NCBI GenBank assembly: GCA_013140975.1
Contig: JABFRV010000088.1
Span: forward strand, 1-36,310
Direction: 5' to 3'
Source of the DNA: Saprospiraceae bacterium
GTDB lineage: Bacteria; Bacteroidota; Bacteroidia; Chitinophagales; Saprospiraceae
DNA length: 36,310 bases
Made by a program: the position numbers and the translations under genes. The notes beneath the pieces were generated by a model, which was given only the letters and a program-made list of their open reading frames with translations, did not search any database and had not been told where the DNA came from. Below, one piece after another: positions 1-36,310 of this stretch (position 1 is its first letter; each line of letters begins with the position of its first letter).

Positions 1-213
1 TTTATTAATCATTGAACAAAAAACAAGAAAAGTTGACAACTATAAAAATTTATACAAATTGAAAGAAAAAATTGCAACCTTTGTCCAGCGTAACCCTTAG
101 AATTTCAACTAAGATTAGGACATGCTCAATTTGAGGAATTATATAAACTTTAATTAGGTTTAAAATTAATTGTAATTCTCTTTAATTGGTTTCTGGCGAA
201 ATGATATTTTAAA
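1..213. other. Intergenic, no gene seen
   Basis: AT-rich sequence with stops in all frames. I see no tRNA, repeat array or clear promoter. It probably contains the unmarked upstream region of the small membrane protein gene. Confidence 0.5.
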
Positions 214-483
214 ATGAAGTATATTATTTGGATCATCTCCATCATTAATGTTTACTTAGGAATTAAGGCATTTCTTAATGTGATACATGTTCTAGAAGAT
301 AGTAAATATTCACCTGGTGCAACAGCAGTATTTGCTATTTTATTTTTAGGTTTAGGAGTGATGGGATTTTACTTTTCTTTGATTAAAATGAATTACAAAC
401 TCGGACTCATAATAAGTGTTGGACCATGGATCCTGGGTTTAATTTTTTTATTTATTATAATGATTACAAGTGATTATAATTAA
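214..483 (+). CDS. Small hypothetical inner-membrane protein (89 aa)
   Basis: I do not recognise a family. The protein is almost entirely hydrophobic, with three predicted membrane segments at about residues 3-22, 36-57 and 62-83, joined by short loops; the loop near residues 27-34 is the most polar. It opens with ATG and ends with TAA. No strong TAnnTTTG promoter is visible upstream. It stands alone: the sequence upstream (1-213) shows no gene and the downstream spacer carries degenerate repeats. The composition makes a real integral membrane peptide likely, but nothing indicates its job. Confidence 0.55.
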   Translation: MKYIIWIISIINVYLGIKAFLNVIHVLEDSKYSPGATAVFAILFLGLGVMGFYFSLIKMNYKLGLIISVGPWILGLIFLFIIMITSDYN

Positions 484-520
484 TAAAGTTTATAGAACAG
501 ATTCAACCATTTAACAAAAG

Positions 521-725
521 TAAGCTTCAAGTAAAAGACTTGATGTCGCTTCGACTTAAGCTAAGTTATAGGTTTTAAAGCTCTGAAGATTTAAAGCTAT
601 AAAGTTGTTAGAGCTCTGAAGCTTTAATGCTCTGATGCTCTAATAATTTGTAGAATGATATTTTACACATAAGATGAAATGGATTCAAGCCAGGGGCTTG
701 GAGTAGCTGCGACTTAAGTTGAAGT
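521..725. repeat. Degenerate short repeats and small hairpins in spacer
   Basis: Two imperfect direct copies of a roughly 25-nt block occur at about 538-562 and 697-720; both end in CGACTTAAG followed by a T-rich tail. A small hairpin TCAAGT-AAAAG-ACTTGA lies at 527-543, and GTCG-CTT-CGAC at 545-555. Between the blocks, units built on GCTCTGAAG and TTTAAAGCT recur at 574-597 and 608-643. This looks like degenerated repetitive intergenic DNA rather than coding sequence. Confidence 0.4.
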
Positions 726-740
726 TAAACCGAGATTTAA

Positions 741-1922
741 TTACTCTACTCTTAAAACCATACCTTTTAAATATGCTCCTTCAGGATGAAAGAGATTAAC
801 AGGATGATCTGGTCCTTGATGGAGTTTGTGTAGGATTTGAATTTTTCTTCCAGATTCTATTCCTGCTGAGATGATGGTGTGGTAGAATAATTCTTCAGTT
901 ACAACCTGAGAACAAGAAAAGGTAAATAATATTCCCCCGGACTTAATTTTTTTGAGAGCGTTAATGTTGATTCTTTTGTAAGCCTGTATCGCATTGTGTC
1001 TTTTGGAAATGTTTTTGGCAAATGCAGGTGGATCAAGAATGATTAAATCGTATTGATCAGAAGGCATGGTGTTCAAATAATGAATTGCATCTTCGCAAAT
1101 TGAATTGTGATTATTGCAATTGGGAAAATTGATTTCTATATTCTTATTGAGTTGTGCAATTGCGGTTTTGGAACTATCAATTGAATCAACTTGTTGCGCT
1201 TGAGCAGTTAATGCATACAAACTAAAGCCACCCGTGTAACAGAAAGTGTTGAGAACATTTTTATCCTTTGCATATTGCATTAGTAACTTTCTGTTATCTC
1301 TTTGGTCGAGAAAGAAACCTGTTTTTTGACTTTCTATGAGATTGATTTCAAATTGTAAATTGTTTTCTTTAATAAGTACCGTTTCAAATCCACCAAAAAG
1401 AAATTTATTTTCAGAGTTGTGGTCAGAATTACCAGAAAGCGTATCCTTACTTTTAATGAAAACATTATTGATTTTTCCATTATAAATCTTAAGTAATATG
1501 TCTGCAATTGTTTTTATGTTATTGTACATCCCTACGCTATGACATTGAATTACTGCTGTCTTACCATAAATGTCAATAATAAGTCCCGGCAGATTATCCC
1601 CTTCTCCGTGAACAAGTCTGTAAGCATCTGTATCTTTTGAATCTGAGAGATTGAATGATTTCCTTATATCATAAGCTTTTTGAAGGGCATCATTCCAAAA
1701 GTTGTCTGAATAAACATCTGGAGAAAAGCCTAATAATTTGATCGCAATATTATTATTCTGGTAATGTCCGAATCCGAGAACCTGAGCTTTATCGTTTTCG
1801 ACCTGTACAAGTTCACCCTCTTCAAGATTATCCGGCTTTAGTTTTAAGGCACCGCTAAATATCCAGGGATGTTTGCGCAGAACAGAGGAAGACTTGGAGG
1901 AAAATATTATGATAGATTTCAA
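741..1922 (-). CDS. rlmI: 23S rRNA (cytosine-C5) methyltransferase, RlmI family
   Basis: A SAM-dependent methyltransferase expected to make m5C in 23S rRNA (C1962 in E. coli). The 393-aa length matches the family (about 396). An N-terminal PUA-like RNA-binding region covers about residues 1-75, with the family signature RKHPWIFSGA at 16-25. The Rossmann core has QKTGFFLDQR at 199-208, the SAM loop FCYTGGFSL at 227-235, the motif IV stretch LDPPAFAK at 296-303 and FSCSQ at 335-339, whose Cys337 fits the conserved catalytic-region cysteine. The start is TTG; it is kept because the family N-terminus aligns there and a stop-free extension offers no better ATG. A TAGATTTG box overlaps this start, which may be coincidental. 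The gene is monocistronic and lies opposite the small genes at 2.0-2.4 kb. Confidence 0.92.
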   Translation of the reverse strand: MKSIIIFSSKSSSVLRKHPWIFSGALKLKPDNLEEGELVQVENDKAQVLGFGHYQNNNIAIKLLGFSPDVYSDNFWNDALQKAYDIRKSFNLSDSKDTDAYRLVHGEGDNLPGLIIDIYGKTAVIQCHSVGMYNNIKTIADILLKIYNGKINNVFIKSKDTLSGNSDHNSENKFLFGGFETVLIKENNLQFEINLIESQKTGFFLDQRDNRKLLMQYAKDKNVLNTFCYTGGFSLYALTAQAQQVDSIDSSKTAIAQLNKNIEINFPNCNNHNSICEDAIHYLNTMPSDQYDLIILDPPAFAKNISKRHNAIQAYKRININALKKIKSGGILFTFSCSQVVTEELFYHTIISAGIESGRKIQILHKLHQGPDHPVNLFHPEGAYLKGMVLRVE

Positions 1923-2027
1923 ATCTAGATTATTTCAAATAAGGAGCCAAGATAACAGATAAATGAAGATGTGAAATTTTTGGCAAAGACGTAGAAAACT
2001 CCTTAATTTGCAGGATATTTGAAATCA

Positions 2028-2159
2028 ATGGAAATACGTGAATTCAATCCGGGAAGTAAAGGACGTTGTTTTGTGTTTTTTTTAATCGTTTTATTCCTAT
2101 TTATAGCCATGTTGGTATGGATATATAATAAGAACGAGGTTTTGGACTTTCCAAAATAA
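2028..2159 (+). CDS. Candidate 43-aa single-span membrane peptide
   Basis: A short open frame (ATG to TAA). The product begins with a polar segment MEIREFNPGSKGR, then has one hydrophobic span at about residues 14-33 flanked by basic residues, and a short polar tail ending DFPK. This topology (charged ends, one strong helix) is typical of genuine small membrane proteins. Just upstream is TTAATTTG, one base away from the TAnnTTTG promoter consensus. It is divergent from rlmI and convergent with the 69-aa gene. I recognise no family. The frame on the opposite strand here (about 2003-2215) looks like its shadow. Confidence 0.4.
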   Translation: MEIREFNPGSKGRCFVFFLIVLFLFIAMLVWIYNKNEVLDFPK

Positions 2160-2171
2160 GGAGGACCTGAA

Positions 2172-2381
2172 TTAATCTTCCTCGTTTTCAAATAGAAGAA
2201 TAGAGGCAATTTCAAATTGCCCTTCTCTTACGTAGAGATCAATCCCATTCAAGGAAAACTTTATGGACTCTTGACTTTTGCTCATTAGCATAGCATCAAT
2301 TCCGTTTTTGCTAAGAAAAACTCTTTTTAATTCGGCCAGATAGTTGTCTTTGATGGTCATTATTTTTTTCCAACCTTCCAT
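2172..2381 (-). CDS. Small hypothetical protein (69 aa)
   Basis: A short soluble protein with no recognised family. It has an N-terminal helix-like segment (KDNYLAELKRVFLSKNG) followed by alternating hydrophobic residues suggesting beta strands (SIKFSLNGIDLYVREGQFEIASILLF) and an acidic tail. Two ATG starts are possible, at 2381 and at 2360 (MTIKDNY...); the second gives a cleaner 62-aa protein. A perfect TAAATTTG box on the minus strand at 2412-2405 lies about 24 nt upstream of the first ATG, which supports transcription of this gene. Function unknown. Confidence 0.55.
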   Translation of the reverse strand: MEGWKKIMTIKDNYLAELKRVFLSKNGIDAMLMSKSQESIKFSLNGIDLYVREGQFEIASILLFENEED

Positions 2382-2404
2382 AATTGCTTTGTTTTTAGCT
2401 GAGA

Positions 2405-2412
2405 CAAATTTA
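2405..2412 (-). promoter_or_regulatory. Putative -7 box for the 69-aa gene
   Basis: TAAATTTG on the minus strand matches the Bacteroidota sigma-A -7 consensus TAnnTTTG. It lies just upstream of the small gene starting at 2381. No convincing -33 TTG is seen in the AT-rich sequence above it. Confidence 0.45.
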
Positions 2413-2653
2413 TATATAATATTTATATAATATGTATGTCTTGCATAATTTTTTTTATATCAAGGAGTTATGAAAAGTTTAAATATAATTATATTAAATA
2501 TTATAATTATGTGTAAATACTTGTTTGTCAATATTTTACGTGAAATCATTGAGCTTTTTACCTAGTAAAGTAAATTTGAAAAAAATTATATTTTTTTGTT
2601 GATTTATTCAACAGGCAAGATTGCTAGATTCGCAAGTAGTAAAAACGTGGAAA

Positions 2654-4171
2654 TTATTGATTAAAAGTTAAGATTTCTTCTAAGTATACACGTTGACTAG
2701 AGAGCCTTGGGACCTTCTTTTGAGCGCCTATTCTACCGGTTGCTTTCATCCAGTTAGCAAAACAGCCTTGTTTTGCAACATGAAGAATCAGCATTTCCAT
2801 AGCTAGATTTTTAAACCGCTTGGCTTCATAATCAGAATTCAAGGATTGAAGTGCCTTATCCAGATGTATGGCAAACAAATTAGAATCAGGAGGAGTGTTT
2901 TCAAATTCGATTAACCATTCATGAGCACCTTGAGATTTAGAATCAGGGTGAAAGACTGGAGCGACAGTATAATCTTTGACTTTAACATTGAAATGTTCGC
3001 AGGTTTTTTGAATCGCTTCATCTGTATTGGAAACCATGAGTTCTTCACCAAAAACATTTATAAATTGCTTGATTCTTCCTGTTATTTTTATTCTATGAGG
3101 AGAAAGACTTGTAAATTGAATAGTATCACCAACAATGTAGCGATATAATCCGGAATTGGAAGTTATGACAAGGCCATAATTTTTACCAAGTTCAACATCT
3201 TTTATTGTACATGTTTGAGGTTGGGAAAGATGCAATTGATCCGGCAATATAAATTCATAAAAAATCCCTACATCAAGTAATAATAGCATTTCCTCAGAGT
3301 GTGCTTTATCCTGTACAGCAAAGTATCCTTCAGATGCGTTGTAAGTTTCCCAAAAAAATACTTTTTCACTGGGAAATAACTCCATAAAGTTTTTTCTATA
3401 TGGCACAAAACTAACTGCTCCATGAACCAGAATCTTAAAGTTTGGCCACACCTCAAGCATATTTTGTTTTCCGGTAAGCATTAATATTTTCTTACAAAGA
3501 AGAAGCATCCAGGTTGGAGATCCTGCTAACATTCTTACATCTTCACCACAACACTTTTGAGCAATTACATCGAGTTTAGTTTCAGAATCTTCTAAAAGAT
3601 TTGATTCTTCATCTGGTACAAAAAATGATTTTAAGATTGAAGTTAGATTCCGATAAATGACTGCAGAAACATCACCTACAACTACATTGGGAAAATCAGG
3701 AAGATCATTTCTTGTTGATCCAGTAAGAACTATAGTTTTCCCATCCAATATACCTGGCTTTGGTATCTCACTATAAATTACAGATGTCAACCTTAGACCC
3801 CCTTTTGTGTGGCAATACTTATGATTCTCTTTTGTGATTGGGATAAATTTGCTTTTGTCAGAAGTCGTGCCGGAAGATTTTGCAAAATATGAAACTTTGC
3901 CAGGCCATAATACAGACTCCTCACCTTTCATCATTCTTTGAATATCTGACTTAATATCATCATATTCATGAATAGGAACAGATTGGATGTAGTTCTCAAT
4001 AGAGGAAATTGAGGAAAATTTAAATTTTTTGCCCCATTCAGTTTCAGAAGCAATATCCAATATGGTGTATAATTGATTCCATTGTGAATTCAATGGATCA
4101 ATCTTGAAATCTTCAATTTCAGACTTGGCTATCTTCAGATATTGAGCCCAAATTGTGTCTATCAAACCCAT
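2654..4171 (-). CDS. GH3-family acyl-adenylating enzyme (auxin-responsive GH3-like)
   Basis: A 505-aa member of the GH3 family (ANL adenylating-enzyme superfamily). Plant members adenylate carboxylic acids such as indole-acetate or jasmonate and conjugate them to amino acids; the substrate of bacterial members is generally unknown. The ATP-binding motif AKSSGTTSDKSKFIPIT is at 97-113, the adenylate-binding YNASEG at 277-282, the GLYRYIVGDT core at 341-350 and KITGR, near the hinge, at 362-366; all are intact. The C-terminal mobile domain follows to about residue 505. The gene lies 48 bp downstream of the lytic transglycosylase and has its own TACTTTTG box in that gap, so it can be transcribed separately. 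It is cytoplasmic, with no signal peptide. Family assignment is sure; the reaction is inferred only at the level of acyl-AMP formation. Confidence 0.88.
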   Translation of the reverse strand: MGLIDTIWAQYLKIAKSEIEDFKIDPLNSQWNQLYTILDIASETEWGKKFKFSSISSIENYIQSVPIHEYDDIKSDIQRMMKGEESVLWPGKVSYFAKSSGTTSDKSKFIPITKENHKYCHTKGGLRLTSVIYSEIPKPGILDGKTIVLTGSTRNDLPDFPNVVVGDVSAVIYRNLTSILKSFFVPDEESNLLEDSETKLDVIAQKCCGEDVRMLAGSPTWMLLLCKKILMLTGKQNMLEVWPNFKILVHGAVSFVPYRKNFMELFPSEKVFFWETYNASEGYFAVQDKAHSEEMLLLLDVGIFYEFILPDQLHLSQPQTCTIKDVELGKNYGLVITSNSGLYRYIVGDTIQFTSLSPHRIKITGRIKQFINVFGEELMVSNTDEAIQKTCEHFNVKVKDYTVAPVFHPDSKSQGAHEWLIEFENTPPDSNLFAIHLDKALQSLNSDYEAKRFKNLAMEMLILHVAKQGCFANWMKATGRIGAQKKVPRLSSQRVYLEEILTFNQ

Positions 4172-4187
4172 ATAAAATCCTAAGGTT

Positions 4188-4195
4188 CAAAAGTA
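4188..4195 (-). promoter_or_regulatory. Putative -7 box for the GH3 gene
   Basis: TACTTTTG on the minus strand fits TAnnTTTG and ends 16 nt before the GH3 start codon, inside the 48-bp gap after the transglycosylase gene. The same octamer occurs upstream of recA and in the recA-gldD spacer. Confidence 0.5.
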
Positions 4196-4219
4196 TTAAA
4201 TGAAGACTGAAACTTAAAA

Positions 4220-5125
4220 TTATTCCTCAGGAATTCTAAAAATAAAAGTTTGTCGCGAGCTATTAGGTAAGGAACTTTTCAACAACCACGGGTTATAGAC
4301 TTTTAATAGTCTGTAGGTTATACCCTGACTGTGTGCAAATCTCGAGAGATTGGAAATAGAAGTGTCGATTTTTAGTTCCCTGCTTTTGCTATGCGTTATA
4401 TAATAGTCAGAATCACTAAGAAAATATCCAAATCGATCAGGATTCTTCATGATCTCCTTAATCGCAATTATTCTAAACAAGTATCGGTTCGTTTCATCAT
4501 TAAGATTGAGATCATAGTATGAGTTCTCTTCTTGCTCTTTGAGTGAAGTCGCTAATGCTGTGGGCCCCATATTATAAGCAGCACAAGCAAGAGACCAGGT
4601 ACCGAATCTTTCTTTTAGTTGTTTCAAGTACTTGCATGCAGCCCGGGTTGATTTTTCAAAATGATTTCTTTCATCAACATATTCACTTACTAACAGTCCA
4701 AAGTCCTTGGCAGCAGCATCTCGAAATTGCCATATGCCTTTGGCTCCTGCAGAAGAAACGGCATTTCTTAGAGAACTTTCTGCAACAGCAAGATATTTTA
4801 GATCATCAGGAACACCTTCCTCACGAAAAACTTTTTCTACTGTTGGAAGATAACGATTCGCCAGTTTTAGATGCAATAGGGTAGATGTATGTTGATAGGT
4901 GTTTATTATCAGCTCTCTTTCTAATCTTTCTGCAACATCAGGATTTTTTACAGGAACTTCTTCTCCTGCGAATTCCATCTTAGAGAATAATTTTATACCT
5001 ATTATTTTTTGCGGGATAGACTCAACAATATTATTGGATTTATCGGAATAAGAGAAGAAAGTAAAGCTTGCAGCAACAAGACAAAGAATAACCACAAAGA
5101 ATGATAATTTTCCAATATTTTTCAT
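4220..5125 (-). CDS. Membrane-anchored lytic transglycosylase (SLT, MltD-like)
   Basis: A cell-envelope enzyme expected to cleave peptidoglycan glycan strands with formation of 1,6-anhydro-MurNAc. An N-terminal signal or anchor spans residues 7-25. The SLT (goose-lysozyme-like) domain covers about 85-230: the catalytic Glu116 lies in AVAESS, followed by AKGIWQF at 128-134 and AAYNMG at 182-187, all standard family 1 motifs. The C-terminal 70 residues (about 230-301) are a LysM-like or linker region (ISNLSRFAHSQGITYRLLK...YNPWL) resembling one degenerate LysM repeat. At 301 aa it is shorter than MltD with multiple LysM domains. The start ATG lies only 4 nt after a TAACTTTG box, so the mRNA may be nearly leaderless. 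Confidence 0.87.
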   Translation of the reverse strand: MKNIGKLSFFVVILCLVAASFTFFSYSDKSNNIVESIPQKIIGIKLFSKMEFAGEEVPVKNPDVAERLERELIINTYQHTSTLLHLKLANRYLPTVEKVFREEGVPDDLKYLAVAESSLRNAVSSAGAKGIWQFRDAAAKDFGLLVSEYVDERNHFEKSTRAACKYLKQLKERFGTWSLACAAYNMGPTALATSLKEQEENSYYDLNLNDETNRYLFRIIAIKEIMKNPDRFGYFLSDSDYYITHSKSRELKIDTSISNLSRFAHSQGITYRLLKVYNPWLLKSSLPNSSRQTFIFRIPEE

Positions 5126-5129
5126 AGTA

Positions 5130-5137
5130 CAAAGTTA
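5130..5137 (-). promoter_or_regulatory. Putative -7 box for the lytic transglycosylase
   Basis: TAACTTTG on the minus strand fits TAnnTTTG. Only 4 nt separate it from the ATG at 5125, so the expected transcription start falls at or just inside the start codon, implying a leaderless or near-leaderless transcript. Confidence 0.5.
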
Positions 5138-5386
5138 ATTCATTTTTTAGAAGAAGATATGATATTTCATCAAGGATGATATAAATATTATTAAGATCTA
5201 TAATGAATTAAATATTTTAACATAAAAATTGTTTTATAGAATAAAATTAAATGTAACTCTAAGAAGGTTATAATTTATTATTTAATTATTACGTCAATAT
5301 CTAATTTATAAAAAGTCATTTTTTAATATTATTAAATCAATAAAGAATAATTTTAAAAATAAAATCATCTTTGAGAGAAAAATAGC

Positions 5387-5406
5387 TTGATCTAAAGTTG
5401 ATCTAA
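5387..5406. repeat. Direct repeat TTGATCTAA x2 before a start codon
   Basis: TTGATCTAA occurs at 5387-5395 and 5398-5406, an 11-bp period (about one helical turn), ending one base before the ATG at 5408. The geometry suits a dimeric regulator site. A similar TTGATC pair lies between nadE and dnaX. It may be chance in AT-rich DNA. Confidence 0.3.
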
Positions 5407-5407
5407 T

Positions 5408-6181
5408 ATGGTCTCATCAATTCAACAAACTCTTGAATTCTACGCCAAAAAATACAATAATAAAAATTTTATTGAAACTGACCCTATTAGCATCCCACAT
5501 TCATTTTCAAAAAGACAAGACATTGAGATTTCAGCATTTTGGACTGCAACTATAGCCTGGGGGAACAGAAAAAGCATCATTCAGAATGGAAGAAGACTGA
5601 TGCAACTTATGGATAATTCTCCACACGATTTTGTAGTGCATCATCAAGAAAGTGATCGAAAGAACTTTGAGAAGTTCGTGCACCGAACATTTCAATATAC
5701 CGACACACTATACTTTCTGGAATTTTTCCAGAACTATTACATTCATAATAACAGCCTGGAAGATGCTTTTGTATTAACTTCTACAGGAGGAGAGACTCCC
5801 TATTTTGAGATGGCATTCAATCAGTTCCATCAAAGGTTTTTTAATCTGGAAAACGTTCCCGCCAGAACCTTAAAACATGTATCAAAACCTTCTTCCGGTT
5901 CCCGATGTAAGCGGTTGGTTATGTTTCTGCGATGGATGGTGAGGAAGGACAATAAAGGAGTCGATTTTGGCTTGTGGAAAAATATAAAGATGTCACAACT
6001 TATGATACCTTTAGACGTTCATGTAGAGCGATCTGCGAGAAGTCTTGGATTATTAAAGAGAAGTTCATTAGATTGGAAAGCAGTTGTTGAGTTAAGCGAC
6101 AATTGTCGAAGGATTAGACCTGATGATCCCTCGTACTATGATTTCGCATTATTTGGAATGAGTATAGAAAAATTATTTTAA
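5408..6181 (+). CDS. TIGR02757 / DUF2400 family protein
   Basis: A conserved 257-aa Bacteroidota protein of unknown biochemical function. Recognisable family features are the N-terminal TLEFYAKKYN, the ISAFWTATIAWGNRKSI block at about 42-58, the Cys/Arg-rich GSRCKRLVMFLRWMVRKD segment near 163-180 and the DVHVERSARSLGL block near 203-215. The last two resemble helix-hairpin-helix DNA glycosylase folds (the RxxMFLRWMVR and PLDVHV segments), so a nucleic-acid role is possible, but that is inference. There is no signal peptide. It starts with ATG directly after the TTGATCTAA repeat; the next gene has its own promoter. Confidence 0.85.
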   Translation: MVSSIQQTLEFYAKKYNNKNFIETDPISIPHSFSKRQDIEISAFWTATIAWGNRKSIIQNGRRLMQLMDNSPHDFVVHHQESDRKNFEKFVHRTFQYTDTLYFLEFFQNYYIHNNSLEDAFVLTSTGGETPYFEMAFNQFHQRFFNLENVPARTLKHVSKPSSGSRCKRLVMFLRWMVRKDNKGVDFGLWKNIKMSQLMIPLDVHVERSARSLGLLKRSSLDWKAVVELSDNCRRIRPDDPSYYDFALFGMSIEKLF

Positions 6182-6196
6182 CTACGAAACACTTCG

Positions 6197-6204
6197 TATA
6201 TTTG
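6197..6204 (+). promoter_or_regulatory. Putative -7 box for the M16 peptidase gene
   Basis: TATATTTG is a perfect TAnnTTTG match in the 52-bp gap after the DUF2400 gene and leaves a leader of roughly 24 nt before the ATG at 6234. No clear -33 TTG is seen. Confidence 0.55.
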
Positions 6205-6233
6205 CATTATTAAACAATAAATTCCTTTAATTT

Positions 6234-9065
6234 ATGAAGAAAAGTATTCTATTAATTCTGCTGACTGGTGTACTATTCTCCGTGTCGGCTCAAAAACACA
6301 AAAAAGTGAAAGTTAGTCCTGAACCACAAAAGGCAATGAAAGTTGAAAACACAAGCGATTCTAACAGTAGCGTAACTGCAACCGGCAGTTCTTCAAATAT
6401 TGTAGCCACAAAGCTTACAAGTGTTGAAGGCATTACTGAGTATAGTCTTCCAAACGGGTTTAGATTTTTAGTATACCCAGACAACTCAAAGCAGACAATT
6501 ACTGTAAACATTACCTATCTGGTTGGCTCAAGACATGAAGGATATGGGGAAACCGGTATGGCACATTTACTTGAACATCTGGTTTTCAAAGGAACACCTA
6601 ATCACCCAGATATTCCGAATGAATTGACAAGCCATGGAGCAAGACCGAATGGAACAACCTGGTATGACAGAACTAATTATTTTGAAACATTTTCCGCTGA
6701 TGATAAGATGGTAAATCTTAAATGGGCCTTAGACCTAGAATCAGATAGAATGATTAACTCCTACATAGCTAAGAAGGACCTTGATAAAGAAATGACGGTC
6801 GTTCGTAATGAATTTGAAAGTGGTGAAAACGATCCCCAGGGAATTCTTATGGAGAGAGTCATGGCTACTGCTTATCTGTGGCATAATTATGGAAAAACAA
6901 CTATCGGTGCAAGATCAGATATTGAAAAAGTTCCAATTGAAAGATTACAGGCATTTTATAGAAAATATTATCAACCGGACAATGCTGTCTTAATGGTATC
7001 AGGAAAGGTTGATGAAAAAGTTGCAGTACAATTAATAACAGAATACTTTGGAAAAATTCCAAAGCCAACTCGAGAATTAATAAGAACTTATACTGAAGAA
7101 CCAACGCAAGATGGTGAAAGAGAAGTAATCTTAAAAAGAGTTGGTGATGTTCAAGTTGCTTCATGTATGTATCATATTCCTCCAGGATCGCATCCTGATT
7201 GTGCAGCAGCTGACATACTCACTGAAATATTAACTGACGAACCATCCGGAAGACTTTATAAAGCGTTAATTGAGACTAAAAAAGCGAGTAGTCAATTTGG
7301 ATGGTGCGCGAATCTTAATGAACCGGGATTTGTGTATTTTGCAACTCAGGTTAGAAAAGAAAATAATCTTGATGATGCTAAAAATACTTTGTTGTCAACA
7401 CTTGACAATATAAGTTCTAATCCAGCTTCCAAAGAAGATGTTGAAAGAGCTAAAACAAAATGGTTAAAGGATTTTGATTTATTCTTTAGCAATACAGAAT
7501 CTATTGGTAGAAGCATAAGTGAATATATCGGAATGGGAGATTGGAGACTCTTATTTATTTATAGAGATTACATTAGAAAAGTAACAGCTGAAGATGTAAA
7601 CAGAGTAGCTGCAACCTATTTTAAACCTTCCAATAGAACCATCGGAAAATTTATTCCGGAGGACAAGCCGCAAAGAGCAGAAATTCCTACAGCGCCGGAT
7701 ATTGCAATGCTTACTAAAGATTACAAAGGAGATCCACCAAAAGCACAAGGTGAAGATTTTGATCCATCTCCAATGAATATTGAAAGCAGAACACATAAAG
7801 GACAATTTAAAAATGGAATGAAGTATGCCTTCTTACCAAAATTGACGAAAGCGAATGTTGTGAATGTGAATTTGACAATGAGGATGGGAGATGAGAAATC
7901 TCTTGTAGGAAAAGGAACAGTAAGTCAGTTTACTTCATCATTATTGAATAAAGGCACAACGACAAAAACCAGACAACAGATAAAAGATGAATTTGATAAA
8001 TTAAAAGCAAGAGTAAATGTATTTGGAAGCGGTGCCAATGTTTCTGCGAGCATTCAGACAACTCGTGAAAACCTTCCGGCAGTTATGAGCTTATTACAAG
8101 ATATACTAAAGAACCCATCGTTTCCAGATAAAGAATTGGAAGAATTACGCAATGAACAACTTGCAGGTATTGAAGAGCAAAAATCCGATCCTCAAGCATT
8201 GGTAAGCAATGCGATTACAAAACATCTTAACCCGTTTCCAAAAGGAGATGTTAGATATGTAAATAATATGGATGAAGACATTGTTGAAATCAAAGCTGTT
8301 AAATTGGATGAGATTAAAAACTTCCATAAAGAGTTTTACGGTACGAATAATGCAACCATAAGTATTGTTGGAGATTTTGATGAAGATCAAATTAAAACGC
8401 AGCTTGAAAGAGAACTTGGAAACTGGAATTCAAAAGCTAAATTCAGCAGAATTGTTGATAAATACGTTCCAGTTGAAGCAAAAGATATCAATATAGAAAC
8501 TCCTGATAAAGCGAATGCAATGTTCTTGGCTGGATGCAATCTTGAGATTAAAGATGATGATCCGGATTACGCAGCCATGGTGCTCGGAAATTATATTCTT
8601 GGAGGTGGATTCTTAAACAGCAGATTAGCTACCAGAATCAGACAAAAAGAAGGACTAAGTTACGGTGTTGGTTCACAGTTTTTCTGCGAATCATTAGATA
8701 AGTCTGGTGGATTTATGGCCTATGCAATTTATGCTCCTGAAAACAGAGATAAACTTATCGATGCATTTAAAGATGAAATTAGCAAGTTGCTTAAAGACGG
8801 TTTCACAGAGCAGGAAATTAAGGATGCAAAATCCGGTCTTCTTCAATCTAGAAAAGTTACTCGTTCACAAGACAATAGCTTAAGTGGAATGTTAAATAAC
8901 ATGAGTTATCTCAATCGAAATATGAACTTCACATTAGAATTAGAGAAGAGAATGGAATCTTTAACAGCGGATCAAATAAATTCCGCTTTTAGAAAACATG
9001 TTAGTCTTGATAAAATATCAATGGTCAAAGGTGGTGACTTTGCAAACAAGCTAAAGAAGCCTTAA
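6234..9065 (+). CDS. Secreted M16-family zinc peptidase, two-domain (pitrilysin-like)
   Basis: A 943-aa processing-type metallopeptidase of clan ME. A signal peptide (MKKSILLILLTGVLFSVSAQ) ends near residue 20, followed by a Lys/Ser-rich linker, so the enzyme acts in the periplasm or at the envelope. The inverted zinc motif HLLEH is at 111-115 (GMAHLLEHLVFKGT) and the third ligand Glu is in VRNEFE at about 190-195. The first catalytic half covers about 65-480. The second half (about 500-943) repeats the M16 fold but lacks HxxEH, as expected of the inactive partner domain; it keeps the substrate-grip signature GGGFLNSRLATRIRQKEGLSYG near 785-806. This is the usual architecture of single-chain Bacteroidota M16 peptidases. 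Its promoter is at 6197 and a strong terminator follows. Confidence 0.93.
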   Translation: MKKSILLILLTGVLFSVSAQKHKKVKVSPEPQKAMKVENTSDSNSSVTATGSSSNIVATKLTSVEGITEYSLPNGFRFLVYPDNSKQTITVNITYLVGSRHEGYGETGMAHLLEHLVFKGTPNHPDIPNELTSHGARPNGTTWYDRTNYFETFSADDKMVNLKWALDLESDRMINSYIAKKDLDKEMTVVRNEFESGENDPQGILMERVMATAYLWHNYGKTTIGARSDIEKVPIERLQAFYRKYYQPDNAVLMVSGKVDEKVAVQLITEYFGKIPKPTRELIRTYTEEPTQDGEREVILKRVGDVQVASCMYHIPPGSHPDCAAADILTEILTDEPSGRLYKALIETKKASSQFGWCANLNEPGFVYFATQVRKENNLDDAKNTLLSTLDNISSNPASKEDVERAKTKWLKDFDLFFSNTESIGRSISEYIGMGDWRLLFIYRDYIRKVTAEDVNRVAATYFKPSNRTIGKFIPEDKPQRAEIPTAPDIAMLTKDYKGDPPKAQGEDFDPSPMNIESRTHKGQFKNGMKYAFLPKLTKANVVNVNLTMRMGDEKSLVGKGTVSQFTSSLLNKGTTTKTRQQIKDEFDKLKARVNVFGSGANVSASIQTTRENLPAVMSLLQDILKNPSFPDKELEELRNEQLAGIEEQKSDPQALVSNAITKHLNPFPKGDVRYVNNMDEDIVEIKAVKLDEIKNFHKEFYGTNNATISIVGDFDEDQIKTQLERELGNWNSKAKFSRIVDKYVPVEAKDINIETPDKANAMFLAGCNLEIKDDDPDYAAMVLGNYILGGGFLNSRLATRIRQKEGLSYGVGSQFFCESLDKSGGFMAYAIYAPENRDKLIDAFKDEISKLLKDGFTEQEIKDAKSGLLQSRKVTRSQDNSLSGMLNNMSYLNRNMNFTLELEKRMESLTADQINSAFRKHVSLDKISMVKGGDFANKLKKP

Positions 9066-9087
9066 TAGATTGACAAATAAATAATTT

Positions 9088-9120
9088 AAAAAGCCTGTGT
9101 AGTTTTACACGGGCTTTTTT
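9088..9120 (+). terminator. Rho-independent terminator after the M16 gene
   Basis: A long stem pairs AAAAAGCCTGTGTA with TACACGGGCTTTTT (one T-G wobble) around a GTTT loop, followed by a T tract. It starts 22 nt after the stop codon. The A tract on the other side would also let it work in reverse. Confidence 0.85.
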
Positions 9121-9283
9121 ATTGAATAGAAAATAATAAAAATTAAAAACTAAATAATATTATAAATAGTCAGCATAAACATTTTAAGCCCGAATTATAT
9201 ATAATAAAACTTTGAGCCTGAATCCCTTGGATGTAAAAAGTGAAGTCGAGATATAATTAACTCACATTGCATCTACATCAAAA

Positions 9284-9313
9284 TTTTGAATTCGAATAAA
9301 ATTACTATGTTTG
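9284..9313 (+). promoter_or_regulatory. Promoter (-33 and -7) of the TPR lipoprotein gene
   Basis: TTTTG at 9284-9288 and TATGTTTG at 9306-9313 are separated by 17 nt, the best complete Bacteroidota promoter in the window. The ATG at 9318 is only 4 nt past the -7 box, so the transcript is expected to begin at or very near the start codon. Confidence 0.6.
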
Positions 9314-9317
9314 TAGA

Positions 9318-10298
9318 ATGAGAGGAATATTTTTATTAATAATTCTTATAGTAAGTTGTAAGAATAAAGAAACACCTAGCCCTGAGACCTTAGTCCAGCT
9401 TTCTGATAGTATTCCTTACTTTGATGAATTGCTGAAGAAGTTTCCCGATTCCGACAGCTTACATTATAATAAAGGAATTTATCTTATTCAAAATGAACAG
9501 GTAGATTCCGGTATCATAATGCTAGAAAAAGCTTTGGAATTAAATCCGGGACATGCAAACTATTATTTATCATTAAGTGACGCTTATATTTTAGCAATAG
9601 AGTCTAAGAAGGCAGAAGCAATAATTGATTCCGCAATGGATAGATTTCCAAATGACGTTATAGTATTACTTAAAAAATCAAGAGTGCAATTAATACTTAA
9701 CAAACATTTAAATGCAATGGCAACTTTGGATTTTATTTTTTCAATCGATCCACAAAATGCAGAAGCTAATTATATTGCAGGACATGTATTCTATGAGCAA
9801 GGAGATACTGGAAGGGCAATAAAGTGTTATCAAAAAACCGTAGATTTAAATCCAGAGTATGTCGAAGGTTGGATTCAATTGGGAGACATCATGATGTCAA
9901 TGAAAAACAAAAGAGCATTAGATTATTACAGAAATGCAATAAGACTAGATTCTAACAATATAGAAACCTTGCACAATTATGCTTATGCTCTTCAATCATT
10001 AGGAAATAAAAATTTAGCAATCGAGGCTTATAAGAAAAATATTATTAAAAGCCCTAACTATGAATTAAGTTATTACAATCTTGGATTAATGTACCAAGAA
10101 ATGGACTCATGTTTTCAAGCTATACAATATCTTGATAAAGCAATAGAGCTCAACAAAGAAGAAGCGTCGAGTTATTATTTTAGAGCGAGATGTTTTATTC
10201 AATCTGGAAGACAGGTAAAAGCACGAGAAGATCTCAAGGAAGCGTTAAGAATTTATCCGAATTATAAAGAGGCAGACGAATTATTAAAAAAGATCTGA
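9318..10298 (+). CDS. TPR-repeat lipoprotein
   Basis: A 326-aa envelope lipoprotein. The N-terminal hydrophobic segment ends in the lipobox IVSC (Cys14), so the mature protein should be lipid-anchored. The rest is built from about seven tetratricopeptide repeats; clear units are at about 68-100 (ALELNPGHANYYLSLSDAY), 140-172, 174-205 (YQKTVDLNPEYVEGWIQLG), 206-240, 242-275 and 276-310. TPR arrays mediate protein-protein contacts; no catalytic domain is present. The gene is monocistronic, with its own promoter upstream and a shared hairpin downstream. Related Bacteroidota TPR lipoproteins are common; the partner cannot be told from sequence. Confidence 0.85.
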   Translation: MRGIFLLIILIVSCKNKETPSPETLVQLSDSIPYFDELLKKFPDSDSLHYNKGIYLIQNEQVDSGIIMLEKALELNPGHANYYLSLSDAYILAIESKKAEAIIDSAMDRFPNDVIVLLKKSRVQLILNKHLNAMATLDFIFSIDPQNAEANYIAGHVFYEQGDTGRAIKCYQKTVDLNPEYVEGWIQLGDIMMSMKNKRALDYYRNAIRLDSNNIETLHNYAYALQSLGNKNLAIEAYKKNIIKSPNYELSYYNLGLMYQEMDSCFQAIQYLDKAIELNKEEASSYYFRARCFIQSGRQVKAREDLKEALRIYPNYKEADELLKKI

Positions 10299-10362
10299 CT
10301 TATATAACTGATGTCAGAATCATTAACTAATCCTTAATCAATTTAGAAATATTGGTTAAAAA

Positions 10363-10394
10363 AAAAGGGCCTGTCGCCTTTGACAAACCCTTTT
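10363..10394. terminator. Bidirectional terminator between convergent genes
   Basis: AAAAGGG (10363-10369) pairs with CCCTTTT (10388-10394), and an inner TGTC pairs with GACA around a GCCTTT loop, with a 2x2 interior loop. It lies between the TPR gene and the DUF3078 gene. The long A run on its left gives a strong U tract for minus-strand transcripts and a weaker one for plus-strand transcripts. Confidence 0.75.
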
Positions 10395-10418
10395 ACGATT
10401 TATAGTTTCTAAAAAGAA

Positions 10419-11462
10419 CTAGAAATTTCTGTTGTATACTAATAATAATTGTTGAATCCAATTGGTTCGCTTTCCTTGTCCGGAAATTCCACCAATCGCA
10501 TCTCTGTCAGATACATTGTTTATTTTATTATCGTCATAGAATGCATCTACTCTAAAATTTAAATTTAACCCTTTTACAATTTCAAGACCGATATTGTTTA
10601 ACCAGGTAACATCAATGTTTTGTGGATTATCAATATAATCGGAAAACAATAACATTTCTGAACCAAAGTTAACTCTATTCCATAACTTCGCACTATAACC
10701 TGCGCGTCCTAAAGCTCCAACACCAATTCTTGATTGTTTATAAGTTCCATCGTCATTCTTTTCAGTGCCGTGATAACCAAGGTTGGCAATATCCTGATCT
10801 GCAACCACAATTGCCTTTAAAGCAACCGGAGAAATGAAAGCATACCAATTGTCTTTCTTTTGGTATTTTAAACCCAATGCAAAAGTGATGTTGGCAGGAG
10901 AAAATAATTTAGAAACAATGTTTGTGTTAAATGGAGCGGTATTAACTTCCTTCAGATAGATTTTTTTGTTAGCAGAGTCTTGATAAGAACCTAACAATTG
11001 CGAAAGGAAAAATAAGTCAGCAGAATAAGCCCAAGGTGAACCATCTTTTATTTTGTAAGCGCAGTTAGAGCTAATGGTAAAAAGGTCTAGTGCTTTTTCA
11101 AATGGAACCTTGTCTTTAGAACCCACTGCAAGGGCTCCGTTTCCAATTCTTTGTGTTGAAAGATTGACATTGACGTCATTGTTCCAGGAAAGAAGATTTT
11201 TCTTGTAATTTGCCTTGTAAGCTATTGCACCTCCAAAACCCAATCTGTTGGAACCTCCTCCAATATAAGGATTGATATTTGCTAGTTGGCCTAAGTCAAG
11301 ACCAATACCTCCTTTAGTTGTCCATCCAGAAGCATTGTCTTCTGTTTTTAGAGCAGCTTCCATAGCTTTTTTTCTTTCTGCTTCTTGAGCAGCAGAATTG
11401 TCTTGTGCATTAATGATCACAAGGTTTAATAATAGAAATAAGTGAAGCAATTTTTTTTTCAT
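10419..11462 (-). CDS. DUF3078 outer-membrane beta-barrel protein
   Basis: A 347-aa protein with signal peptide (MKKKLLHLFLLLNLVIINAQ, cleaved near residue 20) and a body of alternating aromatic/polar strands. The N-terminal block GWTTKGGIGLDLGQLANINPY (around 47-67), the LSWNNDVNVNLSTQRIGNG segment and the C-terminus LLLVYNRNF, ending in an aromatic as barrel proteins do, match the Bacteroidota DUF3078 family. It most likely sits in the outer membrane; function unknown. It is the last gene of a four-gene minus-strand cluster, 12 nt after the MscS-like gene, and ends at a terminator. Confidence 0.85.
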   Translation of the reverse strand: MKKKLLHLFLLLNLVIINAQDNSAAQEAERKKAMEAALKTEDNASGWTTKGGIGLDLGQLANINPYIGGGSNRLGFGGAIAYKANYKKNLLSWNNDVNVNLSTQRIGNGALAVGSKDKVPFEKALDLFTISSNCAYKIKDGSPWAYSADLFFLSQLLGSYQDSANKKIYLKEVNTAPFNTNIVSKLFSPANITFALGLKYQKKDNWYAFISPVALKAIVVADQDIANLGYHGTEKNDDGTYKQSRIGVGALGRAGYSAKLWNRVNFGSEMLLFSDYIDNPQNIDVTWLNNIGLEIVKGLNLNFRVDAFYDDNKINNVSDRDAIGGISGQGKRTNWIQQLLLVYNRNF

Positions 11463-11474
11463 AAAATAAAATAT

Positions 11475-12284
11475 TTATTGTTTGTTAAAAATTTCAATTT
11501 TTCCTTTGGCTAACTTATTGAGGGGTATAACTACAGTTCTATCATTACAATCAAGTGTTAATGAAGTTTTATCCAAGTCAATTATAGTTCCTTCACTGTC
11601 ATCAATTCTAACTTTTTGACCAACCTTGATCTTTTCTTTGCTGTAAAAGGACACAAGAAAATTAGCGACTACATCTTTGGAGGCAAGACCATAACCGATT
11701 GCAAAAGCTAATGATAAGCCAGCAATTAAAATTGATATATTCGTTCCAATGAATTGTGTGTTTACTTTTGCTTGCCCTAGTGCACTAATTACTACGTTTA
11801 TGAGAATAAAGTAAAACAAAGCATCTCCAATGAATGAAGCAGATGGAATACCTAGATTTTTACATGTGGAAACGACCGTCTTTTTCAGGGAGTCAGCAAG
11901 TATAAATCCGATCATGAGAATTGCAAGAGCCGTAACAAGATTTGGAATCCAATTGATAATATCTGAAATAAGACTAGATAAAGCTTGAATTCCCAAAATA
12001 TCAGTTGCTGCTACCAAAAAGATTAGCAACATGAAATAATAAATAATCGAAGAAAGAATAAGACTTGGAAAAACTTTGAATTTGGAATTGGCCAGAAAAT
12101 CTGAATTATTGATAATATCTGCAAATCTGTCAATTTGAAGTTTTTTAAGAGTTTCAAGAACTAATCTTCTTACAATTTTAGCAATGATGAAACCTATAAT
12201 AAATATTATTAAGGCACCAACTATTCTGGGGATTACACCTATAAATCCATCCAGGATTTGTCTTAAATTATCAATATTAATCAT
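11475..12284 (-). CDS. MscS-type mechanosensitive channel with TM-helix repeats
   Basis: With the start set at ATG 12284 the protein is 269 aa (MINIDNLRQ...). An upstream ATG at 12335 would overlap the preceding gene by 35 nt, so I prefer the internal start, 16 nt after that gene's stop. Two conserved TM-helix modules occur (GVIPRIVGALIIFIIGFIIAK near 15-35, and NWIPNLVTALAILMIGFILAD near 108-128), then further spans, a GYGLASKDVVANFLVSFY pore-like helix and the small MscS beta domain (VGQKVRIDDSEGTIIDLD... ending VVIPLNKL). It should sit in the inner membrane and gate with tension or act as a small-solute channel. Its position downstream of an ECF sigma factor suggests stress-linked expression (inference). 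Confidence 0.85.
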   Translation of the reverse strand: MINIDNLRQILDGFIGVIPRIVGALIIFIIGFIIAKIVRRLVLETLKKLQIDRFADIINNSDFLANSKFKVFPSLILSSIIYYFMLLIFLVAATDILGIQALSSLISDIINWIPNLVTALAILMIGFILADSLKKTVVSTCKNLGIPSASFIGDALFYFILINVVISALGQAKVNTQFIGTNISILIAGLSLAFAIGYGLASKDVVANFLVSFYSKEKIKVGQKVRIDDSEGTIIDLDKTSLTLDCNDRTVVIPLNKLAKGKIEIFNKQ

Positions 12285-12300
12285 ATTTAAATGGGGTTTA

Positions 12301-12537
12301 TTATTGTGGAAAACGATCAGGTTTTTTTTGATCATCTATGGGCCTTAAGGTAGTATTGTCGCTCTCAAAAAATTTACTGAGCGTTTTTACCTGATTTGGC
12401 AAAAACAATTCGAAAAAGTTACCGATGAGTTTGAAAAAAGAAATATTCCCTTGAATATTCGATTCAATTCTGCCGGATTTATTTTTTTCGAAGCTCGAAA
12501 TTCTTTCCTGATGTAATTTTTTAAAATTGTTTTCCAT
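12301..12537 (-). CDS. 78-aa hypothetical protein coupled to an ECF sigma factor
   Basis: The ATG follows the sigma-factor stop codon with no gap (TAA then ATG), so translation is probably coupled. The product is soluble with a central amphipathic and hydrophobic stretch (NISFFKLIGNFFELFLPNQVKTLSKFF, about 31-57) between charged ends; there is no signal peptide and no clear zinc motif. Anti-sigma factors usually occupy this position, but this protein lacks both the ZAS HxxxCxxC motif and a true transmembrane domain, so that role is only a position-based guess. The hydrophobic central segment could bind the sigma factor or the membrane surface. I do not recognise the family. Confidence 0.6.
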   Translation of the reverse strand: MENNFKKLHQERISSFEKNKSGRIESNIQGNISFFKLIGNFFELFLPNQVKTLSKFFESDNTTLRPIDDQKKPDRFPQ

Positions 12538-13086
12538 TTAAAAGGCATTTTCTAATTTAGAAAAAATGAGTTTAAATCTAGATTTCGCACGTTTCAATTG
12601 CATTTTAACAGCACTTTCAGTTTTATTAATTATTCCACTTATATCTTTAATTGAAAGCTCATCCATGTATTTCATTAGTAATATAGCCTTGTCACCTTCA
12701 TTCATCATATCCATTACTTTTTCAATCGTATTGCTGTCGATTTGCGTAATCCAATGATCATCTACTTCATCAACAAAGTCTAAATTTTCATTCTTTACGT
12801 CAAAGTCAGTAACCGGTAAGTTTTTGTTTTTTCTAATAACATCTATACAGTAATTATAAGTAACAGCATAAACCCAGGTTGAGAATTTTGATTTTTCTTT
12901 AAAACTTCCTATATTTACTAATAGTTTAATAAAAACATCCTGAACAGCATCTAAGGCTTCTGCGTCATTTTTAAAAAAACTCAAACATTTGCCATAAACT
13001 TTACCAGAGTATCTTTGATAAATAATTGAAAAATATTTATCATCTTGAGAATCAAGATAGCTCACGACGAGATCTTCATCACTCAT
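12538..13086 (-). CDS. ECF-type sigma-70 family RNA polymerase sigma factor
   Basis: With the start at ATG 13086 the protein is 182 aa (MSDEDLVVSYLDSQ...), the normal ECF length. A TTG at 13149 would add 21 residues but lies inside a TATATTTG promoter box, so I reject it. Region 2 runs from about 10 to 80: the DAEALDAVQDVFIKLL core-binding helix, then FSTWVYAVTYNYCIDVIRK, the -10 recognition segment. Region 4 is at about 120-175: DKAILLMKYMDELSIKDISGIINKTESAVKMQLKRAKSRF, a complete helix-turn-helix. There is no C-terminal extension. It heads an operon with the 78-aa protein, the MscS-like channel and a DUF3078 protein, and diverges from the M28-mutY-ssb-gldED cluster. It may autoregulate, but no ECF-type promoter was identified. 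Confidence 0.88.
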   Translation of the reverse strand: MSDEDLVVSYLDSQDDKYFSIIYQRYSGKVYGKCLSFFKNDAEALDAVQDVFIKLLVNIGSFKEKSKFSTWVYAVTYNYCIDVIRKNKNLPVTDFDVKNENLDFVDEVDDHWITQIDSNTIEKVMDMMNEGDKAILLMKYMDELSIKDISGIINKTESAVKMQLKRAKSRFKLIFSKLENAF

Positions 13087-13146
13087 TGATTCTAGGGCAA
13101 CTTTATTGTAGAATACCTTCGAAAGTAGAATACTTATAAAACTATT

Positions 13147-13154
13147 CAAATATA
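13147..13154 (-). promoter_or_regulatory. Putative -7 box of the sigma-factor operon
   Basis: TATATTTG on the minus strand is a perfect TAnnTTTG. Its last three bases are the TTG that a naive frame call would take as the start codon, which supports the downstream ATG at 13086 and a leader of about 55 nt. Confidence 0.55.
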
Positions 13155-13180
13155 TAGACTCTAAAAGAGGCGAAAGTAAC

Positions 13181-13188
13181 TAATTTTG
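13181..13188 (+). promoter_or_regulatory. Putative -7 box for the M28-mutY-ssb-gldE-gldD cluster
   Basis: TAATTTTG fits TAnnTTTG and ends 19 nt before the ATG at 13208. It is back to back with the sigma-operon box at 13147-13154 in a very compact divergent control region. Confidence 0.5.
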
Positions 13189-13207
13189 TCATTGTATAAT
13201 TGAAGTA

Positions 13208-14608
13208 ATGAGGGGAAAAAATAGCTGCAGGATATTATTGTTACTAATACTATTCATGAGAATACCAGTAATAGAGCTGAAATCACAGGAAGAAGACACG
13301 AAGGCTTTCTTTATAAAAAGCGTTTTTGAAGTCGCTTTAGAGAATCAGATGTCATACCGCTGGCTGTATCATCTTTCAGAGAATATTGGGGGTCGAATAG
13401 CAGGCAGTCCTCAAAGCTTTAAAGCAATAGATTTTACCCACACTGTATTAGACACCCTTCAGTCCGATACAGTTTGGAATCAAGCCTGTGAGGTTAACTA
13501 TTGGTATAGAGGAAGCAAAGAGAGTGTAAAAATTATAGGAAGCGAAATAAAAGGCAAAAAAATATTAAATGTATTATGCCTTGGAGGATCAGGGGCTACA
13601 ACAAAAAAGGGAACCGTTGCTGAGATCATAGAAGTTCAAAGTCTTGAGGAAATCAAAGAAAGAGCAACTGAAATTAAGGGCAAAATTGTTTTTTGTAACC
13701 GAAAATGGAATAATCGCAACTTGAGAACTTTTCATTCTTACGGAGAAGCAGTTGATCAGAGGGTATTTGGGCCCAATGAGGCGTCAAAATATGGAGCCGT
13801 TGCATGTATTGTTCGATCGATGACAGGAAGAATGGATGATAATCCTCATACAGGAGTTACTATTTTTAATGATGGAATCGCAAAAATTCCCGCCTTAGCT
13901 GTAAGTACGAACGACGCAGATTACCTTTCACAATTGTTGAAAAAAAGCAAGATTAAACTTCAGATCAAAACCCACTGTGAAGATCGAGGAATTGTAAATT
14001 CATTTAGTGTAATCGGAGAAATAAAAGGAAGTGAAAAGCCAGATGAAATAATTTTGGTTGGCGGACATTTAGATTCATGGGATGTTGGAGGAGGAGCACA
14101 TGATGATGGCGCAGGATGTGTTCAATCCATAGAAGTTTTTTATCTGTTGAAAAAATTAAATTATAAGCCAAGAAGAACAATACGTTGTGTTTTATTTATG
14201 AATGAAGAGAACGGATTATCAGGTGGCAAAACGTATGCAAAAGTTTCTAAAGATAAAAAGGAATTTCACTATGCGGCAATTGAAAGTGATGCAGGAGGAT
14301 TTACACCGAAGGGATTAACCTATGATGTTGATACTTCAACACTAACAAGATATTCAAAGTTTTTTGAAGGATGGAATTCATTACTAACACCATATGATAT
14401 TAAAATCAGTAAAGGTGGTTCAGGAGCAGATATTGGACCTTTAAAAGAACAAAAAGGAATATTATTTGGATTGAGTCCGGATTCACAACGCTATTTTGAT
14501 TTTCATCATACTGAAGTGGACCGAATAACTGCTGTTCATCCCCGGGAGTTAGCCTTAGGATCAGCCGCAATGACAAGTCTTGTTTACTTATTGGATCAGA
14601 CTCCATAA
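13208..14608 (+). CDS. Secreted M28-family metallopeptidase with PA domain
   Basis: A 466-aa zinc aminopeptidase or carboxypeptidase-like enzyme. A hydrophobic signal segment (about 8-24) directs export. A protease-associated (PA) insert covers about 110-250. The di-zinc site is visible in the usual order: His287 and Asp289 in GGHLDSWD, bridging Asp299 in HDDGAG, catalytic Glu333 and ligand Glu334 in NEENG, Asp361 in ESDAGG, and a late His in DFHHTEVD (431-438). All ligands are present, so the enzyme should be active. Substrate, exopeptidase polarity and final location are not determinable. It leads a tightly spaced cluster, with mutY 12 nt downstream, although the functions are unrelated. 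Confidence 0.9.
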   Translation: MRGKNSCRILLLLILFMRIPVIELKSQEEDTKAFFIKSVFEVALENQMSYRWLYHLSENIGGRIAGSPQSFKAIDFTHTVLDTLQSDTVWNQACEVNYWYRGSKESVKIIGSEIKGKKILNVLCLGGSGATTKKGTVAEIIEVQSLEEIKERATEIKGKIVFCNRKWNNRNLRTFHSYGEAVDQRVFGPNEASKYGAVACIVRSMTGRMDDNPHTGVTIFNDGIAKIPALAVSTNDADYLSQLLKKSKIKLQIKTHCEDRGIVNSFSVIGEIKGSEKPDEIILVGGHLDSWDVGGGAHDDGAGCVQSIEVFYLLKKLNYKPRRTIRCVLFMNEENGLSGGKTYAKVSKDKKEFHYAAIESDAGGFTPKGLTYDVDTSTLTRYSKFFEGWNSLLTPYDIKISKGGSGADIGPLKEQKGILFGLSPDSQRYFDFHHTEVDRITAVHPRELALGSAAMTSLVYLLDQTP

Positions 14609-14620
14609 TATTTATTTCAG

Positions 14621-15682
14621 GTGATATCTAAATTTAATTTTGCCAGCTTACTCATAGATTGGTCAGATCAGAATATACGAAAATTATCCTGGAGATATGA
14701 AAAAGATCCTTATAAGATATGGATTTCTGAAATAATGTTACAACAAACCCGTACTAAGCATGTAGAATCATATTATCAAAAATTTTTACAAAAGTTTCCT
14801 AACATTCAGTCTTTGGCAAAATCAAATATTGATTCTGTATTACAAGCATGGGAAGGGATGGGCTATTATAGTCGAGCAAGAAATTTACATAATACTGCCC
14901 AAATAGTTGTAAAAGAATTTGGTTCAAAATTTCCAGCCACACCACATGAATTAATCCAATTGCCGGGTATTGGGGAATATACTTCAGCTGCTATTGCCTC
15001 GTTTGCTTTTGAATATCCAATTGCTGCAATTGATGGAAATGTAATAAGAATAATTACAAGAGTATTTGGATTAGCTATAGATGTAAATAACATTTATGGT
15101 AAAAAAACGATTCGAGAAATTGCAAATCATTGTCTTGGAAATTGCAAATCTTCGTTATTTAATCAGGCAATGATGGATCTTGGAGCACAAGTGTGTATTT
15201 CAAAATATCCAAAATGTGACAAATGCCCTTTTGGAAAAATTTGTATTGCAGCTATGAATGAAATCACACACGAGTTGCCTTTAAAAAAACCGAAACCAAA
15301 ACTAAAAAACCGAAATTTACATTATGTCATTGTAAAAGACAGTAAAAGCAAAGGATTGATAAGGAAAAGAATAAGTCAAGATATTTGGAAAGGCTTATAT
15401 GAACCCTTACTTTTTGAAACAAGAACTCCGAAGTATCTTGAAGAAGATCAGTTAAAGGAATTAATTTGCAAAGAAATAAAAGGGAGACCTGGAATAGTAG
15501 TTACTGAAAAGAAACGATTTACACATCTATTAACACACCAAAAACTTATGGTTCACTTTTATAAAATTAGTGTGGCAAAACCTTTAATTTTGAAAAATAA
15601 TTCCGGATATTTGATCCAAAGTCTGAAAAACTTTGAGAATTTTGCATTTCCAAGAATCGTAAGGAAGTATATTAATTTTTAA
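14621..15682 (+). CDS. mutY: A/G-specific adenine DNA glycosylase MutY
   Basis: A base-excision repair enzyme that removes adenine mispaired with 8-oxoguanine. The 353-aa protein starts at GTG. The family's catalytic Glu is residue 37 in SEIMLQQT, the helix-hairpin-helix is LPGIGEYT at 114-121, and the catalytic Asp138 lies in AIDGNV. The [4Fe-4S] ligands are Cys192, Cys199, Cys202 and Cys208 (C-x6-C-x2-C-x5-C). The C-terminal NUDIX-like domain for 8-oxoG recognition occupies about 225-353. All key residues are intact. The order mutY-ssb-gldE-gldD is a well-known conserved arrangement in gliding Bacteroidota, here fused to an upstream M28 gene. Confidence 0.95.
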   Translation: MISKFNFASLLIDWSDQNIRKLSWRYEKDPYKIWISEIMLQQTRTKHVESYYQKFLQKFPNIQSLAKSNIDSVLQAWEGMGYYSRARNLHNTAQIVVKEFGSKFPATPHELIQLPGIGEYTSAAIASFAFEYPIAAIDGNVIRIITRVFGLAIDVNNIYGKKTIREIANHCLGNCKSSLFNQAMMDLGAQVCISKYPKCDKCPFGKICIAAMNEITHELPLKKPKPKLKNRNLHYVIVKDSKSKGLIRKRISQDIWKGLYEPLLFETRTPKYLEEDQLKELICKEIKGRPGIVVTEKKRFTHLLTHQKLMVHFYKISVAKPLILKNNSGYLIQSLKNFENFAFPRIVRKYINF

Positions 15683-15698
15683 GAAAACAAGTAGCTAT

Positions 15699-16133
15699 AT
15701 GTTAAACAGAGTAATGCTGATCGGAAACTTGGGAAAAGACCCAGAATTGAGATCTACCGAAGGGGGGACATTGAGAGCAAATTTTAGTATTGCCACCAAT
15801 GAAAACTATAAAGACAAGAATGGAAATTGGCAAAAATCAACTGAATGGCATGATATAGTATTATGGAGAACCCAGGCTGAAAAAGCGAAAAACTTACGAA
15901 AAGGAATGCTCGTATATCTTGAAGGTAAGCTCACACACAGGAAGTGGCAGGATAAAGAAGGAAAGGATCATTATGTGTCCGAAGTTGTCGTTGATATGCT
16001 AAAGATTCTTGAAAAAAGAGAACATGGAAGTCCTTCTGGAAATGTGCCGCAAAACTTTCAGGATCATAAAGAAAATTCATCACAGTCTAATGAATTTACC
16101 AGCAACGTTGAAGAAGACGACCTCCCATTCTAA
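15699..16133 (+). CDS. ssb: Single-stranded DNA-binding protein
   Basis: A 144-aa SSB. The OB fold spans about 1-108, starting MLNRVMLIGNLGKDPELR and including the WHDIVLWRTQAEKA and GMLVYLEGKLTHRKW segments. A Ser/Asn-rich flexible linker leads to the acidic tip EEDDLPF at the C-terminus, the partner-binding tail. It follows mutY by 16 nt and precedes gldE by 26 nt. It is typical of the second or main SSB found next to mutY in this phylum. Confidence 0.95.
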   Translation: MLNRVMLIGNLGKDPELRSTEGGTLRANFSIATNENYKDKNGNWQKSTEWHDIVLWRTQAEKAKNLRKGMLVYLEGKLTHRKWQDKEGKDHYVSEVVVDMLKILEKREHGSPSGNVPQNFQDHKENSSQSNEFTSNVEEDDLPF

Positions 16134-16159
16134 TATTCGTATTATCTTAACGTCTTATC

Positions 16160-17566
16160 ATGGATTCAGCTGATCCTTATTCGGAACAATTACTCACAAT
16201 ACTTTTAACAACCGCATCAGGCGGACTAGGAGGATTTAACAGTTTTATTTTACTTGCTATTCTTATTTTTGGAGTGGGGTTGATTTCTGCTTTTGAAATT
16301 GCAATCTTTTCATTAACACCATCTGATATTGAAGAATTAAGAGATGATAATGAGAATGAATCTGCCAAGATTCTACTTTATATGAGAACTCACACAAAAA
16401 GACTTCTCGCCTTTTTACTAATTATTATTACGGTATTAAACATAGGTATTGCATTGGTTTTTGAACATCTATTGGACATCATATTTCCAATAGAAGTATA
16501 TTATGGTTTTTCGCAAAAAATTATAAACACTTTTAATATTTCAACAGTGACAATTGAAAGTGTATCCGATTTTTTAAACTTTTTAATTGCAGTTGTTGGA
16601 TCAACCTTTATAATTCTTTTATTTGGCGAAGTGACGCCTAAAATATATGGACAACTTAATAACCGCAAGCTCTCTATGTCACTCGCAGTTCCATTAAGAT
16701 TTCTTGATTTAATTTTATCTCCTTTGACTTTTGTACTTGTTAGTATGAGTAGTCGGGTAGAAAAAAAGTTATTGGAAAGAAGAATTGTCGGTTCGCTTTC
16801 TTCCAAGCAAGATCTTGATAAAGCAATTGATCTTGCAGTTAGCGACGAACTTGGATCTGAGAAGCAGATTGATATGTTAAAAGGAATCATTAAATTCAAT
16901 GATGTTTATATCAAGCAAATAATGCGTCCCCGTACAGAAATTTTTGCATTAGATTTTGATAATTCTTTTGATTCAATAGTAAATCAGGTTAAGAATAATG
17001 GTTATTCACGTATGCCTGTATTTAGGGAAGATTTGGATCATATGACTGGCATATTGTATGCCAAAGACTTAGTACCTAATCTTCATCAGAATAAGGATTT
17101 TGAGTGGCAGTCCTTGATGCGTAGTAATTTGTTTTATGTCCCTGAGAACAGAAAGATTCATGACCTGCTTCATGACTTTCAGGTAAAGAAAGTACACATG
17201 GCTATTGTAGTAGATGAATATGGAGGCACAAGTGGCTTAGTTACTTTAGAAGACATAATGGAACAAATTGTAGGAGAAATTCAAGATGAGTTTGATGATC
17301 TACATGATTTAAACTATACTATCCTAGACAAGCATAATTACATATTTGAGGGTAAAACTTTAATTAATGATATGTGTAGAGTACTTGGCCTGGACATTTA
17401 TTCATTTGATGCAATTCGAGGATCGGCAGATTCTATTGCTGGTCTGATTTTAGAAAAAACAAATGAAATGCCTAAACATGATCAGGAGATTCACATTCAA
17501 AATCTCAAATTTAAAATTATACAGGTTAACAAGAAAAGAATCGAGAAAGTAAAAGTTACAATTTAG
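16160..17566 (+). CDS. gldE: Gliding motility-associated protein GldE (CNNM/CBS/CorC)
   Basis: A 468-aa inner-membrane protein. The N-terminal DUF21/CNNM transmembrane domain has hydrophobic spans at about 23-50, 75-97 and 134-157, plus a further one near 172-192. A CBS-domain pair follows at about 250-375 (IMRPRTEIFALD; MAIVVDEYGGTSGLVTLEDIMEQIVGEIQDE) and a CorC/HlyC C-terminal domain occupies about 390-468. This is the hemolysin C/CorC-like architecture. In gliding Bacteroidota the copy next to gldD is called GldE and is tied to gliding and T9SS function, although its mechanism is not established. It is 3 nt from gldD, so the two are almost certainly co-translated. Confidence 0.9.
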   Translation: MDSADPYSEQLLTILLTTASGGLGGFNSFILLAILIFGVGLISAFEIAIFSLTPSDIEELRDDNENESAKILLYMRTHTKRLLAFLLIIITVLNIGIALVFEHLLDIIFPIEVYYGFSQKIINTFNISTVTIESVSDFLNFLIAVVGSTFIILLFGEVTPKIYGQLNNRKLSMSLAVPLRFLDLILSPLTFVLVSMSSRVEKKLLERRIVGSLSSKQDLDKAIDLAVSDELGSEKQIDMLKGIIKFNDVYIKQIMRPRTEIFALDFDNSFDSIVNQVKNNGYSRMPVFREDLDHMTGILYAKDLVPNLHQNKDFEWQSLMRSNLFYVPENRKIHDLLHDFQVKKVHMAIVVDEYGGTSGLVTLEDIMEQIVGEIQDEFDDLHDLNYTILDKHNYIFEGKTLINDMCRVLGLDIYSFDAIRGSADSIAGLILEKTNEMPKHDQEIHIQNLKFKIIQVNKKRIEKVKVTI

Positions 17567-17569
17567 CGT

Positions 17570-18166
17570 ATGAATTTATTTGGATTTCTTTATTCTATAA
17601 TTATTATTGTAATCATATTGAGTTCCTGCAAAGAACAAGTGTACAATCCTAAACCAAGAACGTATCCAAAGGTAATGTTACCGGAAAAGAATTATTATTT
17701 ATATAAACCAAAAGAATGTCCATTTGAGTTTAAGATTCCGACGTACTCAATGTATGAAAAAGATTCAACTTTCTTTGATACTCTGGCAGGGCCATGTTGG
17801 TTTAATATATATTATAAGGATTTTAATGCTAAATTGTATTGTACATATACACAAATAGAGAATAAAAATGAGTTAACAAAGTCTATTCAAGAAACATATA
17901 AACTTGTTAAAGGACATCTCATTAGAGCGGATTATATTGATGAATATCCGGTAAAACTGCCAAATAAACTAACCGGAATTATTTATGAGATTGAAGGACC
18001 ATCTGCTACACCTTTTCAATTTTATTTAACGGATTCAAGCAATCATTTTATTAGAGGTTCATTGTACTTTAACACTAGAATTAATCCGGACAGCCTTGCT
18101 CCATACTATGAGTTTACAAAGTTGGATGTGGTGGAAATGATATATTCATTTGAGTTTAAAAAATAG
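17570..18166 (+). CDS. gldD: Gliding motility lipoprotein GldD
   Basis: A 198-aa lipoprotein. The N-terminal hydrophobic stretch ends in LSSC (Cys20), a lipobox. The mature part begins with the proline-rich YNPKPRTYPKVMLPEKNYY segment and contains CPFEFKIPTYSM and CWFNIYY, all characteristic of GldD. In Flavobacterium johnsoniae GldD is needed for gliding and T9SS-dependent secretion. It follows gldE by 3 nt and is the last gene of the cluster. The protein has the normal length. It supports the presence of a T9SS, consistent with the sorting domain on the M43 protease at 23.7 kb. Confidence 0.92.
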   Translation: MNLFGFLYSIIIIVIILSSCKEQVYNPKPRTYPKVMLPEKNYYLYKPKECPFEFKIPTYSMYEKDSTFFDTLAGPCWFNIYYKDFNAKLYCTYTQIENKNELTKSIQETYKLVKGHLIRADYIDEYPVKLPNKLTGIIYEIEGPSATPFQFYLTDSSNHFIRGSLYFNTRINPDSLAPYYEFTKLDVVEMIYSFEFKK

Positions 18167-18212
18167 TTTCTAACCGTATTTATTAAGCGACTCCTATAAA
18201 GGGGCTTAAGCT

Positions 18213-18239
18213 AAAAAAACAGCGGGACCTAGATCCCGC
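18213..18239 (-). terminator. Rho-independent terminator for minus-strand transcripts
   Basis: GCGGGA (18222-18227) pairs with TCCCGC (18234-18239) around a six-base loop. Reading on the minus strand it is followed by seven U residues; on the plus strand there is no U tract. It ends either the recA transcript or the candidate RNA. Confidence 0.8.
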
Positions 18240-18376
18240 CATCAGATATATAAATAGGATAAGAAAAGTGGTTTTGCAAAATCAGTGAGAAACTGTTCTT
18301 ACTCCACCAATATTTTTAAGAAATTCAATTCAGCTTATTCGAATGGAATATACAAAGCTATTTTTCTAAAACATGT
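18213..18376 (-). ncRNA. Candidate structured small RNA (or recA 3' UTR)
   Basis: About 160 nt between recA and gldD with no open frame. A perfect TACTTTTG box on the minus strand at 18384-18377 precedes it, and a GCGGGA/TCCCGC hairpin with a U7 tract ends it (18239-18213). In between, on the minus strand, AGCTT pairs with AAGCT around an inner ATTC/GAAT helix; further on, GTGG and CCAC flank an AGTAAGAA/TTCTCACT helix with one A-C mismatch and a CAGT loop. This promoter-structure-terminator arrangement suggests an independent RNA, such as a 6S-like or regulatory RNA. The alternative is simply a long recA 3' untranslated region with its terminator. No -33 element is seen. Confidence 0.35.
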
Positions 18377-18384
18377 CAAAAGTA
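18377..18384 (-). promoter_or_regulatory. Putative -7 box upstream of the candidate RNA
   Basis: TACTTTTG on the minus strand, identical to the octamers upstream of recA and the GH3 gene. It lies 47 nt after the recA stop codon, where a protein-gene promoter would have no downstream gene to serve. Confidence 0.35.
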
Positions 18385-18430
18385 ATAATTCTTATTTGAA
18401 CTTTTAAAATATTTTGACAATTTATTTTAC

Positions 18431-19471
18431 TTATTCTTCGGCAGGTTCTTCAATTTTAACAAGCTTTCCGGAAGCTAATTTTTGCCTTATTTTATCTTCA
18501 ATCTCTTTGGAAACTTCAGGATTATCCAGCAAAAACTGTTTTGCTGCATCTCTTCCTTGAGCAATCTTGGTTCCTTCGTAAGAATACCATGAGCCACTCT
18601 TACCAAGGACATTTAGGTCAGATCCTAGGTCTATAATTTCTCCCGATTTGCTGATTCCCTGGCCATATTCGATATCGAATTCAGCGACCTTGAAAGGTGG
18701 AGCGAGTTTATTTTTTACCACCTTTACTTTAACTCGGTTTCCGGTTACATTTCCGTCTTTGTCTTTTATTGCGGTTCCACTTTTTCTGATATCTAAACGC
18801 ATTGAAGCATAGAATTTAAGGGCATTTCCTCCGGTTGTTGTCTCCGGATTTCCAAACATGACCCCGATTTTTTCCCGCAACTGATTTATGAATATGCAGC
18901 AGCAGCCTGTTTTACTTATAGTCCCAGTAAGCTTGCGGAGAGCCTGTGACATCAATCGAGCCTGTAATCCCATTTTTGATTCACCCATTTCACCTTCAAT
19001 TTCTGCTCTTGGTACTAAAGCAGCAACGGAGTCTATGACTATTATTTCAATTGCTCCTGATCGAATTAGATTTTCAGCAATTTCAAGAGCTTGTTCTCCA
19101 TTATCAGGTTGACTAATTAGAAGATCCTCAGTATTTACGCCTAAGCCTTCGGCATAAGTACGATCAAATGCATGTTCAGCATCAATAAATGCAGCTATTC
19201 CTCCGGCTTTTTGACATTCAGCAATAGCATGAATTGCTAAAGTTGTCTTACCTGAGCTTTCCGGACCATAAATTTCTATAACTCTACCTTTAGGGAATCC
19301 TCCAATACCTAAAGCTATATCGAGACCAATGGATCCTGTAGAAAATACATCAACTTCGTGGAGCACGGCTTTATCGCCAAGCTTCATTATAGATCCTTTT
19401 CCATACGTTTTCTCAAGTCTATCAATTGTGAGTTGTAAGGCTTTTAATTTTTCATCTCTTTCTTTAGACAT
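18431..19471 (-). CDS. recA: Recombinase RecA
   Basis: A DNA-strand-exchange ATPase and coprotease of the SOS response; 346 aa, normal length. Walker A is GPESSGKTT at 69-77, and the Walker B region is [16 protein letters not shown]. Loop L1 follows ([23 protein letters not shown]) and loop L2 begins at [22 protein letters not shown]. The C-terminal domain ends in an acidic tail (KIEEPAEE). The gene is single, with a TACTTTTG box 22 nt upstream of the ATG. No LexA-type box was recognised. It diverges from hutH and converges on gldD across the 264-nt spacer that holds the candidate RNA. Confidence 0.98.
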
Positions 19472-19492
19472 AATGTTTTTTTATATATAGGG

Positions 19493-19500
19493 CAAAAGTA
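19493..19500 (-). promoter_or_regulatory. Putative recA -7 box
   Basis: TACTTTTG on the minus strand lies about 21 nt upstream of the recA start. A TTTTG lies 22 nt further upstream, slightly more than the usual 17-19 nt spacing, and could be the -33 element. Confidence 0.5.
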
Positions 19501-19568
19501 ATATGTTATAGATACTTTGGCGCAAAATATTAGCATTTGCTTAAACTTTTAGCAAGTATTTTTACGCC

Positions 19569-21062
19569 ATGAAATCTCCTGTCATTTTAGAAAATAAAGA
19601 TTGGGCTTTTGAAGAAATTATTGAAATATGGCAAAGCGACAAAACGATTGAATTAAGTAAAGATATCGTTCAGATAATAAAAGAGAGTCGAGTTGCACTA
19701 GAAAACAAACTATCGGAATCCAAATCTCCCATTTATGGAATTAATACAGGTTTTGGCTCTTTGTGTAATACTGTTATAGAACCCAATGAACTAGATCAAT
19801 TGCAAATCAATCTTGTCAAATCTCATGCTTGCGGAACTGGCAAAACAATTTCTAACCAATTATCCAAATTAATCCTACTTCTAAAAATTATAGGATTAAG
19901 TAAAGCAAACTCTTGTATTAGAATAGATGTGATTCAATTTCTAGTTACGTTGTATAACAAGAAATGGCTTCCTTGCATTCCTGAATTTGGTTCATTAGGT
20001 GCATCAGGGGACCTTGCACCGCTTGCACATTTAACATTACTATGTATTGGAGAGGGCAAATTCGTTACAGAGGAAAATAATGTAATTTCAAATGTAAAAG
20101 AAGTTTTTGATAAAAACAATATTCAGATCCCAATGCTTAAGGCTAAAGAGGGATTGGCATTGTTAAATGGAACTCAGTATTCTTTAGCCAGATTAATTGA
20201 AAATTGTTTTCTGGCAAAAAAAATACTGAAGCAAAGTGAAATAACATCAGCCTTGTCCATAGAGGCGTTTAATTGCAATCCGGACTTTTTAAATGAAGAG
20301 ATTCATTCAATAAGAAAACAAATTGGTCAAATTGAAATCGCGAAATCATTAAGAAAAATATTACAAAAGAGTGAATTGTTTGCAAGAGAAAAAAACTCGG
20401 TACAAGATCCATATAGCTTTAGATGCATTCCACAGGTATTAGGAGCGAGTTATGATACCATCGAATATGTCAAGCAAATTGCTGAAAGAGAAATTAATTC
20501 TGTAACTGATAATCCCGTGATGATTTCTAACAATGAAATATTATCAGGAGGTAATTTCCATGCACAACCTTTAGCATTGTGCTCTGATTTTTTATCTATT
20601 GCAGTTGCAGAAATTGGCAATATAAGTGAAAGAAGAATTTATCAGTTAATCAATGGAAGTCGTGGATTACCAGAATTTTTAACAAAGAACCCGGGAATTA
20701 ACTCAGGTTATATGATAGTTCAATATTCAGCAGCAGCTCTTGTAAGCATGAATAAGCAAAGTTGTACACCTTCTTCTGTAGATAGTATAGTTACTAGCAA
20801 AGGACAGGAAGATCATGTAAGCATGGCAGCAAATGCAGGAATAAAATGTTTTGATGTAGTTGAACGAACACAGACTGTTATTGGAATGGAGTGGATGACA
20901 GCTTGTCGTGCTTGGGAATTTAGAAAAGATAATTGGAAGTTGAATGAAGAACTAAGCACATATTTTGAAAAGTACAGACTCATGATTCTATTTCAGGAGG
21001 ATGATCATATTCCTTCAAATGATTATAAAGGCACCATTGAATTTTTAAACAGTATCTCATAA
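19569..21062 (+). CDS. hutH: Histidine ammonia-lyase (aromatic amino acid lyase)
   Basis: Deaminates L-histidine to urocanate without a soluble cofactor. The 497-aa protein carries the self-forming MIO triad Ala145-Ser146-Gly147 in GSLGASGDLAPLAH, the catalytic Tyr56 in YGINTGFG, and KSHACG (84-89), whose Ser-His pair fits histidine specificity rather than the HL of tyrosine lyases. The QDPYSFRCIPQVLGA and SVTDNPV-like (INSVTDNPVM) blocks follow, and QEDHVSMAANAG lies near 417-428. No hutU, hutI or hutG is nearby, so if it feeds histidine catabolism the rest of the pathway is elsewhere. It is followed 8 nt later by an outer-membrane acyl hydrolase-like gene and diverges from recA. Confidence 0.92.
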   Translation: MKSPVILENKDWAFEEIIEIWQSDKTIELSKDIVQIIKESRVALENKLSESKSPIYGINTGFGSLCNTVIEPNELDQLQINLVKSHACGTGKTISNQLSKLILLLKIIGLSKANSCIRIDVIQFLVTLYNKKWLPCIPEFGSLGASGDLAPLAHLTLLCIGEGKFVTEENNVISNVKEVFDKNNIQIPMLKAKEGLALLNGTQYSLARLIENCFLAKKILKQSEITSALSIEAFNCNPDFLNEEIHSIRKQIGQIEIAKSLRKILQKSELFAREKNSVQDPYSFRCIPQVLGASYDTIEYVKQIAEREINSVTDNPVMISNNEILSGGNFHAQPLALCSDFLSIAVAEIGNISERRIYQLINGSRGLPEFLTKNPGINSGYMIVQYSAAALVSMNKQSCTPSSVDSIVTSKGQEDHVSMAANAGIKCFDVVERTQTVIGMEWMTACRAWEFRKDNWKLNEELSTYFEKYRLMILFQEDDHIPSNDYKGTIEFLNSIS

Positions 21063-21070
21063 ATCAAATA

Positions 21071-22186
21071 TTGAAAGGAATACTCACTATAGCAATACTT
21101 TTCTTTTCTTACTTCTATGCTAATGCTCAAAACAATCGTTCACAATTTCGTTCAGGTATTCAGTTTTCCAGACTTCTTAAACACAGTCCTAATTTAAGAA
21201 TTAATCCAGAAGGAATTGGCGGAATTTTTGATTTTGCAGTTTTTAAGACCGTAAATGGAAGTAAGGACTGGCATCACGAATTACAATTTCCAAGATATGG
21301 ATTGTTATGCAAATATCTTTACCTAGGAAAACCCCAAAAAATATTAGGAAACGCAATAGGCCTTATTCCTTTTATTGACCTTACAATAAATAAGAGAAAA
21401 TCAAGTACTTCTTATTTTATGATAGGGAGTGGATTTGCATACAATAACAGAATTTATAACATTGTTTCAAATTCAGATCAGAATGCAATTAGCACTCATT
21501 GGAATAATCTAACAAGTTTTGAATATAAATACGAATATTCAATCTTATCAAAACTAAATATTTATTTTGGATTGAGTATGACTCATATTTCCAACGGTGC
21601 TTACAAGGCTCCGAATCTGGGATTGAATTATTTAAGTATAATAGCAGGGTTATCTCAAAAAAATTTACAACGATCATTAACTCCAACAGATAGTTTAAAA
21701 TCAGGAACCAAATGGATGACAGGCATAAATTATGGATATGCAGTTAAAGAACACGAAATTTCCGGAGGGCCAAAATTTATTGTTCAAAATATTAATTTTG
21801 AATCTGGTTATTTTTATCGAAAATATAAAGTAGTCAAAGCGGGATTTGATGTTGAACATCATTCCTTTGCTTCCTATGTACAAGCACATGATTTTAAGAA
21901 TGAAAATATAAAGGATGCTTTTTACCAGGGGCTTCGTGTACATGTATTTGCAGCACACGAGTGGCTATTCGGACCATTGAGCATTGAGACACGCCTGGGC
22001 TATCAGATTAAAAAGAGAACAGTATGGGCTGGAGTTCCGTTTTATTCTAAGTTAATTTTTCAATACCACATTCCTGTTACTTTCGTACAAGGATTGCAAT
22101 TCGGATTAGGAATATCATTAAAAGCACAATGGGCGGATGCTGAATATATGAATGTTTTATTGGGATTGAGGTATAATATAAAATAG
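21071..22186 (+). CDS. PagL-like outer-membrane acyloxyacyl hydrolase / lipid A deacylase family
   Basis: A 371-aa protein that starts at TTG, 8 nt after hutH, with a signal peptide ending YANAQ near residue 20. The body has alternating strands of an outer-membrane barrel. The segment THISNGAYKAPNLGLN (171-186) matches the PagL active-site pattern H-x-S-N...PN.G.N: His172 and Ser174 correspond to the catalytic His and Ser. The expected acidic partner is not obvious. PagL removes the 3-O acyl chain of lipid A; Bacteroidota members of this family are longer than PagL (about 370 versus about 150 aa), with a second barrel-like half of unknown function. Activity on lipid A here is inference. Confidence 0.75.
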   Translation: MKGILTIAILFFSYFYANAQNNRSQFRSGIQFSRLLKHSPNLRINPEGIGGIFDFAVFKTVNGSKDWHHELQFPRYGLLCKYLYLGKPQKILGNAIGLIPFIDLTINKRKSSTSYFMIGSGFAYNNRIYNIVSNSDQNAISTHWNNLTSFEYKYEYSILSKLNIYFGLSMTHISNGAYKAPNLGLNYLSIIAGLSQKNLQRSLTPTDSLKSGTKWMTGINYGYAVKEHEISGGPKFIVQNINFESGYFYRKYKVVKAGFDVEHHSFASYVQAHDFKNENIKDAFYQGLRVHVFAAHEWLFGPLSIETRLGYQIKKRTVWAGVPFYSKLIFQYHIPVTFVQGLQFGLGISLKAQWADAEYMNVLLGLRYNIK

Positions 22187-22234
22187 GCAATTTATCATTC
22201 AGATCAATTGACATCAATTTTTGTACAATTATGT

Positions 22235-23152
22235 TTAAGCATTCTTATCTAACTGTCCCATTGCCATAAGTTGCTTAAGAGATTTTTCCATAGATTCTAT
22301 ATTGCCATCAAGAAAAATCACATTTCCTTTTCCATGTTCTGCAAAGTTTTTTATGGCTTCCGTCCAAATATTAAAAAGGATAAAGGAAGCATCAAGGTCG
22401 TTATCTTTCATTAATTGAGCAGCCTTAGACATACCCACAGCTACTTCTTCCCGGAAAAATGCGATCCCTTGTCCTCGCAACTGGGCAGCTAGTTTTTCAG
22501 CTTCTGCAGAAATACGAATGGCATTTCCATCTGCCTCTGCAGCTTTTGTTTTTGTGATTAAAAGAGCCTGACCTTCATTTTCTGCAGCAGCTTTTAAGTT
22601 ATTGGAAGCAACAACTTTGGCCATAGAGCGCATAACTTCTTCATCAAAAGCCACATCATTAATTTGCAAATCAATCAAATGATACCCCCAATCTTCAAGA
22701 ATTTTATCTAGTTGTGTTTTAACATTTTCAACGATTTCTGTTCTTAAGACCAGCACCTCACTTTGTTTTTTAGTGGCTACAAAAGCTCTGACTGAACCTT
22801 CAACAGATCTTATTAAAGCTTGCATAAAATTCTTTTCATCAACAAACTTGAACGCAACATTTTTAATCGTTTCTTCAGCCTGGTCAAACACAGAATACAA
22901 TAACATTGAAGTAAAATTAACATTGGCCTGATCTATAGTTACTGCCTGAAAGCCCAACTCAACAGAACGGTTCTGAATTGATATTCTTTTATGAACAGTT
23001 TCAATTATGGGTATGATAAAGTTTAGCCCCGGACTCAGTATTCTCCTATATTTTCCAAAAATTGTTACAACACCAATGGTTCCTTGTGAGATCGTACGGA
23101 AGGAAAAGAGAAGAATTAATAAAGCGACACCAAGTAAAATGTATAAAGTCAT
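22235..23152 (-). CDS. SPFH/Band-7 domain protein (stomatin/paraslipin-like)
   Basis: A 305-aa membrane scaffold protein. One N-terminal span (residues 3-22) anchors it, followed by the SPFH domain: QGTIGVVTIFGKYRRILSPGLNFIIPI at about 23-49, with NRSVELGFQAVTIDQANV after it. The C-terminal half is an Ala/Glu-rich helical segment (about 185-245: AAAENEGQALLITKTKAAEADGNA...), which in this family forms oligomeric rings and coiled coils. Members organise membrane microdomains and often control membrane proteases. No NfeD partner gene lies next to it, which makes it unlike the classic stomatin-NfeD operon. A TACCTTTG box at 23189-23182 provides a promoter. Confidence 0.88.
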   Translation of the reverse strand: MTLYILLGVALLILLFSFRTISQGTIGVVTIFGKYRRILSPGLNFIIPIIETVHKRISIQNRSVELGFQAVTIDQANVNFTSMLLYSVFDQAEETIKNVAFKFVDEKNFMQALIRSVEGSVRAFVATKKQSEVLVLRTEIVENVKTQLDKILEDWGYHLIDLQINDVAFDEEVMRSMAKVVASNNLKAAAENEGQALLITKTKAAEADGNAIRISAEAEKLAAQLRGQGIAFFREEVAVGMSKAAQLMKDNDLDASFILFNIWTEAIKNFAEHGKGNVIFLDGNIESMEKSLKQLMAMGQLDKNA

Positions 23153-23181
23153 AAAAAAAATTAGTTAAAAATAAGTACAAT

Positions 23182-23189
23182 CAAAGGTA
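23182..23189 (-). promoter_or_regulatory. Putative -7 box for the SPFH gene
   Basis: TACCTTTG on the minus strand fits TAnnTTTG and leaves a leader of roughly 25 nt before the ATG at 23152. Confidence 0.5.
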
Positions 23190-23727
23190 CAATATATTAT
23201 TTCAATATTGAGAAATTCCTAAAATTCAAATGAATATAATTCCTGTACCCTAAAGGCGAATGATATATCATTTCTTATTTACCTAATTCATTTTCATCTA
23301 TGAATAATATTTGTATTAGATCAATAAAAAATAAAGTTTCCGAATTTTAATTCTAAATTTTTAATTTTAATAACGCTCGTATGAAAAAACCCAACGCTAG
23401 TCGAAATGATCTTGACAAATGCATTATAAATTTTACGTTTACATTGAAAATATTTCAAAAAAGTTTGAGAAAAAATGAGAAATAAAGCGAAAGTTTAGAG
23501 TAAACTTAATACATATATTACCAAGTTAGCAGATATTTTAGAAACCTAACAAGATGAACAAAGAATCCACTTTATGGAAAACAAATCAAAGAAGTTCATA
23601 AGTTTATGTATTGAAAAAATATCAAAATGATGGTGTTCTTTTCTGAACTTCAACACCTTAAAATTGAAGAACGGCTCAAGTCCAAAAGAGGTAAGATGGC
23701 AAAAATTATTTCAAAAACGATTTAAAA
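23190..23727. other. Long AT-rich spacer before the M43 protease gene
   Basis: No supported gene in over 500 nt. Two tiny plus-strand frames exist: 34 codons from 23381 and a 32-codon one starting near 23627 and ending just before the protease start (MMVFFSELQHLKIEERLKSK...). The second is helical and charged and could be a leader peptide, but evidence is thin. GGTGTT and AACACC (23632-23657) form a small hairpin inside it. The 11-mer TTAGCAGATAT at 23526-23536 recurs in the spacer at 26.5 kb. Confidence 0.4.
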
Positions 23728-25878
23728 ATGAAAAAATTTAGTAAATTAGTAGTTATTTTGATTACAATGGTGGGTTTAAATCTTCAAGCTCAAGTTGAAG
23801 TAGGATGTGGAACTTTTCCATCATCTGACTCCTTAATGGAGACTCTTCCTTGGTATGGAAACAATGAGATATTAGATTCCTTTACCTCTTTAGGATTGCA
23901 AAGGCTAGCACAGAACAACTCTTTAAGTGTACGTAGTAGCGGTAATTCTTGCCCTGATATTGACAACCAATTATTTCTCCCAATTAAGTTTTTCTGGATT
24001 TTAGGAGAAGATGAAGATGCACCAACAGAAATTAGACAACAACTCTTAATTGACTGGATCAATGAGTTCTACCAAAATAATGGAATGCCATTTAGGTTCT
24101 ATGCTGGGTGTCCTATAAGCTGGGTAAATCCGGATAGGCTATTTATCAATAATGATATAGAAGCTTATTTTATGTATTTGGGTCTGCATGCTGTAGATGC
24201 AATTAATGTTTATGTAGTTGATGGTATTTCCGGAGCAGGGGGTACATATAATTCATTTGGGGACTTTATTTATGTAACAAAAACTATATTCAATAGTAGA
24301 GCCGCAGCTAATACATTGAGTCATGAACTAGGACATTTTTTTGGTCTAGAGCATACTCATAAAAATATACACTCAGATCCTTGTAAAAGAGAAGTAGTAA
24401 GTAGAACAAGGCAATTTAACTTAGGATGTGGGCTATTTAAATGGGGCAAGGTATGTGACAAAAATGGAGATGCTTTATGTGACACACCAGCTGATCCTAA
24501 TGATATTAATCCAAATACGGGATTTGCTCGTTATACTTGTCCTTACTCTGGAACTGAACCTGATCTATTTGGGGCTCAATTTGTCCCAGATGAAACAAAT
24601 ATTATGTCTTATTTTGGGGGTTGCAGATCAAGCTTATCTAATGGGCAGAAGGGGGTAATTTGGCATAATTTACTCACAAAACATGATGAATTATTAGAAT
24701 TAGATGCAGATTTTTTAAATCCGGATAAATACGAACCAGATCAGACAGCTGAAACTGCAAGACTCATAACTGTTGGAGAGTCCCAATGTCATTCTATGCA
24801 CAATTACTGCAATGACGAAGTAGATTATCTAAAAGTAATAAAAATCCCATTCATCGGTTATTACTACTTTGAAATAGAGGATGTACTAGGCAGTAATAAT
24901 CCTGTTGATGATGTAAAGATATTCAATAGGAATTCCAATGGGTCGAATGGATTAGAAATAATAACTTCAAGATCATCGAATAATGGCATAAGAAGATTCG
25001 CAATCTTATGCAGTGATATAACGTCGAATAATGGCATTAATATTGAAATAAAAAGGAACACTAGAAGTGAAGGAAAGTACATTGCTAGCCTTACTAAAAG
25101 TAATAAGTTAGAAATTGATAATGATAGTAAAGATTGTTTATCTGAAGGAGATGTATTGTTTATTAAAAATTTGCCACCAAATTGTATAGTTAATTGGTCA
25201 AGTTTCAAATTCATAACATTTTCAAATAATGGTCAAGGAAATCCGGTCAGTGTTATCTCTCTAAATGGAAGTACACCACCAATTGTTATTAGAGCAACTA
25301 TAACACAAAGTAATGGCTGTTATGAACAGGTATCAAGGGAATTTAGCCTTTTGGTAGGTTCCAATCCGCCGATCTTTGAAATTAATGAAATTGAACCTCC
25401 TTGCAGAGTTCATGGCTTTGTATATTATGAAGGATATTATGAGACCAGACCTCGCCTAGATGTACAATGGGAGGTAAGTGACGGCTCGTTAAATCCTGCT
25501 TTTGGTGATTATACAACTTTAAAGCCAGACCAATTAGGTTGGATAACCTTATCGGCAACTTATAATGATGGTTGCGCTTTACCAAGGACTGTCTTTAAGC
25601 AAATTTATGTTGATAACTGCGATGAACTAAGTCCAAAGTTAATTGCAAACCCAAATCCAAGTGACGGTCAAATTCAAGTTTCAGTGGAAAATGTTAGTGT
25701 TGAAAATCCAATTGGTGTGATACAAATTGTTGATATGACCTCAAATATTCTTCTCCAACAGTCAAGTACTGGTAATATTACAACTATTGATGTAAGTTCT
25801 CTGCAAAATGGAGTATATTATCTAACTTGGTCAAGTTCACAAATTAATATTTCAAAAATGATTATAGTGAACCATTAA
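23728..25878 (+). CDS. Secreted M43 (pappalysin-like) metalloprotease with T9SS sorting domain
   Basis: A 716-aa exported zinc protease. The signal peptide ends near LQAQ (19-22). The metzincin zinc motif HELGHFFGLEH is at 199-209 with Glu200 catalytic; GDALCDTPADP near 247-257 is an M43 signature and the Met-turn is NIMSYFGGC at 291-299. After the protease domain come a pre-peptidase-like beta segment (about 325-455: PDQTAETARLITVGE...) and PKD-like beta repeats (about 460-630). The C-terminal roughly 80 residues (PNPSDGQIQVSVEN... to NGVYYLTWSSSQINISKMIIVNH) form a type A T9SS sorting domain. It should therefore be secreted through the T9SS and either released or surface-attached. Possible substrates are unknown. 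Its strand is shared by the following genes but the gaps are modest, so co-transcription is uncertain. Confidence 0.92.
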   Translation: MKKFSKLVVILITMVGLNLQAQVEVGCGTFPSSDSLMETLPWYGNNEILDSFTSLGLQRLAQNNSLSVRSSGNSCPDIDNQLFLPIKFFWILGEDEDAPTEIRQQLLIDWINEFYQNNGMPFRFYAGCPISWVNPDRLFINNDIEAYFMYLGLHAVDAINVYVVDGISGAGGTYNSFGDFIYVTKTIFNSRAAANTLSHELGHFFGLEHTHKNIHSDPCKREVVSRTRQFNLGCGLFKWGKVCDKNGDALCDTPADPNDINPNTGFARYTCPYSGTEPDLFGAQFVPDETNIMSYFGGCRSSLSNGQKGVIWHNLLTKHDELLELDADFLNPDKYEPDQTAETARLITVGESQCHSMHNYCNDEVDYLKVIKIPFIGYYYFEIEDVLGSNNPVDDVKIFNRNSNGSNGLEIITSRSSNNGIRRFAILCSDITSNNGINIEIKRNTRSEGKYIASLTKSNKLEIDNDSKDCLSEGDVLFIKNLPPNCIVNWSSFKFITFSNNGQGNPVSVISLNGSTPPIVIRATITQSNGCYEQVSREFSLLVGSNPPIFEINEIEPPCRVHGFVYYEGYYETRPRLDVQWEVSDGSLNPAFGDYTTLKPDQLGWITLSATYNDGCALPRTVFKQIYVDNCDELSPKLIANPNPSDGQIQVSVENVSVENPIGVIQIVDMTSNILLQQSSTGNITTIDVSSLQNGVYYLTWSSSQINISKMIIVNH

Positions 25879-25941
25879 TTTAATTAATTACCAATCTGTA
25901 ACACCCATGCAAGAATGTTACAAATTTTTAAACAGAAAATT

Positions 25942-26448
25942 ATGAAAATATATTTTAATCTCTTATTATTAACAATGCTATTAAACAGTTGCTGTAAAGA
26001 TTGTGGTGAAGGATGTGCTCAAATTTTGAATGCATTCGAAATAAATTTTTATTGCCTAGTTTACGATAAAAATACAAAAGAGTCTATTATTGGAAATTGT
26101 TTAGCTTGTCCATACTCTGAAATTGGATCTGTATTAATTGACAGCCATGGGGATACAATTAGAAATGAAGGTACAATTAACTCAGGAGGTGAAATGTTAT
26201 TTCCACTCATAAAGAAAGGACGAGATAGTGTAAACTATCCAATTCATCAAGAATATTTTTTACACTTGGTAGATTTTAATGGAATTGAACAAGATGTTGA
26301 TACTATTTCTTTTGATTTTACTCTCATAAATTCTGATCGTTGTGAAAAATTTGATTACAAAGACTTTAGATGTTATTATAATGACAGCCTTTATCTTACA
26401 GAATACAAGTGGTATAAAGAAGGTGGACGAGTAATATTTTATAAGTAG
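25942..26448 (+). CDS. Hypothetical lipoprotein with Cys-rich N-terminus
   Basis: I set the start at ATG 25942 (168 aa) because it gives a proper lipoprotein signal, MKIYFNLLLLTMLLNSC, with Cys17 as the lipidated residue; the ATG at 25915 would put nine charged residues ahead of it. The mature N-terminus is Cys-rich (CCKDCGEGC), with further cysteines in FYC and the GNCLACPYSE segment. The rest looks like a small beta-sandwich (repeated short strands with VNYPIHQEYFLHLVDFNG). No family recognised. It follows the M43 protease by 63 nt and could be co-transcribed with it. Confidence 0.65.
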   Translation: MKIYFNLLLLTMLLNSCCKDCGEGCAQILNAFEINFYCLVYDKNTKESIIGNCLACPYSEIGSVLIDSHGDTIRNEGTINSGGEMLFPLIKKGRDSVNYPIHQEYFLHLVDFNGIEQDVDTISFDFTLINSDRCEKFDYKDFRCYYNDSLYLTEYKWYKEGGRVIFYK

Positions 26449-26473
26449 TTAAATTAAAACATCTGATAACAAT

Positions 26474-26540
26474 GTGCTGAACGACAATGCAGGGTGAAAG
26501 ACATAACATGATGTGTACTCACCCTGCACTGCGTCAGCAC
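26474..26540. repeat. GC-rich imperfect inverted repeat (67 bp)
   Basis: Outer arms GTGCTGA (26474-26480) and TCAGCAC (26534-26540), and inner arms TGCAGGGTG (26488-26496) and CACCCTGCA (26520-26528), are separated by a small interior loop and enclose a 23-nt apical region. The arms are far more GC-rich than the surrounding DNA. It stands 26 nt downstream of the lipoprotein gene. It could be a REP/MITE-like element or a strong transcript-end hairpin; it lacks a U tract. Confidence 0.7.
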
Positions 26541-26729
26541 TAAACCTTTAGCAGATATGAAAAGGAAAAATATCTAACAGATTGAAATCCAGATATATTG
26601 AATTCTGAAATCAAAACATGAAGGATATACTTCGATTGAAGTTTTCTTAAAAATTTCCCACTAATAGGGTGAAAAATTTGATCCGAAAACACCTGAAAAC
26701 AAAGTAGGACTTAATTATTAATTTTCATT
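26541..26729. other. Spacer without a supported gene
   Basis: AT-rich DNA between the hairpin and the broken lipoprotein gene, with stops in all frames. It contains a second copy of TTAGCAGATAT (26548-26558), 182 nt before the next start, compared with 202 nt in the spacer before the M43 gene. Confidence 0.4.
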
Positions 26730-28236
26730 ATGAAAAACATCAGTATTTTTATCAAAAGTATGGAACAAACGTTAATAAAACAATTTTGTAATCCTAAAAT
26801 TAATTTCAATAAGCTTGACAGTTGTCTTTTATTAACAATTATTTTGATTCTATTTGGTACACAGTGTAAGAAAGAGTCAAATGAGATTATCAATTCATAC
26901 CATCAACTAACGTCAAGAATTAACACAAACTGTTGGGACAACACTGAAAGTAATTCAACCATATCTGGCACTTATCAGTCAGGTACATATACAGTTATAA
27001 ATAATTGTATCCGATTTACCAATCATGAAGAATTTAATAAGTCGGAATTATTTTGAATTCATGCTACAACGAGTGAAGTAGAATCTTGGTATAATTCATT
27101 GCCTATTCTTACGTCCGAAAAGGCATACCAAGATTTTATGGACCAATATAATTGTAATGACAACATAACAATAAGCGAGATAACCAGCCTTCTTAGCACT
27201 CATGGAAATACAATTAGATACAACTGGATAGATCAGGAGGAAATAAGTATATCACCTAAGTTCTTTACATATGCAGGATATAGAAATATGGATGGAAATT
27301 TTATGATTGGAGATCAGATAGAAGCAGAATCTGATGGAATCAGAATTACAATTTTCGATGCTGACTGGAATAAGTTAACACAAATAAGAAATACACCTGG
27401 TTTTCCGTCTGATACTGTTAGTTCTGAAGGTGATACTACATTTATTATAGATCCAATTCTTACTTCAAGAATTTCTTGTGATATTAATTGTTGTCCAAAA
27501 AGCTTATCAAGTACAAACTATTATGGTCCCAGCAACAGAAGAAGGTTAAAAGTTGAACTTGAATGGATTGAAAGAACATCTCACAGGAAGGAAGCCACCA
27601 GGCTCAAACTTAACATTTTCAACTCCTAAAATAGAATTTAGATTGAATAAACTAGAATTGGATAAAAAAGATGATTTAGGAATATGGAGCTGTATTAAGA
27701 AGCATCTTACTTTTAATTTACAATGTGATTGGTTTATAAACTATGTATCAAAAATTGAGCATGATCAGTTGGGATTCGGAGTTAGAGGTGAAGTAAAAGC
27801 TTGTAAGGTAAGTGGAGCACTAACGACTTTTATATCTGAAGAAGTTGGGCCATTCGATTATACCCCAAAAGACATGGTGTGTCCGTATAAGATCACCTTT
27901 ACAATTACAATATTTGAAGAATTCAAACAAGCTCCTGAAGCAAGTTTTGTCCTTGAATGCTTTAAGGAAAATAACCCATGTTTCTGTAATATTTGTCCAA
28001 CTGGATATTCATGGGATAAGGCCAATTGCTTTTCAACGCTGTGCTCTAAACTGCCGTTTATTTGGAATAATGGGTATTATTATAAATCATATCCAAATGG
28101 CCCTAACGGTGGAATTTGCCCATTTGGCGGCTCTTTTGATGGTGTAAATTGCTATTTAGGTCCAGTCCCAACAGGGTATCAAGGCAAAGCTTTTGTATAT
28201 AACAATTGCTATTATGTAGTTCCAAAGTGTCCATAA
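26730..28236 (+). pseudogene. Broken lipoprotein gene with Cys-rich C-terminal repeats
   Basis: One ancestral frame appears split by two lesions. Segment 1 (26730-27056) ends at a TGA; the same frame continues without another stop from 27057 to 27629, so a single base change removed the read-through. Near 27550-27629 the frame shifts by +1, and segment 3 continues to 28236. The apparent starts of segments 2 and 3 are both TTG, as expected of artefactual starts. The N-terminus is a lipoprotein-like signal (hydrophobic stretch to FGTQC), the middle is unrecognised, and the C-terminus has two copies of a module of the form CP-G-xxx-D-xx-NC...N-xx-YY (CPTGYSWDKANC... and CPFGGSFDGVNC...), seen in other Bacteroidota surface proteins. 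UGA is a stop elsewhere here (nadE, TPR gene), so recoding is unlikely. Sequencing error is an alternative. Confidence 0.7.
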
Positions 28237-28251
28237 TATAAATCAATTAAA

Positions 28252-28902
28252 ATGATTCCTAAATTATTTTTTATTAAATTTTGTCTTTTTATTACCTTCA
28301 TCTTACTCTCACTAAATTTAGTGTGTCAAGAAAGAAGAAATTTACAAATATTCGCAGGACCAAGTATTACGAATGTACAAGAAATTATCAACGGTGAAAA
28401 GCATTTTTTTGCTTCGCCGGAGCGACCTTTCTATTCAATTCAATATCATTTTGGAATTTGTATTGAAGAAGTTCTTTTATCAAAATATAATTTAGGAATC
28501 AAATATGGATTAAATTTTGATAAAAGAACTTCATCGAATACCTCGTTTAACAAGTATATTGATGATTCCTATGGGTTTATTGGAATTCCGTTACAAATTA
28601 CATATAAACCATTAAAGGATAGAGATATTCGGTTTGAGGCAGGTGCATCTATTCAGTATTTAGTGGACTCAAAATATAAATATATGGGGCCCCTTAAAAA
28701 CTTTCAAGTTGATTATATAGTAGGAATACGGCTACATTTAATAAAAAATATGCATATTGGAGCTCGTTTTTTAGAACCCCTTTATTTATTAAGAGATAAA
28801 GGTAATGTCATAATTATTGATCCCAATATACCTAAAGAGCAGCGACTTTACAAAACCCATGCAATACAGTTTTCTTTAATTTATAAGTTTGAAGTAAAAT
28901 GA
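28252..28902 (+). CDS. Outer-membrane beta-barrel protein (porin-family-like, 216 aa)
   Basis: The signal peptide ends near residue 25 (LSLNLVCQ). The mature protein shows regularly alternating strands with Gly/aromatic residues (LQIFAGPSIT, YGLNFDKRT, YGFIGIPLQITYKP, RFEAGASIQYLVDSKYKYMG, YIVGIRLHLIKNMHIGARF) and ends in an aromatic-containing strand (AIQFSLIYKFEVK), the usual layout of the small PorT/OmpW-like barrels abundant in Bacteroidota. No catalytic motif. It follows the broken gene by 15 nt and overlaps the next gene by 4 nt, so the pair is translationally coupled. Confidence 0.75.
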   Translation: MIPKLFFIKFCLFITFILLSLNLVCQERRNLQIFAGPSITNVQEIINGEKHFFASPERPFYSIQYHFGICIEEVLLSKYNLGIKYGLNFDKRTSSNTSFNKYIDDSYGFIGIPLQITYKPLKDRDIRFEAGASIQYLVDSKYKYMGPLKNFQVDYIVGIRLHLIKNMHIGARFLEPLYLLRDKGNVIIIDPNIPKEQRLYKTHAIQFSLIYKFEVK

Positions 28903-29528
28903 AAATCATTAAATTTGTTTTTTTTCTGGTATTTATTAAAATCACTGTTGATCCAGAAGTATTAATAGCCCAATCAAATGCAGTATTATTAAATATTTCA
29001 ATTAATAGTTATAAGCTTGACAGATTTAATCTTCCTGATTTAAACTCTGCAATTATACAAGGAACTGGCTTTAATCTTGGAATTGGTTATGAAAAAATGA
29101 TGTTCAAGAAAACTTCTATTTTACTAGGATTTGAGTTTTCAAAGAGAAAATATGATTATGCAATTGGTCCTAGAAATAATAATTTTAATGATAATTATAT
29201 TTCCTTTCCATTAAGTTTAAATTACTATATAATTAAGAAATTAGCTATTCAGTTAGGATTGCAATTTGATCATTTGGTATTCAAGCAAAAATTTATATAT
29301 TATAAAGATGCTCCAAATGACCAAATATCTGGATATACTAAATACGACATTGGATTAAATAGTGGAATTAGAATTCAATTGCATAGATTTGAAATAAACG
29401 GTTCTTTCAATTATGGACTAAGAAATATTTATTGTTTAACATATTTAGATCCAGTCTCAGGAGAATTACTTGATGATTTTGCAAAAAGCCATATGTTTAA
29501 ATTTGGTATAAGTTATTTATTAAAGTAA
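28899..29528 (+). CDS. Outer-membrane beta-barrel protein (209 aa), coupled to the previous gene
   Basis: The start ATG overlaps the upstream stop in an ATGA arrangement. A signal peptide (MKIIKFVFFLVFIKITVDPEVLIAQ) precedes about eight barrel-like strands (FNLGIGYEKMMFKKTSILLGFEF, YISFPLSLNYYIIKKLAIQLGLQFDHLVF, YDIGLNSGIRIQLHRFEINGSFNYGLR, HMFKFGISYLL). It appears to be a diverged paralogue or structural cousin of the preceding gene. The two barrels together could form a surface pair or act with the secreted proteins upstream; this is inference from proximity. Confidence 0.75.
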   Translation: MKIIKFVFFLVFIKITVDPEVLIAQSNAVLLNISINSYKLDRFNLPDLNSAIIQGTGFNLGIGYEKMMFKKTSILLGFEFSKRKYDYAIGPRNNNFNDNYISFPLSLNYYIIKKLAIQLGLQFDHLVFKQKFIYYKDAPNDQISGYTKYDIGLNSGIRIQLHRFEINGSFNYGLRNIYCLTYLDPVSGELLDDFAKSHMFKFGISYLLK

Positions 29529-29717
29529 AAATTTACATCTGATAACTTAAAAATAATTCAAATTGCTTTTATTTCAATCAATCGAATTCTGAAGGTATTT
29601 TGGATAAAACAATATCTAATCAGGATTCAGCTTGTTTTGAATAGTTACTAATTCTTTACTACGTTTAAATTCTGTTCAATAATAGAAGTTGAAGAACTTA
29701 GAATTGCAAGCGATATT
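29529..29717. other. Convergent spacer, nothing recognised
   Basis: AT-rich spacer between the barrel gene and nadE. It begins with ACATCTGATAAC (29535-29546), a 12-mer that also occurs just after the lipoprotein gene at 26459-26470. No clear terminator hairpin was found. Confidence 0.4.
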
Positions 29718-31355
29718 TCAATACAGGTAATTTCCTTCAATGGGCAATCTCCTTCCAGATCCAAATGCTTTATAACTTACACGAATTACAGGAGGTGATT
29801 GATATCTCTTAAACTCTGCTTTGTTGACCATTTTTAAAATTCTCAATACCAGATCTTGGTTATGGCCATGTGCAATAATTTCATTGGGTCCTTTTCTTTT
29901 TTCTATATATTGATAAAGAATTGGATCCAATATTGAGTATTCAGGTAACGAATCACTGTCCTTTTGTCCTGGTCGTAGTTCAGCCGAAGGAGGTTTTTCT
30001 ATTGAACTCTGTGGGATTCTTATATGGTCGCGATTAATATAGGCAGCGAGTTTATAAATTTCTGTTTTATAGACATCTGCAAGAACAGCAAGGCCGCCAC
30101 ATAAATCACCATACAAGGTTCCATAGCCTACAGCCATTTCACTCTTATTCGTTGTATTTAATAGAATATGATTGAATTTATTGCTGAAAGCCATTAATAA
30201 CATTCCTCGGATTCTTGCCTGTATATTTTCTTCAGTAACATTTGCCGGAAGTTCTTTGAACCAAGGCTTTAATGTGGATTCGTATGAATTAAAAATATCT
30301 TTTATTGGAATGATTTCATAATGAATTCCAAGATTTTCAGCTAATGCTTTTGCATCTGCTACAGATCCTTCTGAAGAATAGTGCGAAGGCATTAAAATGC
30401 CGGTTACGTTTTCAGGGCCCAATGCGTCTGAAGCAATAACTGCTGTAATAGCAGAATCAATTCCTCCGGATAATCCTAAAATCGCTGATTTAAAATTCAT
30501 TTTCTTAAAATAATCTCTTACTCCAAGAATCAGTGCACGATAGATTAAATCTTCTTTAATTTTGACTTGTTCAATGTTATTTTGAGTATTATTAATTTCG
30601 TTTAAATCATAGCAGCGTATGCATTCTTCAAAATAAGGCATCTCATCATGAATAATTCCGTTATTTGTTACTACTACAGAACCGCCATCAAACACTATAT
30701 CTGTTTGTGAACCGTAACAATTGCAATAAAAAATTGGAATCTTATACCGCAAAGCATTGTTTCGAATTGTATCCAGCCGATCCTGTGTATGCTCGAAACA
30801 AAATGGAGATGCTGATAAATTTAACATGAAGTCCGGTTTCTCATTTATCATCTGATCCATTGGACAGATATCGTACATTGGATTGACATTGTCAACGTTC
30901 CAGATATCTTCACAGATTGTAATTGCAATTTTTTTTCCTTTGAATTCGAAAACGGAAAACTCTTTAGCTGGTTCAAAATAACGATACTCATCAAATATAT
31001 CATAGTTAGGTAACAAACCCTTGTGAGCTATATGAACAACTTTTCCTTCACTTAAGAAAAAAGCAGAATTGAAAAGATCTTTACCTGCTCTTTCAGGATT
31101 AACTGTTGGTGATCCAACCGCGATGCCGATTCCAAATGATTCCTTCGCTAATTCGTGGATGACATTCATGGAACGATGAATAAAATCTCTGAATTCTAAA
31201 AAATCTACTGGAGGATAACCACAGGTACTAAGTTCACTGAAACAAATTAAATCTGCTTTTAAACTTTTAGCTTTGACAATTGCGTTTCGCATCAATTGAA
31301 GATTTCCATCAAAATTGCCGATGTGATAATTTAACTGAGCAAGCGCTATTCTCAC
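29718..31355 (-). CDS. nadE: Glutamine-dependent NAD+ synthetase
   Basis: Converts deamido-NAD+ to NAD+ with ammonia released from glutamine; the last step of NAD synthesis, cytoplasmic. The 545-aa protein starts at GTG, giving the standard beginning MRIALAQLNYHIGNF. The N-terminal nitrilase-type glutaminase domain (1-about 260) has Glu41 in FSELSTCGYPP, Lys112 in HKGLLPNY and Cys148 in TICEDIWN. The synthetase domain has the PP-loop SGGIDSA at 296-302, then GILMPSHYSSEGS, NKSEMAVGYGTLYGD and the C-terminal SYKAFGSGRRLPI. All sites are intact. It is divergent from dnaX. Confidence 0.97.
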   Translation of the reverse strand: MRIALAQLNYHIGNFDGNLQLMRNAIVKAKSLKADLICFSELSTCGYPPVDFLEFRDFIHRSMNVIHELAKESFGIGIAVGSPTVNPERAGKDLFNSAFFLSEGKVVHIAHKGLLPNYDIFDEYRYFEPAKEFSVFEFKGKKIAITICEDIWNVDNVNPMYDICPMDQMINEKPDFMLNLSASPFCFEHTQDRLDTIRNNALRYKIPIFYCNCYGSQTDIVFDGGSVVVTNNGIIHDEMPYFEECIRCYDLNEINNTQNNIEQVKIKEDLIYRALILGVRDYFKKMNFKSAILGLSGGIDSAITAVIASDALGPENVTGILMPSHYSSEGSVADAKALAENLGIHYEIIPIKDIFNSYESTLKPWFKELPANVTEENIQARIRGMLLMAFSNKFNHILLNTTNKSEMAVGYGTLYGDLCGGLAVLADVYKTEIYKLAAYINRDHIRIPQSSIEKPPSAELRPGQKDSDSLPEYSILDPILYQYIEKRKGPNEIIAHGHNQDLVLRILKMVNKAEFKRYQSPPVIRVSYKAFGSGRRLPIEGNYLY

Positions 31356-31378
31356 CTTACAAAAATTTTGTGTAAAAA

Positions 31379-31400
31379 TAGATCAAATAATTGATCAAAT
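31379..31400. repeat. GATCAAAT direct repeat in the nadE-dnaX control region
   Basis: GATCAAAT occurs at 31381-31388 and 31393-31400 (12-bp period), with TTGATCAA palindromic at 31391-31398. On the minus strand this reads as two TTGATC copies about one helical turn apart, like the pair before the DUF2400 gene. It is a possible regulator site for nadE or dnaX. Confidence 0.3.
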
Positions 31401-31426
31401 TAGGAATTAAAGCCGAGCTTAGGGTG

Positions 31427-31434
31427 TAATTTTG
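31427..31434 (+). promoter_or_regulatory. Putative dnaX -7 box
   Basis: TAATTTTG fits TAnnTTTG and ends 14 nt before the ATG at 31449. No -33 TTG lies at the usual distance. Confidence 0.5.
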
Positions 31435-31448
31435 GGGCTTTAACCAAT

Positions 31449-33176
31449 ATGGAAGGATTTCTAGTATCAGCGCGTAAGTATAGACCTGTTCTCTGGTCCG
31501 ACGTAATAGGACAGGATCATATAACGCTGACTTTGAAGAATTCTTTGATGAAATCTCAGGTGGCTCATGCATTCTTGTTTTGTGGTCCCCGGGGTATCGG
31601 TAAAACTACCTGCGCTCGTATTCTGGCAAGAGTACTAAATTGTGAGAATCCTACAAAGGAATTTGAGCCTTGTAATACATGTTCGACATGTAAGGCATTC
31701 CAGGAAAATAATTCTTTTAATATATTTGAATTAGACGCCGCATCTAATAATAGCGTAGATGACATTCGTTCATTGGTCGAGCAGGTTCGTTTTCAGCCAC
31801 AGTATGGTAAATTTAAAATTTACATTATTGATGAAGTTCATATGCTTTCATCAAGTGCATTCAATGCATTTCTAAAAACATTGGAAGAACCTCCACCGTA
31901 CGCAAAATTTATACTTGCTACAACTGAGAAACATAAGATACTTCCCACAATACTTAGTCGCTGTCAAGTTTATGATTTTAGAAGGATTTCAATTCAAGAT
32001 ATAATACAGCAATTAAAAATCATCTGTAAGAATGAATCCATTGAGGCAGATGAGGATGCTTTATTTATGATTGCTCAAAAATCTGATGGAGCAATGAGAG
32101 ATGCATTATCCATCTTTGATAGAATTAAGTCTTTCTCAGGAAAGAAATTAACTTATAATGACGTACTGAGCAATTTGAATATTCTTGATTCGGAATATTA
32201 TTTTAAATTTTATGACGCATTTTTATCAGAAGATTTATCACAGATTTTTACTTTATTAGATTCAATACTCAAATTGGGATTTGATATAGAAGTATTATTG
32301 GAAGGATTAGCAAGCCATGCTCGAAATTTATTGATTTGCAAAAATCCGGAAATGGCTCAACTTTTTGAAGGCACAGAAAATTCTAAACAAAAGTTTTATG
32401 TACAAGCAAAGAATTGTAGTAAGTCATTTCTAATATCTTGTCTTGATCTGATAAATGAGGCAGATGTTAATCTCATAAGAAGTAAAAATAAGAGGCTGCA
32501 CACCGAAATATTATTTACAAAAATCTGCTATATGCAGAGAGCGCAACAAAATTCATTAAGTGCTACCAAGCAAGATGTCGTTGAGAAGAGAATTCCGGAA
32601 GTAAAAATCGTAAAACCTGTTGAAGTCCCAAAAGTCAATGAAACAAGTAAAATATTGCCGGAAGCAATCGCCCAGGAAACCAAAACCATAAGTGTAAAAA
32701 TTCCTCAAAACACAATAAGTGCAATCCCAAAACTTGCCAGTCTTGATAGCATAAAAGCCAAATTGCAAAATCAGGAAAAAGAAAGAAAGGAGAATCTAAT
32801 AGAACTTACACAGGCAAATTTTGAATCCTATTGGGCCACATTATTAAACGATCAAAAATCTAAAACACTGCAGGATTATATGCGGCTTGCAAGAGTTGAA
32901 GTTTCAAGTAATGAGATTGTAGTTTTTGTGAGTTCAACATTAGGGCTTGAATCTGTAAGATCTGAGTTAAGACTCGAAGAAGAAATTAAGAAACTGTTTA
33001 TAGGCGATAGATTAATTCTAAAAGTCGAAATAGACCCGGAGTTAACTTCAAAGGAAGAAATGGAAAAGCCCAAGAAATTATATTCTGCAAAAGAAAAATG
33101 GGATATAATGATGGGTTCTAATCCATTACTAGAGGAATTGCAACAAACGCTCGAATTAAAATTGGATGAGCACTAA
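31449..33176 (+). CDS. dnaX: DNA polymerase III subunit tau (gamma/tau)
   Basis: The clamp-loader ATPase of the replisome; 575 aa. Walker A is GPRGIGKT at 46-53; the zinc-binding cysteines are Cys65, Cys75, Cys78 and Cys81 (C-x9-C-x2-C-x2-C); Walker B is YIIDEVHM (125-132); the sensor 1/arginine-finger region is ATTEKHKILPTILSRC. AAA+ domains I-III span about 1-365, followed by a Lys/Pro/Glu-rich linker (about 370-440) and a C-terminal tau-specific domain (ANFESYWATLLNDQK...). I saw no slippery A-rich frameshift site for a short gamma form. It heads an operon with the acetyltransferase (11-nt overlap) and the DUF3109 gene. Confidence 0.96.
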   Translation: MEGFLVSARKYRPVLWSDVIGQDHITLTLKNSLMKSQVAHAFLFCGPRGIGKTTCARILARVLNCENPTKEFEPCNTCSTCKAFQENNSFNIFELDAASNNSVDDIRSLVEQVRFQPQYGKFKIYIIDEVHMLSSSAFNAFLKTLEEPPPYAKFILATTEKHKILPTILSRCQVYDFRRISIQDIIQQLKIICKNESIEADEDALFMIAQKSDGAMRDALSIFDRIKSFSGKKLTYNDVLSNLNILDSEYYFKFYDAFLSEDLSQIFTLLDSILKLGFDIEVLLEGLASHARNLLICKNPEMAQLFEGTENSKQKFYVQAKNCSKSFLISCLDLINEADVNLIRSKNKRLHTEILFTKICYMQRAQQNSLSATKQDVVEKRIPEVKIVKPVEVPKVNETSKILPEAIAQETKTISVKIPQNTISAIPKLASLDSIKAKLQNQEKERKENLIELTQANFESYWATLLNDQKSKTLQDYMRLARVEVSSNEIVVFVSSTLGLESVRSELRLEEEIKKLFIGDRLILKVEIDPELTSKEEMEKPKKLYSAKEKWDIMMGSNPLLEELQQTLELKLDEH

Positions 33177-33636
33177 TCTAAGCGACTCGAGCATAGTTTT
33201 TTGTAAGAATTTTGATTCACTAAGTGCAAAAGAAATATTTGATATTCTTCAACTTCGTGCCAAAGTATTTATAGTGGAGCAGAATTGTGCATACCTTGAT
33301 CCTGATGATAAAGATAAAGAATCCTTTCACTTAGGTATATATTTAGACAACACATTAATAGCATGCTCAAGGTTATTGCCTGAAGGAATATCCTATAAAA
33401 CTTATTGTTCTATCGGCAGGGTTTGTACTCATCTTGAATTTAGGAGCCGTAAAATTGGAATAGAATTAATGAATTACTCGCTTGAGTATATAGAAACGTT
33501 GTTTCCAGGCGTTCCAATAAAAATTTCTGCACAATCTTATCTCATAAATTTTTACAATAAATTTGGATTTGAAGTTACAGGTGAAGAATATATGGAAGAT
33601 AATATTCCACACACAGCAATGATTAAAATAAAATAA
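33166..33636 (+). CDS. GNAT-family N-acetyltransferase (ElaA-like)
   Basis: A 156-aa acetyl-CoA-dependent acyltransferase. It starts with ATG inside the last codons of dnaX (11-nt overlap, different frame). The ElaA-type N-terminal block LSAKEIFDILQLRAKVFIVEQNCAYLDPDDKD is clear, and motif A is at about 81-105 (SIGRVCTHLEFRSRKIGIELMNYSLEYIE, with the R/K-x-x-G-x-G/A-like RSRKIGIEL pyrophosphate loop). The C-terminal strand YNKFGFEVTGEEYMEDNIPHTAMI completes the fold. The substrate is unknown. The overlap with dnaX implies coupled translation. Confidence 0.88.
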   Translation: MSTNLSDSSIVFCKNFDSLSAKEIFDILQLRAKVFIVEQNCAYLDPDDKDKESFHLGIYLDNTLIACSRLLPEGISYKTYCSIGRVCTHLEFRSRKIGIELMNYSLEYIETLFPGVPIKISAQSYLINFYNKFGFEVTGEEYMEDNIPHTAMIKIK

Positions 33637-33645
33637 CCAGAAAAA

Positions 33646-34230
33646 ATGTATGCTATACAAGATAAATTGGTGAGTGAGGATATTTTTACACATGAATTTG
33701 TATGTAATCTTGATGCGTGCAAAGGAGCATGCTGTTGGGAAGGTGATATTGGAGCCCCGGTGTTGGATTCTGAATTAAAAGAACTTGATAAAGTAAATAA
33801 GATAATTAGTACATATCTACCTCTGGAATCTGTTAAAATCATAGAAAAGAATGGCGGGTATGAAAAAAACAAAGTAACAGAGAGTTATGTAACAAGCTTA
33901 AGAAAGGACGGCGCCTGTGTTTATATGAATCAAGACGAAAAAGGAATTGCATATTGTGGAATAGAAAAAGCATATAACGAAGGAAAAACAAAATTCAAAA
34001 AACCCGTTTCTTGTCATTTGTATCCAATCCGGATATTAGAAAATAAGACGCAAGGTTTTACAGCCGTTAATTATGATCGATGGAAAATTTGTAATCCCGC
34101 GTGTAAAAATGGTAAGAAATTAGGCGTTCCGGTTTTTCAGTTTGTCAAAGATGGTTTAATCCGAAGATTTGGGAGAGAATTTTTTAGAGAACTAAATGAA
34201 GTTTATAAGAGAATTCAGCGTAGTAGTTAA
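33646..34230 (+). CDS. DUF3109 family Cys-rich protein
   Basis: A 194-aa soluble protein of unknown function, widespread in Bacteroidota. The N-terminal cluster EFVCNLDACKGACCWEGDIGAP provides Cys20, Cys25, Cys29 and Cys30; further conserved cysteines occur in GACVYM, YCGIEKAY, VSCHLYPIR and KICNPACKNGKK. The pattern is like the YkgJ/Fe-S or zinc-binding Cys-cluster proteins, so a bound metal is likely (inference). It lies 9 nt after the acetyltransferase gene and is the last of the dnaX cluster. Confidence 0.9.
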   Translation: MYAIQDKLVSEDIFTHEFVCNLDACKGACCWEGDIGAPVLDSELKELDKVNKIISTYLPLESVKIIEKNGGYEKNKVTESYVTSLRKDGACVYMNQDEKGIAYCGIEKAYNEGKTKFKKPVSCHLYPIRILENKTQGFTAVNYDRWKICNPACKNGKKLGVPVFQFVKDGLIRRFGREFFRELNEVYKRIQRSS

Positions 34231-34270
34231 AGTTAATTGAAATCACAGAAAGTAAAATACTTTTTATTTG

Positions 34271-34294
34271 CTATAACTATAACTATAACTATAA
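34271..34294. repeat. Hexanucleotide tandem repeat (CTATAA)4
   Basis: Four exact CTATAA units followed by a partial fifth, then the palindrome TTGAAATTTCAA at 34296-34307. It lies 41 nt downstream of the DUF3109 stop, between it and the gene fragments. Confidence 0.85.
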
Positions 34295-34348
34295 CTTGAA
34301 ATTTCAATTTTGATAGCCTAAATTAAAGTTCTAATTCAACTTTATTAG

Positions 34349-35549
34349 TCAATTTTTACAACTGAATTCTTCACCCTCTCTACCTTTATTCATATTAAAA
34401 TCAATATAATATGTTTTTAGAAATTTTACACCAAATTGACAACTATAATCCGCAATTATATATTTGTGATAATGTCGGTTAAAAGTGTTAAGAGTCATGT
34501 TTTCTTTTGTAAATCTTGATCTCTCATAAAATGTAACGGAAAAAGTTGAAAATCTTTCAACATCTTTTGGAACTAAACTGCAAAATTTTTCTTCCAAGAG
34601 CTTTTTATATTGTTTTAAATCATGATAACCTTCTATAACGTGACCTTCTAATTTGTAACTATTAAAAATTGGTCTCTTAATAACAGGTATATTTATGCTA
34701 AGTATTTGTGAAATATCACCATTCTTAATTTTTAATTCTTTATTCATTTCACAACCAAAATAGTATATAAAATTAGTTAATTCTGGTGTATTTTTTATAT
34801 TTTTACTTAAGAGCTCGAAATGAAAGCTATTTTGATTTGACCCGTTATTTTCAAACTTTTCAATCATTTCTAGTCCAGCAGATTCTAGCTCCCCAACCAA
34901 CACTAAAAAATTTTATTAAGTCTTTCATATTAGTTAAATGCTCTTCCATAGTTTTATTAATAACATCATTTGTTATTCCAGTAATATCACCGGAATAACC
35001 AGATTGAAGATCATTTACATTATTTCTTGAAGGTGTTAAACCAATAAGCCTTGAATTTAAAGTAGGACGAGAACTTGGAATACTTGTTGACTCAATTGCA
35101 TTGCAAATTACAGGCCAACTTTCTGTTATGTAATTATTATCGGGTCCCCATAATTTGGCTCCATGAATTAAATGTTCAAGATTTACATCATAATTACCAG
35201 CTATTATTTCAATAACGTAATCCATATCTAATGCAGGAAATTCATTCGATACTTCATTCAGGTCACAAAGCACCTCAGGGTTATCCAATAGCCAAGTTCG
35301 CTCCAGATTGGTTATTGAAACATTGAGATGATGATCTAAAAAGTAATCTAAAAGAACCTCATTCAAGCATCTGAATTCATCATTATGCTCTCTACAGTCT
35401 TCTACTCTAGATTGATATTCAGGTAGGAGAATTACATTACATTCTTGATTAATCCTAATTATTTTCTTCTCAAAATCATCATATTGAAATTTTCCATCAT
35501 TCAGAAGGATCAAAGAATTGAATGTTTTAATTATAATTCTAAAAAGCAA
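34349..35549 (-). pseudogene. 3'-terminal fragment of a secreted-type large protein, frameshifted
   Basis: Two overlapping frames on the minus strand (about 35510-34860 and 34903-34349) join into one protein if one base is removed from the run of six T (A6 on the plus strand, 34905-34910): the join then reads ...KFLVLVGELESAGLEMIEKFEN.... The apparent start of the second frame is GTG and that of the first is TTG, so neither looks real. The combined fragment (about 390 aa) has a helical NPEVLCDLNEVSNEF-type segment, then a hinge rich in Pro/Ser/Asn with G-D-x-x-G turns, then a beta-rich end (RPIFNSYKLEGHVIEGYH; FNRHYHKYIIADYS). From memory it resembles the C-terminus of large Bacteroidota surface or Rhs-like proteins; low confidence. 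The 5' part is missing at about 35510. Confidence 0.55.
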
Positions 35550-36011
35550 ATTGTTAGTTCTGTAATTTATGATCTAACAAAAAGACCTAAACAAAAGGAA
35601 AGTGATTACACATATTATTATGAAGATTCTCTTATAACTAAGATTCATGAATCAGTTTTTAATCACAGCTATATGATATCTTATTATAAGAATACAAATA
35701 ATATTGATACCATTCGAGTTACAAATTCAAAAGGAAAACTTCATAGAATTCAAATCTTCGAATATGACACTATGAATAATGTTTACAAGAATTTTAAATT
35801 TCCTAGATTTGGCTATGCTAACACCTTACATTTATATTCAGCTAACAATATTATTACTTCACAAAGTCATACGCCAATACTAAGAGATACTAGTTGCGGA
35901 TTTAAGTTGTACGAATATAATAGCGAAAAATTTCCTACCAAAGTTACTTCATATTCTAAGAATAGTGGTTGGGTCGTTACAACATCTTATTTTTATAAGA
36001 ATTGTAAATGA
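35511..36011 (+). pseudogene. 3'-terminal fragment of a Tyr-rich beta-repeat protein
   Basis: The plausible part of the plus-strand frame begins at about 35511 (QRIECFNYNSKKQIVSSVIYDL) and runs to TGA at 36009-36011. The frame is open further left only because it runs antisense to the other fragment; its apparent start is TTG. The body repeats short strands with aromatic residues (YTYYYEDSLITKI, YMISYYKNTNNI, FKLYEYNS) like the beta-strand repeats of small Bacteroidota lipoproteins (DUF4595-like). No N-terminal signal remains, so it seems to be the truncated end of a longer protein. It is head to head with the minus-strand fragment. Confidence 0.5.
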
Positions 36012-36129
36012 TAAAATTTTATCATTTTGCACTTGGAATTACAATCGTAAATTATAATTATTTAATTCAGGGCCGAAGCCCTCTATTTATAAGCATCTTT
36101 TAACCCCAAACTAAAGTTTGAGGTTAAAA
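36006..36129. repeat. Cluster of three palindromes
   Basis: Three structures occur within 124 nt. A perfect 22-bp AT palindrome centred on ATAAAATTTTAT lies at 36006-36027 over the stop codon. AGGGC-CGAA-GCCCT is at 36069-36082. A stem of 15-nt arms, TTTTAACCCCAAACT and AGTTTGAGGTTAAAA (one mismatch), is at 36098-36129. They may be terminators or short repetitive palindromic elements. Confidence 0.7.
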
Positions 36130-36310
36130 ATATATTCGATTGATTGCTACATATGGGGAATATTTTTTGGACACATATGATTTTGATTATTTAACCCAGA
36201 TTTTTCAGTTGAGTTTCGTAGTGAGAGTCAAAAGTTCAATAAAATCAAGTGCTCACGGAGTATTTTTACCGCAAGCATAGTTACCATTATGTTGAGGATA
36301 AAAATATGAG
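36130..36310. other. Right edge of window, nothing recognised
   Basis: No supported gene, RNA or repeat was found. An ATG occurs at the very end (36306), but the window stops before a frame could be judged. Confidence 0.4.

Follow-up and report, generated by a model that had tools for sequence, protein, structure and literature searches.

Does the short interval between recA and the convergent gldD gene in a genome of an uncultured Saprospiraceae genus carry a small RNA gene of its own, or only the end of the recA transcript? An earlier note on this DNA, a contig stretch of 36,310 nucleotides referred to here as the window, had proposed an independent small RNA at this position, possibly a 6S-like one. 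Comparison among relatives supports the independent small RNA, as the element recurs on the 3' side of recA in all eight loci of the genus that could be compared and its core has resisted change even though synonymous sites are saturated, and does not support the 6S-like assignment. The best explanation, which we consider probable from the sequence comparisons, is that the element represents a previously undescribed independent sRNA gene whose product would most likely act in trans by base-pairing through a seed close to its terminator.

Layout of the recA-gldD interval

The features of the locus are collected in Table 1. The promoter octamer had been described as perfect and the same as that of recA, and this proved correct: TACTTTTG is found at 18384-18377, 49 nt beyond the point where the recA stop codon begins, and, for recA, at 19500-19493, both on the minus strand. 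Such a promoter was also said to have no protein gene to drive and to be followed by a stretch without an open frame. Both statements hold, with gldD convergent and ending at 18166, no open frame common to the genomes, and a longest closed frame in the predicted RNA of the window that starts with TTG and spans 16 codons. The predicted +1 of the candidate RNA is at about 18372, and the 5' domain contains a predicted hairpin (about 18308-18267) adjoining the conserved block. A second octamer, TAGCTTTG, is located at 18360-18353 (minus strand), 24 nt downstream of the first and within the predicted RNA, and could as an alternative start give an RNA of about 136 nt. A gene for an aromatic amino acid lyase (PF00221), at 19569-21062 on the plus strand, is divergent from recA.

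Table 1. Positions of the candidate sRNA element, its predicted parts and its neighbours in the window
Feature	Position	Strand	Remarks
-7 promoter box TACTTTTG (sigma-A type of Bacteroidota)	18377..18384	-	octamer present at 8/8 genus loci
Variable 5' domain of predicted RNA	18266..18372	-	no alignment across the genus
Conserved block TTCTTATCCTATTTATATATCT (type A), mostly unpaired in folds	18244..18265	-	
Intrinsic terminator hairpin	18218..18243	-	10 counted pairs over 7 distinct rows
T7 run, predicted RNA 3' end	18213..18219	-	shares the last two stem bases counted by the terminator scan
recA	18431..19471	-	PF00154, PF21096; upstream neighbour in all 8 element-bearing genomes
gldD	17570..18166	+	PF25593 (window copy); convergent neighbour, outside the element

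Conservation within the genus

BLAST searches with the unit against 100 relatives gave strong matches in the same genus only, namely in the window, G002, G001 and G008. A RecA search of 60 relatives recovered recA in 56, and among the best 30 loci, which were compared, the same arrangement followed recA in eight, all from the same genus, and was absent from the 22 loci of other genera; in a ninth genome of the genus (G005) neither recA nor the element was found. Downstream of recA, all eight loci showed a TAnnTTTG octamer followed by a conserved core of 54-64 nt, consisting of a mostly unpaired block of about 22 nt and the terminator hairpin. The core occurs as type A (the window's genome, G000, together with G001, G002 and G008) and type B (G003, G004, G006 and G007), with block and hairpin in the same order and spacing in both, and the block, about 22-25 nt long, hardly varies inside either of two clades of the genus.

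The alignments indicate that this core is kept where the synonymous sites of recA are saturated. For example, G004 and G007 are identical at 63 of 64 core positions against 39 of 128 four-fold sites of recA, and G000 and G002 at 53 of 55 against 52 of 132, while G008 matched the other type A genomes at 48-50 of 59 core positions against 34-36 of 123-126 four-fold sites. In almost every pair, the upstream spacer and the 60 nt downstream matched at close to the rate of shuffled sequence; the main exception, G004 and G006 (four-fold sites 114/165, spacer 80/101), is a close pair and not an independent witness. When regions of 8-10 kb were compared by BLAST, the block alone matched outside recA between G000 and G008 and between G002 and G008 (35 nt, 97% and 100%, respectively). 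It is the comparison among genomes, and not the single sequence, that provides the evidence beyond chance.

Analysis of the genes beyond the terminator revealed convergent gldD in G000, G001 and G002 only (identified in G001 and G002 from sequence similarity), a starch-synthase-like gene in G008, a methyltransferase gene in G003, and a heavy-metal P-type ATPase gene in G004, G006 and G007, identified by Pfam in G004 and by a similar reading in the other two. Because the downstream gene differs among genomes, the element is not the leader of a fixed gene, and an attenuator of the next gene was ruled out, since that gene varies and is convergent in three genomes. The constant adjacency to recA may reflect descent alone, as the gap is short. 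In type B genomes G004, G006 and G007 (loci L028, L029 and L026), the ATPase gene is codirectional with the element and about 120-165 nt past the terminator, an arrangement that is not genus-wide.

The terminator hairpin and the strand of the predicted RNA

A GC hairpin followed by seven U residues had been noted at the end of the stretch, and both were confirmed (hairpin 18243-18218, then T7). This is the sole terminator-like site in 17500-19600, where 0.9 would be expected from shuffled sequences. Over the 10 counted pairs and 7 distinct rows of the alignment, all 70 stem cells are paired, G-C/A-U exchanges included; two stem pairs changed on both sides, with a covariation score that was reached by 11 of 500 shuffles. 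Eight of the 70 cells are G-U, leaving only 62 of 70 paired in a plus-strand RNA, and these eight cells, which would lose their pairing there, mark the minus strand as that of the RNA. The same G-U cells, together with the T run, disfavour an element that functions only as DNA. A predicted intrinsic terminator would close the 3' end of the candidate sRNA.

The earlier note had also described several compensatory-looking helices in the interval and suggested aligning the recA 3' spacers of relatives to find covarying pairs. Among the eight genomes, this alignment bore out the expectation for the terminator stem, which covaries, but not for the 5' helices: paired changes are confined to the terminator stem, and the 5' domain aligns only in the closest pairs.

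Predicted promoter octamers downstream of recA

Because TAnnTTTG is common in the window (46 occurrences, 23 per strand, with TACTTTTG itself occurring six times), the octamer is meaningless when taken alone. In this genus it is nonetheless a plausible promoter, because a TAnnTTTG precedes the start codon of all eight recA genes of the genus by 28-31 nt. At least one TAnnTTTG is present between the recA stop and the core in each of the eight genus loci; the chance of a spacer octamer in shuffled sequence ranged from 0.059 to 0.278 per genome, and the product is 8.4e-8 if the genomes are independent and about 1e-6 with G006 dropped. By comparison, only four of 22 recA 3' regions from other genera (L031, L037, L047 and L049) had an octamer within 350 nt, a control to which L051 contributes only 302 nt, and the difference between eight of eight and four of 22 gave a Fisher value of 8.5e-5. 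A promoter box that is uninformative on its own gains meaning through this comparison, which suggests that the element has its own promoter.

A TTG at -33, with a spacing of 17-23 nt, was seen by eye in only four of the eight genus loci. In the excerpts of Ryan et al. (PMC7366714) used here, the -33 motif is described as not recovered in Flavobacterium johnsoniae, and excerpts on Flavobacterium psychrophilum place the octamer at -12 to -5 (PMC9723704). More than one octamer competes in G000, G002, G003 and G008. For folding, the octamers at 49, 45, 133 and 181 nt, respectively, were picked, and the RNA lengths given for these four genomes are therefore choices between two octamers.

Folding of the predicted RNAs

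The whole candidate RNA of the window was only marginally more stable in its fold than shuffled sequences, with a z of -1.44 over 180 nt and -1.76 over 160 nt, and the 5' helices of the window alone were within chance (z -0.85). The 5' domains of the eight genomes had a mean z of about -1.6 (Stouffer z -4.5, with related genomes treated as independent), and together these modelled domains are suggestive, but only suggestive, of a lean towards structure. The mean unpaired probability of the block was 0.71-0.86 in the folds of all eight predicted RNAs, for which the predicted +1 was set one base further than in the 5'-domain folds. A hairpin ends at most 5 nt from the block in seven of the eight folds, the exception being G006.

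Distribution of the element

A search of 84,980 species genomes with a degenerate pattern of the core, in a collection that may omit the record of the window itself, returned seven records, all from this genus (G001-G004 and G006-G008) and all MAGs labelled Saprospiraceae or Bacteroidota; the pattern had no match in viral contigs. The covariance model R1 matched 45 of 398 genomes at E<=1 in a family sample with strict filters. Each of the eight genus genomes had one strong match (64.7-76 bits), and the other 37 genomes scored at most 45.5 bits; the 14 of these that were inspected were ordinary terminators behind genes, or lacked the block. A second copy of the element was not found in the eight genomes. 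Rfam gave no gathering match in the window and no fitting family for the element, and searches of an open-access library for papers on Saprospiraceae, Haliscomenobacter or recA in connection with small or noncoding RNA returned none on it. As the element comes with a promoter, ends, an alignment of eight species and a separate version in each clade of the block that is likely to be active, it is directly testable by metatranscriptome mapping.

Proposed function and search for targets

We propose that a sigma-A promoter (TAnnTTTG) about 40-180 nt past the recA stop would start an RNA of 104-185 nt, about 160 nt in the window, that would end at the intrinsic terminator. From 5' to 3', this RNA would comprise a variable, weakly folded 5' domain, the mostly unpaired block of about 22-25 nt, and the terminator hairpin. 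Through a short seed, the unpaired block would pair imperfectly with one or more mRNAs and alter their translation or stability, much as for GibS but with the seed beside the terminator. The comparisons show the conservation of the element, its promoter box, its terminator, its strand and the absence of a common open frame; we infer transcription of the element, the role of the block as a seed and a trans-acting mode of action from this anatomy and its conservation.

When three mismatches at most were allowed, a search for sequences complementary to the block found only its own locus in the type A genomes, of which there are four, and scattered three-mismatch matches only in G003 and G007. A search with 12-mer complements of the block gave no orthologous gene-start target; two 12-mer matches, in G003 and G007, share one stretch of codons inside an orthologous gene, some 450 nt from the gene start, and were attributed to conservation of the protein. 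An extended antisense target is excluded at the search threshold used, with short seeds (7-10 nt) lying outside the scope of these searches.

Alternative explanations

The element could instead be no more than the 3' UTR of the recA mRNA with its terminator, serving mRNA stability or yielding a cut-out 3'-UTR-derived fragment, with the octamer incidental. The element immediately follows recA in the same orientation at all eight loci, and its hairpin was the one terminator-like site that the scan picked up past recA, as this explanation would have it, yet we hold the explanation to be unlikely, given that an octamer is kept at eight of eight loci amid spacer that cannot be aligned (four of 22 in other genera), that in G008 the core and the octamer are 319 and 181 nt past recA, respectively, and that a plain terminator needs no invariant unpaired block. 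Because the scan of 17500-19600 found no second terminator ahead of the element, transcripts of recA may continue through it and carry it as a 3' UTR as well. A further proposal combines both sources in a genus-specific regulator tied to recA. Since read-through and the promoter would yield the same RNA, induction of recA by DNA damage would raise the level of the sRNA. If this were true, a terminator-proximal block, with one version fixed per clade, would retune mRNAs or a protein in the damage response, a prospect we consider a long shot. Binding of an RNA-binding protein by the block, or capture of another RNA by a sponge, would fit both the near invariance of the block within clades and the failure of the long and 12-mer complement searches to reveal a target. 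We nevertheless regard it as fairly improbable, with no candidate partner at hand and seeds of 7-10 nt beyond the reach of those searches.

6S RNA is a long hairpin with a closing stem and a central bubble, and a diverged member that sequesters RNA polymerase would agree with the size range and the own promoter of the element. The 6S slot also looks empty, as RF00013 had no match in nine genomes of the genus and RF01685 none over the cut-off in 20 relatives, nine of them from the genus. The RF01685 result is weak evidence on 6S RNA in the genus, because the control matched only weakly and in one unrelated genome, and this lineage either lacks a 6S RNA or has one too divergent for the models to recognise. 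At the site itself, however, neither 6S family matched even at E<=10, the folds lack a long stem closing 5' to 3' ends and a central bubble, and the conserved part is unpaired with a 5' domain free to diverge, which makes a 6S RNA very unlikely here. Rfam at E<=10 gave eight matches for 18100-18500, with no 6S family among them; the best, L20_leader, reached 20.9 bits where the cut-off is 58.7 and was dismissed as a generic terminator with a T run. A short coding gene or leader peptide ending in the conserved block is scarcely credible and was rejected. Although the block reads as similar short C-termini in both clades in one frame, and a TTG or ATG start precedes it in several genomes, none of the frames offers a start codon throughout the eight genomes, and in the block frame of G000, G001 and G003 the interval from the preceding stop to the block contains no ATG, GTG or TTG.

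Comparison with known systems

An independent sRNA gene at this locus would share its size range and its stand-alone gene with 6S-Flavo (RF01685) and 6S (RF00013), but differs from both in having no covariance match and no hairpin with a central bubble. The GibS sRNA of Bacteroides thetaiotaomicron, according to excerpts of Ryan et al. (PMC7366714), is intergenic and about 145 nt long, with a TSS and an intrinsic terminator, and combines a conserved, unpaired seed with metastable hairpins, a linear stretch and the terminator. As far as those excerpts describe it, GibS resembles the element in its genus-limited conservation, weak fold, unpaired conserved stretch and terminator; the likeness is one of description, and the seed of GibS is at the 5' end, whereas the block described here is beside the terminator. 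In F. psychrophilum, excerpts of a second study (PMC9723704) describe independent noncoding transcripts with a median of 176 bp, many of them conserved among congeners and with TAnnTTTG promoters. The element is like Rfp18 and the other independent transcripts of this species in being noncoding, conserved among congeners and preceded by TAnnTTTG, but Rfp18 is described there as having a strong fold in which a stem-loop carries the pairing region, while the conserved part of the element is predicted to be unpaired. GibS and Rfp18, as presented in these excerpts (PMC7366714, PMC9723704), are examples of RNAs of this kind that function in the phylum. The element looks like an sRNA of ordinary design that is unusually well conserved.
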